64,000 nucleotides of DNA from Methylocystis echinoides (lineage in GTDB: Bacteria > Pseudomonadota > Alphaproteobacteria > Rhizobiales > Beijerinckiaceae). The position numbers and the translations under genes are program-made. Position 1 is the first letter of the stretch; every line of letters starts with the position of its first letter. Location: NCBI RefSeq assembly GCF_040687965.1, contig NZ_CP156084.1, positions 2,046,501-2,110,500 of the forward strand. The letters are read 5' to 3'. A model generated the notes under the pieces. The model was not told the origin of the DNA. It did not search any database and was given only the letters and a program-made list of their open reading frames with translations. Positions 1 through 64,000 of the stretch are shown here, piece by piece.

Positions 1-36
1 ATCGTTACTCTTCCTGTCGAGAAGCAGAAAGCAGGC

Positions 37-1803
37 TTAGGCCGGTTCCCTGACAGCTGCGGCCAGTTTCAGAAGGCGTTCCACGCCGACGGGCTCTTCC
101 TCAAGAAGCGGCACGGCGGCGTAGCGGCGGGCATGGACCGTCGCCACCTTCTCCACTTCAGCCAGCTCGTTTTGCGCGCGCTTGCGTAAGAGGCGCGCGC
201 GCGGACGCGCTGCCGCGACGCTGTTATTGATGACCCATGCCCATGGCTCGATCCCGGCGCGCCGCAGATCGGCTTGCAGGTTGGCGGCTTCGAGGACGGG
301 TGTGGTTTCGGCCAAGGTAACGAGAAGGACCTTGGTGCGCTTCGGATCCTGAAGCTGCATCATCGGGGTCGTGTAATGCGCGCCTTTGGCATCGAGCATG
401 CGCGCGACCTCGCGGTGGTAGGCGCCTGTCGCGTCCAGAAGCAGCAGGGTGTGGCCGGTTGGCGCGGTGTCCATGACCACGAATTTTTCGCCCGCCTCGC
501 GGATGATGCGTGAGAAGGCCTGAAAGACGGCGATTTCCTCGGTGCATGGCGAACGCAAATCCTCTTCGAGCAAAGCGCGCCCTTGGGCATCGAGCTTCGC
601 GCCTTTCGTTCGCAGCACTTCCTGCCGGTAGCGTTCGGTCTCGGCGTGCGGATCGATACGGCTGACCGTCAGATGCGCCATGGAGCCATGCAGCGTCTCA
701 GTGAGATGCGCGGCAGGGTCGGAGGTGGTGAGGTGAACTGGCAGCCCGCGCCGCGCCAGCTGGACGGCGACTGCCGCCGCCAGGGTCGTCTTGCCGACAC
801 CGCCCTTGCCCATCAGCATGACGAGTCCATGGCCTTCGGCGGCGATGTCATCCACGAGATCGGAGAGGCTTGACGCGTGCAGCGCGACCGGCTCCCCCGT
901 CGCTTCCGGTTGAGGGGTGGCTTCAACGAGCAGCTGACGCAGCGCATTGAGCCCGACGAGGTTGAACGGCTTTAAAGGCACATCATCGCGGGGCAAAGCG
1001 CGCAGTTCGTCCGGCATCGCGGCCAAGGCCGCTTGCTCGCGTCCGTAAATTGCCTTGGCGAGAGGGTCGAGCGCCGCTTCGTCCTTGGGCAACAGCCCGT
1101 TGACGATGAGGAATTGCTGGGAGAGGCCGATTGCCGCGAGCTCGCCATGGGTGCGCGCCGCTTCACGTAGGGCCAAATTCTGGGCGCGGGCAACAAGGAC
1201 GAGCCGGGTGCGCTGTCCATCCGCGAGCGCCTGCACTGCGGCGTTATATTGCGCGCGCTGCTTCCCAAGGCCCGCGAGCGGCCCCAGGCATGAGGGATCG
1301 CCTTTCCCGGCCTCAAGGAAGCCAGACCAAGCGACGGGCAGTTGCAGCAGGCGGATGGTGTGACCAGTGGGCGCGGTGTCGAAAACAATATGGTCGTAAG
1401 CCGAAGTGATTTCCGTATCAGTCAGCAGCGCGGTGAATTCGTCGAAGGCCGCGATTTCCGTCGTGCAGGCTCCCGACAGTTGCTCCTCGATGCCCTTCAC
1501 CACGGGGTCCGGCAGCTTGCCGCGCACCGGGCCAACAATGCGGTCGCGATAGGCTTGCGCCGCCATTTCCGGATCGATTTCGAGGGCAAACAGCCGTGGA
1601 ACGTCGCTAATCGGGGTGATCTTATTCCCGATCGAAACCCCGAAAACTTGGCCGACATTCGACGCCGGATCGGTGCTAACCAGCAGCACGCGGCGTCCCG
1701 CTTCTGCGAGCTCGATCGCCGTAGCGCAGGCAATCGAGGTTTTGCCGACGCCACCCTTGCCGGTGAAGAACAGGAAACGCGGCGCGCTTTCGAGGAATCT
1801 CAT
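37..1803 (-). CDS. arsA: ArsA arsenite-pump ATPase
   Basis: Cytosolic ATPase that energises arsenite or antimonite extrusion through an ArsB/Acr3 membrane pump. The 588-residue length is that of the classical two-half ArsA. Each half has a GKGGVGKT P-loop (residues 15-22 and about 332-339) and a DTAPTGHT signal motif. The Cys residues that bind the metalloid are present in GACTTE and SPCTEE, and a further Cys lies in GDPSCLG. It is the last ars gene visible, 9 bp after arsD. The membrane pump gene is not in the window and would have to lie before position 1 or elsewhere. Family assignment is secure. Confidence 0.96.
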   Translation of the reverse strand: MRFLESAPRFLFFTGKGGVGKTSIACATAIELAEAGRRVLLVSTDPASNVGQVFGVSIGNKITPISDVPRLFALEIDPEMAAQAYRDRIVGPVRGKLPDPVVKGIEEQLSGACTTEIAAFDEFTALLTDTEITSAYDHIVFDTAPTGHTIRLLQLPVAWSGFLEAGKGDPSCLGPLAGLGKQRAQYNAAVQALADGQRTRLVLVARAQNLALREAARTHGELAAIGLSQQFLIVNGLLPKDEAALDPLAKAIYGREQAALAAMPDELRALPRDDVPLKPFNLVGLNALRQLLVEATPQPEATGEPVALHASSLSDLVDDIAAEGHGLVMLMGKGGVGKTTLAAAVAVQLARRGLPVHLTTSDPAAHLTETLHGSMAHLTVSRIDPHAETERYRQEVLRTKGAKLDAQGRALLEEDLRSPCTEEIAVFQAFSRIIREAGEKFVVMDTAPTGHTLLLLDATGAYHREVARMLDAKGAHYTTPMMQLQDPKRTKVLLVTLAETTPVLEAANLQADLRRAGIEPWAWVINNSVAAARPRARLLRKRAQNELAEVEKVATVHARRYAAVPLLEEEPVGVERLLKLAAAVREPA

Positions 1804-1812
1804 GGCGTTCCT

Positions 1813-2169
1813 TCAGCAGCAGGAGGTCTTGCCGCTGCAGCATGAGCCCTGTTGCGCTTCGGCTTCCTTGACGCCAGCCCAGCGCGCCAGCTCAGCGCGG
1901 CTTGGGTAGCGTCCGGCAAGCGCAATGTCGCCATTGACGAGGATCAGCGGCAGCGCCTCTTGACCCGAACGCTCAAGAAAGCCTTTCACCGTGGCGTTGT
2001 CGGCAAAGGCCATGGGTTGCTGCGCAAGGTTGAAGCGCTCGATTTGCGCGCCGTTCTTTTTCGCCCAGTCTACATCCGCCGCGAAGGTGACAAGCGCCTG
2101 GTCGGCCTCGACGCCGCAGACGCCGGTGCTGCAACAAAGGGCGGGATCGAAAACTTGGATGGTGGTCAT
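1813..2169 (-). CDS. arsD: ArsD arsenic metallochaperone
   Basis: Chaperone that hands As(III)/Sb(III) to ArsA. The protein is 118 residues, typical for ArsD. The essential Cys12-Cys13-Cys18 set (ALCCSTGVC) is present, and the C-terminus carries two further CC pairs (GSCCSGKTSCC) as in plasmid ArsD proteins. The start is set by homology at the MTTIQVF methionine; the frame is open further upstream, but that part overlaps the broken arsC and shows no conserved residues. The order arsD-arsA is the standard one. Confidence 0.93.
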   Translation of the reverse strand: MTTIQVFDPALCCSTGVCGVEADQALVTFAADVDWAKKNGAQIERFNLAQQPMAFADNATVKGFLERSGQEALPLILVNGDIALAGRYPSRAELARWAGVKEAEAQQGSCCSGKTSCC

Positions 2170-2198
2170 GAGAGTGCTTTCGGGAATGCGTAATGCGG

Positions 2199-2540
2199 TC
2201 AGGCTTCTGCTTTGTGGTTGGCGGCCGTCATTGGATCCCCGGCCAGACCGGGCAGGCTTCGCCCGCCGCGCTGTCACACACTGTGAAAACGAAATCCATC
2301 TTCGGCTCGCCGGGGCCGGCGAATTCATACCCGGCTCTTCGAGCGGAAGCCATCGGTTGGATAGTCGTAGGCCTATAGCGTCTTGAGGGCGTAAGGATTG
2401 ACCACGCCCTTAGGCTGGCGTCCCGCCGAGAAGGCGTTGAAGCGGCCCGCGCCGTCCTTGCGGAGGATGCCCTCCGCGAGTACCGAGCGCGCCGTGTTGC
2501 CGGTGCAGAGAAAGAGGACATTATAGACGCGCTCGGTCAT
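2199..2540 (-). pseudogene. arsC: Broken arsC arsenate reductase (LMW-PTP type)
   Basis: The first 55 codons encode a good low-molecular-weight phosphatase-type arsenate reductase start, including the CTGNTAR catalytic loop (C12 to R18), ending at an in-frame TAG after NPYALKTL. Beyond the stop the same frame resumes family sequence ([13 protein letters not shown]), then shifts by one base near 2288-2294 into a frame reading [18 protein letters not shown], then CPVWPG. A further one-base loss near 2235 restores PMTA before the similarity ends. Nonsense, frameshifts and 3' truncation are all visible, so a full reductase cannot be made. Its ATG overlaps the arsI stop (ATGA). Confidence 0.88.
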
Positions 2541-3034
2541 TTATTGGCTCCCGTTCCAGAACAACAAGCGGCTTCAATGACCGGCGCAGGTTTCGCGCCG
2601 CAACAGGGAGAGGACTCCGCCTTCCCGCCGCTTGTGCGGAATCCCGCCAACCTGGTGTCGTCACCAAAAACCGTGCTTTCGCCGGTCGTCATGAACGACT
2701 CCCACAAAAGCCCTTGTGGGTCGGAGGTCCACGCTTTTTCGGACTCGGCGTAGCAGCAAGTTGTCGCGCCTTCTTCCAGCACAGGCCGTTCAGCCTGTTG
2801 CAGGCGGCCATGGACTTCCCGCAACTCATCGGGCGTCTCGACCTGAATCCCGAGATGATCGACGCCCGCTTTTCCGCCTCGGGCCGAAATCGCGAAGTTC
2901 ACGCGTGGGTCATCAAGCATCCATTTTGCATAGTCTGGCTTGGCGACGGTCGGCTGAGTCCCGAAAAGCCCGCTGTAGAAGCGGATCGACCCCTGAAGGT
3001 CATCAACGGACACGTGCACGTGCAGGCGTTTCAT
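2537..3034 (-). CDS. arsI: ArsI/CadI-type VOC dioxygenase
   Basis: Vicinal-oxygen-chelate protein of the ArsI/CadI family. ArsI members cleave the C-As bond of trivalent organoarsenicals using Fe(II); CadI members are cadmium-induced. The 165-residue protein has the adjacent Cys93-Cys94 pair (TTCCYAE) that binds the organoarsenical, and His60 (VDHLG) and Glu112 (LWESF) as probable metal ligands. A Cys-rich tail (PCCGAK, AACCSG) is extra. It lies between arsR, which it overlaps by 32 bp, and broken arsC. Organoarsenical lyase activity is inferred from the CC motif and the ars context. Confidence 0.88.
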   Translation of the reverse strand: MKRLHVHVSVDDLQGSIRFYSGLFGTQPTVAKPDYAKWMLDDPRVNFAISARGGKAGVDHLGIQVETPDELREVHGRLQQAERPVLEEGATTCCYAESEKAWTSDPQGLLWESFMTTGESTVFGDDTRLAGFRTSGGKAESSPCCGAKPAPVIEAACCSGTGANK

Positions 3035-3371
3035 GGATTTCCTTTGGCTGGCAAGTTGAAGGAACAGCGGCTTCGCACAACGCGGCTGCGCCTTGGCAGC
3101 AATTCTCGGTCATGTAGGCGAGCAGCGCGTTCATGACCGGATAAGCCGCCGAGTAGATTAGCGACCGCCTCTCACGGCGGAAGGTTATTAGGTCCGCGTG
3201 TTTGAGTTGGTTGAGGTGAAAGGACAGCGTCGCGGGCGGGAGCCCCAGCCGCACGCCAATTTGTCCCGCGGGGAGCCCTTCAGGTCCGGCCTGCATGAGC
3301 AGCCTGAAAATATCCAAACGGGTTTCGTTACCGAGCGCGACGAGGACCGCAATCGCTTTCTGTTTTTCCAT
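3003..3371 (-). CDS. arsR: ArsR-family metalloregulator
   Basis: SmtB/ArsR winged-helix repressor, 122 residues, first gene of the ars operon. The recognition-helix region LPPATLSFHLNQLKHADLI is typical of the family. There is no canonical CVC in that helix. Instead a CC pair (MTENCCQG) near residue 91 and two later Cys (ALCEAA, STCQP) lie in the C-terminal helix, resembling the C-terminal As(III) sites of several proteobacterial ArsR proteins. Presumed to repress its own operon and release on As(III). The strong promoter motif lies almost against its ATG. Confidence 0.93.
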   Translation of the reverse strand: MEKQKAIAVLVALGNETRLDIFRLLMQAGPEGLPAGQIGVRLGLPPATLSFHLNQLKHADLITFRRERRSLIYSAAYPVMNALLAYMTENCCQGAAALCEAAVPSTCQPKEIHETPARARVR

Positions 3372-3378
3372 ACTTCCA

Positions 3379-3406
3379 ATATTATGAAATTAAATGGTCG
3401 TGTCAA
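3379..3406 (-). promoter_or_regulatory. ars operon promoter and candidate operator
   Basis: Reading the minus strand, a perfect TTGACA (3406-3401) is followed after 16 bases by TAATAT (3384-3379), a near-consensus housekeeping promoter. A TTC...GAA dyad overlaps the -10 element, a reasonable ArsR operator position. The -10 ends only 7 bases before the arsR ATG, so the transcript would be leaderless or nearly so. Confidence 0.7.
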
Positions 3407-3628
3407 GCCGGCCTGGCTCGTCCAAAAGTTTAGTCCAGCAAGGCTTTTGTTTCTTTTGGGGCGCGTCTTTTCACGGTTCAGCTTGTCTTGCCGCCCCAAA
3501 CCCGTGGTTACAGCTTCGTCGCTCCACGCCCGTATTCGTCCACGCCGGCTCACGCTCGTTCATGCCCCGTATGGAGCCTTTGATATGCTCGCCTTTCGAC
3601 ACGCCAAGGGCGAGCATCACAATTTGAA

Positions 3629-4324
3629 CTAACGTTTTATTGGAAGTGAACGGCCCTCAAAAATAGAGGCGAGGCCGCGGTTTGTCAGATCCCGAAAATG
3701 AACGGCCTTCTCGATCGGCACTACGTGAATCGCCGCTCCAAAACCTGTTGCTCCCGCGGTGAGAGCGATGATGGCGAACGAGACAAATCCGCGCGTCGCC
3801 TTTTTTTGGACCCGTTCGACATGCTCGGTCTTGTCCGGGCGGACTTCGATCGGATGTCTATCCAGCCGGCCTCCCGCATCGAGCCTTGCGATCTTGGCCT
3901 CGTTTCGATCCAGCCTTTGCTCGCCAGCGGCGCCGGCGCTTTCCACTCGTAAATCGTCGATTCTGGCTGCGGCATATTGAGCCTGTCGGTCTACTACGTC
4001 AGGCTCGACGAGCGTAGGGTTGGTGAGAAGGAGTTTCTCTCCGCCCGGCGTCATTTCTCTTGGCGCGACGCTAGCCGCCTCGGCCTGCTCTTTCCTGCTC
4101 TGTTCTCCCACTACTTGTTCCAAATTGTTAATTCGTTGCTCCAGCGCAGCGAATCTTTGTTGCAAAGCCGCGATCGTCCATTCGTTGCGGAGAGGTTCCG
4201 CGCTGCGTGGCGTCTCCCGATTAGGGGAGATAACAGCCGCTTCAGTTTGCTCCTTCCTCCGGCGCTCTTCTTCTCTTTGCATGAACGCTGTGAGGGTCCA
4301 GTCGCTGAAAAGAACCTCTGCCAT
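3629..4324 (-). CDS. Hypothetical coiled-coil protein with C-terminal membrane helix
   Basis: Function not recognised. The ATG at 4324 is chosen because AGGAG stands 5 bases upstream; the frame is open further but without a better site. The 231-residue product begins with two related short motifs (LFSDWTLTAFMQREEERR and LRNEWTIAALQQRFAALEQ), followed by a short coiled coil (ALEQRINNLEQVVGEQ). A charged linker leads to one predicted transmembrane helix near residues 178-200 (FVSFAIIALTAGATGFGAAI). The arrangement suggests a membrane-anchored protein with a cytoplasmic coiled coil. It stands alone and is transcribed towards the ars promoter. Confidence 0.65.
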   Translation of the reverse strand: MAEVLFSDWTLTAFMQREEERRRKEQTEAAVISPNRETPRSAEPLRNEWTIAALQQRFAALEQRINNLEQVVGEQSRKEQAEAASVAPREMTPGGEKLLLTNPTLVEPDVVDRQAQYAAARIDDLRVESAGAAGEQRLDRNEAKIARLDAGGRLDRHPIEVRPDKTEHVERVQKKATRGFVSFAIIALTAGATGFGAAIHVVPIEKAVHFRDLTNRGLASIFEGRSLPIKR

Positions 4325-4742
4325 ACCTCGCTCCTGTTCTTCGTTTCTTGTTATGCGTTGGCCTTTGGGATCCGGGCAGCCATTCCGGCGATCTGATGAA
4401 GAAGGACATGGCGAAAAAACGGCAAACGGTTGAAAATACCTACGCTGCCAATCCAAACTGGAAGCGCGAAGACCCAGACCTGGCTTTTGCGCCCTGAGCC
4501 AAGGTGGACCGTGATTGATGTTAGAATTGTGGCGGCGCAAAAGGGTTGCGAACGCTGGTCCGAGCCAATCTCACAGCGACCCCACCCCTTTTCGAGTCGC
4601 CGTCGCTTGGCCTGAGAGACGCACCAAGGCCAGAGGCAGACGTCGCCAATACCCGTAACGGGCGCCGACACGGTTTCACCGCGCCGTCCGGTCGGTATTA
4701 GCCAGGCCGCCGGGGGCTTCTTCTCTTGGCTGGGCGCTCTTC
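4325..4742. other. Non-coding stretch
   Basis: About 420 bases with no supported gene. Open frames exist on both strands but lack ribosome sites and recognisable protein features. The part next to 4324 presumably holds the promoter of the minus-strand gene. No repeat or RNA structure was recognised. Confidence 0.5.
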
Positions 4743-4970
4743 CTATCTCATGGCGGCGAGGTTGTTCCAAAAGTGCTTCAGGCTCTCGTCGCCACCGAAC
4801 AGCGTGGTGAAGTTGGTTGAGTCCGCCAAGACGATGTCGCCGGCCCGATCTTCCTTGGGCGGCATCCAGAGAAGACAGTTGAACTCCCTGTTCCCCGCAG
4901 CCGTAAACGGATGCGGGCGCTCAAGGTCGATCGGCTGGCGCGCCAGAACTCGTATTCCATCTGGCGTCAT
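4743..4970 (-). CDS. Hypothetical protein, coupled to upstream small gene
   Basis: Short product of 75 residues, not recognised. The ATG overlaps the stop of the preceding gene (ATGA), suggesting translational coupling or a protein split in two. It has no signal peptide or membrane segment; the composition is that of a soluble globular protein (NREFNCLLWMPPKEDRAGD). It may be the detached distal part of a once longer protein. Moderate-to-low confidence that it is expressed as such. Confidence 0.42.
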   Translation of the reverse strand: MTPDGIRVLARQPIDLERPHPFTAAGNREFNCLLWMPPKEDRAGDIVLADSTNFTTLFGGDESLKHFWNNLAAMR

Positions 4971-5227
4971 CGACGGTAATGCAGCTGCAAGATAGCAAGA
5001 CAGTCCGGCTGTTCCGCCACTGCTTTCTCGATGTCTTTAGCGTGCTGGTAGAAGCCTTCCTCGCGACCCGGAATGACCTTGGCGAGGATCGAAAAGCCGT
5101 AACAAGCGGGAGTCTTGGGAAAGATGGGGCCGTATCGCCCTTGCTCGACCTTTTCGGAGAAAAAGCCGCCCTTTGGGATCGCCATTGCGGCGGGCTTCGA
5201 CCAATCCTGCGTCTGTTCGTTTGGCAT
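4967..5227 (-). CDS. Hypothetical protein (MPNEQ-type, 86 aa)
   Basis: Small soluble protein of unknown function. The start at 5227 is chosen because GGAG stands upstream and the sequence from here (KPAAMAIPKGGFFSEK, YGPIFPKTPACYGF) looks like a coherent folded domain, whereas the open frame upstream belongs to a broken membrane gene. From memory, longer alphaproteobacterial proteins with this N-terminus exist; here the frame stops at HYRR, so the gene may be truncated. Its stop overlaps the next ATG. Confidence 0.5.
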   Translation of the reverse strand: MPNEQTQDWSKPAAMAIPKGGFFSEKVEQGRYGPIFPKTPACYGFSILAKVIPGREEGFYQHAKDIEKAVAEQPDCLAILQLHYRR

Positions 5228-5261
5228 AGGCTTCTTCTCCGCCGGTCTTGCTTCTTCGATC

Positions 5262-5477
5262 GAATTGTCCGCGGTTAGGAAAAGAGCAAACAGCAAGCGC
5301 GCGAGGCGATTGAAGGGCCACCGCACGAGCGCATACGGGACAAGCGCAAGCAGCGCGCGCCGTAAACAGCAACTCCAGGGGATAAAGGAAATGGAACGTG
5401 ATGAGCTGGTAGATGCAGTGGAGCACGTCGGCCACAAAGACGGGCAATCGCGCTCCTCGCCAACCTTCACTAACCAT
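5262..5477 (-). pseudogene. Frameshifted small membrane protein gene
   Basis: Two frames together spell a small alphaproteobacterial membrane protein. One frame gives an N-terminal amphipathic part and helix (HCIYQLITFHFLYPLELLF). The other continues as ALLALVPYALVRWPFNRLAR, a helix plus the Pro-Phe-Asn-Arg motif, with the switch near 5345-5360. A one-base lesion in a GC-rich stretch explains the split. Function unknown. A sequencing error is possible, but the neighbouring genes also look decayed. Confidence 0.5.
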
Positions 5478-5608
5478 CTCACGTCGACGCTTTGGGTTCC
5501 GGGCGATCGCCCATAAATAGCCGTGTCTGCCCGCCTTGCGGATATCGGCGGCAGGATTGAGCCCCCCCACAATGACGCGTGCTTTGCCACCTTGTTCTCA
5601 GTGGGAGA

Positions 5609-5634
5609 GGAACCGGCTCTAGCCCTCGCAAGTT
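5609..5634 (+). promoter_or_regulatory. EcfG-like promoter motif
   Basis: GGAAC (5609-5613), 17 bases, then AGTT (5631-5634), close to the alphaproteobacterial general-stress sigma consensus GGAAC-N16/17-CGTT. It would start transcription about 35 bases before the ATG at 5676. Weaker than the kaiC site because the -10 lacks the C. Confidence 0.35.
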
Positions 5635-5675
5635 CCCAGACGGGGCTAGCGCAAGCAAGGGATCAGGAGGCTTCG

Positions 5676-5966
5676 ATGCAACGGCGCGCTTTTTTGCAAA
5701 TGCTTTGCGTGGGGATCGGGGCCGTTACAGCCATGCCCGCCCATGCATTCATTCCGCCTGCTAGTTCCGGTCACGATCGTCGTTCGGAGGTGGAGTCAGC
5801 GGTCGCTACGCAAGACGATGTCGAACGCGTGCAGGTCGAGGACGCGCAATATGGGCGCTGGCGCCGCGTCGGCCGGCGACACTACCGTCGAGTTGGTCGC
5901 CGGGTCTACCGGCGCCACTACCGTCGAGTCGGTAGACGCATTTATCGGCGTCACTATTACTATTAG
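5676..5966 (+). CDS. Secreted Arg/Tyr-repeat basic protein
   Basis: 96 residues. AGGAGG stands 5 bases before the ATG at 5676, a near-perfect ribosome site that fixes the start. An N-terminal signal (RRAFLQMLCVGIGAVTAMPAHA, with a twin Arg) precedes an acidic stretch (DDVERVQVEDA) and a highly basic tail of near-perfect repeats of about eleven residues (units of RRHYRRVGRRVY type). Similar short RR/YY-rich exported proteins occur in Hyphomicrobiales; their role is not known. The tail could bind polyanions or the cell envelope. Export and existence are likely, function open. Confidence 0.65.
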   Translation: MQRRAFLQMLCVGIGAVTAMPAHAFIPPASSGHDRRSEVESAVATQDDVERVQVEDAQYGRWRRVGRRHYRRVGRRVYRRHYRRVGRRIYRRHYYY

Positions 5967-6132
5967 TCGTTCGCATGCGCCGCAAAGAACGTCAGCGACA
6001 CGGATAGGCGTCGCCTCATGCGTGATCGGGCCTAGAGCGGGCAATCGGCCGGTTGCTAGGGAAAGTCCGCAGGGGCGCCGCCGCGTGCGCGCCCTCCCTG
6101 TTGCGGGAGGACGCAGTTGCAGCAGTCTTAGA

Positions 6133-6855
6133 TCACCAGCCCCAGCCGACCCTGACCGAGGGCGCGCCCCAAGTGTAATCCCAGCCATTATAGGGATCGC
6201 AGACGTTGACCCAAACCCTGCGCAAGCCCCACCGAGTGTAAATGAGTCGAGGCCGGTAGCAGCTGTCGTAGCCGAGGTCGGCGTAATAATAGGGCCAGCC
6301 AAGCCCGCCCCAACCAAGCCCGGCGTAAAACGGCCAGTGACGATACCCCCGATTTCGTCGCCAGGCCCAGCCGCCCGGCCCGACATGCCCAGGGTTCCGC
6401 CAGCCTGTATTCGGCCAGCCGACGGGACGCCCGTTCCAGCCCTGCGCGCCAGGGGGGCGTCCGATCAGGCCGCGCCCGTCCAACCCCGTGCGGAAGCCGC
6501 CGGGAATGACCGCTCCACGGAAGCCGCCGCCTGGCGTCATTGCGCTTGGGAAGCCGCCCAGGCGCCCGCCTTGCAGCCCGCCGCGAAAACCGCCGCCCAA
6601 GCCCCCGCCCAAGCCCCCACTACGGAATCCGCTAAAGCCGCCGCCAAGGCCCCCGCTGCGAAATCCGCTAAATCCGCCGCCGCCAAAGCCCCCACTCCGA
6701 AATCCGCCAAATCCCCCGCCGCCAAAGCCCCCGGCTCTAAACCCCCCGCCCATGCGGCCGCCTCTGACCTGCGCATCCGCTGCGCCCGTATGCGCCAGCA
6801 GCGCGGCCGCCAGTGCGCCAGTGGCCAGGGCTACCTTTATTAAGTGGGTCGTCAT
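6133..6855 (-). CDS. Secreted glycine-rich repeat protein
   Basis: 240 residues with a clear signal peptide (LIKVALATGALAAALLAHTGAADA). Then comes a Gly/Phe-rich region (about residues 30-100) built of GGFGGFRSG-type units repeated about six times. A more structured C-terminal third rich in Trp and Tyr follows, with two Cys (DSCYRPRLIY and VNVCDPYNGWD) that could form a disulfide. Such proteins are common in Hyphomicrobiales as exported surface proteins of unknown role. Strand choice rests on the signal peptide and the Cys/Trp pattern; the opposite frame is only Pro/Lys repeats. Confidence 0.75.
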   Translation of the reverse strand: MTTHLIKVALATGALAAALLAHTGAADAQVRGGRMGGGFRAGGFGGGGFGGFRSGGFGGGGFSGFRSGGLGGGFSGFRSGGLGGGLGGGFRGGLQGGRLGGFPSAMTPGGGFRGAVIPGGFRTGLDGRGLIGRPPGAQGWNGRPVGWPNTGWRNPGHVGPGGWAWRRNRGYRHWPFYAGLGWGGLGWPYYYADLGYDSCYRPRLIYTRWGLRRVWVNVCDPYNGWDYTWGAPSVRVGWGW

Positions 6856-7162
6856 ATGCGTCTCCGTGCCGAATGCAACGAAGCCTGCGCGTTATTTGCA
6901 CAGGCGAGCACGTCAACCCCACTTGCCCACAACCGACGAGATGACGCTTTTCTTTTGATAAATTCAACTAACCATTTCAATAGGAAGCACCAAAAAGCGC
7001 CAACTTCCTTGCGCGAACTTCGTTCGCGCGGGGCCCGCCGCCGCGCGCGGCTACGGGCCGGGTCGAAGCCGGTGAGACCCTTGCCGCCGGCGTGTCATTG
7101 TTGCTTCATACGAAGGTGATCCGTCGAGGGAAGCCCGACGACCGGACGCCAACGGCAGCCTC
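6856..7162. other. Divergent intergenic region with GC hairpin
   Basis: About 300 bases between the divergent glycine-rich gene and the P-type ATPase gene, so promoters in both directions are expected. A perfect inverted repeat, GCGCGAAC-TTC-GTTCGCGC, lies at 7011-7029. It has no T-run on either side and could be an operator or an attenuating hairpin. No small gene is supported. Confidence 0.5.
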
Positions 7163-10100
7163 ATGAATTATTTCAGCCGCGCAGAAGAGAGATCAGATGC
7201 GCCGGCGGGCGCATTTGTCGTTCACGACGCCGTGCCCGGTCGCCTGCGGCTGCGACATCCGGGCCTATGGAGGCGTGACGAACTCTGCGGGCGGGCCGCC
7301 GAGGCCTTGAAGCGGGTTCCTGGCGTCTTTGCGGTCAGGACGAACGCGCTGACCGGTTCCGCTCTCGTGAGATATGCGTTTCCGGCGACGGAGCGCCAGA
7401 TTCTTTCCGCGCTTGATTCCACCGTCACGGCGGCGGAGACGGCCTCGTCGCCGCCGCCAGGCGTTCCCGCGCTCGATTTCCCTTCGGACGACGTTGTGGC
7501 CCACGCCGCCCCGGTCCTGGAGCTCGTCGCGCGGCTGGAAACGCGGCTGGTCGAGGGATTGACGCTGCGAGGAGCGGCGGCGCGCGTCGCCAATTGGGGC
7601 CGGAACGAATTGCCGCGGGCAAAACCCCGTTCGGCCGCCGCCATTTTGGCCGAGCAGATGACCAGCCTGCCGATTGCGCTGCTCGCCGCCTCGGCGGCGT
7701 TGTCGGTCGCGACGGGCGGCGTGGCCGACGCCGTGATGATCGCCGCCGTGGTGCTGGTCAACGCCGGCATCGCCACGGCGACCGAACGGGAAGCGGACCG
7801 CACGATCGTCAACCTCATGGACGACGCGCCGCAGCAGGCCGTGGTCATTCGCGACGGATCGCGAAGCCTGATCGACCCTGCCGAGCTGACGGTGGGCGAT
7901 CTCATCCTCATCGAGCGCGGCGCGATGATTCCTGCGGATGCGCGACTGGTCGAGAGCGATGGACTGAGCGTCAACGAGTCGCCCTTGACGGGCGAAGCGC
8001 AGCCCGCGGTCAAGGATGCGCTGGCCCTGCTGCCCCCGGATACGGTCGTCTCGGACCGCCGCAACATGGTTTTCAGGGGCACGGCGGTCACCGGCGGCTC
8101 GGGCGCCGCCGTCGTCACGGCGGTCGGGCGGCGCACCGAGATCGGCCGGGTGCAGGAACTGCTCGGGGCCGTGCGCCCGCCGGAAACGCCGATCCAGCGC
8201 GAGCTGGGGGAGGTCGGGCGGGAGCTCGTGGCGATCAACGGCCTGATCTGCGCCTGTGTTTTCGGTCTGGGCCTGATGCGCGGTCACCCTCTTCTGCAGA
8301 CGTTGCGCAGCGCAATTTCGCTCGCCGTCGCCGCGATACCCGAAGGCCTCCCAGCCGTTGCGACGACGACGTTAGCCGTCGGCGTCCAGGACATGCGCCG
8401 GCGCAAGGTGCTGGTTCGCAAGATCGACGCGGTCGAGACGCTCGGGGCCGTCGAGATCGTCGGCCTCGACAAGACGGGCACGCTCACCGAAAACCGTATG
8501 GCGGCGGTCGCGGTCCACGTCGACGGCGCGGCCCTCGAATTGCGTGAGGGACGGTTGCTGCGCGACGGCGCGGAGATGGACGGCGCGCTGCGCGTTCAGG
8601 CGCGACGTCTGTTCGAAATTGCGGTCCTTTGCAGCGACGCCGTCGCGACGTACGGCGACGACCGCTTCGAGTTCGACGGCACGCCAACTGAAACCGCCCT
8701 GCTGGCGGCCGGCGTCGCGCTCGGCGTCGATCCGGTGGCGCTGCGTCTCTCGGCGCGGGTCCTCTCGACCGCCGCCCGCGGCGACGGACGCAAGCGAATG
8801 AGCGCCTTGCGCGAGACGGCGGAGGGCGCGCGTCTCCTTTGCGTCAAGGGAGATCCCGTGGAAGTGCTGGCGCGCTGCACGCGGCGCCTTTCCGCCGCGG
8901 GCGTCGTCACGCTCGACGAGCCGGCGCGCGCCGCAGCGCTCAGAGCCAATGAGCGCATGGCGGGCGACGCGCTGCGGGTCCTCGGCGTCGCATATTGCGA
9001 GGGCGGCGGAGATCTCCGCGACGAAAGCGATCTCGTCTGGCTCGGCCTCGCCGGCATCGCCAATCCCATCCGGGCCAGCGTGCGTCCGGCGCTGCAGCGA
9101 CTGCATCGCGCCGGCGTCCGGACGGTGATGATCACCGGCGACCAGAGCGCCACGGCCTTCGCCATCGCGCGCAGGCTCGATCTCAATGACGGCGGCGAAT
9201 TGCGCGTGCTGGAGGCGGGGCAGATCGCCAATCTTCGTCCCGAGCTGTTCGAAGCGCTGGCGGCGCAGCCGGACGTCTTCGCGCGCGTGAGCCCGGTCGA
9301 CAAGCTCAACATCGTCAAGGCGCTGCAGGCGAGCGGCCGGATCGTCGCCATGACTGGCGACGGCGTCAACGACGGGCCGGCGCTGCGCGCCGCCGACGTC
9401 GGGATCGCCATGGGCGGCGAAGGAACGGACGTTGCGCGACAGGTGGCGGACATCGTGCTCGCGAGCGACGACCTCGACGGCGTCGTCGAGGCGATCCGCC
9501 TCGGCCGCGCGACCTACGCCAATATCCGCAAGGTGCTGCGCTATCTCGTCTCGACCAACGCCTCGGAAACGTTCGTCATGCTGGGCGCGGGGCTTTTCAA
9601 TCTCCGCGAGCCGCTGACCCCTATGCAGCTCCTTTGGCTCAATCTGGCGACCGACGCCCTGCCGGCTCTCGCGCTCGGGCTCGAGCCGCCGGAAAGCGAC
9701 GTTCTCGAGCAGCCCCCGCACGACCCTGCCGCGCCGATCCTCGGGGCCGACGATTTCCGCCGCACGCTGCGCGAAGGCGCGGTGATGGCGAGCGCGGCGC
9801 TCATGGGCTATCTCAGCGTCAACGGCCTCGCCGGCGGGGCGCGGGCCAGCGCCGTCACCTTCCACGGACTGACCGTCGGCCAGTTGCTGCACGCTATCTC
9901 CTGCCGTTCGGAAACGCGGGGCGTCTCGAGCGAGATTCGCCGCCGGCCAAACCCGCGACTCTATGGCGGCGTCGCTCTGTCCCTGCTTTTTCAGGGCGCG
10001 GCGCAATTCTTGCCGCCCGCGCAGCGCCTCTTGGGGCTCGCGCCGCTCGGGCCCGGCGATCTGCTCCGCATCGGCGCGATTGCGATCGGCAGCTCGCTCC

Positions 10101-10186
10101 TGAACGACGTGATCGGCCGGGCTTCGAACCCCCGTCCGGGCGACGGGCGGCCTGTGCGCCACGATGGAGGACGGCGTGTCTCCTGA
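7163..10186 (+). CDS. P2-type cation ATPase with N-terminal HMA-like domain
   Basis: HAD-type P-type ATPase, 1007 residues, pumping a cation across the inner membrane. Residues 22-85 form an HMA-like domain with the H-x-x-P-G-R-x-R-L-R motif but no CxxC. The P2 (Ca/Mg/Na-like) core follows: TGEA actuator loop (SPLTGEAQP), IPEGLPA in helix 4, DKTGT with phosphorylated Asp436, and the GDGVND hinge (732-737). IPEGLP rather than CPC argues against a Cu/Zn P1B pump. The substrate cannot be told from sequence. The downstream MetK-like frame overlaps its end, so the two are probably co-expressed. Confidence 0.9.
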   Translation: MNYFSRAEERSDAPAGAFVVHDAVPGRLRLRHPGLWRRDELCGRAAEALKRVPGVFAVRTNALTGSALVRYAFPATERQILSALDSTVTAAETASSPPPGVPALDFPSDDVVAHAAPVLELVARLETRLVEGLTLRGAAARVANWGRNELPRAKPRSAAAILAEQMTSLPIALLAASAALSVATGGVADAVMIAAVVLVNAGIATATEREADRTIVNLMDDAPQQAVVIRDGSRSLIDPAELTVGDLILIERGAMIPADARLVESDGLSVNESPLTGEAQPAVKDALALLPPDTVVSDRRNMVFRGTAVTGGSGAAVVTAVGRRTEIGRVQELLGAVRPPETPIQRELGEVGRELVAINGLICACVFGLGLMRGHPLLQTLRSAISLAVAAIPEGLPAVATTTLAVGVQDMRRRKVLVRKIDAVETLGAVEIVGLDKTGTLTENRMAAVAVHVDGAALELREGRLLRDGAEMDGALRVQARRLFEIAVLCSDAVATYGDDRFEFDGTPTETALLAAGVALGVDPVALRLSARVLSTAARGDGRKRMSALRETAEGARLLCVKGDPVEVLARCTRRLSAAGVVTLDEPARAAALRANERMAGDALRVLGVAYCEGGGDLRDESDLVWLGLAGIANPIRASVRPALQRLHRAGVRTVMITGDQSATAFAIARRLDLNDGGELRVLEAGQIANLRPELFEALAAQPDVFARVSPVDKLNIVKALQASGRIVAMTGDGVNDGPALRAADVGIAMGGEGTDVARQVADIVLASDDLDGVVEAIRLGRATYANIRKVLRYLVSTNASETFVMLGAGLFNLREPLTPMQLLWLNLATDALPALALGLEPPESDVLEQPPHDPAAPILGADDFRRTLREGAVMASAALMGYLSVNGLAGGARASAVTFHGLTVGQLLHAISCRSETRGVSSEIRRRPNPRLYGGVALSLLFQGAAQFLPPAQRLLGLAPLGPGDLLRIGAIAIGSSLLNDVIGRASNPRPGDGRPVRHDGGRRVS

Positions 10187-11351
10187 CATGATTTTCACCT
10201 CGGAGTCGGTCACCCCCGGCCATCCCGACAAGCTCTGCGACCAGATCAGCGACGCGGCGGTCGACGCCCTGATGCGGGAGGACGAAAGCGCGCGGGTGGT
10301 CGTCGAATGCGCGCTGGCGACTGGGGTCCTGTTTCTCGCCGCGCGCTATGCCGCGGACGCGCGGGTGGACCTGCCCGCTCTGGCGCGCAAGGCGATCCAG
10401 GACGCCGGTTATACGTCCGAAGGCTTCGACGCGCGGAGCTGCTCGATCCTGACCAGTCTCGCCGAACTTCCGCTGGAAAGCCGGGAGCCGGAGCTCGCGG
10501 AAGATGACGAGGAGGCGATCGCGCGGCGCGTCGCGCATGAACAGGCGAATGCGTTCGGATACGCGTGCCGCGACACGGCGGAGCTCATGCCCGCGCCCAT
10601 CTATTTCGCGCACAAGGTGGCGAGGGCGCTGGACGCGGCGCGTCGCCATGGTTTCTCCGCGCTGTCGCCCGACGCCAAGACGCAGGTTTCCGTGCACTAT
10701 CGCGACGGCCGCCCGACGCGCCTGCACAGCCTGTCGCTCACCGTCGCCCTCGACGGCTCTGCAGGGTCGGAGGCCCAGGACCGGCTGCGCGCCATCGCGC
10801 TCGACGCTCTCTCGACGGGGGACATAATGCCGGACGCCCAGACCCGCGTCGTCATCAATGCCGGCGGCCCGCTCGAAATCGGCGGACCCGCGCGCCACGC
10901 CGGCCTGACCGGCCGCAAGATCGGCATCGACTCCTACGGCGAGATTGCGCGTCAGAGCGGCTCTGCGCTCTCGGGCAAGGACCCCTCGCGCATCGACCGC
11001 GCCGGCGCCTATGCCGCGCGTCACGCGGCGAAGAACATCGTCGCGGCGGGTCTCGCAGATCGCTGTGAGGTGCATCTGGCCTACGCCATCGGCCAGGCGG
11101 AGCCGCTGAGCCTCAGCGTCGAGACTTTCAACACCGGAAAGACGAGCGACGAGGCGATTGCGCGACGCCTGGCTGCGGTCTTCGACTTCCGACCCGCTGC
11201 GATCGTGCGGCGCTTCGGCCTGCGCCGGCGGGCGGCCGCCGCGGGGCCGAAAGGCTTCTATCTGCCGCTCGCGACCTATGGCCATTTCGGCCGCGCCGAC
11301 CTCGATCTTCCCTGGGAGACGACCGACCTGGCCGGGGCCCTGCGCAGCTGA
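10176..11351 (+). CDS. metK: Divergent S-adenosylmethionine synthetase (MetK family)
   Basis: MetK-family protein, about 391 residues. A GTG at 10176 is preferred because GGAGG lies 5 bases before it; ATG codons at 10164 and 10188 are alternatives. The N-terminal TSESVTPGHPDK (catalytic His), PDAKTQV, GLTGRKI, SGKDPSRIDR and C-terminal YGHFGR motifs are kept. The canonical GAGDQG-MFGYA loop is changed: here it reads AHEQANAFGYA, losing the Gly-rich gate. It may be a functional variant or a paralog with another role; an orthodox housekeeping metK would then lie elsewhere. It overlaps the end of the ATPase gene. Confidence 0.85.
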   Translation: MSPDMIFTSESVTPGHPDKLCDQISDAAVDALMREDESARVVVECALATGVLFLAARYAADARVDLPALARKAIQDAGYTSEGFDARSCSILTSLAELPLESREPELAEDDEEAIARRVAHEQANAFGYACRDTAELMPAPIYFAHKVARALDAARRHGFSALSPDAKTQVSVHYRDGRPTRLHSLSLTVALDGSAGSEAQDRLRAIALDALSTGDIMPDAQTRVVINAGGPLEIGGPARHAGLTGRKIGIDSYGEIARQSGSALSGKDPSRIDRAGAYAARHAAKNIVAAGLADRCEVHLAYAIGQAEPLSLSVETFNTGKTSDEAIARRLAAVFDFRPAAIVRRFGLRRRAAAAGPKGFYLPLATYGHFGRADLDLPWETTDLAGALRS

Positions 11352-11360
11352 AGAGACGTG

Positions 11361-11407
11361 GAAACGCCGCCGTTGTCGCTTATTGGGACGCCGCTTGGCG
11401 GCGTTTC
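11361..11407 (+). terminator. Inverted repeat after metK-like gene
   Basis: GAAACGCCGCC (11361-11371) pairs perfectly with GGCGGCGTTTC (11397-11407) around a 25-base loop, 10 bases after the stop codon. There is no T-run, so it is a weak intrinsic terminator at best; it could instead stabilise the 3' end. Confidence 0.4.
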
Positions 11408-11496
11408 AGAAAGTAATTCATTGTGACAGTCTCATGTGGAATAGATGACGCCCGCTTACGGCGGCGCTGAAAAATTCAAACGAGCTGGAGACGATC

Positions 11497-11694
11497 ATGC
11501 AAGACGAAAAAGGTCTCGAAACCCCTGACGTTGCGCGCATGCGCGCATGGCTCGAGGGCGTCGGCGGCAACATTTTCGTCGGGGACGGGAAACTCAAGTC
11601 GGTTAAAATATCCAAGAAAGGCAACAAGCTCACGCTTGTCGTGAAAAAGAACAAGAAGAAGGACAAGCTCGCAAACCAGCCGACGAACGCGTGA
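11497..11694 (+). CDS. Small Lys-rich hypothetical protein
   Basis: 65 residues with a good ribosome site (GGAGACGATC before the ATG). An acidic N-terminal half (DVARMRAWLEGVGG) leads to a Lys-rich beta-like C-terminus (KLKSVKISKKGNKLTLVVKK). No signal peptide or membrane helix. The pattern suggests a small nucleic-acid-binding or polyanion-binding protein, but no family was recognised. It sits 26 bp before the CYTH-CHAD gene and is probably co-transcribed. Confidence 0.6.
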   Translation: MQDEKGLETPDVARMRAWLEGVGGNIFVGDGKLKSVKISKKGNKLTLVVKKNKKKDKLANQPTNA

Positions 11695-11719
11695 CGGGCG
11701 ATACTGGGATCAGGGCGCC

Positions 11720-13273
11720 ATGGAGAGGAATGTGTCGACGCCTTCCCCGCTTGAGAAATCCGATCGGGAGGTGGAAGTCAAACTGGAAGGTTCGCCCGAT
11801 CTTTTAGCATCGCTCTTTGATCTCGAGTTGCTGGCCACGGCGACCGTTCGGCCGCGCGCGCAACGGCTGGTCGCCGCCTATTTCGACACGCGGGACGATG
11901 CGCTCGATCGCGCCGGGATCTCCTTGCGCCTGCGCAAGAACGGCGCGCGCTGCCTCATGAACTTGAAGTGGACGCTGCAGAAGAGCGACGGCTTCTCGCG
12001 AGGAGAAGTAGAAGCGCCTTTCCACGACGATCAACCTGACGTAAGCATTTTCGGACCGGAAATCTCCGAGAGAGTGATGCGGGCGACCGGCGGCGAAGCG
12101 CTGGTTCCGCGTTTCGAAACTCGCGTGCGTCGCCGCACGGCCGAACTGCGTCTCAGCTCCTCGGTCCTGGAGATCGTAATAGACGAGGGCGAAATCGTCG
12201 CGTCCGAAAGCCGCGTCAAAATTTCGGAGTGCGAATTGGAGCTCAAGGACGGCGACCCGGCGACGCTCTTTTCCTTCGCGGCGCAGCTGACGATGCGCGC
12301 GGGGTTGAGGCTCAACCCGTCGTCGAAGTCGCGGCGCGGCTTCCTTCTGGCCCGGGGAGAAAAGCCGGCGGAAGTCAGAGCCACTGGGCTGCAGTTGGAG
12401 ACGGCGGCGTCGATCGAAGACGCCATGCGCGCCGTAATCCAAGACTGTCTCACGCAATTTGTCGAAAACTGGCCGGCGTTGCTCGACCGCGACCTCCCCG
12501 AGTCGGTTCATCAGATGCGGGTCGCTCTCAGGCGCCTCCGCGCGGCGCTCGGGCTGTTCGAGAAGGCGTTGCCCGGCACCGGTTTCAAAAGGTTCCGCGA
12601 AGACGCCAAACGCGCGGCCAATGCGCTCGGGCCGGCGCGCGATCAGGACGTGTTCATCGCGCTTGTTTCGGAGGGGCCGCTCAAAGCGTTTCCCGCCGAG
12701 CCCTCTTTCCAGGCGCTTCTTGCGGCGTCCTCGGCAGAACGTCTCGACGCCTATCGAAAGGCCAGGGAAACGATCTGCGCCCCGGAAACCTCCCGCTTCG
12801 TGCTCGAGCTGCAGGCCTTCTTGGCGTCGCGAGGCTGGCGCAATCAACTCGGAACGGATGATCTCAAGAAACTCGGGCGCCCCGCGCGAAGCCTTGCGGA
12901 CGAAGCGCTCGAACAACTCTACAGGCGCGCGCGCAAGCTTGGGAAAGAGTTGATGGCGGCCGAACCCGACCAGCGCCACCGTCTGAGGATCATCCTAAAA
13001 AATTTGCGCTACGCGTCGGAGTTTTTCGCCTCGCTATATGAGGCGGCGGGCGTCAGGAAATTCGCCAAAGCTGCGGGCGCGCTTCAGGACGCGCTCGGCG
13101 CCCACAACGATTCGGTCTCCGCCGCGAGATTGGTGGCGCAAGCAGCCGCGCCGTCGACGTCGCCGGCCGCCGGGATCGTCATGGGCTGGTGCGCCCGCGA
13201 AATCACCAGCCCCGAGCCGTACCTGAACGATCAATGGCTCGCTTTCAAAAGCGCGCGCTGTTTCTGGAGATAA
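11720..13273 (+). CDS. CYTH-CHAD domain protein
   Basis: 517 residues. The N-terminal CYTH domain (about 18-205) opens with the E-V-E-V-K-L metal/triphosphate motif and has the YFDTRDDALDRAGISLRLRK signature, pointing to an inorganic triphosphatase or similar triphosphate-tunnel enzyme. The C-terminal CHAD domain (about 235-515) has the conserved basic helices (SVHQMRVALRRLRAAL and RHRLRIILKNLRYASEF) that bind polyphosphate. Together these suggest polyphosphate or tripolyphosphate metabolism. A GTG at 11732 behind GGAGAGG is an equally good start. Confidence 0.9.
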   Translation: MERNVSTPSPLEKSDREVEVKLEGSPDLLASLFDLELLATATVRPRAQRLVAAYFDTRDDALDRAGISLRLRKNGARCLMNLKWTLQKSDGFSRGEVEAPFHDDQPDVSIFGPEISERVMRATGGEALVPRFETRVRRRTAELRLSSSVLEIVIDEGEIVASESRVKISECELELKDGDPATLFSFAAQLTMRAGLRLNPSSKSRRGFLLARGEKPAEVRATGLQLETAASIEDAMRAVIQDCLTQFVENWPALLDRDLPESVHQMRVALRRLRAALGLFEKALPGTGFKRFREDAKRAANALGPARDQDVFIALVSEGPLKAFPAEPSFQALLAASSAERLDAYRKARETICAPETSRFVLELQAFLASRGWRNQLGTDDLKKLGRPARSLADEALEQLYRRARKLGKELMAAEPDQRHRLRIILKNLRYASEFFASLYEAAGVRKFAKAAGALQDALGAHNDSVSAARLVAQAAAPSTSPAAGIVMGWCAREITSPEPYLNDQWLAFKSARCFWR

Positions 13274-13360
13274 GGGCGAAAGCAGGCGATGGCCATGGAC
13301 GACCTTGTCGCCAAAGCGCGCGCCAACTCTCGAGCGGGACCAGCCCATCGCGCAGCCTTT

Positions 13361-13525
13361 CTATGGCGCCGGCGCCACGATGACATGTCGCCGCGTGAGG
13401 CGCCCGTATATGCCGAACAGGATGATCAGACCGCCCGCGACGAGCAGAAATTGACCCGTCGCTCCCTCGCTCGCAAGGCCATGGATCAGCAACGCCGTTC
13501 CGATTAAACGCAGGAGGATTTCCAT
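13361..13525 (-). CDS. Small two-helix membrane protein
   Basis: 54 residues starting at the ATG at 13525, with GGGGCGTGAG upstream. It is almost entirely hydrophobic: helix 1 MEILLRLIGTALLIHGLA, helix 2 GQFLLVAGGLIILFGIYG, then a short basic tail. It lies 4 bp after the 72-residue membrane protein on the same strand, so the two are likely co-translated. Function unknown. Confidence 0.55.
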   Translation of the reverse strand: MEILLRLIGTALLIHGLASEGATGQFLLVAGGLIILFGIYGRLTRRHVIVAPAP

Positions 13526-13529
13526 TTTC

Positions 13530-13748
13530 TCACGCCCCTTGCGGTGTCTCTGCTTCTTCTTTTTTGCCGGCTGCGAGCAGCAGGCTGAAAAAGGCGCCGA
13601 GCGGACCAACCACCAACAAGGCGAGCAGCGCCGTTTGCGGTTGGCTATCGATACGATTGGACAGGAACTCGAGTGAAAGCGCGCCGAGGCCCGCGCCGTT
13701 CAGATAGCCGACAATCATGTCGATGAAGATGGCGAAGGCCTTCGGCAT
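13530..13748 (-). CDS. Small membrane protein
   Basis: 72 residues with a good ribosome site (GGGAGG about 5 bases before the ATG). Two hydrophobic segments (FAIFIDMIVGYLNGAGLGAL and ALLALLVVGPLGAFFSLLLA) and a charged C-terminal tail (KKEEAETP). It groups with the 54-residue membrane protein and, further upstream, the HMA-like and DUF5132-like proteins. No known function. Confidence 0.6.
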   Translation of the reverse strand: MPKAFAIFIDMIVGYLNGAGLGALSLEFLSNRIDSQPQTALLALLVVGPLGAFFSLLLAAGKKEEAETPQGA

Positions 13749-13877
13749 TGTCGTGCCTCCCGGTCAACCTGACTCGGCGCGGAAACGAGCTGGGAATTTC
13801 GCGCTTGCAAGATGACATGCGGATGACAAATGCGAAGGAGACGTCCGCCATAGGTCGACGGACCTCGCGCAGACAGG

Positions 13878-14315
13878 CTACTCCCCGTCCGTCGTGGCGT
13901 CGTAGCGCCAGAGGCCGCCGAGGTTGCTTGCATACCAGAGCAACGTCAAAGCAGGCGGGACAATCTTTTCCCGGGACATCTGCCATAGAGCAAGGCCGGC
14001 GAGCGCAAGCGCGACGACGAGCTTGGGATCGAATTCGACCTTCGGTTCCGGGCCGGGCGCGGCGGGCGCTGAGCGCAGGTCGAAAAGCCCCGCGTTGCGC
14101 GCGGCGTCGGCGAGTTCATCGAGCGGGCTGAAATGGGCGATTAGAACGCTTCCGGTCAGGGGTCGCGTTTCAACGTCGAAGACGCCCGGCAACGATGCCA
14201 AGCCGCTTGCGACGGAGGCAAGAAAGTCGGCGTCGCCCCGACGATCGGGGAGGCGGAGTCGCGTGCGACCAGGCATGGCGTGCGCAATTTGGGCGGCAGG
14301 CAGTTCCATGTTCAT
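13878..14315 (-). CDS. Stand-alone HMA-like (HMA_2) membrane-linked protein
   Basis: 145 residues. The first 80 residues form an HMA-like ferredoxin-fold domain with HAMPGRTRLRL near the start, the same H-x-x-P-G-R-x-R-L-R motif as the N-domain of the P-type ATPase at 7163. A hydrophobic segment (LVVALALAGLALW) and a second weaker one (PPALTLLWYASNLGGLW) follow. There is no CxxC, so classical Cu binding is unlikely. The ATG overlaps the stop of the upstream gene (ATGA). Its shared motif suggests a role together with the ATPase. Confidence 0.78.
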   Translation of the reverse strand: MNMELPAAQIAHAMPGRTRLRLPDRRGDADFLASVASGLASLPGVFDVETRPLTGSVLIAHFSPLDELADAARNAGLFDLRSAPAAPGPEPKVEFDPKLVVALALAGLALWQMSREKIVPPALTLLWYASNLGGLWRYDATTDGE

Positions 14316-14662
14316 GGTGAGGCCCCTTCCGCGCGGCCTGCGGCGGCGGCCTCAGCTTCTTGCGCAGGCGTCTCGGCCTTTGGCTTTTCTTCCGCCTTTT
14401 GCGCGCCGTTTGGCGCTCTCTTCGCGGCCCCCGCCATGGTCGCTGCAAAAATATCGGCGGCGGCCTCGCTCTTTGCTTCGGCGAAAAGATCCTCTGCCGC
14501 CTCCATCAACTCCGCGCCCTGGGTTCGCGCCTCATGATAAGCCATGATGGCCGCCTTGAGTGCGGCTTTGGCTGCGGGCCGCGCGCGGCTGCCCTGGCGC
14601 GTCAACAAGATGGTCGCGGCGGCGCCAGTCAACGCGCCCAATGCAAATCCCCAGGGCTTCAT
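14312..14662 (-). CDS. DUF5132-like membrane-anchored Ala-rich protein
   Basis: 116 residues from the ATG at 14662. An N-terminal glycine-zipper helix (MKPWGFALGALTGAAATILL) anchors it, followed by an Ala/Glu/Lys-rich amphipathic helix (AAKAALKAAIMAYHEARTQ, then EDLFAEAKSEAAADI) and a disordered tail. The pattern resembles DUF5132-type proteins, often found beside HMA_2 proteins; this is recognition by pattern, not by search. It is translationally coupled to the HMA-like gene. Confidence 0.65.
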   Translation of the reverse strand: MKPWGFALGALTGAAATILLTRQGSRARPAAKAALKAAIMAYHEARTQGAELMEAAEDLFAEAKSEAAADIFAATMAGAAKRAPNGAQKAEEKPKAETPAQEAEAAAAGRAEGASP

Positions 14663-14848
14663 GAGTGAGAATCTCCAAAGGAGGCGAGTGTCGTTCGTTA
14701 GAGGCGAGGATACAGACCTTTGGCGCGGGCTTCCCGCCGCGCCGCGAGAGGAGGGCGCACCGTCCGATGGGATTATGAAGGTTTTTTGACAGTTTTCAAT
14801 TTCCCCAACGACGCTCACTTTCGCCGAGCCGCGCTTTTTTAATGGAAA

Positions 14849-15888
14849 ATGTCGAATGCTGTGGGAAAAGACGCGGGGCTTCAGATAGAACGACAAGACA
14901 TGAGCGACGCATCGCCTGCTTCTCACCTCTCCTCGAACAATATCTCGGATTACCTCGTGTCGGTCATCCCGCTGGGCGCCGACTGGGAGACCGCCGGACA
15001 GGCCCGGCTGCGGTTTCTCGGCGAGCGATATGAAGACGCCTCGCATGTCTTTCTGCTCACGAAGGAGAGTCGTCTCGCCGGCATCGTCGCCATGAGGGAC
15101 CTGCTCGCGGCCGCGGAGACGACGCCGCTCCTCGCCATTGCGCGAGACGCCGATCCCTATGCGTCTGTCTCGACGATGATCCCGTCGACGCCGCGGGGCA
15201 GGCCATTCATGCAGGCCTGTCCATTCTCGCGGTCTGCGACGCGCAACGCCGGCTGCTCGGCGCGATACCGGCGCGGGCCCTGATGACCATTCTTCGAAAC
15301 GCGCACATTGAAGATCTCCACCATATGGCCGGGATTTTGAACAAGTCGGAGGCCGCGAAAGAGGCGCTCACCGCGCCGCCGCACCGGCGCGCGATCTATC
15401 GGCTGCCGTGGCTTCTCGTCGGCATGGCTGGCATGGCGGTTTCGACCGGGCTGATCTCGCGCTATGAGACATCGCTCAGCGCGCATGTCGCCGTCGCCTT
15501 TTTTATGCCGGCGATCGTTTATCTCGCGGACTCGGTTGGAACGCAGTCGGAAGTGGTCGTGGTGCGCGGCCTGTCCTTGACCGACTCCGCCCTGCTGCCG
15601 CTGTTTTTCGGAGAGCTCGGCACGGGCGCATTGCTCGGCTTGATACTTGGATGCCTGGCCTTTCCTGTCATCTGGTTCGCTTTCTCGAGCCTCGGCCTCG
15701 CCGCGGCGGTCGCAGTGGCCCTCGCCGTCGCCAGCACAATCGCAACCGCCTTCGGGTTTATGATGCCCTGGCTTTTCGCCCGGCTTGGGTATGACGCAGC
15801 GCTTGGCTCGGGGCCGGTCGCAACGGTCGTGCAGGATTCCTTCTCGCTGCTAACTTATTTCGTCGCAGCGTCGATGTTCGTGTTCTAG
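14849..15888 (+). pseudogene. mgtE: MgtE-type Mg transporter, frameshifted and lacking N domain
   Basis: The first frame (14849-15283; a better start is the ATG at 14900) gives CBS-domain sequence up to DPYASVS near 15170. From there family sequence continues in another frame (DDPVDAAGQAIHAGL, then ILAVCDAQRRLLG) directly into the MgtE membrane part (LPWLLVGMAGMAVSTGL, NVGNQS-like SVGTQSEVVVVRGL) ending at 15888. A single-base deletion near 15171-15178 explains this. The cytoplasmic N domain of canonical MgtE is absent. A restart at 15283 could yield a membrane-only protein, and a sequencing error is possible. Confidence 0.75.
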
Positions 15889-16161
15889 AGGGCAGGTCGT
15901 AAGCATTCGCCTGCGGCGCCTTCCTGACATTCGCCGCGCCGAGTGCAAAGTTTGGCGCGTGCGCAGCTTTGGCGCAAGCTGAGTCGGAGCGTCAGCTCCG
16001 GGCGCAAGGATTATTCAGCCCTGACCCGCCGCCACGCCGCCATGAGGATTTCGCGGCTCTGGTCGTGCAGCCGCTGGGCCATGCGCTAATTATTCGCAAG
16101 GCCTCTCGGCGATGCGGGCGGAAGAGCGGTCAGGGCGAGCCATTTCAGAAGGGTCGATCGG

Positions 16162-16305
16162 ATGCTTCCGTCCAGGAGCAAACTCATTCCCGTCTTATTC
16201 TGGATCGGCTTCGTAGCTCTTGGATTCTTGACGTCCTTCGCCGCCCCGAACAACACACGCCCGGACGACAATGCCTATGTCGCCGGGACGGGCGGCAGGA
16301 GATAG
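16162..16305 (+). pseudogene. Remnant of an HlyD/EmrA-type membrane fusion protein
   Basis: A 47-codon frame begins with one transmembrane helix (LIPVLFWIGFVALGFLTSF) followed by NTRPDDNAYVAG. Helix plus T-x-D-D-A-Y-V-x-G is the hallmark start of HlyD/EmrA adaptor proteins (normally over 300 residues). It ends at a TAG just after this motif, and adaptor sequence does not clearly resume. Taken as a 5' gene remnant; a genuine 47-residue membrane peptide is the alternative. Confidence 0.45.
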
Positions 16306-16452
16306 CGGATCGCCGTCAAGTCTGGCCGAGGTCGAGGCTTATGATCCTCGGGTCTTCTCATAAGCCAACGTGCGCCAACGCACGTTCGAGCCGCGCGCGT
16401 TCATTTACGTTTGTTCATCGAGAGACGGAAGAGATTCAGGCGGGAGCCGATC

Positions 16453-16584
16453 ATGACCAAGCTGTCCACCATCGTCGCCGCAGTCGTTCTGGTCTTGAGC
16501 GTCGGTCTCGCCAACACGGCCTCTGCGGCTCCTGAAGGCTTCAACAATTTTGACGGCAGCGCCTGCTACTGTATGGATCCCTAG
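16453..16584 (+). CDS. Short secreted Cys-containing peptide
   Basis: 43 residues, with GGGAG 8 bases before the ATG. A clean signal peptide (LSTIVAAVVLVLSVGLANTASAA) leaves a mature peptide of about 17 residues (PEGFNNFDGSACYCMDP) holding a CYC motif. The mature part could be a processed metal-binding or disulfide peptide. No family recognised; existence rests on the ribosome site and signal peptide. Confidence 0.5.
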   Translation: MTKLSTIVAAVVLVLSVGLANTASAAPEGFNNFDGSACYCMDP

Positions 16585-16601
16585 TTTCGCGGCTGCGGGC
16601 G

Positions 16602-17018
16602 TTACAGCAGGCCAAGCTGTGACTCAGCGAGACGCGACAACTCGGTGACGTCAATCTTGAAGTCGACACGCCCGCCGCGCCGCGCTTCGTCGTGACGGAT
16701 CGTAACCCGCAGCCGATAGGCGCCCTCCTTTGGCAAAGTCACATCGCCGCTCCACCCCTTCGTCGAGGTTGAGCGATAGATTGGCGCTCTCGCGGAGAGC
16801 GGCGTCAGGACAATCTCCAGCCATTTCGGCCGGGTCGACCGATATCTTATTTGAATGCGCTGACCGGCGCGGCCATGAAAAACGTCTTCATGCGCCTGCC
16901 AGCCATGCAATATGCCGCGAACGTGGATAGGCAAGTGACCATAGTGGCTCCGTTGCTCCACGGCGCAGGCGGGAGCCGCCCAGAGCGTGAACGCCAAAAA
17001 CGCTGCGACCCGCTTCAT
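16602..17018 (-). CDS. Secreted beta-sandwich-like hypothetical protein
   Basis: 138 residues with a signal peptide (RVAAFLAFTLWAAPACA). The rest alternates short beta-like segments (QRIQIRYRSTRPKWLEIVL, GAYRLRVTIRHDEARRGG, DFKIDVTEL) as in PPC-type or lysozyme-inhibitor-like sandwich domains. This is only a fold impression. It would act in the periplasm or outside. The upstream minus-strand gene ends 39 bp before its start. Confidence 0.65.
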   Translation of the reverse strand: MKRVAAFLAFTLWAAPACAVEQRSHYGHLPIHVRGILHGWQAHEDVFHGRAGQRIQIRYRSTRPKWLEIVLTPLSARAPIYRSTSTKGWSGDVTLPKEGAYRLRVTIRHDEARRGGRVDFKIDVTELSRLAESQLGLL

Positions 17019-17057
17019 CTCGGCATCCCTGATTGGCTTCCTTTAGGAGTTTCAAAG

Positions 17058-17681
17058 CTACTCTGGCCAGATCAAATGCACTTTATTAAAAAATGGGGCG
17101 ACGCGGCGCGAGCCATCGTGATAGCGCAGGTCGATACGGACGGCGTCTTCGCTCGGACGCATTTCGATCGACACGACCTCGACGCGACAGCACTGCCCAT
17201 TCCAGCAGGGGACCGGTTTCACCAGCGCCACGCCGGGCTTCAATTCGTCGGCATGGATGGTTGGGCAGCTCAGCGGAATGTCTTCGAGATTGATGATGGC
17301 GCCATACCGCGGATTGATCTCGCGTTGCGCTGGGCGCGACCACCAGCGGGTCGCCTTGCGACGGGTTCGAGAAGTCTCCTGCGTCGGTCGCCGCAATCCG
17401 TATCTCTCGGCGAGGGACGCGAGCAGAGCTTGCTGCGCGCGAAGGTGACGAGAATAGGAGATGTCTTCGCCATACCGCTCGTCCAAATACGCCAGCTCGT
17501 CTGCGAGGGCTTCTGCCCTGGCGTCGAGCCATGCTTGCCGGCTGTGGCCTAACTCCGGGTGTCCAACGACCAATCGACGGGCATGGGCGCGCACGACGTC
17601 GTGCAGCTCCATCAGGAAGGCGGCAAGGTCATTACGCGACCAGACCGCGGCCGCGCCCGCGCCATCCGAAAAACGTTCCAT
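17058..17681 (-). CDS. Hypothetical protein with helical N-half and beta C-half
   Basis: 207 residues if started at the ATG at 17681 (MERFSDG); an ATG at 17756 is possible. The N-terminal half is helical and charged (LAAFLMELHDVVRAHARRL). The C-terminal half has NPRYGAIINLEDIPLSCP and a WNGQCCRVEVV segment with a Cys pair and predicted beta strands. No signal peptide. Not recognised; downstream lies the secreted 138-residue protein on the same strand. Confidence 0.6.
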   Translation of the reverse strand: MERFSDGAGAAAVWSRNDLAAFLMELHDVVRAHARRLVVGHPELGHSRQAWLDARAEALADELAYLDERYGEDISYSRHLRAQQALLASLAERYGLRRPTQETSRTRRKATRWWSRPAQREINPRYGAIINLEDIPLSCPTIHADELKPGVALVKPVPCWNGQCCRVEVVSIEMRPSEDAVRIDLRYHDGSRRVAPFFNKVHLIWPE

Positions 17682-17880
17682 AACTCTAGGCCTGCATCTT
17701 CTCGCCGCGCCGGCGCGCGTCATGGAAGATAGTGGCGCGGGCAGGATGTCTTTCAAGCGCCGCCCGCCACGCCGAGCCAGCGAGCGCCGGTCTGAAGGTC
17801 GATTTCGTTACTGAATCTGCGTCGAGGGCGTTTTCGCTCGGATCCAAAGCTGCGGCGAGGCCAAAGGCGCGAGAACGACG

Positions 17881-18837
17881 CTACTCGTGCGTCGCGTCCT
17901 CGTGAAAGGATGGCTGCGTCTCTCGAAAGTTCGTCCCTTGGGGCGCTTCGACGATCAGGCTCATGGCGCGCCGCAAATGACCTTCGGCCTGGTTGAGCGC
18001 CGCTTCCGCCGCGTCGCGCCCGTAACCCTGCAGCAGCAGGAAAGCAAGTTTCACGCTTCCGCCGGCTTGCTGCAGCGCCGCGTGAATCTCCTCTTCATCG
18101 CGGCCCGTCAGGCGTGAGAGGATTTTCTCGCTCCTTTTGATCAGCTTCCTGTTCGAGGCCTGCACGTCCACCATGAGGCCGTCGTAAACCCGACCAAGCA
18201 GGATCATGACGAGAGACGACAGCAGAATGAGCGTGATGCGCTGGGCGGTTCCGGCCTTCATTCGGGTTGAGCCGGCGATCGGCTCCGGGCCCGTTTCGAG
18301 AAAGATCGCGTGATCGGCCTCCTGAAGAAGCGGCGTCCCCCGGTTATTGGCGACGCCGATCGTCAAGGCGCCTCTTTTCTTGGCCTCGCGTAAGCAGGCG
18401 AGCGTGAAAGGCGTCGTGCCGCTAGCGGCGACCCCTATGATCACATCCGACGCGCCGATCTCATGACGCCGGACGAGTTCGATCGCTTGCTGGTCCTGAT
18501 CTTCGGCGCCTTCGACGGCGCGGAGGAGGGCGGTTTGCCCGCCGGCAATGAGGAGCAGAAGTCTATCTTGCGGCCAGCCGAAGGTCGGCATGAGCTCGGC
18601 CCCGTCCTGAGCCGCCAAACGACCGGACGTGCCGGCCCCTACGTAAACGAGCCGCCCGGGTCCGCGTAGCCGGCGCTCGATCGCAAGCCCGGCGCGCTCG
18701 ATCGCAGGCCGCGCGGCGCGCACGGCCGCGACTGCGGAAAAATGACCCTCGATCATGGACTCCAGTATTTCCGCCGGCTCCCAAAGATCGATTTTTGCGT
18801 AGCGCGGGCTCTGGCGTTCCGTCTCAGTCGGACTCAT
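17881..18837 (-). CDS. murQ: N-acetylmuramic acid 6-phosphate etherase MurQ
   Basis: Cleaves the D-lactyl ether of MurNAc-6-phosphate to give GlcNAc-6-phosphate during cell-wall recycling. 318 residues from the ATG at 18837, the usual MurQ length; an ATG at 18858 is the alternative. The SIS fold is seen in VYVGAGTSGRLAAQDGAEL, GVAASGTTPFT and PEPIAGSTRMKAGTAQ (the MurQ signature), followed by the C-terminal helical/UBA-like region. It is divergent from the SIS deaminase-nagA pair, which would use its product. No AnmK or MurNAc transporter gene is visible. Confidence 0.93.
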   Translation of the reverse strand: MSPTETERQSPRYAKIDLWEPAEILESMIEGHFSAVAAVRAARPAIERAGLAIERRLRGPGRLVYVGAGTSGRLAAQDGAELMPTFGWPQDRLLLLIAGGQTALLRAVEGAEDQDQQAIELVRRHEIGASDVIIGVAASGTTPFTLACLREAKKRGALTIGVANNRGTPLLQEADHAIFLETGPEPIAGSTRMKAGTAQRITLILLSSLVMILLGRVYDGLMVDVQASNRKLIKRSEKILSRLTGRDEEEIHAALQQAGGSVKLAFLLLQGYGRDAAEAALNQAEGHLRRAMSLIVEAPQGTNFRETQPSFHEDATHE

Positions 18838-18984
18838 CGGCGTAATTCCAGCTGACATGCCGCATATGGCCAGCGCCTGGAGAAGTTCAAGCGAAGCTTC
18901 GTTCAAGTGTCCGACGACCCATTGACGGAACTTGCCTTCCAGTTGGTCTGCGGCAATTTCCTCTACGTTGGGCCCGAGCGAAAG

Positions 18985-20025
18985 ATGAAGATAATGAGCG
19001 TTATCGACGCGCAGATGAGCGAGGACATGCGAGCGGCTCCGGCCGCCGTGGAGCGACAGGAGGAGGCGCTCGCCGGCGTTCTTCCGGTCCTTATCGAGAG
19101 GTTGCGGCGCAAGCCTCCACAGGTTGTCGTTACCTGTGCGCGCGGCAGCTCCGCCCATGCGGCCACCTTCGGCAAGCATCTCATCGAGCGATACCTCGGC
19201 ATTGTCGTCGCGGCCGCGGCGCCAAACATCGCGACGATCTACCATCAGCGTCTGCGCCTGTCCGATCAGTTCCTTCTGGCGATTTCGCAGTCGGGAGAAA
19301 GCAACGATATCATTGAACAGGCGGTCGCGGCGCGTTCCTGCGGAGCGGTGACCGCCTGCATTACGAATAGTCCGGAAAGCCAGCTGGCGCAGGCCTGCGA
19401 ATTCGTCTTGCCAATGGCGGCCGGCCCTGAACACAGCATCCCCGCGACCAAGACCTTCGTCGCATCCTTGTCGGCTCTGGCGCGATTAGCGGCCCTCTGG
19501 GCGCAAGACGCGGCGCTCGCGGGCGCGTTGCGGTCATTGCCGGATCGTCTCGCCGCCGCCGGCGCCCTCGACTGGGGCTGCCTCCTGGAGGTTCTTGCAG
19601 ACGCAGAAAGCCTCGTGACGATCGGGCGCGGTCCGACGCTCGCCATCGCGCGCGAGGCGGCGTTGAAACTGAAGGAAGCGTCGGATATTCATGCCGAGGC
19701 CTTCTCCGCAGCCGAATTTCGCCACGGTCCAATCGCTTTGGTTTCGCCTCGTTATCCCGTGCTCATGTTTGCGCCGACGGACGCCGCCGCCGCTGGCATG
19801 ACGGCGCTCGCCGCCGATCTGACGGCGAAGGGCGCGGCGGTCTTCGTCACCTCCTCGCAGGAATCGACGCTGAACCGGCTTCCCGCGCTGCCCTCCCATC
19901 ATCCTGAAACCGACGCGATCTGCCTCATCCAAAGCTTCTACGCCATGGTCGTTCGCTTGGCGGCAAGACGCGGAAAGAACGCCGATCGCCCGCGCCACCT
20001 ACACAAAATTACCCGCACGCGATGA
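18985..20025 (+). CDS. SIS-type glucosamine-6-phosphate deaminase (NagB-II-like)
   Basis: Double-SIS protein, about 346 residues, homologous to the isomerase half of GlmS but lacking its glutaminase domain. Key motifs are CARGSSAHAATFGK, AISQSGESNDI, GPEHSIPATKTF and EAALKLKEASDIHAEAF with FRHGPIAL. With nagA overlapping immediately downstream, the expected role is deamination of GlcN-6-phosphate to fructose-6-phosphate, as for NagB-II of several alphaproteobacteria. The start at 18985 (MKIMSVID) is chosen by similarity; the frame opens at 18907. Confidence 0.85.
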   Translation: MKIMSVIDAQMSEDMRAAPAAVERQEEALAGVLPVLIERLRRKPPQVVVTCARGSSAHAATFGKHLIERYLGIVVAAAAPNIATIYHQRLRLSDQFLLAISQSGESNDIIEQAVAARSCGAVTACITNSPESQLAQACEFVLPMAAGPEHSIPATKTFVASLSALARLAALWAQDAALAGALRSLPDRLAAAGALDWGCLLEVLADAESLVTIGRGPTLAIAREAALKLKEASDIHAEAFSAAEFRHGPIALVSPRYPVLMFAPTDAAAAGMTALAADLTAKGAAVFVTSSQESTLNRLPALPSHHPETDAICLIQSFYAMVVRLAARRGKNADRPRHLHKITRTR

Positions 20026-21197
20026 GCCGCTCCTCGACGCATGCGGTCGCCGCGGACGTCGTCTTCGACGGCGAAACGCGGCACGGCGACGTCGCCGTCG
20101 TGATTGAAGACGGACGAATCGCCGCGCTGACGGCGCGGTCGGCCCTCTCCTCCACCATCGGCGTCTACACGGCGGCCCCGGGCGCGTGGCTCGCGCCGGG
20201 CTTTATCGACATTCAGGCGAACGGCGGCGGAGATGTTCTGTTCAACGCCGATCCGACGCCGGCGGCTCTCGCCAAAATCGTCTCGGCTCATCGCAAATTC
20301 GGAGTGACGGGGCTTATGCCCACGCTCATCACCGACGATGACGAGACGATCGCTGCGGCGCTCGCGGCCGTAAGCGCTATCATGCCCGCGGAGCCGGGCG
20401 TTCTGGGAATCCATCTCGAGGGCCCGTTTCTATCTCCTCAGAAGCCAGGCGTTCATCGGCGTGACTTCATCCGCCGTCCGCGAGCAGAGGATCGCCGAAT
20501 GCTCGGCGCTTTCCACGGCGGCGTCTTGCTCGTGACCCTTGCGCCCGAGGAGGCGCCAAAGGGCTTCATCGCCGAACTCGTCGCCGCCGGCGCGAAGGTC
20601 TCGCTCGGCCATTCGATGGCGACCTATGAGCAAACGCGCGCCGCAATGGCCGAAGGGCTGACGGGCTTCACCCATCTCTTCAACGCGATGCGCCCGCTTT
20701 CCGCGCGCGAGCCCGGACCCGTCGCGGCGGCGCTCGAGTCGCCCAACGCATACTATGGCCTCATCGTCGACGGCGAGCATGTCGCCCCCGCCATGCTGGC
20801 GTTGGCGATGCGCGGCGTCGGTCGGCCCATGCTGGTCAGCGACGCCATGCCGCCGGTCGGCGGAACGTCTTCGGAGTTCGATCTCCTGGGCCGGCGGATT
20901 ACAGTCCGCGACGGCAGTTGCCGCACGCAGGACGGCGCGCTCGCGGGCTCGTCCATCGATATGGCCACCGCGGTTCGCAATTGCGTCAGGCTTCTCGGGC
21001 TCCCGCTGGAGCGCGCCTTGCGCTGCGCTTCGCTTCACCCCGCCGATTTTCTCGGCCTCGGACATTCGCTCGGCCGCCTCGCGCCGGGATATCGGGCCGA
21101 CATGGCGGCCTTCGATCCGAGAGATATCTCTGTCTCCGCCGTCTGGGTCGCTGGGGCAAGGTCAGATGATCGTCCGTGGGCCGAGACCTCGCGATAG
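20022..21197 (+). CDS. nagA: N-acetylglucosamine-6-phosphate deacetylase NagA
   Basis: Amidohydrolase that removes acetate from GlcNAc-6-phosphate, feeding the deaminase encoded just upstream. 391 residues. Motifs: PGFIDIQANGGGDVLFN (start of the barrel), GIHLEGPFLSPQKPGVH with the metal-binding Glu, SLGHSMATYEQ with metal His, GFTHLFNAM and LVSDAMPPVGG with the catalytic Asp. It overlaps the preceding gene by 4 bp (ATGA) and is followed by a strong terminator hairpin. Confidence 0.94.
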   Translation: MSRSSTHAVAADVVFDGETRHGDVAVVIEDGRIAALTARSALSSTIGVYTAAPGAWLAPGFIDIQANGGGDVLFNADPTPAALAKIVSAHRKFGVTGLMPTLITDDDETIAAALAAVSAIMPAEPGVLGIHLEGPFLSPQKPGVHRRDFIRRPRAEDRRMLGAFHGGVLLVTLAPEEAPKGFIAELVAAGAKVSLGHSMATYEQTRAAMAEGLTGFTHLFNAMRPLSAREPGPVAAALESPNAYYGLIVDGEHVAPAMLALAMRGVGRPMLVSDAMPPVGGTSSEFDLLGRRITVRDGSCRTQDGALAGSSIDMATAVRNCVRLLGLPLERALRCASLHPADFLGLGHSLGRLAPGYRADMAAFDPRDISVSAVWVAGARSDDRPWAETSR

Positions 21198-21233
21198 GCC
21201 GCGATCGGCGCGCGGCCGGGCGCCGAAGCTGTC

Positions 21234-21271
21234 GGGCGGTTCTCCCGGAAAGGGACGAACCGCCCATTTTT
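21234..21271 (+). terminator. Intrinsic terminator after nagA
   Basis: GGGCGGTTC (21234-21242) pairs perfectly with GAACCGCCC (21257-21265), 14-base loop, followed directly by ATTTTT (21266-21271). It is a classical rho-independent terminator on the plus strand, 36 bases after the nagA stop. Confidence 0.85.
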
Positions 21272-21280
21272 CGTCGTCGC

Positions 21281-21829
21281 TCAGTGGCCCCGGGCGCGCG
21301 CTTTCTTTGGCGCCGGCGTCGGGGCCGGCTCCGCGGCGGGGGGCGGCGGCGTCACTGGCATATACTGCAGACTGACGTTGCCGATGCCCGCAGACAGATT
21401 GAGGCCGGTTCCGGCCGACACCGAGATCGGCTGCAGGGAGATGGTCTTGCCGGAGCCGCCGACGAGCACGGCGCCGCCGACGCCGGCGCCAACCGCCACG
21501 GACCCTTGCGCGCCGGCGTAATCTCCGGCAAGCGCGCCGGGACCGACCGTATCCGTCGCCGCCAGCACGCCCCAGACCAATTGGCCCGAGCCGCTGACGC
21601 CGATGTTCAGGCCGACATTGGTCAGGCGGCCGATATAATGCGATGTCGCCCCGCCTTTATCGGTAAACACGCAATCGAGGGCCTGGTTTTCCATCAGGAT
21701 CATCCCGACGCCGCCGGAAATATGGCAGACCAGCGTGCCAACCTTTGCGGTTTGAGCCGAAGCTGCCGGGGTTAAGCTGAGGACGAGCAGCAGGGCGCTG
21801 AAATTGCGAAGCAAGCCATATCTAACCAT
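21281..21829 (-). CDS. DUF992 family exported protein
   Basis: 182 residues from the ATG at 21829, behind GGAAGG. Signal peptide (LLRNFSALLLVLSLTPAASA), then the DUF992 pattern: KVGTLVCHISGGVGMI, the CVF pair partner Cys (ALDCVFTD), SHYIGRLTNVGLNIGVS and a Gly/Ala-rich beta stretch with WGV. The tail is Pro/Ala-rich and basic. DUF992 proteins are widespread in Hyphomicrobiales, predicted to be periplasmic or outer-membrane associated, with no known function. It is convergent with nagA. Confidence 0.85.
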   Translation of the reverse strand: MVRYGLLRNFSALLLVLSLTPAASAQTAKVGTLVCHISGGVGMILMENQALDCVFTDKGGATSHYIGRLTNVGLNIGVSGSGQLVWGVLAATDTVGPGALAGDYAGAQGSVAVGAGVGGAVLVGGSGKTISLQPISVSAGTGLNLSAGIGNVSLQYMPVTPPPPAAEPAPTPAPKKARARGH

Positions 21830-22058
21830 TGAGGCCTTCCAAATCATTAGTTGCGCCGCCGGCCGATAGGCGCGAGCGCGATTCCCTTTACGCTTGCACC
21901 TTAGCTGGAAAAACCCGGCTTTCATATGCGACGCTTCTGCATGACCGGCTCCCTGACGATCCAATAGGACGCTTCGCTTTTGGCCGACGGCAGGCTGGTA
22001 GAATGGGCCACTCTCCATATCTGACGCAGCAGCCGTCGAGCATGAGAGGAGACGTCCC

Positions 22059-23615
22059 ATGAATCCGCTAAAGGCGCCGCGCGCGCGGTCCTTCGGACAT
22101 GACGTCTTTGCCTCCGTCGTCGTCTTCCTGGTCGCGCTGCCGCTTTCCATGGGCATTGCGATCGCCTCCGGCGTGCCCATTGAAAAGGCCGCCGCGGTTG
22201 GCCTGGCGACGGCGATCATCGGCGGCCTCGTTGTCGGGCCCCTCTCGGGCAGTCCGTTGCAGGTGAGCGGCCCGGCCGCCGGCCTCACGGTGATGGTCGC
22301 GGCCTTCATCCAGAAATATGGCTTCGAGACGCTGGGGATCATCGTAGCGATCGGCGGCCTCATCCAGGTTCTTGCCGGGGTCTGTCGTCTCGGGCCCGTG
22401 TTTCGGGCCGTATCTCCGGCGCTCATTCAGGGCATGCTCGCCGGCATCGGCGTGCTGATCTTCGCCTCACAGTTTCACGTCATGGTGGACGACGTCCCGC
22501 CCGGCACGGGCAAGGAATTCGGCGGCGTCATCAATCTCTGGCTTTTGCCGGGGGCGATTGTGAAAGGCGTCGCCGAGCCGGAACACCGCCCCGCAGCGCT
22601 CATCGGGCTCCTGGCCGTCTCGATCGTCGCTTCATGGGCCGTCCTGGCGCCGAAAGCGCTGAGACTCGTGCCCGCCGCCCTGCTTGGAGTCGTCGCCGCG
22701 ACATTAGCCGCCTGGGCTTTCGATCTGGACGTCAGGCGCGTGCCGGTGCCGGAGCGCCTGCTCGACGCCGCGCGCCCCCCAAGCCTGGCCGATCTCGACG
22801 CTTTGCGCGACGTCGGCGTCTGGCTTGCCGGGCTGTCGCTCGCCTTCGTCGCCAGCGCCGAGTCGCTGCTCACCGCGACGGCGGCGGACTCGCTGCAGCG
22901 CCATGCCGAGCGTACGGCGTACAGCCGGGAACTGGTCGCGCAGGGGATCGGGAACATTCTGTGCGGCGTGATGAACGTCTTGCCGCTCACGGGCGTGATC
23001 GTGCGCACCTCCGCAAATGTCATGGCTGGCGCGCGCACGCGGCTTTCCGCCTTTTTGCACGGCGCCTGGATACTGCTCTTCGTGCTGCTGCTCCCGCAAT
23101 TGTTGACCATGATCCCGATCGCCGCCCTCGCCGCGATCCTGGTGTATACCGGGGCGAAGCTCGTTAAGCTTGATTTCGCGAAGGATCTGTGGCGACAGGA
23201 TCGCATCGAAGCGCTGGTCTTCGGCGTCACCTTCGCAGGAGTCGTGGGCTTCGATCTCCTGACAGGCATTCTGCTCGGCCTTGTCGTGTCGCTGGCGCGG
23301 CTGATCTACACTTTCTCCCATCTCGCGGTTACGGTCGAGAAGAACGAAGCCTCGGGCGCGGCGCATGTGTTTCTCGACGGCGCGGCGACGTTCATCCGCC
23401 TGCCGAGATTCGCCGCGGCGCTCGAGAGGATTCCGGCCGGCTACGATGCGCACATACATCTGCGCGGCCTCACCTATATCGATCACGCCTGTCTGACGAT
23501 GCTCATGGACTGGGGCGAAAATCACGAAGCCGCGGGCGGGCGGGTGCATCTCGACCGGGACATATTGCACCGCCTCTTCGAGCAAAAGGCGTGGCGCTCA
23601 GCGAACGCGACCTGA
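22059..23615 (+). CDS. SulP-family anion transporter
   Basis: 518 residues, behind GAGGAGACGTCCC. The N-terminal part carries the SulP helices, with GLATAIIGGLVVGPLSGSPLQVSGPAAGLTV as family signature and repeated hydrophobic spans. The C-terminal STAS-like part (about 420-515) has the YIDHACLTMLMDWG segment. The family carries sulfate, bicarbonate or other anions. The PLSMGIAIASGVP-type start resembles proteobacterial low-affinity sulfate/bicarbonate transporters. No carbonic anhydrase or sulfate gene is next to it, so the substrate is open. Confidence 0.9.
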   Translation: MNPLKAPRARSFGHDVFASVVVFLVALPLSMGIAIASGVPIEKAAAVGLATAIIGGLVVGPLSGSPLQVSGPAAGLTVMVAAFIQKYGFETLGIIVAIGGLIQVLAGVCRLGPVFRAVSPALIQGMLAGIGVLIFASQFHVMVDDVPPGTGKEFGGVINLWLLPGAIVKGVAEPEHRPAALIGLLAVSIVASWAVLAPKALRLVPAALLGVVAATLAAWAFDLDVRRVPVPERLLDAARPPSLADLDALRDVGVWLAGLSLAFVASAESLLTATAADSLQRHAERTAYSRELVAQGIGNILCGVMNVLPLTGVIVRTSANVMAGARTRLSAFLHGAWILLFVLLLPQLLTMIPIAALAAILVYTGAKLVKLDFAKDLWRQDRIEALVFGVTFAGVVGFDLLTGILLGLVVSLARLIYTFSHLAVTVEKNEASGAAHVFLDGAATFIRLPRFAAALERIPAGYDAHIHLRGLTYIDHACLTMLMDWGENHEAAGGRVHLDRDILHRLFEQKAWRSANAT

Positions 23616-23636
23616 GCGACGCGAGGATACGGCGCG

Positions 23637-25025
23637 CTAAAACCCGCCCCCGGTGGTGAATTCATCGTCCGGCGCGCCGCCGAACGCCCCGCCGGGCGGA
23701 AAGAACGGGCCCGGATCGATGGTCTCGCCCCAAGGCGGTAAAGGCGGCCGCTGATAGCCCTGGCGGAGAATTTGGCCGAGAACAGCGCCCGCGAGCGCGC
23801 CTTTGAGAATGCCGCCGATCACGTCGCCGATGGCGCTTTCATTGCGGAACGTCGTTCCCGGATAGTCATAGCGACGCCGCTGAAACTCCGCGCGCGCGCG
23901 TTCTATTTCCGTCCGTTTCGCGGCTGCGGCGTCGAGCATCGTCCTCAGCTGCGAGATGTCGGCCTCTGTTTTGCCGAGAGCCTTGGTCAGCGCATCAATC
24001 GTTTCGACGATGCGTTGATCCTTTTCAGTTTTGGTGCGCTCGGCCTCGCGAAAGAGCGTCAACACCTCGTCGCGCTCGTCATTCTCGCGCATCATCGTTA
24101 CGGCCTCGGCGAAGGCTCCCTCATTGTTTCGCCCGATGAGCAAATAATACTGCCGGTTCGCCTCCTCGAACGCGCGCGCCGCCGCGGCGCGCGCCGCCTC
24201 GCTCGCCTCGAGAGCTTCTCTCTTCTCTCGCGCCTTCTGCTGCAACGCGGCCCCACCCGCCTCTTCGATCCTGCTCTGGAGCAATAAGCTCATGCGCCGC
24301 TGTTCGGTTTGCAGGGTCGCGGCGATTTCATGCGCATGGGCCTGCAATCTGCCCGGGATGTCATTGAGCAACTGGTAATTGCCACGCGCCGTCTTGAAGT
24401 CGACCAGTTTCGCGACGAGCCCGTCGATGTATCGGACGAGTGCGGAGGCTTTATAGTCCGGCTCGCCAAATTTGCGGCTCCACAGATACATGAAAAGCGG
24501 ATCTTCTTCGTAAGGAATTTTTTTGCGCTCACGGTCGGCCTCGGCCTGCGACGCCTTTCTTTGCGCCTGCGCAAGGGTCTCTTGCAGCGACGCGATCCTT
24601 TCGTTGAGGTCGCGCCATTTCGCGTCCTCGCCGAGGCGAGCGGCTACATCGTGCTCGAAGTTCTGCAAGGCCAGCGCCGCCGCCTCATCGTCGCGCGCCC
24701 GGTCGTCCTTCTCCGCCTCTGCTTTGCGGAGAGCCTCGGCCGACGCGTCGCGTCGCCGGGACGCGTCTTCCAGGTTGCGATTGATCTGGTCCAACGCCGC
24801 TTTCGCCTGCTTCTCGGCTGCGTCGAGGTCCTCGACAAGCTCTCCGCCGCGGATGAGCTCGAATTTGACCTGCGCCAGCGCGTTAAGCTGCGTGAGGCGA
24901 TCGCGTCGGAGCTTCGCGGCGCGTTGCGACGCTTCGCTCAACGCGGCGCCAATACGCATTTCCTCTTCACGCGCCTCCGCGTAGGCGTTCTCGATGAACC
25001 GCAGCGTCTCGAGCCCCGTAATCAT
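23637..25025 (-). CDS. Long coiled-coil protein with C-terminal glycine-zipper helix
   Basis: 462 residues, mostly heptad coiled coil (about 10-175 and 250-395). An intervening segment (YEEDPLFMYLWSRKFGEPDYKA) looks globular and conserved in character. Near residue 405 comes a glycine-zipper helix (AIGDVIGGILKGALAGAVLG), and the end is Pro/Gly-rich, finishing DDEFTTGGGF. No enzymatic motif. It is the last of four genes read from 27378; 7 bp separate it from the DUF6384-like gene. Probably a structural partner of the two upstream proteins. Confidence 0.75.
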   Translation of the reverse strand: MITGLETLRFIENAYAEAREEEMRIGAALSEASQRAAKLRRDRLTQLNALAQVKFELIRGGELVEDLDAAEKQAKAALDQINRNLEDASRRRDASAEALRKAEAEKDDRARDDEAAALALQNFEHDVAARLGEDAKWRDLNERIASLQETLAQAQRKASQAEADRERKKIPYEEDPLFMYLWSRKFGEPDYKASALVRYIDGLVAKLVDFKTARGNYQLLNDIPGRLQAHAHEIAATLQTEQRRMSLLLQSRIEEAGGAALQQKAREKREALEASEAARAAAARAFEEANRQYYLLIGRNNEGAFAEAVTMMRENDERDEVLTLFREAERTKTEKDQRIVETIDALTKALGKTEADISQLRTMLDAAAAKRTEIERARAEFQRRRYDYPGTTFRNESAIGDVIGGILKGALAGAVLGQILRQGYQRPPLPPWGETIDPGPFFPPGGAFGGAPDDEFTTGGGF

Positions 25026-25032
25026 CGTGATC

Positions 25033-25962
25033 CTACCATTGCGTTATCGCGCCGCTCGTGACGGGCGTCGTATAATCCGGCTCCAGATAGCCGCGCTTCT
25101 TTTCGCCGATCACGCTCTGCTGGATGATTCCGTCATCAAGCTTGTCAGCCATTATCTTCTTGTATACGTCCTCGCCGACGCGAACGCCCCATTTCTCAAC
25201 GGTTGCGGTTTCGCCGGTTTCCTCGCTGCGAATGGTCTTTGCAAGCACTCGGCCGTTTTCGTCGACAGCCTCGACAATCAGATAATAGTTGCGGGCCAGC
25301 GGATTGATGCGCGGTCGTCGCCATACGGCGCTTGTGGGACGACTGACGACGCGCAGCTTATATTCCTCACGCAACGTGCTCAGCAGCGCTGTCGTTTCGG
25401 CGATCGCCTTGCGCGTTCCTTCCGCATCGCCGCGCGCCAAGGCGGCTTCGCCGTTCGCGAGCAATTGCTGCGCGCGTTCCCTCGCGGCCGCTATTCTGGA
25501 TTCATTTAGAGCCTGCGAATATGCGCTCTTGAGGGATTGCGGCAGCCGTTCGGAAATCTCGGTTTGCGCCAGTTTTTGCGGTCTCTCGACGGCAAGGTAA
25601 TAACCGCCCGCAAGCGCCGCGACGGATATGAGAAAGACTGCGAGCGCCCGGCCGAACCGGGCGCGATTCACCCAGGCGAGCGCAAGGCTGCGGGGAACGC
25701 CAGGCTTTGGCGACGCATAGGCGAACCGCCTCTCGCGTAGCGCCTTGACGCCCTCCTGCAAAATCGCGTCGGAGACGTCGATCCCCTGATCACTGTAAAT
25801 TTTGCGCAGGCGCCCAATCAGCGCGTCGTCCGACAGCTGTAAGGACAGCTCCCGTTCCGCCAGGCGCTGGTCATGGCGAATCGTGTCCACGACGTCCATA
25901 GCCAGCATGAGGTCGTCGAGTTTGTGCTCGGCGGGCCGTGGCGCTGCGGAAGCCTCAGACAT
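25033..25962 (-). CDS. DUF6384-like membrane protein
   Basis: 309 residues. The N-terminal 90 residues hold LDDLMLAMDVVDTIRHDQRLAERE and LRKIYSDQGIDVSDAILQEGV, the pattern I associate with DUF6384. One transmembrane helix follows (about 123-143, ALAVFLISVAALAGGYYLAV). The C-terminal region is helical then beta-like (LARNYYLIVEAVDENGRVL) and should be extracytoplasmic. Its start overlaps the end of the TelA-like gene by 8 bp. Family name is from memory; the topology is clear. Function unknown. Confidence 0.75.
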   Translation of the reverse strand: MSEASAAPRPAEHKLDDLMLAMDVVDTIRHDQRLAERELSLQLSDDALIGRLRKIYSDQGIDVSDAILQEGVKALRERRFAYASPKPGVPRSLALAWVNRARFGRALAVFLISVAALAGGYYLAVERPQKLAQTEISERLPQSLKSAYSQALNESRIAAARERAQQLLANGEAALARGDAEGTRKAIAETTALLSTLREEYKLRVVSRPTSAVWRRPRINPLARNYYLIVEAVDENGRVLAKTIRSEETGETATVEKWGVRVGEDVYKKIMADKLDDGIIQQSVIGEKKRGYLEPDYTTPVTSGAITQW

Positions 25963-27133
25963 CGACGCCGAGCGACTTGCCTTCGAGAATCAACGTTTGG
26001 ATACGCTTTCGACCGCTTTCGACCGCCGACCGGATTTCCTCCGAATTTCGTGTCGCAAGGCTTCGCATCTCGGCGACGATACCAAGAGTCTTTTCCTGGA
26101 AATTAGTGATCGATTCCACGAGTTTTATCACGGCGTCGGCGCGAATCGTCGGGCCATAGCCCGCGCGGACCGCAGCCTCCTGAACCTTGTCCCCGAGCTC
26201 GGCCAGTATTTCGATGCTGCGCGACACGCCTTCCTTCATCGTCTCCAACGTCTGCGTCGATTCATGCAGACCCACGAGTCCGGTGAAGGAGGCCTTCAGC
26301 GCCGTCAGCACGGAATCATTCGTCGAGAAGAAGCTCACGGCCTGGGCATAGACGCGCTCCTTGGCGCCGGTCGTCTGGTTGAGGCGCGCCATGATGACTT
26401 CAGACGTGTTGTAACTAACCTTGAGATTATCCGAGAGGTCCTTTGAGATCTGATAGCGCTTGTCTTCGTCCTGGAGATCGCGCAAGCGCTCGTCGCGTTC
26501 GAGCTCGAAACGCGCGCGCTCCGCAATATCCGCACCGCTATACGCCGCGAGCGCATCCGCCGCCCGCTTGAGATCGTCCTTCGACGTCTGCAGCCGCGCC
26601 TCGGCCTTTTTCAATATTTCGGCGGCCAGCACTTCCGCCTGCTTCAATGCGCCCCGAAAATTGTGATAGGCCTCCAAAATGAGCCCTTCGCGCTCGATCT
26701 GGTCCTTGGTCGCCCGCGTCACGTCGAGATAGGTCTCGCGTATCTTGTCGAACCTGTCGGCGATATCCCCGCGCGTGAGTTTCATCCATATGTTCGTCAC
26801 CCGCTCGAAAAGGCCTACCCTGCCGTCGCCGAGCTGATCGACCATCTTCTTGGCGTCGTCGCGGATGGAGTTGAAGGCTTTGGCGATCTCATCGTAACGA
26901 TTGCCGATCTCCATTCCTTCCGTCTGCTCGCGAACGACCTGGTTGAAGGTCTCGGTTTGTGCAAGCGTGCGGGAGATGACGGCGATGCGGTCTTTGTCCA
27001 GATCTGAAATTTTCTCCAGCAGGGCATTGATGGGCGCGAAGTCGGGCCGCGCCGGCGCGACGTGAAGGTCACGCAGCGCGTCCGCCGCGCGATCGAGATA
27101 TTGCATCGGTGATTTTGTGATTTGATTCGCCAT
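25955..27133 (-). CDS. TelA-like (toxic anion resistance fold) helical protein
   Basis: 392 residues, wholly helical, no signal or membrane span. The middle (ERVTNIWMKLTRGDIADRFDK) and the C-terminal helices (TALKASFTGLVGLHESTQTLE, ETMKEGVSRSIEILAEL) resemble the TelA/KlaA family of tellurite or toxic-anion resistance proteins. Similarity is judged by eye and distant. The ATG at 27133 shares its A with the stop of the upstream small gene (TGATG); a GTG directly before it is possible. Co-expressed with two further structural proteins, it may form a membrane-associated assembly. Confidence 0.75.
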   Translation of the reverse strand: MANQITKSPMQYLDRAADALRDLHVAPARPDFAPINALLEKISDLDKDRIAVISRTLAQTETFNQVVREQTEGMEIGNRYDEIAKAFNSIRDDAKKMVDQLGDGRVGLFERVTNIWMKLTRGDIADRFDKIRETYLDVTRATKDQIEREGLILEAYHNFRGALKQAEVLAAEILKKAEARLQTSKDDLKRAADALAAYSGADIAERARFELERDERLRDLQDEDKRYQISKDLSDNLKVSYNTSEVIMARLNQTTGAKERVYAQAVSFFSTNDSVLTALKASFTGLVGLHESTQTLETMKEGVSRSIEILAELGDKVQEAAVRAGYGPTIRADAVIKLVESITNFQEKTLGIVAEMRSLATRNSEEIRSAVESGRKRIQTLILEGKSLGVDV

Positions 27134-27378
27134 CACAGGCCTCCGATCTCGCCGGCTTGGTCTCGACGGTTAAGCTTTCGTCGATCGGCGGAACGCGAGG
27201 CTTTCCCGCGGTAGCCGTTATTTTCTGAACTTGCGTTCACGTAGGTGCGGATGACTTTCAGGATGGTTGTCTTGGCCAGTGGATGGCCCGCCCGATAAAG
27301 GGCGACCATGATCGCGTCGATGGAGTGCTCGAGACGCCACCGCTTGATGATGAACATGGCTATTTGGGGCGGGGTCAT
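27133..27378 (-). CDS. Small basic protein heading the TelA-like operon
   Basis: 81 residues, not recognised. The first 50 residues could form a three-helix HTH-like bundle (IAMFIIKRWRLEHSIDAIM, then ALYRAGHPLAKTTILKVIR). The tail is basic and Asn/Ser-rich. The stop overlaps the next ATG (TGATG), arguing for real translation. A regulator role is only a guess; the ribosome site is weak. Confidence 0.45.
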   Translation of the reverse strand: MTPPQIAMFIIKRWRLEHSIDAIMVALYRAGHPLAKTTILKVIRTYVNASSENNGYRGKASRSADRRKLNRRDQAGEIGGL

Positions 27379-27671
27379 GCCGGTTCCGCGCGTTTCGACC
27401 TCGGGCGACGTTCGCTGGCCTCCAGAACCAACGATTGTCCTGAAGGCATAACTAGGCGAGGCTGGCGACGTCGCAATTGGAAAGGGGTCGGAATGAGGCG
27501 CGGCCGATGAGGGGAGGCGCGCCGCTGCGCGGCAGGTCTTCCATCGCGCCTCTTGGACTATACTGGCGGCGCCAGCCGTGGGCGTGTGCTAAGAGGGAGA
27601 GGGTATGAGCGCTGGCCTCCTGCGCCGCGGCGCCGCGAAAAATTGTTGCAGCAGAGGCAAGGGTCTCAACC

Positions 27672-29894
27672 ATGCGCATGACGAGCTGCACAGGTCGCCT
27701 GCTGTGGGCCTGTTTCACGGCCTTGGCGTTCGCACTTGCGCCGCTCTTATCGTACGCCGCCGAAGACCTTGAGTCCTTCAAGGCGGAAGGCGCGACTCCT
27801 TCGCCGCAAAACTGGTTTACTGTCGGGCGCGACCAGAACCAAAGCTATTATTCTCCTCTCGCGTCGATCAACGCCGGCAACGTCACCCGTCTCGGGTTCG
27901 CCTGGGCCTATGATCTCGGAACGACGCGGGGTCAGGAAGCGACCCCGCTTGTGGTCGATGGCGTTATGATCACCTCGGGCGCATGGGGTTACGTCTACGC
28001 CATAGACGCGTCAACGGGGCGAGAGATCTGGCGGTTCGACCCCAAGGCCGATCCGCGCGCCGCGCGCAACCCATGCTGTGACCTCGTCAACCGTGGCGTC
28101 GCGTTTTGGAAGGGCAGAGTGCTTGTCGCCTCCGTCGATGGTCGCTTGCACGCCCTTGACGCGGGAACCGGCAAGGAGCTCTGGAGCGCGGATACGATCG
28201 TCGACCACAAGCTTCCCTACTCCAGCACGGGCGCGGTTTATATCGCCGGAGATCTCGCGGTCATCGGAAATAGCGGCGCTGACATGGATAAGGGGGGCGT
28301 GCGCGGTTACGTCTCCGCCTATGAGATCGAGACGGGCAGGCTTGCATGGCGCTTTTACACAGTGCCGGGCGCGCCAGGGCAGCCGCCGGAAGACGAGGCT
28401 ATGGCGCTTGCGGCCACGACATGGAATCCCGATCGCTCTCCCGATTATCAGGGCGGCGGGACAGCCTGGGATGGGTTCGCCTATGACCCGGATCTCAGGC
28501 TGGTGTTCTTTGGAACGGCCAACCCAGCCCCCTATGATCTCAGGCTGGTCGCTGGACCGTCGAAGGACGCGTTGTATACGGCCTCTATTGTGGCCTTGCA
28601 CGCGGATACGGGCCGGCTCGCTTGGCATTATCAGACAACGCCGGGGGATCACTGGGATTTCGACGCAACCCAGAAACTCGTTCTGGCCGATTTGCGACTC
28701 CGCGGCGTGACGCGCTCCGTTATCATGCAGGCGAACAAGAATGGCTTTTTCTACGTCCTTGACCGTCGCACGGGCGAATTCATCTCGGCGAAGCCTTATA
28801 CTTTTGTAAATTGGACGTCTGGCCTCGACAGCAGAACCGGGCGGCCACGCCCCTCCGACGACGCCGACTGGTACTCTGGGCCGAAAAACGTCTATCCATC
28901 CTGGGCAGGCGGGCACAGTTGGCAGCCGATGTCGTTCAATCCGGTGACCGGCCTGATCTATATCCCCGTCATAGACGCATCGAGCGTTTGGATTGATCTG
29001 CAGCAGAGCGGCGGGCGGGTTCGCTTCGTCAACAGCTTTCTCTCCGCGCTGGGCATTTTCCCCGACGACTCTTACGACGCAGCGGCGTTGAAGCCGTTAT
29101 TCGGGCCGCTGCCCGACCGCAGGACGCTCCAGGCTGCCCGTAAGGTTAAGCTTGTCCGTGAGCTCATGAGGGCCTGGGACCCGGTAGCCCAAGAAATTGT
29201 GTGGGAGCAGGAGACGAGTTCGGGCATGCGCGGATATGACGGCGGCGCGATGAGCACCGCTGGCAATCTCGTCTTTCAAGGCTGTGGCAATGGCGAGTTC
29301 CGGGTCTATGCCGCGGACACTGGAAAGCTCCTGAAGACCATTCAGACCGGGAGCCATATCATGGCCGCCCCCGTCACCTATGCGGTCGACGGCGTTCAAT
29401 ATGTCGCAGTGCAAACAGGTTACGGAGGAACTGCATTCGGCGTTGGTGAAATTCCCCCGTCGAGCGCCGCGCGGAAATTCCAGAATTCGAATCGAATTAT
29501 CGCGTTCAAGCTCGACGGCGGTCTCGTCCCAACGCCGGCGCTCCGTCGAGATGAGCCCTTTCGGAGACCGCCCGCGAATAATGCGACGCCTGCCGACATC
29601 CAGTCTGGTGAGATCGCATTCATTGCGCAATGCTCGCGCTGCCACGCTCTCGGACCCAACATTACGCCCGATCTGCGGAAGATGTCGCAGGAAACCCACA
29701 ACCTCTTCAAGGACATCCTGCTCGGCGGCGCCCTTGCCCCAATGGGAATGGAGGCTTTCGGGGACATCTTGAGCGAAAGGGACGTGGACAACATCCACGC
29801 CTATATCATCGACAAAAGCTGGCAGGCCTACCGCGAACAAGAAGCCTCGAAGGCGTCTCGCTCGGGCGCGAAGGCGCCCAAGACCATTGAGTGA
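27672..29894 (+). CDS. PQQ-dependent alcohol dehydrogenase with cytochrome c domain
   Basis: Periplasmic quinohemoprotein alcohol dehydrogenase, 740 residues. Signal peptide (residues 1-29), then an eight-bladed beta-propeller with W-motif repeats (LHALDAGTGKELWSAD). The vicinal disulfide pair Cys135-Cys136 contacts PQQ. Asp329 in WDFD is the catalytic base, and Asp331 two residues on is the extra ligand typical of lanthanide-dependent enzymes. The C-terminal cytochrome c domain has the heme motif C654-S-R-C-H658 and a likely axial Met in APMGMEAF. Substrate not predictable; electrons would flow through the heme to a cytochrome c. Confidence 0.93.
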   Translation: MRMTSCTGRLLWACFTALAFALAPLLSYAAEDLESFKAEGATPSPQNWFTVGRDQNQSYYSPLASINAGNVTRLGFAWAYDLGTTRGQEATPLVVDGVMITSGAWGYVYAIDASTGREIWRFDPKADPRAARNPCCDLVNRGVAFWKGRVLVASVDGRLHALDAGTGKELWSADTIVDHKLPYSSTGAVYIAGDLAVIGNSGADMDKGGVRGYVSAYEIETGRLAWRFYTVPGAPGQPPEDEAMALAATTWNPDRSPDYQGGGTAWDGFAYDPDLRLVFFGTANPAPYDLRLVAGPSKDALYTASIVALHADTGRLAWHYQTTPGDHWDFDATQKLVLADLRLRGVTRSVIMQANKNGFFYVLDRRTGEFISAKPYTFVNWTSGLDSRTGRPRPSDDADWYSGPKNVYPSWAGGHSWQPMSFNPVTGLIYIPVIDASSVWIDLQQSGGRVRFVNSFLSALGIFPDDSYDAAALKPLFGPLPDRRTLQAARKVKLVRELMRAWDPVAQEIVWEQETSSGMRGYDGGAMSTAGNLVFQGCGNGEFRVYAADTGKLLKTIQTGSHIMAAPVTYAVDGVQYVAVQTGYGGTAFGVGEIPPSSAARKFQNSNRIIAFKLDGGLVPTPALRRDEPFRRPPANNATPADIQSGEIAFIAQCSRCHALGPNITPDLRKMSQETHNLFKDILLGGALAPMGMEAFGDILSERDVDNIHAYIIDKSWQAYREQEASKASRSGAKAPKTIE

Positions 29895-30078
29895 TCATGG
29901 TGACTTCGTCACTCGCACAAATAGAAGCGCGCAAACGGCAAGCCTGGCGCTGGTTCGGCGCCACGTTCCGGCGTTACCTTGACACAAGGGTTGTCCCACC
30001 TAACTAACGTTCCTGCCACGCAGCTTCTTCGACGAGCCGGGAGGCTGCACGGGGTCTCGTCGTGAAGGAGCATGCGTT

Positions 30079-31116
30079 GTGATCTTCCGCCAGCTTTTTG
30101 ACGCTGCTTCGAGCACCTACACCTACTTGATCGCCAGCCGGCGCGGCGGCGAGGCGCTGATCATCGATCCTGTGCTGGAGAAGGTCGATCGCTACCTGCT
30201 TCTCGCGCGCGAACTCGATTTACGGCTCGTCAAGGCGGTAGACACTCACCTGCACGCCGATCACATCACAGGCTCGGCCGCGCTACGCGACCGAACCCAT
30301 TGCATCACGGTGATGGGGGAGCAGACGCAAGCGGATGTCGTCGCCATGCGTGTTGCTGAAGGCGATCGGATCGAAATTGAAGGCGTGAGCCTCGACGTGC
30401 TTTACACGCCAGGGCACACCGATGACTCCTATTCATTCGTCATGGGCGATCGAGTTTTTACGGGCGATACGCTGCTTATCCGCGGCACAGGACGTACCGA
30501 TTTCCAGAATGGCGACGCCAGAGCGCAATATGACTCGATCTTCAACAAGCTGCTGAAACTTCCCGGCGAAACCTTTGTTTATCCCGCCCACGACTACAAA
30601 GGCGACACCGTCTCGACGATCGACGAGGAGAGGCGATACAATCCGCGCCTCCAGGTCGGATCGCCTGAAGAATATGTCGAGCTTATGAGCAGTCTGAAGC
30701 TGGCGAATCCCAAGATGATGGACGTGGCGGTGCCGGCCAATATGCACATTGGCCTTCGCCAGGATGAGATTGCGCGCAAGGGGTGGGCCGTTTCGGCGAC
30801 GGACGCGTTGGTTCTGCGCAGTCGTTCGGACACGGCGTTTGTGGACCTGCGGGAGAAGAGCGAACGCGACAGACACGGAAGCATCCCGGGCTCGCTGCAT
30901 ATGCCTTATACCGATCTGCAAGAGAACCTCGCCGATGGCGGCCTGTTGCACGAACTGGCGGAGACGACTGGCAAGAATATTCTGTTTTATTGCGCTTTCG
31001 GCGAGCGCTCCGCAATGGCGGTGGAGGCCGCGCAGAATGCGGGCATTAAGGCGACGCGCCATGTTGAAGGAGGTATCGACGCCTGGAAAAAGGCCCAAGG
31101 GCCGGTGGCCCGTTGA
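30079..31116 (+). CDS. Persulfide dioxygenase-rhodanese fusion
   Basis: 345 residues, GTG start at 30079 behind GGAG. N-terminal metallo-beta-lactamase domain of the ETHE1 type with the metal-binding T-H-L-H-A-D-H motif (residues 55-61) and GHTDDSYSF; it oxidises glutathione persulfide to sulfite. The C-terminal rhodanese domain (about 250-345) has the active Cys in CAFGER, transferring sulfane sulfur. The fused arrangement is well known. A TTGACA element lies at 29979-29984. The sulfite dehydrogenase genes directly downstream would remove its product. Confidence 0.94.
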   Translation: MIFRQLFDAASSTYTYLIASRRGGEALIIDPVLEKVDRYLLLARELDLRLVKAVDTHLHADHITGSAALRDRTHCITVMGEQTQADVVAMRVAEGDRIEIEGVSLDVLYTPGHTDDSYSFVMGDRVFTGDTLLIRGTGRTDFQNGDARAQYDSIFNKLLKLPGETFVYPAHDYKGDTVSTIDEERRYNPRLQVGSPEEYVELMSSLKLANPKMMDVAVPANMHIGLRQDEIARKGWAVSATDALVLRSRSDTAFVDLREKSERDRHGSIPGSLHMPYTDLQENLADGGLLHELAETTGKNILFYCAFGERSAMAVEAAQNAGIKATRHVEGGIDAWKKAQGPVAR

Positions 31117-31208
31117 ATGGATTGCAGTTCGATGCATTTTCCACGCACATCTTGAGTTGATGCGGCCGTCGATCCATCAGCTTGCGTCCGCCTCGAAGAG
31201 GGATGATC

Positions 31209-32426
31209 ATGATTGATCGGCGCGCTCTCCTACAGGCCGCTTGTGGCGCCTTGATTGGCCCGCCATTGAGCCAGGCGTCTTTTCGTCAATACGCACTGGC
31301 GGAAGAAAGCCGGCAACTTCCGTTCGCCAATGGTGAGCGCCCGCTTGTACGCTATCCCGGGAAACGCCCATTAATACGGCTTACGACACGACCGCCACAG
31401 CTGGAAACGCCGTTCGCTGTCTTTGACGAGGGACCAATCACGCCGAACGACGCCTTCTTTGTCCGTTACCATTTGGCCGACATTCCGCTCGCTATCGATC
31501 CAGAGGCCTATCGTATCGATGTCCGCGGCAAGATAGACCGAACCCTGTCCTTGTCGCTCACCGACCTCAAGACAGCCTTTGAGCCGGTCGAACTTGTCGC
31601 GGTCAACCAGTGTTCAGGTAACAGCCGCGGATTTTTGGAGCCGCGTGTCGGCGGGGGGCAGCTTGGAAATGGCGCGATGGGGAACGCCCGGTGGCGCGGC
31701 GCGTCTCTAAAGGAAGTGCTCGACAAGGCAGGCATTCAGGCCGGCGCGCGTCAAGTCGTTTTCAATGGACTGGATCAACCTGTTTGGCCGGGAACGGCCG
31801 ACTTCGTCAAATCCTTGGACATTGATCACGCGCGCGATGGGGAAGTCCTGATCGCTTACGCCATGAACGGAGAGGACCTGCCGTGGCTCAATGGATATCC
31901 CGCGCGGCTGGTCGTGCCCGGCTATTACGGCACATACTGGGTAAAACACTTGAGCGATATTGCAGTCGTGGACGAAGCCTTCCCGGGTTTCTGGATGACG
32001 ACGGCCTATCGCATCCCAGACAACGCTTGCGCATGCACGGAGCCGGGGCGACCGGCAAAAGCGACTGTGCCAATCAAACGATTGAACGTCCGCTCCTTTA
32101 TCACTAATCTTGCGGATGGCGCTATTGTGAAGGCAAATGCCGACACTGCGATAAAGGGTATCGCCTTCGACGGCGGATACGGGGTCAAATCCGTTTTGTT
32201 TTCGAGCAATGGGGGGCGGGATTGGACTGAGGCAAAACTCGGGCCGGACCTCGGCCGCTACTCTTTCCGCGAGTGGAATGTGCTGGCGCAGCTTCCCGCA
32301 GGGGAGCATTTCTTGAAAGTTTGCGCACTCAATGCAATCGGCCATGCGCAGCCCTTGGAGCCATTGTGGAGCCCTGCGGGCTACATGCGGAACGTAGTGG
32401 AGACCGTGCGTGTAACTGCGCAGTGA
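31209..32426 (+). CDS. sorA: SorA-type sulfite dehydrogenase, molybdenum subunit
   Basis: 405 residues from the ATG at 31209, 6 bases after GAAGAGGG (an ATG at 31203 is too close to the ribosome site). It begins with a twin-Arg type leader (DRRALLQAACGALIG). The molybdopterin domain has the Mo-binding Cys135 in VNQCSGNSRGF, and a Mo-co dimerisation domain forms the C-terminal third. Oxidises sulfite to sulfate in the periplasm, giving electrons to the SorB heme encoded 12 bp downstream. Confidence 0.92.
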   Translation: MIDRRALLQAACGALIGPPLSQASFRQYALAEESRQLPFANGERPLVRYPGKRPLIRLTTRPPQLETPFAVFDEGPITPNDAFFVRYHLADIPLAIDPEAYRIDVRGKIDRTLSLSLTDLKTAFEPVELVAVNQCSGNSRGFLEPRVGGGQLGNGAMGNARWRGASLKEVLDKAGIQAGARQVVFNGLDQPVWPGTADFVKSLDIDHARDGEVLIAYAMNGEDLPWLNGYPARLVVPGYYGTYWVKHLSDIAVVDEAFPGFWMTTAYRIPDNACACTEPGRPAKATVPIKRLNVRSFITNLADGAIVKANADTAIKGIAFDGGYGVKSVLFSSNGGRDWTEAKLGPDLGRYSFREWNVLAQLPAGEHFLKVCALNAIGHAQPLEPLWSPAGYMRNVVETVRVTAQ

Positions 32427-32438
32427 TGGAGACTTTCA

Positions 32439-32738
32439 ATGTGGACGCTGCTCCGAACTGCTCTTTATGCCTCGCTCGTTCCGACAATTGCTCTGGCGGA
32501 GCCAAGCCGTTACGTTCTCCCTGAGGAGACCGCGGCCTTTCAGCCAGGCCTCGGTGTCGAGGCTGTGCAGAACAACTGCTTGTCCTGTCACTCGGCAGAC
32601 TATGTGACCACGCAGCCGCCGCAGCTTGGTCGAAATTTCTGGCAAGGCGTCGTTTCGAGAATGGTGAAAGCGCATAATGCGCCAATTCCTGAATCGGATG
32701 TTGAACTCATCGTCGACTATCTTTCCCGCACATACTGA
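32439..32738 (+). CDS. sorB: SorB-type cytochrome c subunit
   Basis: 99 residues. Signal peptide (LLRTALYASLVPTIALA), a single c-heme motif C47-L-S-C-H51, and MVKAHNAPIP with a candidate axial Met. Size and position after sorA match the monoheme electron-acceptor subunit of sulfite dehydrogenase. Electrons would go on to cytochrome oxidase via soluble cytochrome c. Confidence 0.9.
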   Translation: MWTLLRTALYASLVPTIALAEPSRYVLPEETAAFQPGLGVEAVQNNCLSCHSADYVTTQPPQLGRNFWQGVVSRMVKAHNAPIPESDVELIVDYLSRTY

Positions 32739-32815
32739 CCTTCACCATTTCAAACATCGCCGACCGCGCATTCCGCACTGCTGAGGCAGCCCGAGTAATG
32801 CGCGAAGCGGCGTGG

Positions 32816-33295
32816 TCAGCCTCGCCGAGCCGCCTCGATCGCCGCGACGTCGATTTTTGTCATATGCATCATCGCATCAAACGCGCGCTTTGCTTCCGCG
32901 CCGCCGGCCGCGAGCGCCTCGGTCAGCACGCGGGGCGTGATTTGCCATGAGACGCCCCATTTGTCTCTGCACCAGCCGCACGCACTCTCCTGGCCGCCAT
33001 TGCCGACAATAGCGTTCCAGTAGCGGTCGGTCTCTTCCTGATCGTCGGTGGCGATCTGGAACGAGAAGGCTTCGCTGTGTTTGAACGCGGGCCCGCCATT
33101 GAGGCCCAGACAAGGGATGCCGGCGACCGTGAATTCAACCGTCAGGACGTCGCCGGCCTTGCCGGACGGGTAGTCGCTCGGGGCATGATGGACTGCGCTC
33201 ACGGCGCTGTCGGGGAACGTCGCGGCGTAGAAGCGGGCTGCAGCCTCTGCGTCCCTATCGTACCACAGGCAGATCGTATTCTTCGCAACTGTCAT
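32816..33295 (-). CDS. PhnB-like VOC superfamily protein
   Basis: 159 residues from the ATG at 33295, behind GGAAGGA. It is the PhnB/3-demethylubiquinone-methyltransferase-like branch of the VOC fold, seen in ICLWYDRDAEAAARFYAATF, LGLNGGPAFKHSEAFSF and the end-motif GWCRDKWGVSWQITP. Metal-binding residues of active VOC enzymes are poorly kept in this branch, and no activity is established. It stands alone, convergent with sorB. Confidence 0.88.
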   Translation of the reverse strand: MTVAKNTICLWYDRDAEAAARFYAATFPDSAVSAVHHAPSDYPSGKAGDVLTVEFTVAGIPCLGLNGGPAFKHSEAFSFQIATDDQEETDRYWNAIVGNGGQESACGWCRDKWGVSWQITPRVLTEALAAGGAEAKRAFDAMMHMTKIDVAAIEAARRG

Positions 33296-33628
33296 TGCAT
33301 TGTCCTTCCGCTCTTCGACGTCCTCCCGCCGAGGCATCCCTTGCACAGGGGGCGGCTCACTGTCAGCCACGGCGCAGAATTCGCTCGTGCGATCGACCTC
33401 TCCCCGACGAAGAGTTGCTTTCAATAGAAGGTCTCGCGTCGGAAGCGTCAATCCAAAGAGTCGATCAGAGTTTAAGCCAGCCTTCTCGACAAAGCCGTAC
33501 GGGTTGCAGGTGCGGCTGCTAGCGCAACCGAAGAGTTGAGGATCCACGTTTGACGCGGAAAGCAGGTGCGCGGATACTGGACTCATTGGCCGCCGATAGG
33601 GTGGCGGCGTGTCAACCTGGGTGCTCGC
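33296..33628. other. Intergenic region
   Basis: About 330 bases between divergent starts. No gene supported. It should contain the promoter of the VOC gene and the former promoter of the TonB-receptor remnant. No clear promoter motif or repeat was picked out. Confidence 0.4.
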
Positions 33629-33925
33629 ATGCCGCGTCTCGCGACCACATGCATAAGCGTTGCAGCAGCCGTCGCGTTGATTCCTGGCGCGCTCGCGGGT
33701 CCACATGACGCTGGACGGAAAATCGTGCGCCAGGATGCATGCCAAGCCAGTGAGCGCGGCTATACAGCAACATGCGCGACTGGACCCACGGGGCAAAAGC
33801 AGCCGATCATGGACATTCCTGGAAGCGTTACGGTCTTACCTCACGATGCGCTGAGCGATATGAGTCCCACGTCGCTCGGACAGGCTGTGAGGAGCGCCGC
33901 CGGAGTCAGCGGTACCGGGCGGTAG
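33629..33925 (+). pseudogene. 5' remnant of a TonB-dependent receptor
   Basis: 98 codons from the ATG at 33629: signal peptide (LATTCISVAAAVALIPGALA), a short Cys-containing segment, then plug-domain sequence QPIMDIPGSVTVLPHDAL and SPTSLGQAVRSAAGV, the usual start of a siderophore-receptor plug. The frame stops after SGTGR, with no barrel downstream. Normal receptors are 650-800 residues. It is treated as a truncated gene; the hybrid kinase gene follows on the other strand. Confidence 0.65.
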
Positions 33926-33956
33926 CGGTCAATCTCGCAGCAGCGTGACCGCCGGA

Positions 33957-35588
33957 CTAAGGCAGCGCGCCGCTCTCCTCCGGACAAATCCGTCCCGGCG
34001 ACAGATTATCGAGGGCGTCTGACGCGAGAATTTTTGCCAACGTCTCAAAGCTAATTGGCTTCACATAGTGGCAATCGAACCCGGCCTCCAGGGTAAGCTG
34101 GCGGTCCTTTTCGCTGCCCCATCCGCTCAGCGCGACGAGAACGATGTTTTCTCCCCCGGGGGACAAGCGTATTCGACGCGAGATTTCATAGCCGTCCATC
34201 TCTGGCATTCCAATGTCGAGGAACGCCAAGTGGGGCTTGAATGCAGCCATGCCGTCCAGCGCTTCGGCGCCGCTGTAAGCAACGCGCGTCTCGGCGCCGA
34301 GCGATTGCAACAATACGACGAAACTGTCGGCCACGTCTTTGTCATCGTCGACAACCAACACCCGACGCGAGGTCGACGGCGTGTAGGCGTTCGACTCGAC
34401 CTTTGCGCGCTCGCCCCGCGTGACGACCACGGGCAGAGATATGACAAACTCGCTGCCTTGACCGGCGCCGCCGCTGCGAGCTTCGACGCGGCCTTCGTGC
34501 ATTTCAGTTAGGCTGCGGACGAGGGCCAAGCCGATGCCGAGACCGCCCTGATCGCGGCCCCTGGCGCGATAGGATTGGGAGAAAAGTTCGAAGACGCGCG
34601 GCAGCATTCCTGGAAGAATGCCCATCCCATTGTCGCGCACGCTGACGACGGCGGTTTGCCTTTCGCGCCGCAGTGAAATTTCTATGCGTCCGCCGCGTGG
34701 GGTGTATTTCGCTGCGTTATTGATGAGATTGGCGAAGACCTGCGCGAGACGCACAGGATCGCCGTTGACCGCGAGGCGTTCGTCGCCCAGCGATACGACG
34801 AGTTCGTGCTGCTCAGACTTGATTAAAGGCTCGCTGATCTCGACCGCCCGTTCGATGATGTCCGCGAGGTTCACGACCCGCCGCTGCAGTGTGATTTTTC
34901 CCGTGCTGATGCGAGACACTTCGAGAAGATCGTCGACGAGCCGGACCAGGTGGTCAACCTGACGTTCAACCATCGAGATGAGCGAGCTGGCTTTCTCTCT
35001 GGAGGCCGCATCGTCGCCGTTCAACCTGCGCAGGACGTAGACGGCGCTGCGAATGGGAGCCAGTGGATTGCGCAGTTCATGCGCCAGCGTAGCGAGAAAC
35101 TCGTCCTTCTTACGGCCGGCTGATTCGGCGGTCTCGAGCGCATCGCGGATGATGTACTGAAGGCGCCGGGCTTCAATGGCGGCGCGCAGGGTGCTGACCA
35201 ACGTGCGTTTGGGGACGGGACGTTCGAGGAAGTTCACGTTCGGACGACGTTCGAGCCAATGCAGCGCAATGAAATCTCTCGAAGCAGCTGATCTGCCAAG
35301 GAGCATGACGATTGGCATTGACGACCAGGGCGGCTCTGAATCGATCAAAGCGTCCGGTTTTGCGGCGTCTTTGCCGGCAAGCGCTTCTTCCGCGATGAGC
35401 ACCGCGCCAGCGCCGATTGCGATCTCGCGGCGAAGCGATTCGATATCAGCGCAGACATGGGGACGAAGACCGCTGCGCAAGAGCGTTTGCTCTGCAAGGG
35501 CGGCGTCGCGCCCCTGCGGCGTGAGAATGAGGATGCGAAAGTCCGTGGCGTCGTGACTGTCGTGGGCAGCGACGGCAACTGGATTCAT
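33957..35588 (-). CDS. Hybrid sensor kinase-response regulator
   Basis: 543 residues, no membrane helix, so cytoplasmic. Order: degenerate receiver-like domain (about 15-130, ILILTPQGRDAALAEQ), HisKA with phospho-His near residue 169 (HELRNPLAPI), HATPase (NNAAKYTPRGG, GLGIGLALV), and a C-terminal receiver with Asp near 457 (LDIGMPEMDG). Its start overlaps the kaiC-like stop by 4 bp (ATGA), so it is translated with the KaiC-like protein and may act in the same signalling unit. Confidence 0.92.
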   Translation of the reverse strand: MNPVAVAAHDSHDATDFRILILTPQGRDAALAEQTLLRSGLRPHVCADIESLRREIAIGAGAVLIAEEALAGKDAAKPDALIDSEPPWSSMPIVMLLGRSAASRDFIALHWLERRPNVNFLERPVPKRTLVSTLRAAIEARRLQYIIRDALETAESAGRKKDEFLATLAHELRNPLAPIRSAVYVLRRLNGDDAASREKASSLISMVERQVDHLVRLVDDLLEVSRISTGKITLQRRVVNLADIIERAVEISEPLIKSEQHELVVSLGDERLAVNGDPVRLAQVFANLINNAAKYTPRGGRIEISLRRERQTAVVSVRDNGMGILPGMLPRVFELFSQSYRARGRDQGGLGIGLALVRSLTEMHEGRVEARSGGAGQGSEFVISLPVVVTRGERAKVESNAYTPSTSRRVLVVDDDKDVADSFVVLLQSLGAETRVAYSGAEALDGMAAFKPHLAFLDIGMPEMDGYEISRRIRLSPGGENIVLVALSGWGSEKDRQLTLEAGFDCHYVKPISFETLAKILASDALDNLSPGRICPEESGALP

Positions 35589-37075
35589 TCAAGCCCCCGT
35601 GTCCCCGGTGCGCTGCTATAAACCGGCGTGCCTGTGAGCACTCCAGTAAAGCCGGTCAAGGGTTCGCTCACTCGGACGCCGCCCGGTTGCAGAATGAACT
35701 CACGGATGGTGTGCTCGTGCTTCCCACTACGCTTCTTGACCACGGACAGCGCCTTTCGGATCGTCCCTTCCGTTTCAAAATAGCGCAGCAAAAAGACATT
35801 GTCGGCCAGAAAGCTCAAATCGATCGGCGCGGTCATCTCGGGACCGAGTATGCCGTGCTGGGTTAAGGTCAGGAGCGTCACAACCTGTCGGCGGTTTAAG
35901 TAGGAGACGAGCTCACGGATGTGCAGAAGAACCGTGGGCTCCTCCATTGCCGACTGAAGGTAGCCGTTCAAGGTGTCAATCACCACGACCTTGACATTCT
36001 CCTCCTCGACCTGCCGGACAAGAAGATGGGCAATTTGGCCAGCGCTAAGCTCCGCCGGGTCCAAATGGTCTATGTAAAGCCGTCCCGCGTCCCGCGCCCC
36101 CGCCAAGTCGAGCCCCAGACCGTGGCTCCGGGTCAAATGAGTCTCGACGCTCTCGTCGAAGAGGAGAAGAGAACTCTTTTCGGCGTGCGTGGCGGCTGCA
36201 AACGCGTAGAGCGTCGTGATCGTTGACTTGCCGATGCCCGCAGGTCCGACAACGAGGGTGCTGGAGCCACGTGGAAGCCCGCCGCCGGTGAGGGCGTCGA
36301 TCTGCCCAATTCCACACTGCAGGGGTTCAGTGCTGGCCAAGCTCACATAGCTCTGGGCGATGAGGCGCGGGTAGACGACAATCCCGCCCGTTGCGATGAC
36401 GAAATCATGCGCGCCGCTGAGATATCTGCAGCCGCGCATCTTCCTCACACGCAGCCGTCTTCGGTCCGCGCCATAAGTATAATCCGCCTGATGCAGTTCA
36501 ATTATTCCATCGGCGAGGGTCTGGCTGCGCAGGTCCTTCTCGGTCATGGAGGCTTCGTCCAGCATCACGGTCGTACACGCGCGTGCGGCCATAAAGTCGC
36601 GAATACGCTTCAGTTGCCGGCGATAAAAGGCCGGCGTCGGCGCCAAAACCCGAAGGCTCGAAATTGTGTCGAGGACGAGCAGAGTCGGCCGTAGCCGCTC
36701 GACCTCAGCGAAAAGATGCGAAAGCGTCTCTCCGACCTCTACCTCGGCCTCCGGAAAGAGCGTGTAATCAGAGGCGGCGTCCGCTTCGCGGGCGTCGTCC
36801 GCTAAGTGAGTGGTTTGGACGCCGTCCAGGCTCCAACCGTGCGAAGCCGCGATTGATCCGAGTTGCTCAGGCGTCTCTGCATTCGATGCGAGCAGACAGG
36901 TCTCGCCACGCCTGAGCGCCTCGAGCAGGAATTGCAGCGCAATCGTGGTCTTTCCGCTACCCGGAGGCCCCTCGACCAGCAATAGCGCGCCTCGCGGAAG
37001 CCCGCCCTTCAGGACCTCGTCGAGACCAGGGACGCCGGAGCGAAACCGGGGCGTTTCCAGGATGGTAACAGACAT
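35585..37075 (-). CDS. kaiC: KaiC-like double RecA-fold ATPase
   Basis: 496 residues from the ATG at 37075. Two KaiC domains, each with a P-loop: GPPGSGKTT (36-44) and GPAGIGKST (about 278-286), and Walker B-like LLVLDTISSL and VVVIDTLNGY. The C-terminal tail is short. There are no kaiA/kaiB genes nearby, as in many non-cyanobacterial KaiC systems linked to stress adaptation. An ATG at 37108 is possible, but the promoter motif at 37114-37139 would start transcription at about 37107, favouring 37075. Co-translated with a hybrid kinase. Confidence 0.9.
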   Translation of the reverse strand: MSVTILETPRFRSGVPGLDEVLKGGLPRGALLLVEGPPGSGKTTIALQFLLEALRRGETCLLASNAETPEQLGSIAASHGWSLDGVQTTHLADDAREADAASDYTLFPEAEVEVGETLSHLFAEVERLRPTLLVLDTISSLRVLAPTPAFYRRQLKRIRDFMAARACTTVMLDEASMTEKDLRSQTLADGIIELHQADYTYGADRRRLRVRKMRGCRYLSGAHDFVIATGGIVVYPRLIAQSYVSLASTEPLQCGIGQIDALTGGGLPRGSSTLVVGPAGIGKSTITTLYAFAAATHAEKSSLLLFDESVETHLTRSHGLGLDLAGARDAGRLYIDHLDPAELSAGQIAHLLVRQVEEENVKVVVIDTLNGYLQSAMEEPTVLLHIRELVSYLNRRQVVTLLTLTQHGILGPEMTAPIDLSFLADNVFLLRYFETEGTIRKALSVVKKRSGKHEHTIREFILQPGGVRVSEPLTGFTGVLTGTPVYSSAPGTRGLE

Positions 37076-37113
37076 TGCGGCGATCCAGGGTCTGTAGACG
37101 CGAAACAAACAGT

Positions 37114-37139
37114 AACGCCGATCGAGACTAAGCTGTTCC
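37114..37139 (-). promoter_or_regulatory. EcfG-type general-stress promoter for kaiC operon
   Basis: On the minus strand GGAAC (37139-37135), 17 bases, CGTT (37117-37114): an exact match to the alphaproteobacterial EcfG consensus. The predicted start near 37107 gives a 32-base leader to the ATG at 37075. Confidence 0.7.
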
Positions 37140-37493
37140 TTGCGCCGGGACCAGCCCTCAAACTCGAGCTCGGATTATCTAATAACGACAAACGCTTACG
37201 CTCTCTTCGACTTCGAACGGCGGGAAGGCCATTCTCCGCGCGACATCCCGTCGGCAGTCGGCGGGTGCGAGACAATCACAGCCGCATCTGCGAAATTCAT
37301 AGCCGAACTGCCGACGTCCGCTTTCGTAGCCGGCGCTGCGTTACTGCAGCGTACTGCACAACCGCGAAACGCCGTCTGCGTCCACCTTCGCTTCGCACGG
37401 TCCAACGAAGGGGCGTCAAAACACATCAGACGAACGACAACTTCACTCCTTCTTCAAACGCCTCGCCAGGTCGAACGAATCTGAAGGGTCTGC

Positions 37494-37518
37494 GGAACAA
37501 AAAAGCAAAAGCCAAGTT
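37494..37518 (+). promoter_or_regulatory. EcfG-like promoter motif for katE
   Basis: GGAAC (37494-37498), 16 bases, AGTT (37515-37518), one mismatch from GGAAC-N16/17-CGTT, about 110 bases before the catalase ATG. Stress-sigma control of a large catalase would be usual. Confidence 0.5.
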
Positions 37519-37629
37519 TAGAGTAAAACGCTGCAATTAACCCGCGCGTTCGGCCAAAACTCCATTTACCTCACAGACGCGTCCCAAAGGCCGCTGCGCG
37601 ACTTAATTAAGCCTCCTGGGGAGCCGAAA

Positions 37630-39705
37630 ATGACGAATGGGCGAGCTGATATCGATTTTGTTGGAAGCGGCGGAGAGACCCACCAGACGGCCTCGGCGTC
37701 CATGGAACGACTGACAACCAATCACGGCGTTGCTATCTCTGATAATCAGAATTCGCTCCGAGCAGGGGGGAGAGGCCCGACGCTGCTAGAGGATTTCGCA
37801 TTCCGTGAGAAGATCTTCCATTTCGACCACGAGCGTATTCCTGAACGGATCGTCCATGCCCGCGGCTCGGGCGCTCGTGGATATTTCGAACTCACGAAGT
37901 CGCTCGCGAATTATACCCGCGCGAAAGTTTTGACTGAAGTTGGGCAAAAGACCCAAGTGTTTGTGCGATTCTCGACCGTCGCCGGCGGAGCGGGCTCCGT
38001 CGACACCCCGCGCGACGTCAGGGGCTTCGCCGTCAAGTTCTACACGAAGGAAGGAAACTGGGATCTTGTTGGAAACAACATTCCCGTTTTTTTCATCCAG
38101 GATGCCATCAAATTTCCGGATCTCATTCACTCTGTAAAAATGGAGGCCGACAGAGGGTATCCGCAGGCGGCGTCCGCTCACGATACATTCTGGGATTTCA
38201 TTAGTCTTTCGCCGGAAACCACTCATATGCTGCTGTGGGCAATGTCCGACCGCGCAATCCCACGATCGCTGCGCATGATCGAAGGGTTTGGCGTTCACAC
38301 ATTTCGTTTGACGCTGGACGGCGGCGAATCCCACTTCGTCAAATTTCATTGGCGGCCCAAGCTTGGATTGCAGTCGACCTGCTGGGATGAGGCGGTGAAG
38401 ATTGCAGGCGCAGACCCGGATTTTCATCGCCGCGATTTGTATGAAGCGATCGCGAGCGGCAATTTCCCCGAGTGGGATCTCGGCGTGCAGATCTTCACTG
38501 AAGAGCAAGCTCTGCAGTTTCCTTTTGACGTGCTCGACGCGACAAAACTCGTGCCGGAAGAAATGGTTCCGGTCCAGGTGGTTGGACACTTGGTTTTGAA
38601 TGAGAATCCGGACAATTTTTTCGCCGAAACAGAACAGGTGGCGTTTCTGCCATCAAACATGCCGCCCGGGATCGAAGCGTCCGAAGACCCATTGCTTCAA
38701 GGTCGCTTCTTTTCCTATCAGGATACGCAACTCTCGCGTCTGGGAAGCACGAATTTTCATCAGATCCCGGTCAATCGCCCAAAGGGGTGCCCGTTTCACA
38801 ATATGCAGCGAGACGGCCACATGCAGACGATGGTTCCCATGGGCCGGGCCAACTATGAACCAAACAGCCTTGCAGAAGCGGGCGAACCGGGTGGGCCGCG
38901 TGAGACGCCGTCAGGATATCGGACACACCCTGTCCCGACCGAGGGCGTCAAGGCGCGGGTGCGTTCGGAGACTTTCGCCGACCATTACTCCCAGGCGCGG
39001 CTCTTTTACCGCTCACAGTCAAATGTCGAGCAGCAACACATTGCATCCGCAATCGTCTTTGAACTTTCGAAGGTTCAGATTCCCGCTATCAGAGGCCGGA
39101 TCCTACAAAACCTGCTCAATGTCGATGTTACTCTCGTCGAGGGGGTATCGAGGGGGCTCGGCATAAAGGCCCCGACCGAACCCGCGCCGCGCGCCGCCGA
39201 AATCGTCGACATGACGCCGTCGCCGGCGTTGCGTCTGATTGATAAATATCCGCCGACGTTGGAGGGTCGCTGTATTGGAATCCTCGTTACGGACGGCGCA
39301 GACGGGAAGCTGCTGGAGGCGTTGATAAGCGCCGTCACAAAAGCCCGCGCGAGCGCTAAAATCGTCTCCTCGAGGATCGGTGGAGTGATGCTGAAGGACG
39401 GTTCGACCCTTCAAGCCGATGCGCAACTTCAGGGAAGCCCGTCGGCGATATTTGACGCTGTGGTCCTGCTCGTCGCCAAAGAAGGCGCTTCAGCGCTGCT
39501 CGCAGATCGCGCCGCTATTAATTTCGTGAGCGACGCCTATGCCCATTTGAAGGCGATTGCGGTCACGCCAGAAGCCAGGGCTATTCTGGACAAGGCCGAC
39601 GTCAAGGCAGACGAGGGCGTCGTAGACGCCTCGAAGGCCGCCGCCTTCGTGAAGGCCGCAGCAAAACGCTACTATGCACGTGAAGCGACGATCCATGCTC
39701 CGTAA
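37630..39705 (+). CDS. katE: Large-subunit catalase (KatE/HPII type)
   Basis: 691 residues, behind GGGGAGCCGAAA. Monofunctional heme catalase decomposing H2O2. Catalytic His lies in RIPERIVHARGSGA; FVRFSTVAGGAGSVDT and the NNIPVFFIQDAIKFPD segment are family signatures; the proximal Tyr region is FSYQDTQLSRLG. The extra C-terminal domain (about 545-690) is the DJ-1/PfpI-like domain that marks large-subunit clade-2 catalases. Divergent from the kaiC operon and probably under general-stress control. Confidence 0.95.
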   Translation: MTNGRADIDFVGSGGETHQTASASMERLTTNHGVAISDNQNSLRAGGRGPTLLEDFAFREKIFHFDHERIPERIVHARGSGARGYFELTKSLANYTRAKVLTEVGQKTQVFVRFSTVAGGAGSVDTPRDVRGFAVKFYTKEGNWDLVGNNIPVFFIQDAIKFPDLIHSVKMEADRGYPQAASAHDTFWDFISLSPETTHMLLWAMSDRAIPRSLRMIEGFGVHTFRLTLDGGESHFVKFHWRPKLGLQSTCWDEAVKIAGADPDFHRRDLYEAIASGNFPEWDLGVQIFTEEQALQFPFDVLDATKLVPEEMVPVQVVGHLVLNENPDNFFAETEQVAFLPSNMPPGIEASEDPLLQGRFFSYQDTQLSRLGSTNFHQIPVNRPKGCPFHNMQRDGHMQTMVPMGRANYEPNSLAEAGEPGGPRETPSGYRTHPVPTEGVKARVRSETFADHYSQARLFYRSQSNVEQQHIASAIVFELSKVQIPAIRGRILQNLLNVDVTLVEGVSRGLGIKAPTEPAPRAAEIVDMTPSPALRLIDKYPPTLEGRCIGILVTDGADGKLLEALISAVTKARASAKIVSSRIGGVMLKDGSTLQADAQLQGSPSAIFDAVVLLVAKEGASALLADRAAINFVSDAYAHLKAIAVTPEARAILDKADVKADEGVVDASKAAAFVKAAAKRYYAREATIHAP

Positions 39706-39740
39706 TATATAATTGCTCGGCTCAGGCGTAAGGACCAACT

Positions 39741-40853
39741 ATGAAAGCGTTCTACTGTCAGAATTGCGGACACACGGTCGTATTCGAGAATACAATCTGC
39801 ATAAGTTGCGACCGCCATCTCGGGTACGATCCCACGCGCGATCGAATGGTGTCTGTCGAAGCCGACGGCGGGGGATGGCGCACCCATGATGCGGCTCCAG
39901 AGCGGTATCGCTTTTGCAAGAACTGGGAGATGCGCGGATGCAATTGGCTGATCGCGCTCGACTCCAAGGAAGAATTTTGCGAAGCGTGCCGCCACAATCG
40001 GACCATTCCAAATATATCAGATCCCGCCTCCGCTGTGGCGTGGCAGAAGATCGAGCTGGCGAAGCGGCGGCTTTTGTACAGCTTGATCAAGCTCGGACTC
40101 CCGCATCCGTCTGCGGCGGACGAAGATCCGGAGCCGCTTATCTTTGACTTCCTGGAGCCCGAACATTCCAGGCCAGTTTTCACGGGGCACGATTGCGGCG
40201 TTATTACAATCTCTCTCGCTGAAGCCGATGATGCAGCGAGGGAGAAGACGCGACAGGACATGGGCGAACCTTACCGAACGCTTCTGGGGCATTTCAGGCA
40301 TGAGATCGGCCATTACTACTGGGACAGGCTGGTTCGGGACGACAACGCAATCCAGCAGTTCAGGAGCATGTTTGGCGACGAGCGCGTAGACTACGAAGCC
40401 TCCCTGAAACGACATTACGAGGCGGGCCCTCCAGCCGATTGGCAGGATCGCTACATCAGCGCCTATGCCTCTACCCATCCATGGGAGGACTTCGCAGAAA
40501 CATTCGCGCACTATCTACATATTGTCGACACGCTCGAAACCGGAAGAGCCGCGGGCCTCACTCTGAGACGAGCAGATGGCAAGGCGGCCGCCGTTGCATT
40601 CGATCCCTATCGGTTTCCAAAAATGGCGGACATGCTCGACCATTGGCTCGATCTGGCCTTTGCGCTCAACAACATCGCGCGTGCGATGGGACAGGCGGAT
40701 CTTTACCCCTTCGTTATTTCTCCGACCGTCTCCGAAAAGCTGGGCTTCGTACAGACCGTCATCCAGTCGAAGGCCGATGAATTGACCTCCCACGGCGAAT
40801 CAATGCAGCCACACAGTATGATGGCTGTAGCGCCTAGGATGAACGCAGGATAG
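39741..40853 (+). CDS. Zinc-binding metallopeptidase-like protein
   Basis: 370 residues. The N-terminus is a zinc-ribbon-like segment (FYCQNCGHTVVFEN, CISCDRHLGYD), with further Cys in RFCKNWEMRGCNWL and EFCEACRHN. The middle has the zincin motif HEIGHYYWDRL (about residue 191) with Glu as catalytic base, and a second conserved block HPWEDFAETFAHYLHI supplying a third ligand. This matches the putative zinc-binding metallopeptidase family (DUF2248 type). The substrate is unknown. It lies 35 bp after katE and may be read through from it. Confidence 0.88.
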   Translation: MKAFYCQNCGHTVVFENTICISCDRHLGYDPTRDRMVSVEADGGGWRTHDAAPERYRFCKNWEMRGCNWLIALDSKEEFCEACRHNRTIPNISDPASAVAWQKIELAKRRLLYSLIKLGLPHPSAADEDPEPLIFDFLEPEHSRPVFTGHDCGVITISLAEADDAAREKTRQDMGEPYRTLLGHFRHEIGHYYWDRLVRDDNAIQQFRSMFGDERVDYEASLKRHYEAGPPADWQDRYISAYASTHPWEDFAETFAHYLHIVDTLETGRAAGLTLRRADGKAAAVAFDPYRFPKMADMLDHWLDLAFALNNIARAMGQADLYPFVISPTVSEKLGFVQTVIQSKADELTSHGESMQPHSMMAVAPRMNAG

Positions 40854-40988
40854 ATAAGCCTGTAACAATCAGAATATCTAGTCGAACAGAGAAACGAGCG
40901 CGGCTAACTATAAATGGCGTGAGGTCGGCTTTCGCCATCGCAACTCGGACGCTGCGGTCTGACCTTAGCGTCAATAAGGGCGCAGAGC

Positions 40989-42740
40989 TCAATAACCTTC
41001 CGCGAGCGCTCCGCGATGCCTCGGATCGGCGGCGCCAGTCAGAAGACCATCCTTGCGAGCGATCGTATAAGCGGACCCGATCGCTTCGCGCACGACCACT
41101 CGGTGCCCAAAGGCCTCGAGGATACGGATGGTGTCTGGTGAAACGCCGCGTTCGATGCGCAATTCGTCGGGCTGCCACTGATGGTGGACGCGGGGCGCCT
41201 GCGCGGCCTCCGCAACGTTCAGACCGTGGTCGACGGTGTCCAGAATAATTTGAAGCACGATGGAAATGATGCGCGAGCCACCCGCGCCTCCTGTCACCAA
41301 TTCCAGCATCCCGTCCTTGAAAACCATCGTTGGACTCATGGAGGAGAGCGGGCGCTTTGCGGGCGCAGGCGCGTTGGCGTCGCCGCCGAGCAATCCGTAA
41401 TTGTTCGGAGCGCCCGGCTTCGCGGAAAAATCGTCGAGTTCGACATTCAGCAGGACGCCCGTCCCTTCAGCAACGAGCCCGGAGCCGTAGGGGAGGTTGA
41501 GGGTATAGGTATTTGCGACCGCGTTTCCATTTTCGTCGACGATCGAAAAATGAGTCGTCTGGTCGCTTTCGTAGCGCTCAGGGCGGCCAGGCGAGACCTC
41601 GATGGCGGGCCGGGCGTGATCGCTGACGATTTTTTTCCGCAAATCATCGGCGTAGATTTTCGAGATGAGGCTGCTTACGGGAATTTGCACAAAGTCGGGA
41701 TCGCCCAGATAGAGGGAGCGGTCGGCGAAGGCGAGTTTCTCCGCCTCCGCCATCGCGTGGATGGTCGCCGCGGAATTGAAGCCCTGCGCCCCCAGCGGAA
41801 AGCCTTCGAGAATATTGGCGATCTCGATGATGTGCACGCCGCCGGAGGAAGGTGGCGGCATCGAGACGATCCCATGCCCTCGATAGTTTCCACGCACCGG
41901 CGCGCGCTCAACAGCATGGTAGCCCGCCAAATCCTCCAAAGTCATGCGCCCTCCCGCCTCCTGGACTGCGGCGACGATCTTCTCGGCCACCGGGCCGGTA
42001 TAGAAGCCAGCGGCTCCACGGGACGCGATCGTCTCCAACGTCGCTACGAGGTCGTTGAGCGCAAGATGGTCGCCTGGGCGCGGCGCCGTTTTATCAGGCC
42101 TCAGATAGATCTTTGCGGAAGAAGGGTGGCGCGCGAGCGCCGCCGCGGCGAAGGGAAGCGAATCCGCGAGATCGTCATCGACCATCAGGCCTTGGCGCGC
42201 CAGAGCCGCCGCCGGGGCGATCAATTCGGCGAAGGTAAATCGGCCCGATCCATATTTGCGCCAAGCGAGCTCCAACCCGGCTACTGTCCCTGGCACGCCG
42301 ATCGATAGGCCGCTGAAAAGTGACTTCATGCGGTCCGGTTGGCGTTTCTCGTTGAGAAACATGTCCTTTGTGGTCAGCGCCGGCGCCGTCTCGCGGTAAT
42401 CGACGCAGGTTGTTGTCTTGCTCTCCGACAGATGAATCAACATAAACCCGCCGCCGCCGAGATTGCCGGCGCGCGGCAAGGTTACCGCAAGCGAAAATCC
42501 TATAGCGACCGCGGCGTCCACGGCGTTGCCTCCCTTCTTCAAAATGTCTATCCCAACCCGAGAAGCCGCCGCCTCCTGACTAACGACCATAGCGTGTCGT
42601 GACGTCACAGGCCGAGCGATCGCCAGATCAGACGCGATCGTTTGGCTTTGCGCCGAGACCTGAGAACTGAGTAGAAACATCGCAAAGATTGACAGCCATA
42701 TCTTTTGCAGCTTGCGCACGTCTGCTTTTTGCGCATTCAT
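40989..42740 (-). CDS. ggt: Gamma-glutamyltransferase
   Basis: 583 residues with a signal peptide (IWLSIFAMFLLSSQVSA). Periplasmic Ntn-hydrolase that hydrolyses or transfers the gamma-glutamyl group of glutathione. Autocleavage Thr near residue 395 in DQTTHFSIVDENG; the small subunit keeps YTLNLPYGSG, RPLSSMSPTMVF, GGAGGSRII and HHQWQPDELRIE. All hallmark motifs are present, so it should be active. Transcribed alone. Confidence 0.96.
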   Translation of the reverse strand: MNAQKADVRKLQKIWLSIFAMFLLSSQVSAQSQTIASDLAIARPVTSRHAMVVSQEAAASRVGIDILKKGGNAVDAAVAIGFSLAVTLPRAGNLGGGGFMLIHLSESKTTTCVDYRETAPALTTKDMFLNEKRQPDRMKSLFSGLSIGVPGTVAGLELAWRKYGSGRFTFAELIAPAAALARQGLMVDDDLADSLPFAAAALARHPSSAKIYLRPDKTAPRPGDHLALNDLVATLETIASRGAAGFYTGPVAEKIVAAVQEAGGRMTLEDLAGYHAVERAPVRGNYRGHGIVSMPPPSSGGVHIIEIANILEGFPLGAQGFNSAATIHAMAEAEKLAFADRSLYLGDPDFVQIPVSSLISKIYADDLRKKIVSDHARPAIEVSPGRPERYESDQTTHFSIVDENGNAVANTYTLNLPYGSGLVAEGTGVLLNVELDDFSAKPGAPNNYGLLGGDANAPAPAKRPLSSMSPTMVFKDGMLELVTGGAGGSRIISIVLQIILDTVDHGLNVAEAAQAPRVHHQWQPDELRIERGVSPDTIRILEAFGHRVVVREAIGSAYTIARKDGLLTGAADPRHRGALAEGY

Positions 42741-43043
42741 TCAGCTCTCCCTCGTCCCGTCGCGACAAGACAAACATAGCTGGCCCAGTCAGACAATTGC
42801 TATGCGCGTCGTCGAAGCAGCCGCGCTTGCGCAATCGCGTCCGTCAAACTCTGAGACGACCCTTCGGTCAGCCGCTGCGACTCGAGAAAAGCGTTGTCGA
42901 CCGTCGGCGGCGAGAAGCTCGGCTTTCCGGCCGGCTTCCGCTTCATTTGGCGACCCGAGTTCATAACGTTTCAAATTGAAACCAGAGCGCGTCAGCCTTA
43001 TACTCGCGCTGGAATCGACTCCCCGGGGCCGGAGGAATTGCGC
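42741..43043. other. Divergent intergenic region ggt / CYTH-like gene
   Basis: About 300 bases between divergent genes. The upstream part of the plus-strand open frame is not considered coding because GGAGG at 43031-43035 points to a TTG start at 43044. No clear promoter motif chosen. Confidence 0.45.
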
Positions 43044-43961
43044 TTGGCTGAACACAGAAGCATAGGGGACGGTCATTTATCAGGGGAGCGGTTTTACGCT
43101 GACGGCCATCCGCTCGATGAAGTCCATTACATTGAAGCCAAGATCATCTTGAATGGGCTCCGCTTCACCTCGGTCCAGAGTTTCAAGGATTTTGCCAAGA
43201 TCGTGCGCAAGGCGGCCAAACGCGCCGGCGTCGATTTCGAGACGGAGTCTTGCGAGGGCCTGCGTCCTCAAATTCGAGAGGTGCTGTTTCTCGACACCAA
43301 GGACTTCGCACTTTATAATAACTTCTTCATTCTGCGCCGCCGCACGTCATATGAAGACGGGTTTCCCGCGGGCGAACCGGAAATCGTCTTCAAGTTTCGG
43401 CATCCTGATCTCGACGCCGCGTCGGCGCTGGATGTGCGGCCGAGCATACAGGGAGCCTATCGCATCAAGTTCAAGGAAGAATGGCTGCCTCGAAAGGACC
43501 GTATTGGCGGTTCGCGTTCGCTATTCTCCCATAATGTCGAATTCAAATTGAATCCCTTGCATTTCGCTAACGATCTCACGTCGAGCGAGACGCTTGCCGA
43601 GGTCTTTCCCGCCCTTCAGCCGTTGCTCAGTCGCACGAGACGACACTTGCAACTCGTCAATCACACGGCGGTCGAGGAGGTGCTGCAACAGCTCGGCTCC
43701 CTGGATTTTGGCAAGGGATTCGAGGCGGCGAGCAATGTCTCTGTATGGCGCGCACGGGGAGACCATCGCCAACTCGTGGGTGAATTTTCTTTTCAGAGCA
43801 AGTTCCAGCGGCGGGAGGATTTGAGCGCCAAGGCGCTCGAAAAATGCGCCGCGTTTTTTGCTTTGCTGCAACACGAGGCGCAGGACTGGGTCAGCCTTGG
43901 CGTCACCAAAACAGCCGCGGTATACCGGCTCAAAGGTAATCCTCCGCAAAGCCATGAGTAA
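43044..43961 (+). CDS. CYTH-like protein upstream of chromate transporter
   Basis: 305 residues if started at the TTG at 43044, 8 bases after GGAGG; the frame is open from 42894 but without a ribosome site. It looks like a CYTH/triphosphate-tunnel fold: EAKIILNGLRF near the start, then FLDTKDFALYNNFFILRRR (the DT-x-D...LRxR signature) and EPEIVFKFRH. The N-terminal E-x-E-x-K is degenerate. Its stop overlaps the chrA1 start by 8 bp, so it is co-translated with ChrA, an unusual pairing. Function unknown. Confidence 0.65.
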   Translation: MAEHRSIGDGHLSGERFYADGHPLDEVHYIEAKIILNGLRFTSVQSFKDFAKIVRKAAKRAGVDFETESCEGLRPQIREVLFLDTKDFALYNNFFILRRRTSYEDGFPAGEPEIVFKFRHPDLDAASALDVRPSIQGAYRIKFKEEWLPRKDRIGGSRSLFSHNVEFKLNPLHFANDLTSSETLAEVFPALQPLLSRTRRHLQLVNHTAVEEVLQQLGSLDFGKGFEAASNVSVWRARGDHRQLVGEFSFQSKFQRREDLSAKALEKCAAFFALLQHEAQDWVSLGVTKTAAVYRLKGNPPQSHE

Positions 43962-44517
43962 TGAATTGCATCCCGAGACAGAGGTGTCGCTCGGAAGGAT
44001 TTTTCTGGCGTTCTTGACGATCGGCGCAACCAGTTTCGGCGGCGGCGTGGTTGGCTATCTGCGCTCGAGTCTGGTCGGATCGCTCAAATGGGTCGACGAC
44101 GAGACTTTCGTCGAACTGCTCTCCATCAGCCAGTGCCTTCCCGGCCTCAACGCCTCCAATATGGCCATTCTCGTCGGCGACCGGTTGCGCGGCGGCCCCG
44201 GGGCCCTTTGCGCGCTTATTGGAATCTGTCTGCCCGGCGGTCTCATTATGGCGGCTGCGGCCGCAGCGTATCATGCAACGCATCGGGACTACCCCATCGT
44301 CACGGCGGTGCTTCATGGGGTGTCGGCGGCGGCCGTCGGCATGGTGCTCTACGTGGCTATCCAACTCGGCGCCAAGACCATCCGTCGCCCGTCTGAAATC
44401 TTCTTTGCCGCCGTCGCCCTTTTCATTGTTGCGGGGCTTCACCAATCCGTCCTGCTGGCGCTGGTTGCGGTCGGTGCGGTGGCGACAATCTGCTATCGTC
44501 CTAGGCGTGATCCATGA
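43954..44517 (+). CDS. chrA: Chromate transporter, N-terminal half protein
   Basis: 187 residues. Short-chain ChrA-family membrane protein with FLTIGATSFGGGVVGYLRSS and the signature QCLPGLNASNMAILVGDRLRGG, plus four to six hydrophobic spans. Paired half-size ChrA proteins act together as one chromate exporter. The next gene, overlapping by 4 bp, encodes the partner half. Substrate may be chromate or another oxyanion. Confidence 0.92.
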   Translation: MSNELHPETEVSLGRIFLAFLTIGATSFGGGVVGYLRSSLVGSLKWVDDETFVELLSISQCLPGLNASNMAILVGDRLRGGPGALCALIGICLPGGLIMAAAAAAYHATHRDYPIVTAVLHGVSAAAVGMVLYVAIQLGAKTIRRPSEIFFAAVALFIVAGLHQSVLLALVAVGAVATICYRPRRDP

Positions 44518-45035
44518 AAGAGATGATCGGTTTGGTGGGCGTTTCCGCTTATCTGTCGCTGCTCACGGTCGGCGGCGGCATGGCGGCCTTCCCGGAAATG
44601 AAGGACCTTACTGTTCGAGTCTTTCATTGGCTGACGGATTCGGAGCTCGTGCATCTTTACAGCCTCGGCCAAATGGCTCCGGGTCCCAATATGATGATGA
44701 TCGCCGCCATCGGCGAGTGGGTCGCCGGACCGAGCGGCGCGTTGCTTGTAACCATTGCTTTTTTCCTTCCGGCCGGAATGTTGACGTGGTGGGTTGGCCG
44801 ACTCTGGACGAATCTCGCCGACTGGCCCTGGCGCGCCTCGATCCAGCGCGCGCTTGGCGCGGTGTCGATTGGTCTGCTGCTCGCCGGCGTCATCAGCATT
44901 GCGAAGGCGGCGGTCGCGGGATGGACTGGCGGCGCGATCGCCGCCGCCGTGTTCGCCGTTTTAATGCTCACGCATATGAATCCCTTGCCGCTCATGTTGC
45001 TGGCGGCGGGGGCGGGCGTCTTTCTTTTTCGTTAG
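44514..45035 (+). CDS. chrA: Chromate transporter, C-terminal half protein
   Basis: 173 residues. Second short ChrA protein with LLTVGGGMAAFPEMKD, LGQMAPGPNMMMIAAIGEWVAG (family signature) and FFLPAGMLTWWVGR. Expected to be oppositely oriented to its partner and to form a heterodimer. It is the last gene of the three-gene unit starting with the CYTH-like gene. Confidence 0.92.
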   Translation: MKEMIGLVGVSAYLSLLTVGGGMAAFPEMKDLTVRVFHWLTDSELVHLYSLGQMAPGPNMMMIAAIGEWVAGPSGALLVTIAFFLPAGMLTWWVGRLWTNLADWPWRASIQRALGAVSIGLLLAGVISIAKAAVAGWTGGAIAAAVFAVLMLTHMNPLPLMLLAAGAGVFLFR

Positions 45036-45138
45036 GGCGGCGCCCCCGAAGTCTTGAAGGAAACGGCTCCGGCCATCTCCTGTCTGGCGCACAAAATGCT
45101 TCCCTGCGCTTGGTGTCAAACAAAGTCGGGAAGCGGAC

Positions 45139-45393
45139 ATGTCCGAGGCGCAAACATCAACTAATGGTTACTTTATCGACTGGGACGGCAAGCTTCGCCC
45201 GATTGACCGGCCCGGCAAAGGCCTGCGTTGTGAAGTGGATCTCAAAGCGAAATATGTAATGGTTTTCAATAAATATGGCGGCCTGGACCACGAATCCACC
45301 TGGTACCCGGACGAGGCCGCCGTTGCGAAGGCCGGCATCAAGATTGCTTACGCGGACCTCGAGGCGCCGATTCGCATTTCCTCGATCAGCTGA
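45139..45393 (+). CDS. Small hypothetical soluble protein
   Basis: 84 residues, behind GTCGGGAAGCGGAC. Composition and pattern (GYFIDWDGKLRPIDRPGKGL, YVMVFNKYGGLDHESTWYP) suggest a small beta-rich soluble domain. No signal peptide. Not recognised. It is convergent with the amine oxidase gene; the stops are 11 bp apart. Confidence 0.6.
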   Translation: MSEAQTSTNGYFIDWDGKLRPIDRPGKGLRCEVDLKAKYVMVFNKYGGLDHESTWYPDEAAVAKAGIKIAYADLEAPIRISSIS

Positions 45394-45404
45394 GGGATCG
45401 CCCG

Positions 45405-46982
45405 TCACGCGGCGCGCTTGGCCAGCAGCCGGCTGTTCGCCGCGATAGAGAATTCCCGCCAAGCGGCCGCGATGTCGCGCAACGTGGTCGAGACATATTC
45501 TTTCGACGGCCTGTGCTCGAGCGGAAAATTCGAAAGCGCACAGGACGTCTGGTTGAAGTCGATCGCCGCGTCCAGCAGGGCCTGGATGGCGCCGTCGAAT
45601 GCGGCCTGCACTTGCGGCGTGAGATCGCAGCGTCCGCGTTCGACTGCGACGTCGGTGAGATCGAAAGGCAAGTCTTCGATCACCGCCAGCGCCTCGGCGA
45701 ACAGGGCCTCCATCGCGCCGAGCATCGCCCGCTGCGTGAGTTGCTCCCTTTGTCCACGTGACAGAGCGTCTTTCAGTCTTTCCCGATAGCTCGCGAAAGT
45801 CGCCGTGCGCTTCGAAGCGACCCATTGCGCAAAGCGCTCGAGCGAGCGCTGGTTGACGTCAAGGGAGTCATGCGACGCGCGTCGCGTTTCGGCGCGTCGA
45901 GCGGGCGCCAGTTGCCCTTCGATGCGCCGGGCGGCGTTGAGGGCGCCCTCGACATAGCCGCCCCCGTCGCGCGCCGTCTCCGTCCCGCCGATATAGAGCT
46001 TGCCGTCCCAGAGCGGCGCGCCAAGGAGCGGCGCGCCATAGTCGGGATGCGCGCCCGACCCGGCCCGGTCCTCTTCCGAACAGGTGAAGGGCTCCCGCGC
46101 CCAATCCAAGAGATGCAGCTCCCCATTTTCGAGCGCCTTGCCGAAGAGCTGGACGAATTGGCTGGCCGCGAGCATCGGAAGGCCCTTGCGAAACCGCTCG
46201 CGCGCGTTGGGCGGCAGTGCGAAAAAGCCGCCGAGCGCGGCCCTCTCGCCTGAAGCGTCGCAGGCGTCGAAAACTTCGCCGAGCACGGCCTGCCCGTGAG
46301 GCACGAAGGCGTTTCCGGAAAGTCCGCGCGCGCGCCAGGCCGGCGGGTCGGAAAAGCCGATGACCGCTTTGGCTTGCGCCGCCATCCAGGTGGGCGTGTC
46401 TCGCATTGTCGCCGTAAGGTCGGCGGGCAGGGGCGGGGCAAAGTGTATCCGTTCGACCATAAGGCGCGGCGGGAGGGCGAGAACGACCTTGCGGGCGCAT
46501 GTGATCACCGTCTCGCCGCGGCGATCGAACCGGAGTTCGACATATTCGTGACAATTGCGCGCCTGCAACAGAACATGTTGGAGATGCGCCTTCGCGCCGG
46601 GAACCTCGGCGGCCAAACGCTCGACGAGCGCCGCCATGCCGCCGTGCAACCGGCGAGCCCCGCCGTGCAGGCGAGGCGAAAATTGGACGGCTGGGGGCGC
46701 TTCCGCATCGCTCATCAGCAAGACGTCGCCGGGGTCGTGCTGATCGAGAGCCTTGAGGCCGAGCTCGCCAATGAGCGCGACCATTGCCGGCTGGCTGTCC
46801 GGCCAAAACCAGGTCGGCCCAAGATCGAGCTTTTGTCCGCTTGGCGGGTTTTCTACAGAAAAAGCGCGGCCGCCCAACCTGTCGCGCGCCTCGAACAGCG
46901 CGACGGCGGCGCCTGCCTTTGCAAGGCGCCGGGCGAGCGCGAGGCCGCAAATCCCAGCGCCCACTATTGCGACATCGAGCAC
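45405..46982 (-). CDS. FAD-dependent amine oxidase family protein
   Basis: 525 residues with a GTG start at 46982, 7 bases after CGGAG; the dinucleotide-binding motif follows at once (DVAIVGAGICGLALARRLAKAG, then FEARDRLGGRA). The C-terminal FAD motif (PLWDGKLYIGGTETARDGGGYVEGAL) is that of flavin monoamine oxidases. No export signal, so cytoplasmic. A C-terminal extension of about 140 helical residues is extra. The substrate, a primary amine or related compound, is unknown. It is divergent from the ATPase-adaptor fusion. Confidence 0.88.
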   Translation of the reverse strand: MLDVAIVGAGICGLALARRLAKAGAAVALFEARDRLGGRAFSVENPPSGQKLDLGPTWFWPDSQPAMVALIGELGLKALDQHDPGDVLLMSDAEAPPAVQFSPRLHGGARRLHGGMAALVERLAAEVPGAKAHLQHVLLQARNCHEYVELRFDRRGETVITCARKVVLALPPRLMVERIHFAPPLPADLTATMRDTPTWMAAQAKAVIGFSDPPAWRARGLSGNAFVPHGQAVLGEVFDACDASGERAALGGFFALPPNARERFRKGLPMLAASQFVQLFGKALENGELHLLDWAREPFTCSEEDRAGSGAHPDYGAPLLGAPLWDGKLYIGGTETARDGGGYVEGALNAARRIEGQLAPARRAETRRASHDSLDVNQRSLERFAQWVASKRTATFASYRERLKDALSRGQREQLTQRAMLGAMEALFAEALAVIEDLPFDLTDVAVERGRCDLTPQVQAAFDGAIQALLDAAIDFNQTSCALSNFPLEHRPSKEYVSTTLRDIAAAWREFSIAANSRLLAKRAA

Positions 46983-47380
46983 TGCGCGCTCCGCTTCGTT
47001 TCCTTGGGACGCGTGACGCAAGGCGCGTGCCGCCACGCGTGTATTACTAAAGCGTGCGAGAGCGTGGCGCTTCACGAGGCGCGCGTTTGCCTGGCGCGGC
47101 TTCAGCAGCGGCCAACGATCCAAAGCGGCCGGCGGCCGGTCGGGGCGGCGTCTCCTCTTGTCCTTCTGTTCGGCCGTTTGCCTGAGCAGCCCGCTACTCT
47201 ATCTCTTGTTTGAACGTCTTGACCGAAACAAGTCGCACGGCGCAGAGGCCAGCTTTGCTGGGCGCAAGCGCCCGGGGAATGCGCCAGCGCTACGGACGAG
47301 GCGAGGATGTCGCGCAACGGCCAGTTGCGCCCGCTGTGGAGCGGCGCGAGCGAAAGCCAAACATTGGGCGAAACAGGAGC
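46983..47380. other. Divergent intergenic region upstream of ATPase fusion
   Basis: About 400 bases between the GTG of the amine oxidase gene and the ATG of the fusion. The ATPase frame is open back to 47210, but that part lacks a ribosome site and family similarity. Promoters for both genes must lie here; none was singled out. Confidence 0.5.
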
Positions 47381-50300
47381 ATGATGCAGGGACTGACGAC
47401 CCTCGAGGCGCGCGCGCGCCTCGCCGAATTCGGCCCGAACACACTGCCAGAAGCGCGACCGCCCTCCTTCGCAGCGGTTTTCCTCAGACAGTTTCTCAGT
47501 CCGCTGATTTACATTCTCGTCGCCGCGGCCGCCGTTGCGATGACGATCGGCGACGCAAAAGACGCCGCTTTCATCGGCGTCGTATTGATCGTCAACGGGA
47601 TTATCGGCGCGGTTCAGGAATATTCGGCGGGTCAGGCGGCGGCCGCGCTGCGCCAGAAGGATCAGCCCCATGCGCTCGTGTTGCGCGACGGCGTCCAGCA
47701 GGAAATTGACGCGCGCGATCTCGTGCCGAGCGACATCGTCTTCCTCGAGGCCGGACGCCGCGTGCCTGCGGACATGCGCCTCATCGAGACGGTTGATCTG
47801 CGCTGCGATGAATCGCTGCTCACAGGCGAATCTCTCCCAGTGAAAAAGCGCGCCGCGGCCGACGTGAAGCCGGCGCCGCGCGACGGGATGGCCTTCGCCG
47901 GGTCGATGGTCATCCGTGGGCGCGGCGTCGGCGAAGCGACAGCGACGGGTCGCGCGACGGAGGTTGGCAAAATCGCCGGAGAGCTCATCAAGCCGTCTGC
48001 GTCTCAGCCGCCGCTGATCATCCGAATGGAGCGCTTCTCCAAGCTCATCGCGATTCTGGTCGCCGTCGCCGTCGCGATTCTGATGATTGTCGGTTATTTG
48101 CGCCACATCGGCCTCGTGGACCTTTTCATGATGGCGGTCGGACTCGCCGTCTCGGCCATTCCGGAAGGACTTCCGGTCGCGATCGCCGTGGCGCTGGCGA
48201 TCGGCATGCGGCGCATGGCCAAAGCCAATGTGATCGTGCGGAAGATGGCGGCGGTCGAGTCGCTCGGCTCCTGCACCCTCATCGCCACCGACAAGACCGG
48301 CACGCTCACCCGCAATGAGCTCACCGTCACCGAAATCGTCTTGGCCGACGGATCGGCTCTCTCCCTTCAGCCGGACGAGGGCGTCGAATCCTATTGCTTC
48401 CGCGGCGTAGCGCCCAATGAACAGGCCGATCTCCTGCTCGCGGCGCTGCTGCGTGCGGCGGCGCTCCCCAATGAAGCAGAGATCCGGCGCGAGAGGGAAG
48501 AGGTTCGGGGCGTAGGCGACACCGTCGACGTCGCCCTGCTCGTCGCCGCGCACCGAAGCGGCGTCGGGCATGAGGAGCTCAGAGCGCGCTATCCGCTGGT
48601 GAAGCGCATCCCCTACGAGCCAGACCTCAAATATGCGGCGTCCTTCCATCTCCACGAAGAGAAGGACGCCGTGCGCGTCTTCGTGAAGGGCGCCCCCGAG
48701 ACGTTGATCGCCATGGCCGGCCGGATGGATGTCGGCGGCGCGCTGGCGCCAATCGACCGCGACGCCCTCTCTCGACAGAAGGACGCGCTTTCGGCCAGAG
48801 GGCTGCGCGTTCTGGCCTTCGCCGAGGGCGAAATCGCGCCGGAGCCGGACCATGGCTATGGCCCGCGCCATCTCGAAAATCTCGTGTTTCTCGGCCTCGT
48901 CGGCATGCATGATCCGCTGCGGCCGGACGTGCGGCGCGCCATCGGCGCGTGTCATGACGCCGGCGTCGTTGTGACGATGGTGACCGGCGACGCCCCCGGC
49001 ACGGCCGCGGCCATCGCCAAAGAGGCGGGCATGGCTTTTTCCCCGGACCAGATCGTGACGGGCGACGCGGTGAAGCGCGCAGAGGAAGCGGGAGAAAGCG
49101 CACTCGACGCGTTGACCCGCCGCGCGCGGATCTACGCCCGCGTCGAGCCGATCCAGAAGCTCGCAATCGTCCTGTCGCTGACGCGCAACGGCCATTTCGT
49201 CGCCGTCACGGGCGATGGGGTGAATGACGCGCCGGCGCTCAAACATGCGCATGTCGGCGTCGCAATGGGCAAGCAGGGGACGGACGTCGCAAAGGAAAGC
49301 GCCGACATCATCATCGCCGACGATAATTTCGCATCGATCGTGCGCGGCGTTTTCGAAGGCCGCGTCGCCTACGCCAATATCCGCAAGGTCATCTTCCTTC
49401 TGGTTTCGACCGGCGCAGCCGAGCTGCTTCTCTTCCTGCTCGCGATCCCGGCCGGCATGCCCATGCCCCTGTTGCCCGTGCAATTGCTGTGGCTCAACCT
49501 CGTCACCAATGGCGTTCAGCATGTCGCGCTGGCCGCCGAAAAGCCGGAGGGCGACGAGCTGACCTATCCGCCGCGCAAGCCGGAGGAGCCGATCTTCGAC
49601 CGGGTGATGATCACGCGCAACGCCTATTCGGCGCTCGTCATGGCCGGAGTCGGCTTCGGCCTGTTTTACTGGCTGATCGCTCAGGGCGCCGACGCCGATC
49701 ACGCGCGGAACCTGCTGCTTCTGCTTTTCGTCATCTTTGAAAACTTCCAGGCGCTGAATGCGCGTTCGGAACGTCATTCGCTCTTCCACAGGGGGCTTTT
49801 CTCCAGTCCGCTGTTGGTTGCGAGCGTCTTCGGCGCGCAGGCGCTTCATCTAGCGGCGTCGCATGTCCCCGGCCTCGCCGATACGCTGCGAATCTGGCCG
49901 CCGACGGTCGCGGAATGGGGCGCGTTGCTCGCCGCGGGCTCGTCGCTCCTCCTCGTGATGGAGCTGGAAAAATGGTGGACGGAGCGTCACAAGCGGCCGA
50001 AGTCGCGGCGAGGGCCTGCGGCTGTGACCGTCGCGTCCGCCCGCCTTGGCCGCTACGCGGCCGTCGCGGCGAGCGCCGCGCTTTTCGTGACGGCGGTCGT
50101 GGGCGGAGCGCTTTATTGGCGAACGATTCGGCAAGGCGCGCCTCATGAATTTGCGACGGTCGAGCGCGGCGAGATCGTCGGCGTTGCCGAAGTGGCGGGC
50201 GTCGTCGTTTCCGCGCCGCCGGCCGAGGCGGCTGCGCCTGTCGCCGGGAAGATCGAGGCTGTCGCCTGCAACAACGGCGAGCGCGTCGAAGCGGGGCGGG

Positions 50301-51097
50301 TCTGCGCCAGGATCATTCCGCCTGACCGCCAAGCCGAAATCGACCGCGCGCGCAGGGCCCTCTCTGTCGCGCAGGCGGCGCAGCGCAAGAGCGCCACCGC
50401 GGTCGACCGTGCGGCGAGGGCGCGCCCCAGCGCCGCGATTGCTCGCGCAAAGGCCCGTCTGGCGCAAGCGCAGACCGTGACGGTCCAGCGCGAAGCGGCG
50501 TTGCGCGCGGCGCAGGAGAAGGGCGCGCCGGTCATCGCGCCGATCGGCGGGACCATTGGCGAGAGCCGCCTGGAGACCCGCCGCGCAACGCATGTGGGCG
50601 AGCGGCTTTTTCAGGTCACGCCAGCGGAAAGAACCTTGCGCATTGAAGCTGTCGCCCCCGACGCGGGCGCGCCGCCGCCGCTCGGCGCCCCGGCGACGGT
50701 GAGTTTTACTAGGGATCCGTCGCAGCGCGTTAAAGGCGAGGTGCTCGCAACCCTTCAAGGAAAGGACGGCCCGAGGATCGTCATTGAGACCCGGACCCTC
50801 CCTTCCAGTGCGCAACCCGGCGCGACGGCGTTGCTGCACATAGAGCTTGACCGCAGAAAAGATGTCCTGCGCGTTCCGCGCCATGCCCTGCAATACGCGC
50901 CCGCAGGCAGCGCGTCGCTGGAGCCGCCGCCCGCCGGATGGGCGCGTGTGTGGGCGTGGCGCAACGGGGTCGCGGTTCCGGTCGTCATCCAGCCGGGCCT
51001 CGATGACGGCGTATTTGTCGAGATCAAGGCCGGGGCGATCGACGCGGGCGATCAGGTGGTCGTCAACGGGGGCGGGCTGGCGTCTCAGACACTTTGA
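47381..51097 (+). CDS. P2-type ATPase fused to MacA/HlyD-type periplasmic adaptor
   Basis: 1238 residues from the ATG at 47381 (47384 is equally good), behind AGGAGC. Residues 1-885 are a complete P2-type cation ATPase: LTGESLPV actuator, IPEGLPVAIAVALAIG, DKTGT (Asp304), KGAPETLI nucleotide loop, GDGVND (611-616) and ten hydrophobic spans. A basic linker (RHKRPKSRRG) leads to an extra helix (about 888-913). Residues 914-1238 form a membrane-fusion protein: lipoyl half-motifs (APVAGKIEAVACNNGERV; APIGGTIGESRLETRR) around an Ala/Arg/Gln helical hairpin, a beta-barrel part and a MacA-like end (LRVPRHALQY, IDAGDQVVVNG). The adaptor should lie in the periplasm. No separate outer-membrane channel gene is adjacent. 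Confidence 0.9.
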   Translation: MMQGLTTLEARARLAEFGPNTLPEARPPSFAAVFLRQFLSPLIYILVAAAAVAMTIGDAKDAAFIGVVLIVNGIIGAVQEYSAGQAAAALRQKDQPHALVLRDGVQQEIDARDLVPSDIVFLEAGRRVPADMRLIETVDLRCDESLLTGESLPVKKRAAADVKPAPRDGMAFAGSMVIRGRGVGEATATGRATEVGKIAGELIKPSASQPPLIIRMERFSKLIAILVAVAVAILMIVGYLRHIGLVDLFMMAVGLAVSAIPEGLPVAIAVALAIGMRRMAKANVIVRKMAAVESLGSCTLIATDKTGTLTRNELTVTEIVLADGSALSLQPDEGVESYCFRGVAPNEQADLLLAALLRAAALPNEAEIRREREEVRGVGDTVDVALLVAAHRSGVGHEELRARYPLVKRIPYEPDLKYAASFHLHEEKDAVRVFVKGAPETLIAMAGRMDVGGALAPIDRDALSRQKDALSARGLRVLAFAEGEIAPEPDHGYGPRHLENLVFLGLVGMHDPLRPDVRRAIGACHDAGVVVTMVTGDAPGTAAAIAKEAGMAFSPDQIVTGDAVKRAEEAGESALDALTRRARIYARVEPIQKLAIVLSLTRNGHFVAVTGDGVNDAPALKHAHVGVAMGKQGTDVAKESADIIIADDNFASIVRGVFEGRVAYANIRKVIFLLVSTGAAELLLFLLAIPAGMPMPLLPVQLLWLNLVTNGVQHVALAAEKPEGDELTYPPRKPEEPIFDRVMITRNAYSALVMAGVGFGLFYWLIAQGADADHARNLLLLLFVIFENFQALNARSERHSLFHRGLFSSPLLVASVFGAQALHLAASHVPGLADTLRIWPPTVAEWGALLAAGSSLLLVMELEKWWTERHKRPKSRRGPAAVTVASARLGRYAAVAASAALFVTAVVGGALYWRTIRQGAPHEFATVERGEIVGVAEVAGVVVSAPPAEAAAPVAGKIEAVACNNGERVEAGRVCARIIPPDRQAEIDRARRALSVAQAAQRKSATAVDRAARARPSAAIARAKARLAQAQTVTVQREAALRAAQEKGAPVIAPIGGTIGESRLETRRATHVGERLFQVTPAERTLRIEAVAPDAGAPPPLGAPATVSFTRDPSQRVKGEVLATLQGKDGPRIVIETRTLPSSAQPGATALLHIELDRRKDVLRVPRHALQYAPAGSASLEPPPAGWARVWAWRNGVAVPVVIQPGLDDGVFVEIKAGAIDAGDQVVVNGGGLASQTL

Positions 51098-51281
51098 CGC
51101 GCCTTTCAAAATGCTCTGGGACCCAGGTCGGACCGGAGAACGGCGCGAAGGCGGTCGGGACATCACCGTTCAAAGTTTACACCTCTGTTCAGCCATTGCT
51201 TTTCCATCGGCCTATGTCCTCGACATGAAACCTGCCGTCGTGCTTCCTTGTGGCCCGGGGAATGGATACGGGGCCGACGTC

Positions 51282-52388
51282 ATGCTGCAAGTTTTCTGTT
51301 CGCCTTCCAGATATGTTCAAGGTCGGAACGCTACGCGATCCTTGGCGGCGGAGCTTCAGCGACTGGGCGTTTCGGGCATGGCGCTGATCATTGCAAGCCG
51401 AACTGCTCGGCGCATTGCCGAAGCAGCCTGGGCGGAGACCTTTCCTTCCGCAGGGCTGCAATTCACCGTTCTGGATTTTGCCGGCGAATGTAGCTTTCCG
51501 GAGATCTTGCGCGGAAAGGAAGCCGCGCGGCGGGCGTCGGCCTCGGTGATCATCGGCGCTGGGGGCGGCAAGACCTTGGATACGGCGCGGGCGGTCGCCT
51601 CGGAACTCAATCTGCCGGTCGCCTGTTGCCCGACGACCGCGTCGAGCGACGCGCCCTGCAGCGCGCTTTCCGTTGTTTATACGGAAGACGGCGTGTTCGA
51701 GCGATGCCTCTATTACAAGCGAAACCCCGATCTCGTCCTCGTCGATAGCGCCGTCATTGCGCGCGCGCCGGTGCGGCAACTGATCTCGGGCATGGGCGAC
51801 GCGCTCGCGACATATTTTGAGGCGGAGGCGTCAATGCGCGCCCATCGAAAGAATGTGGTCGGCGGCGTGAGCACATTGGCCGCGGGCGCAATCGCCGAAC
51901 TCTGTTACAAGACGCTCCTGAACGACGGGACATCGGCCGTGGCTGCGGCGCGTGTGGGGGCGATCACGCCCGCGCTCGAGCGCATCAGAGAAGCAAACAC
52001 CCTTCTCTCCGGCGTCGGCTTCGAGTCGGGCGGCCTGGCCGTCGCCCCTTCCGTTCACAATGGATTGACCGCCGCTCGCGAAACGCATGATCGCCTGCAT
52101 GGCGAAAAGGTCGCATTCGGAACGCTCGTTCAGCTTGTTCTGGAAGGAAAGCACAGTTCGGTCATGGAGGAGGTCATGGGCTTCTGCCTGTCTGTCGGCT
52201 TGCCAGTGACGCTCGCCGAGCTTGGTCTCGACAGGTTGACGAAGGAAAAGGCGCGCGCCATTGCGGAACGCGCCATCGCTCCCGGAGAGAGCGCGCATAA
52301 CGAGCCTTTCGAAGTCACCGCCGAGGCTGTCATGGATGCGCTCTACGCTGCGGATTCCGCAGGCGTGGCGTTCAAGTCGCGCGTTTGA
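51282..52388 (+). CDS. gldA: Glycerol dehydrogenase family enzyme
   Basis: 368 residues from the ATG at 51282 (MLQVFCSPSRYVQG), matching the usual GldA start; an ATG at 51225 is possible. Iron/zinc-type polyol dehydrogenase fold: GAGGGKTLDTARAVA (NAD binding), CPTTASSDAPCSALSVVY, GMGDALATYFEAEA and ESGGLAVAPSVHNGL with metal ligands, and HGEKVAFGTL carrying the second His. Oxidises glycerol to dihydroxyacetone with NAD, or a similar polyol. It follows the ATPase fusion by about 185 bp; a functional link is not evident. Confidence 0.9.
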   Translation: MLQVFCSPSRYVQGRNATRSLAAELQRLGVSGMALIIASRTARRIAEAAWAETFPSAGLQFTVLDFAGECSFPEILRGKEAARRASASVIIGAGGGKTLDTARAVASELNLPVACCPTTASSDAPCSALSVVYTEDGVFERCLYYKRNPDLVLVDSAVIARAPVRQLISGMGDALATYFEAEASMRAHRKNVVGGVSTLAAGAIAELCYKTLLNDGTSAVAAARVGAITPALERIREANTLLSGVGFESGGLAVAPSVHNGLTAARETHDRLHGEKVAFGTLVQLVLEGKHSSVMEEVMGFCLSVGLPVTLAELGLDRLTKEKARAIAERAIAPGESAHNEPFEVTAEAVMDALYAADSAGVAFKSRV

Positions 52389-52548
52389 CGGCGCGCCAAA
52401 CGCATGACCGCAGAAAGCGGGCCGCATGCGGGCGTCGAAATGATTCACGCGCGCCGAAGGGACCTCGCCCGCCTGGACCGCGGCGGCGCCCTGGCCTAAG
52501 CTGCAAAGCAAAATTCTCCCTGGCTATCCAGCTCAGAGACTCGCGCAT

Positions 52549-53838
52549 ATGGCAGACGCCGCTCGCCCCTTGCTCGCCTTACTTTGCTTTCTGCTTATCG
52601 CCTACGCTCTCAGCGACAATCGACGCAAGATTCCCTGGCGGGTCGTTTTTGCAGGACTGGCCCTCTCAATCGGCCTCGCGGTTGTCCTGAGCGGCTTTTC
52701 GCCTGTAAAGAGAATTTTGCTGTTCATGAGCGAGTCCGCCCATGCGCTGCAGACGGCGACCGACGCCGGGTCGAGCTTTGTGTTCGGCTATCTCGGAGGC
52801 GGCGAAACGCCCTTCGCCGTGCAGAAGCCGAGCGCCAGTTTTATCCTCGCCTTCCGGGCCCTGCCGATGGTGCTCACGATTTCTGCCTTGGCGTCCCTGT
52901 TTTTTTACTGGGGTGTCCTGCAGCGCGTCGCCGGCGCGCTCGCCTGGCTGTTGCGACGTTCGATGGGCTTGAACGGACCTTTGGCGCTGGGCGCGGCCGT
53001 CCATGTTTTTGTGGGCATGATCGAGGCGCCGCTCTTAATTCGCCCCTATCTTGCGCAGATGCAGCGGGGCGAGCTTTTTGCCTTGATGAGCTGCGGCATG
53101 GCTGGCGTCGCCGGCACGGTCATGGTGATCTATGCGGGCTTTCTCGCGCCCTTCATTCCGGACGCCCTGGGCCATATTCTCATCGCGTCCGTCATCGCTA
53201 CGCCAGCCGCGATCTCCATCGCCGCCATCATGTCGCCGTGGCGGCTGGACGAAGATGCAGACGATGCTTCGTTGATGGTCGATCATCCGCCCGCGGGGCC
53301 CTTTGACGCGATCATCAGAGGGGTCGCGGAGGGCGTCGGCCCGCTCGTCGGCATTGTCAGCGTCCTGTTGACGACAATCGCTCTGGTGACGCTCGTCAAC
53401 ATTGCGCTCGCGCAATTGCCGCCTCTGGGCGGTCGGGTCGTGAGTCTCCAGTGGATTTTCGCCTGGCCGTTTCGGCCTGTCGCATGGCTCATCGGCGTGC
53501 CTTGGGAAGAAACCCCCGTCGCCGCGTCGTTGATGGCGACGAAGACGGTCGTGAATGAATTTGTCGCCTATCGCGCAATGAGCGAGTTGAGCGTCGACGC
53601 GCTTTCCCCGAAAAGCCGCTTGCTGCTCACCTATGCGCTATGCGGTTTCGCAAATTTCGGCAGTATGGGCATTCTCGTGGGCGGCCTCAACGCCATGTTG
53701 CCAGAACGGCGCGCCGAAATCGCGCGTCTCGGCCTGCGGTCGATCCTGTCTGGAACGATGGCCACCTGTACGAGCGCGACCGTCGCGGGCGCGCTTTACG
53801 ATCTTACTTCCATATCTGCGGCGGCTTCGGGTTCATAA
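52549..53838 (+). CDS. CNT-family nucleoside transporter
   Basis: 429 residues, highly hydrophobic inner-membrane protein. NupC/CNT features: VFGYLGGGETPFAV, VHVFVGMIEAPLLIRPYL with the conserved Glu, SCGMAGVAGTVMVIYAGFL, TKTVVNEFVAY and LCGFANFGSMGILVGGL. Concentrates nucleosides by cation symport. The N-terminal helices are shorter than in E. coli NupC but complete for the family. Confidence 0.92.
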   Translation: MADAARPLLALLCFLLIAYALSDNRRKIPWRVVFAGLALSIGLAVVLSGFSPVKRILLFMSESAHALQTATDAGSSFVFGYLGGGETPFAVQKPSASFILAFRALPMVLTISALASLFFYWGVLQRVAGALAWLLRRSMGLNGPLALGAAVHVFVGMIEAPLLIRPYLAQMQRGELFALMSCGMAGVAGTVMVIYAGFLAPFIPDALGHILIASVIATPAAISIAAIMSPWRLDEDADDASLMVDHPPAGPFDAIIRGVAEGVGPLVGIVSVLLTTIALVTLVNIALAQLPPLGGRVVSLQWIFAWPFRPVAWLIGVPWEETPVAASLMATKTVVNEFVAYRAMSELSVDALSPKSRLLLTYALCGFANFGSMGILVGGLNAMLPERRAEIARLGLRSILSGTMATCTSATVAGALYDLTSISAAASGS

Positions 53839-53856
53839 CATTTTTGGAGAAGGCCA

Positions 53857-54921
53857 ATGTTTGGGGACAAAATTTTTCGATCAGCGATCATCGCCCCGGT
53901 TCTGGCTTGCGGGGGCTCAGGGCCAGCCTTTGCCGCAGATCCTCTGCCGGCCTATGGCGCGAGTATCTCTGAGACTTCAGTCTCCGGCATTTCATCCGGC
54001 GCCGCCATGGCGGTGCAGTTCCACGTCGCGCATTCCAGTACGGTGAAAGGAGCTGGCGTGATCGCCGGCGTCCCTTATGGCTGCGCCGAGAATAGCGCGA
54101 CCCGAGCGACTCGAAATTGCATGAAGCCCGACGCCGACCATCCCGCCCCCGATCTGGCGCATCTCAAGGCGATGACGGACGGCCTCGTGCGTTCGCGCGC
54201 AGTGGACGACGTGGCCAACCTCAACAGTTCTCGCGTATGGCTGTTTTCTGGCCGGGCCGACAAGGTTGTCTTGACGCCGGTCATGGACGTCGTGCGGGAC
54301 TATTACGCGCTCTACCTGCCGACCGCCGAGCAAATCGTCTACCGAAAAGACGTGGATGCGGGCCACGCGATGATCACCGAGGACTATGGAGACGCCTGCG
54401 ACGTTACTGGCGAGCCTTTCATCGATGACTGCAACCTCGACGCCGCCGGGGCCATCCTCGCGCAGATTTACGGCAAGCTCAATCCGCGCAATGCGCAGGA
54501 AAGCGGCCGCTACATTCAGTTCGACCAGAAAGAATTTCTGCCCGACGGCGACGCGCGCGGACATAGTCTGAGCGATGCGGGCTACGCCTATGTCCCGACG
54601 GCCTGCGCTGAAGAATCCTGCCGCGTGCACGTCGCCTTCCATGGCTGCCGCCAGCAGGTGGACGCAATCGGCGACCGCTTTTACAAACACGCCGGCTATA
54701 ACCGCTGGGCCGATACGAACCACATCATCGTGCTCTACCCTCAGACGATCAGCCGCTGGGGATGGGGATGGCCGTTCTATACTTTCAATTTCAGATGGAA
54801 TCCAAACGCCTGCTGGGACTGGTGGGGTTATGACGGAGGCGAATACCACACGAAAAGCGGGACGCAGATTCAGGCGATCTGGGGGATGGTGGCGCGCTTG
54901 GCCGGGAAGGCCAACCGTTGA
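53857..54921 (+). CDS. Secreted PHB-depolymerase-like esterase
   Basis: 354 residues with a signal peptide (SAIIAPVLACGGSGPAFA). Alpha/beta-hydrolase with lipase box GISSGAA (nucleophile Ser near 46), Asp candidate in RADKVVLT and His in AGHAMITEDYGD, plus the C-terminal GCRQQVD and YNRWADTNHIIVLYPQ segments typical of PHB depolymerase-family esterases. Several Cys could form disulfides. Polymer or short-ester substrate not certain. It starts 18 bp after the nucleoside transporter. Confidence 0.88.
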   Translation: MFGDKIFRSAIIAPVLACGGSGPAFAADPLPAYGASISETSVSGISSGAAMAVQFHVAHSSTVKGAGVIAGVPYGCAENSATRATRNCMKPDADHPAPDLAHLKAMTDGLVRSRAVDDVANLNSSRVWLFSGRADKVVLTPVMDVVRDYYALYLPTAEQIVYRKDVDAGHAMITEDYGDACDVTGEPFIDDCNLDAAGAILAQIYGKLNPRNAQESGRYIQFDQKEFLPDGDARGHSLSDAGYAYVPTACAEESCRVHVAFHGCRQQVDAIGDRFYKHAGYNRWADTNHIIVLYPQTISRWGWGWPFYTFNFRWNPNACWDWWGYDGGEYHTKSGTQIQAIWGMVARLAGKANR

Positions 54922-54981
54922 GGAGTCGGATAAGGCGATGACGGTTCGGTCGAGCTCGCTTTTGGGAGTTAGGGCAAGTTC

Positions 54982-55647
54982 ATGAGCGATGACCGCCTTT
55001 TCTCTGCCGCGGCCGCGCGCAACCGCGGACCCATCCTGGACGTCCTGCGCGCGGTTCTGCCGGAACGAGGGCTCGTACTGGAGGTGGCGAGCGGCTCCGG
55101 CGAACATGCCGTGCACTTCGCCGCAGAGCTTGCAAAGCTGACATTCGCGCCGTCGGATCCCAGCGCAAAGGCTCGCAAGAGCATCCTGGCGTGGATCGCG
55201 TCGACGGGCGTTCGCAATGTGCAGGCCCCGCTCGCTCTCGATGCGGCGACGGCGCCCTGGCCAATCGATCGAGCCGACGCCGTCATCTGCATCAACATGG
55301 TCCATATTTCGCCGTGGGCGGCGACGGAAGGCCTCTTCAATCATGCGGGGGAGATTCTGCCCCCCGGCGCGCCGCTCTATCTTTATGGTCCCTACAAGCG
55401 GGGCGGCGCCCATACCGCCCCGAGCAACGCCGCATTCGACGCCGGGCTTCGCGCTCAGGACCCCTCTTGGGGCGTCCGTGATCTCGAAGCAATGGCCGAT
55501 CTTGGTTGCCGGAGCGGCTTCGAAAAGCCCGAGATCGTAGAAATGCCGGCGAATAATCTCAGTCTGATATTCCGTCGGCGGTCGTCCTCGGGTCGATCGA
55601 TGAAAGAAGGAGGAGACATGGACGACAAGTTGAAGAGGCCAGCATGA
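54982..55647 (+). CDS. DUF938-type SAM-dependent methyltransferase
   Basis: 221 residues. VLEVASGSGEHAVHFA is the SAM-binding motif I; DAVICINMVHISPW and LYLYGPYKRGG are DUF938 signatures. The last 20 residues (GRSMKEGGDMDDKLK) look like a tail added by coupling to the next gene, whose ATG overlaps the stop. Small-molecule methyltransferase of unknown substrate. Confidence 0.85.
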   Translation: MSDDRLFSAAAARNRGPILDVLRAVLPERGLVLEVASGSGEHAVHFAAELAKLTFAPSDPSAKARKSILAWIASTGVRNVQAPLALDAATAPWPIDRADAVICINMVHISPWAATEGLFNHAGEILPPGAPLYLYGPYKRGGAHTAPSNAAFDAGLRAQDPSWGVRDLEAMADLGCRSGFEKPEIVEMPANNLSLIFRRRSSSGRSMKEGGDMDDKLKRPA

Positions 55648-56339
55648 TTCCGTGGGTCCTGCTCGACACGGCGCCGATACCGGGCGGCGAAGGCGCGCTG
55701 CGGCTCATGCGGCGGGGCGCAGAATTCTCGATCATGCTCGGCAATAACGAGCTGATGAACAGCCGCCTCAGTGGATCCGAGCAAGCGCTGGCAACGCTCA
55801 CACATGAGAGACTCGGTTGCAGGCCGGAGCCGCGAATCCTCATCGGCGGGCTGGGGATGGGTTTTACTTTGCGCGCCATGCTTGCGGTCCTCGATGCAGA
55901 GGCGCGCGTCGTCGTCGCGGAGCTCGTTCCAGCGGTGGTGGCGTGGGCGCGCGGCCCAATGGTTGACCTGCACGGCGCGAGCCTGACCGATCCACGCGTC
56001 ACGATTCATGAAACGGATGTGGCCCGGCTCATTCACGCGGCGCGCGCGTCCTATGACGCAATCCTGCTCGACGTCGATAATGGCCCCGAGGGGCTGTCGC
56101 GCGAAGCCAATGACGGTCTTTATCAGATGGCGGGACTGGCCGCAGCCCGCGTAGCTTTGCGCCCGGGCGGCGTCCTGGCCGTCTGGTCCTCCGGCCCCGA
56201 CCGCAGCTTCACTCAGCGGCTTCACAGGGCCGGGTTCGGCGTCGAGGAAATCAAGGTGCGGGCCAACGCCAAGAGAGGCGGCGCCCGGCATGTCGTCTGG
56301 GTAGCGACGCGGACCGATCGTAAGCGCCCGCAGGGTTGA
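55644..56339 (+). CDS. Spermidine-synthase-like methyltransferase-fold protein
   Basis: 231 residues, overlapping the preceding gene by 4 bp. SpeE-like Rossmann fold: ILIGGLGMGFTLRAML, VVVAELVPAVVAWARG and YDAILLDVDNGPEGL replace the aminopropyltransferase motifs. The N-terminal polyamine-binding region is short, so true spermidine synthase activity is doubtful. Similar proteins are annotated as spermine/spermidine synthase-family proteins. Confidence 0.8.
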   Translation: MIPWVLLDTAPIPGGEGALRLMRRGAEFSIMLGNNELMNSRLSGSEQALATLTHERLGCRPEPRILIGGLGMGFTLRAMLAVLDAEARVVVAELVPAVVAWARGPMVDLHGASLTDPRVTIHETDVARLIHAARASYDAILLDVDNGPEGLSREANDGLYQMAGLAAARVALRPGGVLAVWSSGPDRSFTQRLHRAGFGVEEIKVRANAKRGGARHVVWVATRTDRKRPQG

Positions 56340-56764
56340 CAGCCTTCGTCACAGCCGGGGTCTTTCCTTGCTTCGCCTTCGCGCTTCTCCTGGATTAAAG
56401 CTTCTCGCGATCGCGCGCCCCGGCTCCGAACCCGCAGGCGGGCGGCTGATGTTGCGGTCCTTGCGAAGAATGTGCTTTCATCCTTGCCGTCACGGCGCTC
56501 TTGCCGCAAGGACTGGTCCAGTTTGAGCGAAAGACAATAGAATTGCGATCCGGGCTCGAAATGGAAAATGTCGCAGGCGCGCTGCTTGCCCCCTTCGGCC
56601 GGCTGGTTCAGTTTGGTGATTCCCGTTCACTGGGAAATGGCATGAAAGTCACAATGCGAGATTCATTCCCGAATTTCGCTCCACGACCAAAGCGCCGGTG
56701 TGCCTCTTATGCGGGCGTCGCACTAACAGACAAGTTGCAGCTCAGGAGCATTGAGGCCCTCGTT
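56340..56764. other. Convergent intergenic region
   Basis: About 425 bases between convergent genes. No supported coding frame and no strong terminator with a T-run recognised; GC-rich inverted segments near 56400-56450 are imperfect. Confidence 0.45.
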
Positions 56765-57145
56765 CTAGGGGCCGGCCATCAGCGCGATGAGAGTTTCAAC
56801 CGCTCGCTTTGAAGGCGTTGGCTTTCTTAAGAGCATCGTGTCCGGGTGCCGGGCCTGAACATCGGGCGGAAGAGCGAAGCCCGTGCTGACGACGACAGCA
56901 GCGCCGCGTTCCTTGAGAACGTCGAGCACGGGTCCGATATCCCCGTCCGGCAAATTGACATCGACAATCGCAGCCCTGCATTCGGGCGTATCAGACAACA
57001 GATCGAGCGCTTCCCGCACGGAAGACGCGGGCCCGACCGGCTTGCCGCTCCATTCCTCGATGGTCAGGCAAAGATCCATGGCGATCACAGCCTCGTCCTC
57101 AACAACGAGGACGAGCCGATCGGCGAGAGCATTGGCTGCGGGCAT
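56765..57145 (-). CDS. Single-domain response regulator
   Basis: 126 residues from the ATG at 57145, behind AGGAA. Receiver domain only: VLVVEDEAVIAMD (acidic pair), phospho-Asp in AIVDVNLPDG, conserved Thr/Ser in VVVSTGF and Lys in LLRKPTPS. No output domain. It sits 11 bp after the HWE kinase gene on the same strand, so it is likely its cognate partner, as in FixJ-free or CheY-like receiver pairs of Hyphomicrobiales. Confidence 0.9.
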   Translation of the reverse strand: MPAANALADRLVLVVEDEAVIAMDLCLTIEEWSGKPVGPASSVREALDLLSDTPECRAAIVDVNLPDGDIGPVLDVLKERGAAVVVSTGFALPPDVQARHPDTMLLRKPTPSKRAVETLIALMAGP

Positions 57146-57156
57146 GCGGCAAATTC

Positions 57157-58923
57157 CTAACGGGGAAGGCGGTCGAGCAAGGCGGTGAGCGTCACCTGCA
57201 CTCCGCCGGGGGGCCACTCTGTCCTCAACTCGCCGCCTAGTTGGCCTTTCGCGCTCAATTCCATCAGTTGGCTTCCAAAGCCTTTCTTCTCGGTTGATCT
57301 GGATATTGCCGGGCCGCCCTCCTCTCTCCAGCTCAAGCGCAGAATTTTTTCGTCGGCCTGTTCCCAGCGGATCGTAACGCGCCCTTGAGGCGCCGACAGC
57401 GCCCCATACTTCGAAGCGTTTGTCGCGAGCTCATGCAGAATGAGGCACAGGCTGGTGAGGGAGCTCGGTCCGACAAGGACGGGCGGCCCCGAGATCCTGG
57501 CCTGAGCGGGATCTCTTATATGCGGCTCAAGCACTGTGCTGACCACGCGGTCAATCGTCGTCTTTGCATCCGTCGCATCGCATTCCCTGTCCCAGGAAGG
57601 TGCGATGAGCTCATGGGCTCGAGCAAGCGCCATAAGACGGTCAATCAGCGTATCGGCAAATGCTCGCACATCGCCGGCGGATCGGGCGCCCATATTGACC
57701 ATGCTTACTGCGACTGCAAAAAGATTTTTAACGCGGTGGTGGAGCTCGCGAATGAGCAAGAGGCGCGCTTTTTCGAGACGCACGCGCTCCTCAATGACGA
57801 CTGCGGACGGCACCAGGTGAGTGATCACGCCTTCCGCGTTTCTCAGCGGCGCCAGCTGAAAATCGATGGTGAGAAGCGCTCCGCCTGCGATGCGAGCGTC
57901 CACATCGAACCGGCTCGTTTCTCCCTTAGCGGCGGCGATCGTCGCAGCCTTGATTCGCGCCTGGACCTTCGCGCAATAGCTCCACCAGTAAGTCTCCCAG
58001 AAATGCTTTCCCAAGACGTCACTGGATGAAAGCCCCGCAGCCTTGAGCGGAGCCTCGTTTGCGGCAATGAGGACGCCATCCAGCGTCATAAGGCCGACGA
58101 AGGCGAAGAGTTGATCGAGAACCTGGCGAAGCAGAGCCTCGCTCTCGGCTACAGCCTGTTCGGCCCGCTTTCGTTCCGTTATGTCGATCGACGTCCCGAT
58201 CACGCCAACGACGCGGCCCGTCTCATCACGGAACGGACTCTTGCGCGTGAGAAGAACACGCGGGCCCCGTTCGTCGTACCCCGCCTGCTCCTCGACTTCC
58301 TGGGTCTGGCCAAGGTCAATCGCTCGTCGGTCGCTGTCGGCAATGCTCTTGGCCTGCGCCTCGCTGAACCACTGCGCCTGCTGCCCCGTCCTCCCCCCGT
58401 CCTGGGCGAGTAGACGGAAGACGGCTGCATTGGCGAGCTTGAGGCGTCCTGCCAGGTCTTTTACGTAGACAAGAGCCGGAACTTCATCGATCACGCTTTG
58501 GAGGGTGCGCGCGCTTTCCCGCGCTTTCGCCTCGGCGTTCTCCAGTTCCGTTATATCGGTGTTTGTGCCGAACCAGTGCAGAATTGAGCCGTCCGGCGCG
58601 CGATGCGGAACGGCGCGGGTAAGGAAAGGCCGCAACACGCCGTCGGCCCCCCGCAAGGGGAACGTCATCTCGAAGACCTGCCCCGTTGCGAGCGCCCTCC
58701 GCCATCTCTCCATGACGATCGGAAGTTCATCAGGATCGTGCACGGATTGCCAGCCCCAGCCCTCCATTTGGGCAGGCGCGGTTCCAGTATATTCGTACCA
58801 TTTCTTATTATAATAGAAAATATAGCCCTGAGCGTCAGCCATCCAACAAAGGACAGGCAAGTGTTCAACCATAGCTACGAAATCGCCGGGCTCAGGCGAC
58901 GCACGAGCTTGATCAGACCCCAT
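57157..58923 (-). CDS. Multi-PAS HWE/HisKA_2-type sensor kinase
   Basis: 588 residues from the ATG at 58923, behind GGAGG. No membrane helices. Three PAS domains: about 10-135 (LPVLCWMADAQGYIFYYNKKWYEYTG split motifs), 140-265 and 275-390, two with PAC-type ends (DRTGRVVGVIGTSIDITERK-like). The kinase core starts LIRELHHRVKNLFA (phospho-His near 392), then SLCLILHELATNASKYGAL with the HisKA_2/HWE N box. Probably a light, redox or ligand sensor feeding the adjacent receiver protein. Confidence 0.9.
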   Translation of the reverse strand: MGSDQARASPEPGDFVAMVEHLPVLCWMADAQGYIFYYNKKWYEYTGTAPAQMEGWGWQSVHDPDELPIVMERWRRALATGQVFEMTFPLRGADGVLRPFLTRAVPHRAPDGSILHWFGTNTDITELENAEAKARESARTLQSVIDEVPALVYVKDLAGRLKLANAAVFRLLAQDGGRTGQQAQWFSEAQAKSIADSDRRAIDLGQTQEVEEQAGYDERGPRVLLTRKSPFRDETGRVVGVIGTSIDITERKRAEQAVAESEALLRQVLDQLFAFVGLMTLDGVLIAANEAPLKAAGLSSSDVLGKHFWETYWWSYCAKVQARIKAATIAAAKGETSRFDVDARIAGGALLTIDFQLAPLRNAEGVITHLVPSAVVIEERVRLEKARLLLIRELHHRVKNLFAVAVSMVNMGARSAGDVRAFADTLIDRLMALARAHELIAPSWDRECDATDAKTTIDRVVSTVLEPHIRDPAQARISGPPVLVGPSSLTSLCLILHELATNASKYGALSAPQGRVTIRWEQADEKILRLSWREEGGPAISRSTEKKGFGSQLMELSAKGQLGGELRTEWPPGGVQVTLTALLDRLPR

Positions 58924-59211
58924 GACGACCTCCGCCTCCCAGAGGACATCTAAGGCACGACAGGTGCCTCGGATAGAGGTTCCTCCGGTCTTGCAGAGAT
59001 TAACTTTGGCCAAGTATAGTTTAAGCCCGGATAGGGCAGCGACGCGACGGGCTGGCGCCTTTTCTCCAAGGCAAAGACAGCCCGCTCATTCCAAAGGAAA
59101 AGCTTGCGCGCAAGGTGGAGCGGGTCTCGTTGTCTGATGGCTCCTCTCCATCCCGCCCGACAAGAAGCCAAGGAAGTGTTTCCAGGCCATCGACGCCAAT
59201 CGGAAGGGCCC

Positions 59212-60600
59212 CTACGCCACGGCGTCCCCGACATCGGAGACTTTCGGAAAAACCAGCTTGAAAGTCGCGCCGCCGCCCGGGGTCTCCTCGACCCAGATTT
59301 TGCCCCCGTGGGTATCGACAATCTCTTTGGCAATAGCCAGGCCAAGGCCTGTTCCGGGGAGCTTTTCGCTCTTCCGCCAGAAGGGCTCGAAAATCATGTC
59401 TGTGTGGTCAGGAGAAACACCCTCTCCATGATCGATGATCGATATCAAGCCTTCGGCGTTTACTTCGACAAAAATCGTTCCATTCTTAGGCTCCGCGCGA
59501 ATGGCATTATCGAGAAGATTCGTAAGAACGCATTCAATCGCTCGCTGGTTTCCTTTAATGATCGCGTGCGGGGGATTGGCTTCGAAATCGAGAAACCTGT
59601 TGCAATCCATCGCCAAGGGGAGAAGACCAGCCACGACGCCGGCAGTCAGATTCGATAAATTGACTTCCTGATCCATGCTTACTTGCCCCTCGAACAGACG
59701 CGACGCCACGAGCATCTGCTCGACGATAGAGCGCAACTGACTGGCGTCGCTAAGGAGTTCGGAAGCAAGAGCGCTAGCTTTGGCGTTTTCCAGCCGGGCC
59801 CGCATGACAGCGAGCGGCGTACGCAATTCGTGAGCGGCGTTCGCGGTAATGCGACGCTGCCGAATGGCCCATGCATCGAGGCGCCGGAGCGCTTCGTTGA
59901 CCGCATCCACGAAGGGGCTTACCTCGACGGGGACGTCGGTCGGCAGCAGCGGCTTCGACAAGCTGTCCAGTTCAATTTTGGCCACCTCTGCAGCCGCGTC
60001 TCGCAACGGCGCGAGTCCCTGTCGAACAGCAAACCAGGCCGTCGCCCCAGAGAGCAGCACGGCAAAGACGAAATAGGCTGCATAAGTCAGCAGATCTTCG
60101 CGCATTGAATGAAAGAGGTCTTCGAGTCGAAATGTGGCGTGATACGTCGCGATGTGGAATCGCCCATAGGGCGTGCGCGCCGGTCCCATGAAGCCAAGCG
60201 CGGGCGTTTCGGGGTCGCTAGGCAAAACGAAATGCGTGTGAGAGGAATTGACCTCGATGACCTTTTCGAGTCTCGCGACGAGCTCAGGCGACGAGCCGTC
60301 GACCGGCGTTTTGCTTTTCGATTCGAAAGCGGCAAATTTCAGTTTTGGAATACGCGCAACTTCATCCTGCAACCCGGACGATGGCTCGATTTCAATATGG
60401 CCGTCCGCGCCCCGTTTCAACGAGTCGACGACAAGGCTAGCCGTTCTATAAGCGGCAAGTTCGTCCCAAGACTGCGTGAACCTCTCGACGCCGGCGAGAC
60501 CCAAGCCGAGCGTCGCCGCCCAGGCGAGGAAAAATGCGTTGAACTGAGCGATGACCAGATAGCCGACGGTGCGCCGGGCGAGCGAAGAGTGAGCCTTCAC
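59212..60600 (-). CDS. Membrane sensor histidine kinase
   Basis: 462 residues. Two transmembrane helices (about 12-34, YLVIAQFNAFFLAWAATLGL; about 168-190, YAAYFVFAVLLSGATAWFAV) flank a periplasmic sensor of about 130 residues. Then a HAMP-like segment, HisKA (HELRTPLAVM, His near 253), and HATPase (NLLDNAIRAEPKNG, GTGLGLAIAKEIVD). QseC/PmrB-like architecture. Its ATG overlaps the stop of the response regulator gene (ATGA). Likely sensor of a metal or envelope signal. Confidence 0.92.
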   Translation of the reverse strand: MKAHSSLARRTVGYLVIAQFNAFFLAWAATLGLGLAGVERFTQSWDELAAYRTASLVVDSLKRGADGHIEIEPSSGLQDEVARIPKLKFAAFESKSKTPVDGSSPELVARLEKVIEVNSSHTHFVLPSDPETPALGFMGPARTPYGRFHIATYHATFRLEDLFHSMREDLLTYAAYFVFAVLLSGATAWFAVRQGLAPLRDAAAEVAKIELDSLSKPLLPTDVPVEVSPFVDAVNEALRRLDAWAIRQRRITANAAHELRTPLAVMRARLENAKASALASELLSDASQLRSIVEQMLVASRLFEGQVSMDQEVNLSNLTAGVVAGLLPLAMDCNRFLDFEANPPHAIIKGNQRAIECVLTNLLDNAIRAEPKNGTIFVEVNAEGLISIIDHGEGVSPDHTDMIFEPFWRKSEKLPGTGLGLAIAKEIVDTHGGKIWVEETPGGGATFKLVFPKVSDVGDAVA

Positions 60601-61289
60601 CGTCGCTCCTCGCGCTCCCTAGTTTCACGCAGAATGTAGCCGAGCGAGCGCGCAGAAAAGATTTCAGCGCCGGCGTTCATTGCGGCAAGACGCGCTCGCA
60701 AACGCGAGACGAGCGACGTGAGCGCATGATCCTGCACTTCCTCGCCATATCCGTAAAGCTCGGCGTGCAGGGTCTCCCGTGAGACGACGCAATTGGCCCG
60801 CCTGACAAGGGTCTCGAGCAGGACAAGCTCCCCGCGCGACAGAAGCGCCTGCGTTCCGCTAATGTGGACGGCCCGGTTTTCGAGATCGAATCTGAGAGCG
60901 CCGACTTGAACCGGCGGGGTCGGTCCACTGCTATGCTTTCTCAGATTCGCGCGAATGCGTGCAACGAGCTCGTCGAGATTGAAAGGCTTTGTAAGATAAT
61001 CATCGGCCCCTGCCTCGAGCCCTTCGATCCTGTTGTCGACGGCGTCGAGCGCAGTCAGCAGCAAGATTCTTATGTCGGGTCTCTTTCTGCGCATCCGCGG
61101 GACCAGCGCGATGCCGTCGCCATCCGGCAATCTGCGATCAATCAGCGCGAGCGCATAGGCGCAGCGCTCGAGTGCGCGATCCGCATCCTCGATCGTGTCG
61201 ACGCTATCGACATTGTAGCCGGCTCGATGGATTTTTTCGGCCACTTGGCGCGATAGGTCGGGGTGATCCTCGACCAGAAGGATACGCAT
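60597..61289 (-). CDS. OmpR-family response regulator
   Basis: 230 residues from the ATG at 61289. Receiver domain (MRILLVEDHPDLSRQ; Asp51 in LALIDRRLPDGDG; Lys in YLTKPFNLDELVAR) and winged-helix DNA-binding domain (about 130-225; HALTSLVSRLRARL recognition region, ARSLGYILRE end). Pairs with the kinase gene it overlaps. A 24-bp perfect dyad 112 bases upstream of its ATG is a candidate binding site. Confidence 0.94.
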   Translation of the reverse strand: MRILLVEDHPDLSRQVAEKIHRAGYNVDSVDTIEDADRALERCAYALALIDRRLPDGDGIALVPRMRRKRPDIRILLLTALDAVDNRIEGLEAGADDYLTKPFNLDELVARIRANLRKHSSGPTPPVQVGALRFDLENRAVHISGTQALLSRGELVLLETLVRRANCVVSRETLHAELYGYGEEVQDHALTSLVSRLRARLAAMNAGAEIFSARSLGYILRETREREERR

Positions 61290-61400
61290 GGGCGCCGCTC
61301 CCAAGCTGGACTGGCGGCGGCGGACGCCGACGCAACCGCCATTATCGCTGCAAAGCCTGTCGATCGCCAAGACCGGGCTGTGACGACATCGCTGCAGCTG

Positions 61401-61424
61401 TTGCATTCTTGCAACAGAATGCAA
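61401..61424. promoter_or_regulatory. 24-bp perfect dyad, candidate operator
   Basis: TTGCATTC (61401-61408), eight-base spacer TTGCAACA, GAATGCAA (61417-61424). TTGCA also recurs directly within it with a 9-base step, the arrangement bound by OmpR-type regulators. It lies between the divergent response regulator gene and the small gene before the TonB receptor. Confidence 0.55.
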
Positions 61425-61552
61425 TTTCCCGCGCGGAGGCTCCGCTTGCGAGGTTCCTGCGATCTTTCTTCGTTATCCCTGAATTGCGCCTGCTTCCAAC
61501 CGAATGAAGCGGTTTCGACGGACGGCGTGGAGCAGAGGGCAAAGCGATCGAG

Positions 61553-61975
61553 ATGCGAGGCGACGTGACGAGATCAGGAACCAGCCGGGAGACGGAGCGG
61601 TTCGCGCGTCGCTTCCTGCTGGCTTTGCTGATCGCGATTGCTCTCTTCGCTCAAGGCGTCATTGCCGCTCATTCCGGGGGACCGAAGTCCCGTTTCGCAG
61701 ACGGCGACGCCGTAACTTCGTTGCTGGATATCCCGTGCAAGAGTTCATCCGGCGCCGACGGATCGGGAGCGCCTTCCGGGAAGGCGTCTGTCTGCTGCAT
61801 CCTTTGCGGCGCCGCGGCCTACGCCAAAGCGCCGCTCTCCCCCGAACGCGACATCAGCAGCCGCGCCCTCTTTGTCCATCTCGCGCCAATAAATGTCTCT
61901 GTCTCGCTCTCCTGCGAGCGGCCGTCAGGCTGGGGGAGCGTCTGGTCGGCTCAAGCGCCGCCTGTTGTCTCCTGA
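61553..61975 (+). CDS. DUF2946-like small Cys-containing membrane/secreted protein
   Basis: 140 residues with one N-terminal hydrophobic segment (LLALLIAIALFAQGVIAAH), then a loop with SVCCILCGAAA and a Pro/Ser-rich end. The CC-x-x-C cluster following a signal-like helix resembles DUF2946 proteins found beside TonB receptors and copper genes. The likeness is by pattern only. It lies 58 bp before the TonB receptor gene and probably shares its promoter. Metal-linked role possible. Confidence 0.6.
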   Translation: MRGDVTRSGTSRETERFARRFLLALLIAIALFAQGVIAAHSGGPKSRFADGDAVTSLLDIPCKSSSGADGSGAPSGKASVCCILCGAAAYAKAPLSPERDISSRALFVHLAPINVSVSLSCERPSGWGSVWSAQAPPVVS

Positions 61976-62033
61976 TCGATCCCCCTCGCTCACATCCGAC
62001 GATCGGGCGCCGATGCGCCGCAGGAGATAACAA

Positions 62034-64000
62034 ATGTTACGCTTGCTTCTTTCGCGCGGCGTCTGCGCCGGCGCGCTTGCCTTTGCCCCTTCTTCCCTGG
62101 CGATGGCTCAGCAAACCCTCCCGACGATCGAGATCGGCGGCGTGCGAGGGAAGCCGAAGCCCGTTCCCGGCGAAAACGGCGGCAGCGGCGGCGCCGCCAC
62201 GGGCGCCGCGGCGCCCGGTCCCAATGCCGGTTCGGGATCATCCGTCGCGTCGCGCTTTGCGAGCGTGCCCAGAACGCCGACTGAGGGATATGTCGTCCAC
62301 AACGTGACCACCGGCGCGAAGATGGACGTCCCGCTGAGAGAATTGCCCGTCTCGGTTGGCGTCGTTCCGCGGCAGGTCATCGTCGACCAGAACACGACGC
62401 TGGTCCAGGAAGCGCTCGAGAACGTTTCGGGCGTCCAGTCCAACAACACCGACACGGCCGGATATAATTTCAACATTCGCGGCTTCCAGGTTCTGAATTT
62501 CTTCCGCAACAATCTGAAGGCCGACGGTTTCAACTTTGATACCGCCAATATCGAGCGTATCGAAGTGCTCAAGGGTCCCGCGTCGGTGCTTTACGGACGC
62601 TCCGAGCCTGGCGGCATCATCAATCTGATTACCAAAGAGCCGCTTGGCGCCCCGCGCTACGTTTTGGAGCAGCAGTTCGGTTCATTCAACTATTATCGCA
62701 CGCAATGGGATCTGTCTGCGCCGATCGACCAGGTGGAGGGCCTCGCTTACCGCGTGTCGGGCGCTTATCAGAATAACGGCTCGTTCCGAACCTTCCAGGG
62801 CGGCGAACGCGTCCTTGTCGCGCCTGTCATCGCCTACCGGCCGACGGAATGGACAGATTTTACACTAGACACGCAATATTTCGGCCAAAGGGCGCAGTCC
62901 GACGTCGGGATACCCACAATCGGCCCCGCTCCCGCTCCCGTTCCGCTCAGCCGCTCCTTTCAGGAGCCGACCGATCCCATTGATTCGAGCGATAACGTAA
63001 CTGTTAGCTATCGCTTTCGACAAAACCTGAACGAGGACTGGAAGGTCACGAACAGGTTTCTTTACGCCCATAGCAGTCTGCAAGGGGTCAACCTGTCGGC
63101 GTCCTGCTCGACGCCATTCTGTGTCGACCCCGACTGGCAGACTCTCCAACGTCTCACCCAAACCCAAACGGTCAGCGGCCAGACATTTTCGACCAACATC
63201 GACCTCGAAGGAAAATTCCTCGCGCTCGGCGGAAGACATAATTTTCTGATGGGCCTCGACTATTACAACAATAACTTCTCCTATTACGCCGGCGGTGGCG
63301 CGGGGCTTTACCCGATCAATATAGTCAACCCCGTCTACGGCGGCGTGCCCGACTACGCCTATTGGGACGCGATTGCAGGCTCAGGCTTCAAATATCATTC
63401 CTCGACCCTGACGCGTCAGAAAGGCTTTTACGTTCAGGATCTGGTCACCTATTTTGAGCGTCTGCACATTTTGCTGGGGGCCCGCTATGACGTCGCCGAT
63501 CAGACGGCCGGCTTCTCTAGCAGCTGTTGCGGCGATTACACAGCGACTCAGCAGGCGGCGATCGACGCGCGCCTTGCGGCGGACACCGCCGTTGACACAG
63601 CCTGGAGCCCGCGCGCCGGTTTCGTCCTCGATGTCCTTCCGCAGGTGAGCGTCTATGCGAACTACTCGCGCTCCTTCGGCGTCGGAAATGGCTTCTCCGC
63701 CACCGGCGCGCCGCTTGGACCACAAAGGGGCCTGCAGTGGGAGGCTGGACTGAAAGCCGAACCTCTTCCCGGCCTTAATGCGACCCTCGCTTTCTATCAG
63801 ATCACCAAGTCGGGCGTGCCGACCCGCGATTTCGCGGGTGGTCCTGGGGCTTTCATCCTGGCTGGCCTGCAGCGCAGCCGCGGCGTCGAACTCGACGTCC
63901 TCGGCGCGATCACCGACCGGCTCGCGGTTACCGCGAACTACGCCTATATCGACGCCAAGGTTATTGCGGACAATCCCTTCAACCCGCTCAATCCCTTCGG
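62034..64000 (+). CDS. TonB-dependent siderophore receptor (3' end beyond window)
   Basis: Partial, 655 codons visible, open to the window end. GCAGGAGATAACAA before the ATG is an excellent ribosome site. Signal peptide (LLLSRGVCAGALAFAPSSLAMA), a Gly/Pro-rich spacer, plug domain (ELPVSVGVVPRQVI, NIRGFQVLNFFRNNLK, IERIEVLKGPASVLYGRSEPGG), then beta-barrel strands (FGSFNYYRTQWDLSAP, TLTRQKGFYVQDLVTYF, RAGFVLDVLPQVSVYANYSRSF). FhuA/FpvA-type outer-membrane receptor importing a ferric siderophore or other metal chelate. The neighbouring two-component system may control it. Confidence 0.93.
   Translation, partial: MLRLLLSRGVCAGALAFAPSSLAMAQQTLPTIEIGGVRGKPKPVPGENGGSGGAATGAAAPGPNAGSGSSVASRFASVPRTPTEGYVVHNVTTGAKMDVPLRELPVSVGVVPRQVIVDQNTTLVQEALENVSGVQSNNTDTAGYNFNIRGFQVLNFFRNNLKADGFNFDTANIERIEVLKGPASVLYGRSEPGGIINLITKEPLGAPRYVLEQQFGSFNYYRTQWDLSAPIDQVEGLAYRVSGAYQNNGSFRTFQGGERVLVAPVIAYRPTEWTDFTLDTQYFGQRAQSDVGIPTIGPAPAPVPLSRSFQEPTDPIDSSDNVTVSYRFRQNLNEDWKVTNRFLYAHSSLQGVNLSASCSTPFCVDPDWQTLQRLTQTQTVSGQTFSTNIDLEGKFLALGGRHNFLMGLDYYNNNFSYYAGGGAGLYPINIVNPVYGGVPDYAYWDAIAGSGFKYHSSTLTRQKGFYVQDLVTYFERLHILLGARYDVADQTAGFSSSCCGDYTATQQAAIDARLAADTAVDTAWSPRAGFVLDVLPQVSVYANYSRSFGVGNGFSATGAPLGPQRGLQWEAGLKAEPLPGLNATLAFYQITKSGVPTRDFAGGPGAFILAGLQRSRGVELDVLGAITDRLAVTANYAYIDAKVIADNPFNPLNPF

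Follow-up and report, generated by a model that had tools for sequence, protein, structure and literature searches.

The window, meaning the whole 64,000-nucleotide stretch of Methylocystis echinoides DNA that was analyzed, contains on its plus strand an open frame at 47381-51097, which begins with ATG at 47381 and encodes a protein of 1238 amino acid residues (1303 codons from stop to stop). The first-pass annotation had described a single uninterrupted 1238-codon frame, and this is confirmed. The protein is composed of the following parts.

47381..49978, plus strand: type IIA (P2A) P-type ATPase part, residues 1-866, recognized from PF00690, PF00122, PF13246, PF00702 and PF00689, from its motifs and from Sinorhizobium homologues that end at about residue 877
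49979..50035, plus strand: basic linker, residues 867-885, containing KRPKSRR, read from the sequence
50036..50134, plus strand: added helix, with its hydropathy peak at residues 893-911 and a model helix at 886-918, predicted to place the rest in the periplasm
50222..50317, plus strand: first lipoyl half, residues ~948-979, from model strands and alignment A2
50267..50269, plus strand: Cys963, first of an invariant C-x11-C pair (column C66 of A2; 42 of 42 P-type fusions)
50303..50305, plus strand: Cys975, second of the pair (column C78 of A2; 42 of 42 P-type fusions)
50327..50515, plus strand: alpha-helical hairpin, residues ~983-1045, from model helices; by a gap in A2 it is shorter than in most aligned relatives, and it is without the TolC-docking motif
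50525..50623, plus strand: second lipoyl half, residues ~1049-1081, from the model, with HlyD_3 from residue 1051
50636..50878, plus strand: beta-barrel domain, residues ~1086-1166, from the model and A2, absent from some relatives
50879..51094, plus strand: membrane-proximal domain-like C-terminus, residues 1167-1238, from an RND_mfp match to 1230 and A2, with pLDDT <50; absent from many relatives

A sequence scan located DKTGT at residue 304, GDGVND at 611 and PEGLP, in M4, at 261, while the Pfam domains Cation_ATPase_N, E1-E2_ATPase, Cation_ATPase, Hydrolase and Cation_ATPase_C cover residues 3-866. These motifs and the Cation_ATPase_N/C domains assign the protein to type IIA (P2A) and bear out the earlier description of a complete P2-type ATPase. 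The ten spans ascribed to it are supported by the coverage of Cation_ATPase_C, but the hydropathy scan merged or missed some of them and gives no count. The NCBI equivalog models do not identify a Ca2+ pump (TIGR01522, 561 vs 798 bits; TIGR01116, 507 vs 703), and M6 reads NLVTNG, the usual sequence being NLVTDG. Unfused type IIA ATPases of Sinorhizobium and Rhizobium (e.g. WP_014857930.1) share ~63% identity with the window protein over residues 4-877; they end there, whereas the window protein continues into the adaptor. No adaptor gene appears beside them among the annotated neighbors shown in two records, the gene tables of which are incomplete.

The basic linker and the eleventh helix noted previously are both present, the former with KRPKSRR from residue 871 and the latter as a clear hydropathy peak. 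A profile search of the C-terminal part, proposed earlier as a check, established adaptor membership: HlyD_3 matches residues 1051-1122 above its cut-off (E 2.4e-8; 35.1 bits vs 22.2), and HlyD_D23 (24.8 vs 30) and NCBIfam RND_mfp TIGR01730 (residues 925-1230, E 5.1e-24, 84.8 vs 94.9) are significant but below theirs. In several relatives HlyD_D23 exceeds its cut-off. AlphaFold2 modeled residues 885-1238 with only moderate confidence (pLDDT 60, pTM 0.36; last 80 residues <50), and the model runs from helix to half-lipoyl, hairpin, half-lipoyl and beta-barrel, which is the order found in adaptors. Its best Foldseek match is 9qgy_G, a chain of MacAB-TolC, with an E-value of 6.6e-13 and a TM-score of only 0.24; judged by title, the 50 matches listed are adaptors or chains of adaptor-containing pump complexes. 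Structure prediction, also suggested earlier, is consistent with an adaptor fold and domain order, at moderate model confidence and low TM-scores. The full-length model (residues 39-1238) reached a pLDDT of 38 and a pTM of 0.27, values too low for it to be interpreted.

A frameshift or assembly join, which would have explained the fusion away, is ruled out because the same fused frame recurs in many genomes, named records included. The genome survey called for in the first-pass annotation revealed fusions in at least 32 of 39 Methylocystis genomes; no fused gene was confirmed in the other seven (tally of searches and fetched loci). The window's own genome carries three fusions, one of them interrupted. 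The gene is a genuine ATPase-adaptor fusion, in which an extra helix and a MacA-type adaptor extend a type IIA P-type ATPase at its C-terminus. Among the rows listed for the samples searched, in which genomes were drawn evenly and few candidates were scored per genome, fusions occur in only three genera of one family, plus one Methylocapsa plasmid. The Methylocapsa polymorpha module shows 71-75% DNA identity to its five best places in genus g64; our guess is that g64 is Methylocapsa-like and that g66 is Methylosinus.

The module is common to several ion-pump families, a point missed by the first-pass annotation. Its hosts include P2A, P3A-like and P1B+hemerythrin proteins, AI-2E+P2A proteins, the alpha subunit of F1/N-ATPase, the quinol-oxidase subunit CyoD and AHSA1 proteins; a host could be assigned to 77 fused sequences (44 P2A, 3 AI-2E+P2A and 30 others). 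According to hydropathy, a helix precedes the module in hosts whose C-terminus should be cytoplasmic, and CyoD hosts have only three helices in nine of nine cases, the C-terminus of CyoD being periplasmic. The periplasmic placement claimed for the adaptor is supported as a prediction by this pattern, and a consistent topology with the module on the periplasmic side is presumably shared across hosts.

The C-x11-C pair of the first lipoyl half was found in 62 of 62 profile-found fused modules (61 by script, L132 by eye), the profile having been built from Cys-bearing fusions so that a pairless fused module could score lower and escape. The pair is invariant in A2 (20 rows), while the module as a whole averages 35% identity per column. 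By eye, the beta-barrel and membrane-proximal domain are both absent in 6 of these rows, and the whole C-terminus is kept in only about 6. A tree with 84 rows groups 63 fused rows with L133, whose host was not identified, on one branch (SH-aLRT 96), nested in a Cys-pair branch of 70 rows (SH-aLRT 99). The tree was made by a "quick" method, with SH-aLRT values only and both Cys columns kept in; L002, L137, L138, L141 and adaptors weaker than 1e-45 were left out, no-Cys adaptors were thinned from 44 to 14, and L129, the ATPase part of which is cut off, was labeled P2A by hand. The fused modules thus appear as one branch adjoining the Cys-pair MacA adaptors, and this quick tree supports a single origin. 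The adaptor dN/dS lies at 0.22-0.55 in all 11 pairs compared, which were picked by hand and partly overlap, against 0.08-0.20 for the ATPase part; in 10 of the 11 the adaptor value is higher than that of its ATPase by a factor of 2.5 to 7. Judged by these ratios, the adaptor part is under purifying selection, which is looser than that on the ATPase.

Periplasmic adaptors are known from export systems of the RND, ABC and MFS types. The fused module has the same order of helix, lipoyl half, hairpin, lipoyl half and barrel as MacA of MacAB-TolC. Its closest counterpart is the Cys-pair MacA variant of Methylocystis (L103-L107), which stands beside an ABC transporter, MacB by Pfam in L103, and shares both the pair and the tree branch. 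MacA, however, is encoded next to its transporter, whereas the module is a C-terminal fusion on an ion pump, in which the TolC motif is mostly absent and the barrel and membrane-proximal domain are often lost.

The sequences show that the module is fused, that it recurs on unrelated hosts, that its Cys pair is invariant, that the TolC motif is scarce and that selection is purifying. From this we surmise a portable periplasmic accessory module, derived from a MacA adaptor of the Cys-pair kind and attached to primary ion pumps as a built-in partner that assembles or regulates them; we rate this an even chance. In the window protein the eleventh helix would anchor it beside the ATPase, in the periplasm or in the lumen of intracytoplasmic membranes, where it would most likely act as a partner subunit of the pump, as MacA does for MacB. 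There is precedent for this: MacA works as a hexamer, and the ATPase of reconstituted MacB needs intact MacA (PMC5985334, in excerpt). The lipoyl and hairpin parts may self-associate and touch the pump, so that pumps would be held in assemblies, their turnover modulated, or both; the Cys pair may form a structural or redox-responsive disulfide, and TolC docking would mostly have been given up. The disulfide, the oligomerization and the effect on pump activity are all proposals, as would be any assignment of the transported ion. In known pumps the beta-barrel and membrane-proximal domains contact the transporter; since both are missing from some relatives, an allosteric contact is not obvious there. 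The AHSA1 host is not an ion pump and counts against the pump-accessory reading, as do the higher dN/dS of the adaptor relative to its ATPase and the RND or OEP neighbors at some loci. A more specific and distinctly unlikely proposal concerns the homologous MacA-derived hairpin-lipoyl domains that P-type ATPases of three classes, an N-ATPase (probably for Na+) and a quinol oxidase carry in methanotrophic Alphaproteobacteria. As a common coupling module, these domains would join different pumps in mixed supercomplexes, located in the periplasm or in the lumen of intracytoplasmic membranes, and the Cys pair would serve as a redox switch tuning ion pumping to oxygen supply.

The Cys pair might alternatively be a ligand site for a metal, e.g. 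Cu(I), or a thiol, with the module sensing or buffering the ligand, or exchanging it with the pump, on the periplasmic side. The invariance of both residues would suit such a site, as would the presence among the hosts of P1B metal pumps and of a subunit from a haem-copper oxidase, the genes for SmbP-like small metal-binding proteins that lie near 5 of 39 fused loci (smbP is annotated in one record) and the central place of copper in methanotrophs. Against it, the invariant or nearly invariant columns of A2 (20 rows) hold no other candidate ligand residue (His, Met or Asp), the pair already occurs in the standalone adaptors beside an ABC transporter, for which we know of no metal role, and two cysteines in the oxidizing periplasm more often give a disulfide. 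We regard a ligand site as unlikely.

The first-pass annotation thought a P-type-driven tripartite pump reaching the outer membrane conceivable. In such a pump the fused adaptor would hexamerize and dock to a TolC-like channel, and the cation would be exported from the cell in a single step. The adaptor fold, hairpin included, speaks for this, and the 97-residue hairpin length of all 11 standalone Cys-pair adaptors is retained in 22 of 44 P2A fusions; that of the window protein is short. Docking is ascribed to an R-x3-L-x6-S/T (RLS/RLT) motif at the hairpin tip (PMC3391258, in excerpt). The motif is present in 6 of 77 fused modules vs 9 of 11 standalone Cys-pair adaptors, a count that starts from sequences having the pair and so says nothing on pair frequency, and in which the 11 take in L207, L215, L219 and L221 irrespective of ABC adjacency. 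By host it occurs in 4 of 44 P2A, 2 of 3 AI-2E+P2A and none of the 30 other fused modules; for a further 15 frames, in which the host part falls beyond the stretch or was left unscanned, no host was assigned, and RL[ST] occurs in 2 of these. Among P2A fusions the frequency of the motif does not exceed that in shuffled sequence (4 of 39 vs 4.06 expected).

Neighboring genes point in both directions. Direct comparison places outer-membrane factor (OEP) genes close to only 4 of 39 fused loci (5 by clustering) and RND genes close to 10, six of which share one arrangement with the fused ATPase downstream of a similar RND gene on the same strand (L009, L070, L076, L077, L079, L080); these are lower bounds, from one representative per family and stretches of at most ~8 kb, often ended by contig ends. 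At L047 the fusion has an OEP gene 129 bases downstream on the same strand and, beyond it, adaptor and RND frames; at L009 an adaptor, an RND gene and a divergent OEP gene are close to the fused ATPase. At L044/L045 the OEP gene is ~5 kb away, inside an MFS/HlyD/outer-membrane gene set where annotated, and on M. rosea pGW6_1 a set of outer-membrane, adaptor and RND genes is situated ~8 kb upstream of a fused gene, outside the counted stretch. Neither an ABC, RND or MFS partner gene nor an outer-membrane factor gene was found among the 20 frames scanned in part of the window, although a channel may be encoded elsewhere. The RND and OEP neighbors at some loci may signify a link to efflux. The F1 alpha subunit and CyoD, which also carry the module, are not known to be exporters, and with the scarcity of motif and OEP genes the tripartite pump fits poorly and is rather improbable.

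That the adaptor is a passenger, fused by accident and retained by a ratchet with little function, is quite unlikely: its faster evolution, shrinking domains, the seven genomes without a confirmed fusion and the plasmid location of some loci would agree with this, but dN/dS is below 1 in every pair, the Cys pair is invariant, the frames are open in dozens of genes and unrelated hosts were grafted with consistent topology.

We regard the architecture as new, although each part alone comes from a known family and the function ascribed to the whole is inferred. Among the matches listed from open-licence PMC papers, judged by titles and abstract starts, none describes an adaptor fused to a P-type ATPase. 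The beta subunit of Na,K-ATPase and KdpC, each a single helix with an extracytoplasmic domain partnering a P-type ATPase, resemble the module in layout, but are separate, unrelated polypeptides and not known to be common to other pump families. P1B ATPases likewise carry fused accessory domains, which bind metal; these are terminal and lie on the cytosolic side, whereas the module is MacA-derived and predicted to be periplasmic. In Alphaproteobacteria, adaptors and outer-membrane auxiliary proteins have exchanged central domains (PMC2850547), likewise moving an adaptor region into another family; according to the start of that abstract the exchange was between envelope proteins and, unlike here, not onto ion pumps.

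A single module of adaptor origin, its Cys pair fixed, is found on several P-type ATPase classes, on a subunit of an F-type ATPase and on one of a haem-copper oxidase, and this recurrence on unrelated pumps hints at a shared, so far undescribed organization or control of ion pumps. If the module controls or assembles them, bioenergetics would gain an accessory part of a new type, one that may account for the arrangement of ion pumps in methanotroph membranes. An adaptor that has left the tripartite world also makes it testable which of its parts matter without TolC.

Two annotated plasmid records name fused genes only "HAD-IC family P-type ATPase," which hides the architecture. An amine-oxidase gene on the opposite strand and a spermine-synthase-like gene are located near the window gene; a polyamine or amine link was considered and dropped, since nothing connects these genes with an ATPase of type IIA. 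Near the unfused Sinorhizobium/Rhizobium ATPases, two records show genes for universal stress and BON-domain proteins. Genome G999 (L178) contains a 971-codon frame with a no-Cys adaptor.

The gene studied here is a single open frame in the window:

47381-51097, + strand: fused ATPase-adaptor gene, one frame, 1238 residues

Motifs and domain profiles identify residues 1-866 as a whole type IIA P-type ATPase (P2A); a search with equivalog profiles did not attain the Ca2+-ATPase cut-offs. A basic linker comes after this part and then, by hydropathy, a strongly hydrophobic helix (peak 893-911). Profiles and alignment place a helical hairpin between the two lipoyl halves of the adaptor, with a beta-barrel and a MacA-like C-terminus after the second half. 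The predicted structure of residues 885-1238 contains the adaptor elements in the expected order with moderate confidence (pLDDT 60). Its top Foldseek match is MacAB-TolC (E 6.6e-13, TM 0.24), and the 50 matches listed are, by title, adaptors or chains from adaptor-containing complexes. The first-pass annotation of an ATPase-adaptor fusion is thus confirmed by the single frame and the domain matches, and the model and the Foldseek matches agree with an adaptor fold for its C-terminal part.

The window genome (G000) also holds a third fused paralogue of 1138 aa and, on another replicon, a second copy (89% and 77% identical):

G000:C2:233571-237277 (fetched loci L002 and L003): second fused copy, whose frame a stop interrupts; some relatives are intact

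Among the loci fetched up to that stage, 42 distinct P-type ATPase frames possess a long C-terminal extension, which in 42/42 contains the adaptor and two Cys residues 12 positions apart. The genome survey that the first-pass annotation had proposed, tallied over fetched loci, found at least one fused gene in 32 of 39 Methylocystis genomes and confirmed none in the other seven (G002, G003, G008, G009, G013, G015, and G020). A scan of named genomes added M. silviterrae, M. suflitae, M. rosea SV97, and others (eight loci). The closest fused records in the plasmid collection belong to Methylocystis iwaonis; in annotated records (M. iwaonis pSS37A-Re-1, M. rosea GW6 pGW6_1) the name given to these fusions is "HAD-IC family P-type ATPase." An assembly artefact as the origin of the fusion is ruled out, since fused frames recur across genomes of the genus. 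In 11 of 11 close pairs, picked by hand, the adaptor dN/dS of 0.22-0.55 indicates purifying selection; the values for the ATPase part are 0.08-0.20.

Beyond this one gene, the main result is that a MacA-derived module is portable and sits on unrelated ion pumps. Searches using the adaptor sequence brought to light the following additional hosts:

L082, L118, L128, L235, L239: P1B ATPase with hemerythrin domain, plus module
L084, L130, L231: ATPase with P3A-like spacing and without Cation_ATPase_C, plus module
L081:5787-10586 (-), L065:5620-10515 (-), L082:12168-16967 (+): AI-2E transporter, P2A ATPase, and module in one frame of 1600-1632 codons
L112:6294-8915 (-), L123:2233-4827 (+), L125:2119-4743 (+): F-type ATPase alpha subunit, helix, and module, in three genomes
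L111, L117, L134, L135, L136, L140, L225, L226, L228: quinol-oxidase subunit IV/CyoD-like protein plus module
L115:6097-7695 (-), L227:1377-2987 (+), L229:1850-3412 (-): AHSA1-domain protein plus module
L133:3731-4915 (+): module behind a short N-terminal part with no host assigned, among P1B modules in the tree

The alpha-subunit fusion of L112 adjoins further F-type ATPase-like frames; by gene order, these alpha subunits are putatively of the N-ATPase type. F1 has three alpha subunits, from which three modules per F1 would follow. A COX1 gene lies immediately upstream of the CyoD fusion in both loci scanned (L111, L117). The AHSA1 fusion of L115 adjoins an ABC ATPase gene.

All 62 profile-found fused genes possess C-x11-C in the first lipoyl half (61 by script, L132 from the printed sequence). 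This pair, probably a disulfide, is also found in standalone Methylocystis adaptors adjoining an ABC transporter frame (L103-L107; the gene beside the L103 adaptor is MacB by Pfam) and in a few more at L174 and on Bradyrhizobium and Burkholderia plasmids. In the samples of the class and the phylum, just 2 of the 42 best adaptors carry it, and one of these is a Methylocystis protein. A quick tree built from 84 modules unites 63 fused rows with L133 in a single branch (SH-aLRT 96), nested in a Cys-pair branch of 70 rows (SH-aLRT 99). On this tree a minimum of 12 changes of host label is required, versus a mean of 41.7 when the labels are shuffled. The simplest reading of these sequences is that one MacA-type adaptor was fused once and its descendants then passed among unrelated hosts.

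Where the C-terminus of the host should be cytoplasmic, a hydrophobic stretch usually stands directly before the module: at hydropathy >=1.6 in 37/44 P2A, 3/3 AI-2E+P2A, 9/12 P1B, 2/4 P3A, 2/3 alpha-subunit, and 2/3 AHSA1 fusions, and at >=1.3 in 42/44, 3/3, 12/12, 4/4, 3/3, and 3/3, respectively. CyoD has three helices and a periplasmic C-terminus, and hydropathy reveals three helices in 9/9 CyoD fusions. An added helix on the former hosts and none extra on CyoD is the pattern predicted by selection for a periplasmic module.

The first-pass annotation had proposed a P-type-driven tripartite efflux system, in which the fused protein would work with a TolC-like channel. Two loci offer a suitable setting:

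L047:8639-14808: outer-membrane factor, adaptor, and RND pump frames straight downstream of the fused ATPase, same strand
L009:3805-13337: third fused ATPase of the window genome after separate adaptor and AcrB-type RND genes on one strand; outer-membrane factor gene close by and divergent

L070, L076, L077, L079, and L080 each have an RND gene similar to that of L009 upstream of their fused ATPase. RND genes occur near 10/39 fused loci, six of the ten being one similar arrangement. Outer-membrane factor genes are, however, rare there (4/39 by direct comparison, five by clustering). The TolC-docking motif, given in PMC3391258 as R-x3-L-x6-S/T, stands at the hairpin tip of 9/11 standalone Cys-pair adaptors (11/11 with Ala permitted), whereas only 6/77 fused modules have it (11/77 with Ala): 4/44 P2A, 2/3 AI-2E+P2A, and 0/30 others. 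An earlier position-free count found it in 21/34 standalone adaptors lacking the Cys pair (2.9 expected from shuffling) and in 4/39 P2A fusions (4.06 expected). The barrel and membrane-proximal domain are both absent, by eye, from 6/20 aligned fused forms. The tripartite model is accordingly weakened, though it may still hold for some subfamilies, and the fused module has, judging from its sequence, mostly ceased to be a TolC adaptor.

The module is best read as an accessory subunit of the pump. According to PMC5985334, MacA acts as a hexamer and the ATPase activity of MacB depends on it; this dependence, together with the retained lipoyl part and hairpin and the mostly missing docking motif, leads to this reading. 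A MacA-derived domain tethered to a pump would be a built-in accessory subunit, which would assemble or modulate the pumps. Universal stress protein genes near 4/39 fused loci, a gene of this kind beside an unfused Sinorhizobium homologue, and the hosts themselves weakly point to low-oxygen or energy-stress conditions. The oxygen regulon of Myxococcus (PMC11841059) involves another P-type ATPase and offers no more than a loose parallel. No account of an adaptor module on ion pumps was found among the open-licence PMC papers listed by literature searches.

Among the matches listed from an order-wide sample of 297 genomes, only Methylocystis (G000, G010) matched both parts in one frame, the remaining rows being ATPase alone or adaptor alone. 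Unfused Sinorhizobium homologues are ~63% identical and end near residue 877. Module-bearing frames >1000 codons were absent outside the genus among the matches listed for samples of the class (289 genomes) and of the phylum (398); those listed for the family sample (298 genomes, 43 genera) place them only in Methylocystis (g1) and two further genera, g64 and g66. On a Methylocapsa polymorpha plasmid, one frame of 934 codons joins the module to the latter portion of a P1B ATPase; this copy may be broken because the ATPase start seems to lie in another frame. On one strand of M. polymorpha pRX1 (L190), genes of the AI-2E and universal stress families, a P1B-module frame, and a P-type ATPase are consecutive.

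In seven loci of one fused subfamily (L048, L052, L053, L055, L057, L059, L066), an ArsC-like gene (56-176 bases upstream) and a SIMPL-domain gene precede the fused ATPase on the same strand. The window itself contains three other genes of note:

7163-10186 (+): further P2A ATPase with an N-terminal HMA_2 (heavy-metal-associated) domain, without adaptor
35585-37108 (-): KaiC-type ATPase gene, two matched stretches
37630-39705 (+): large catalase gene
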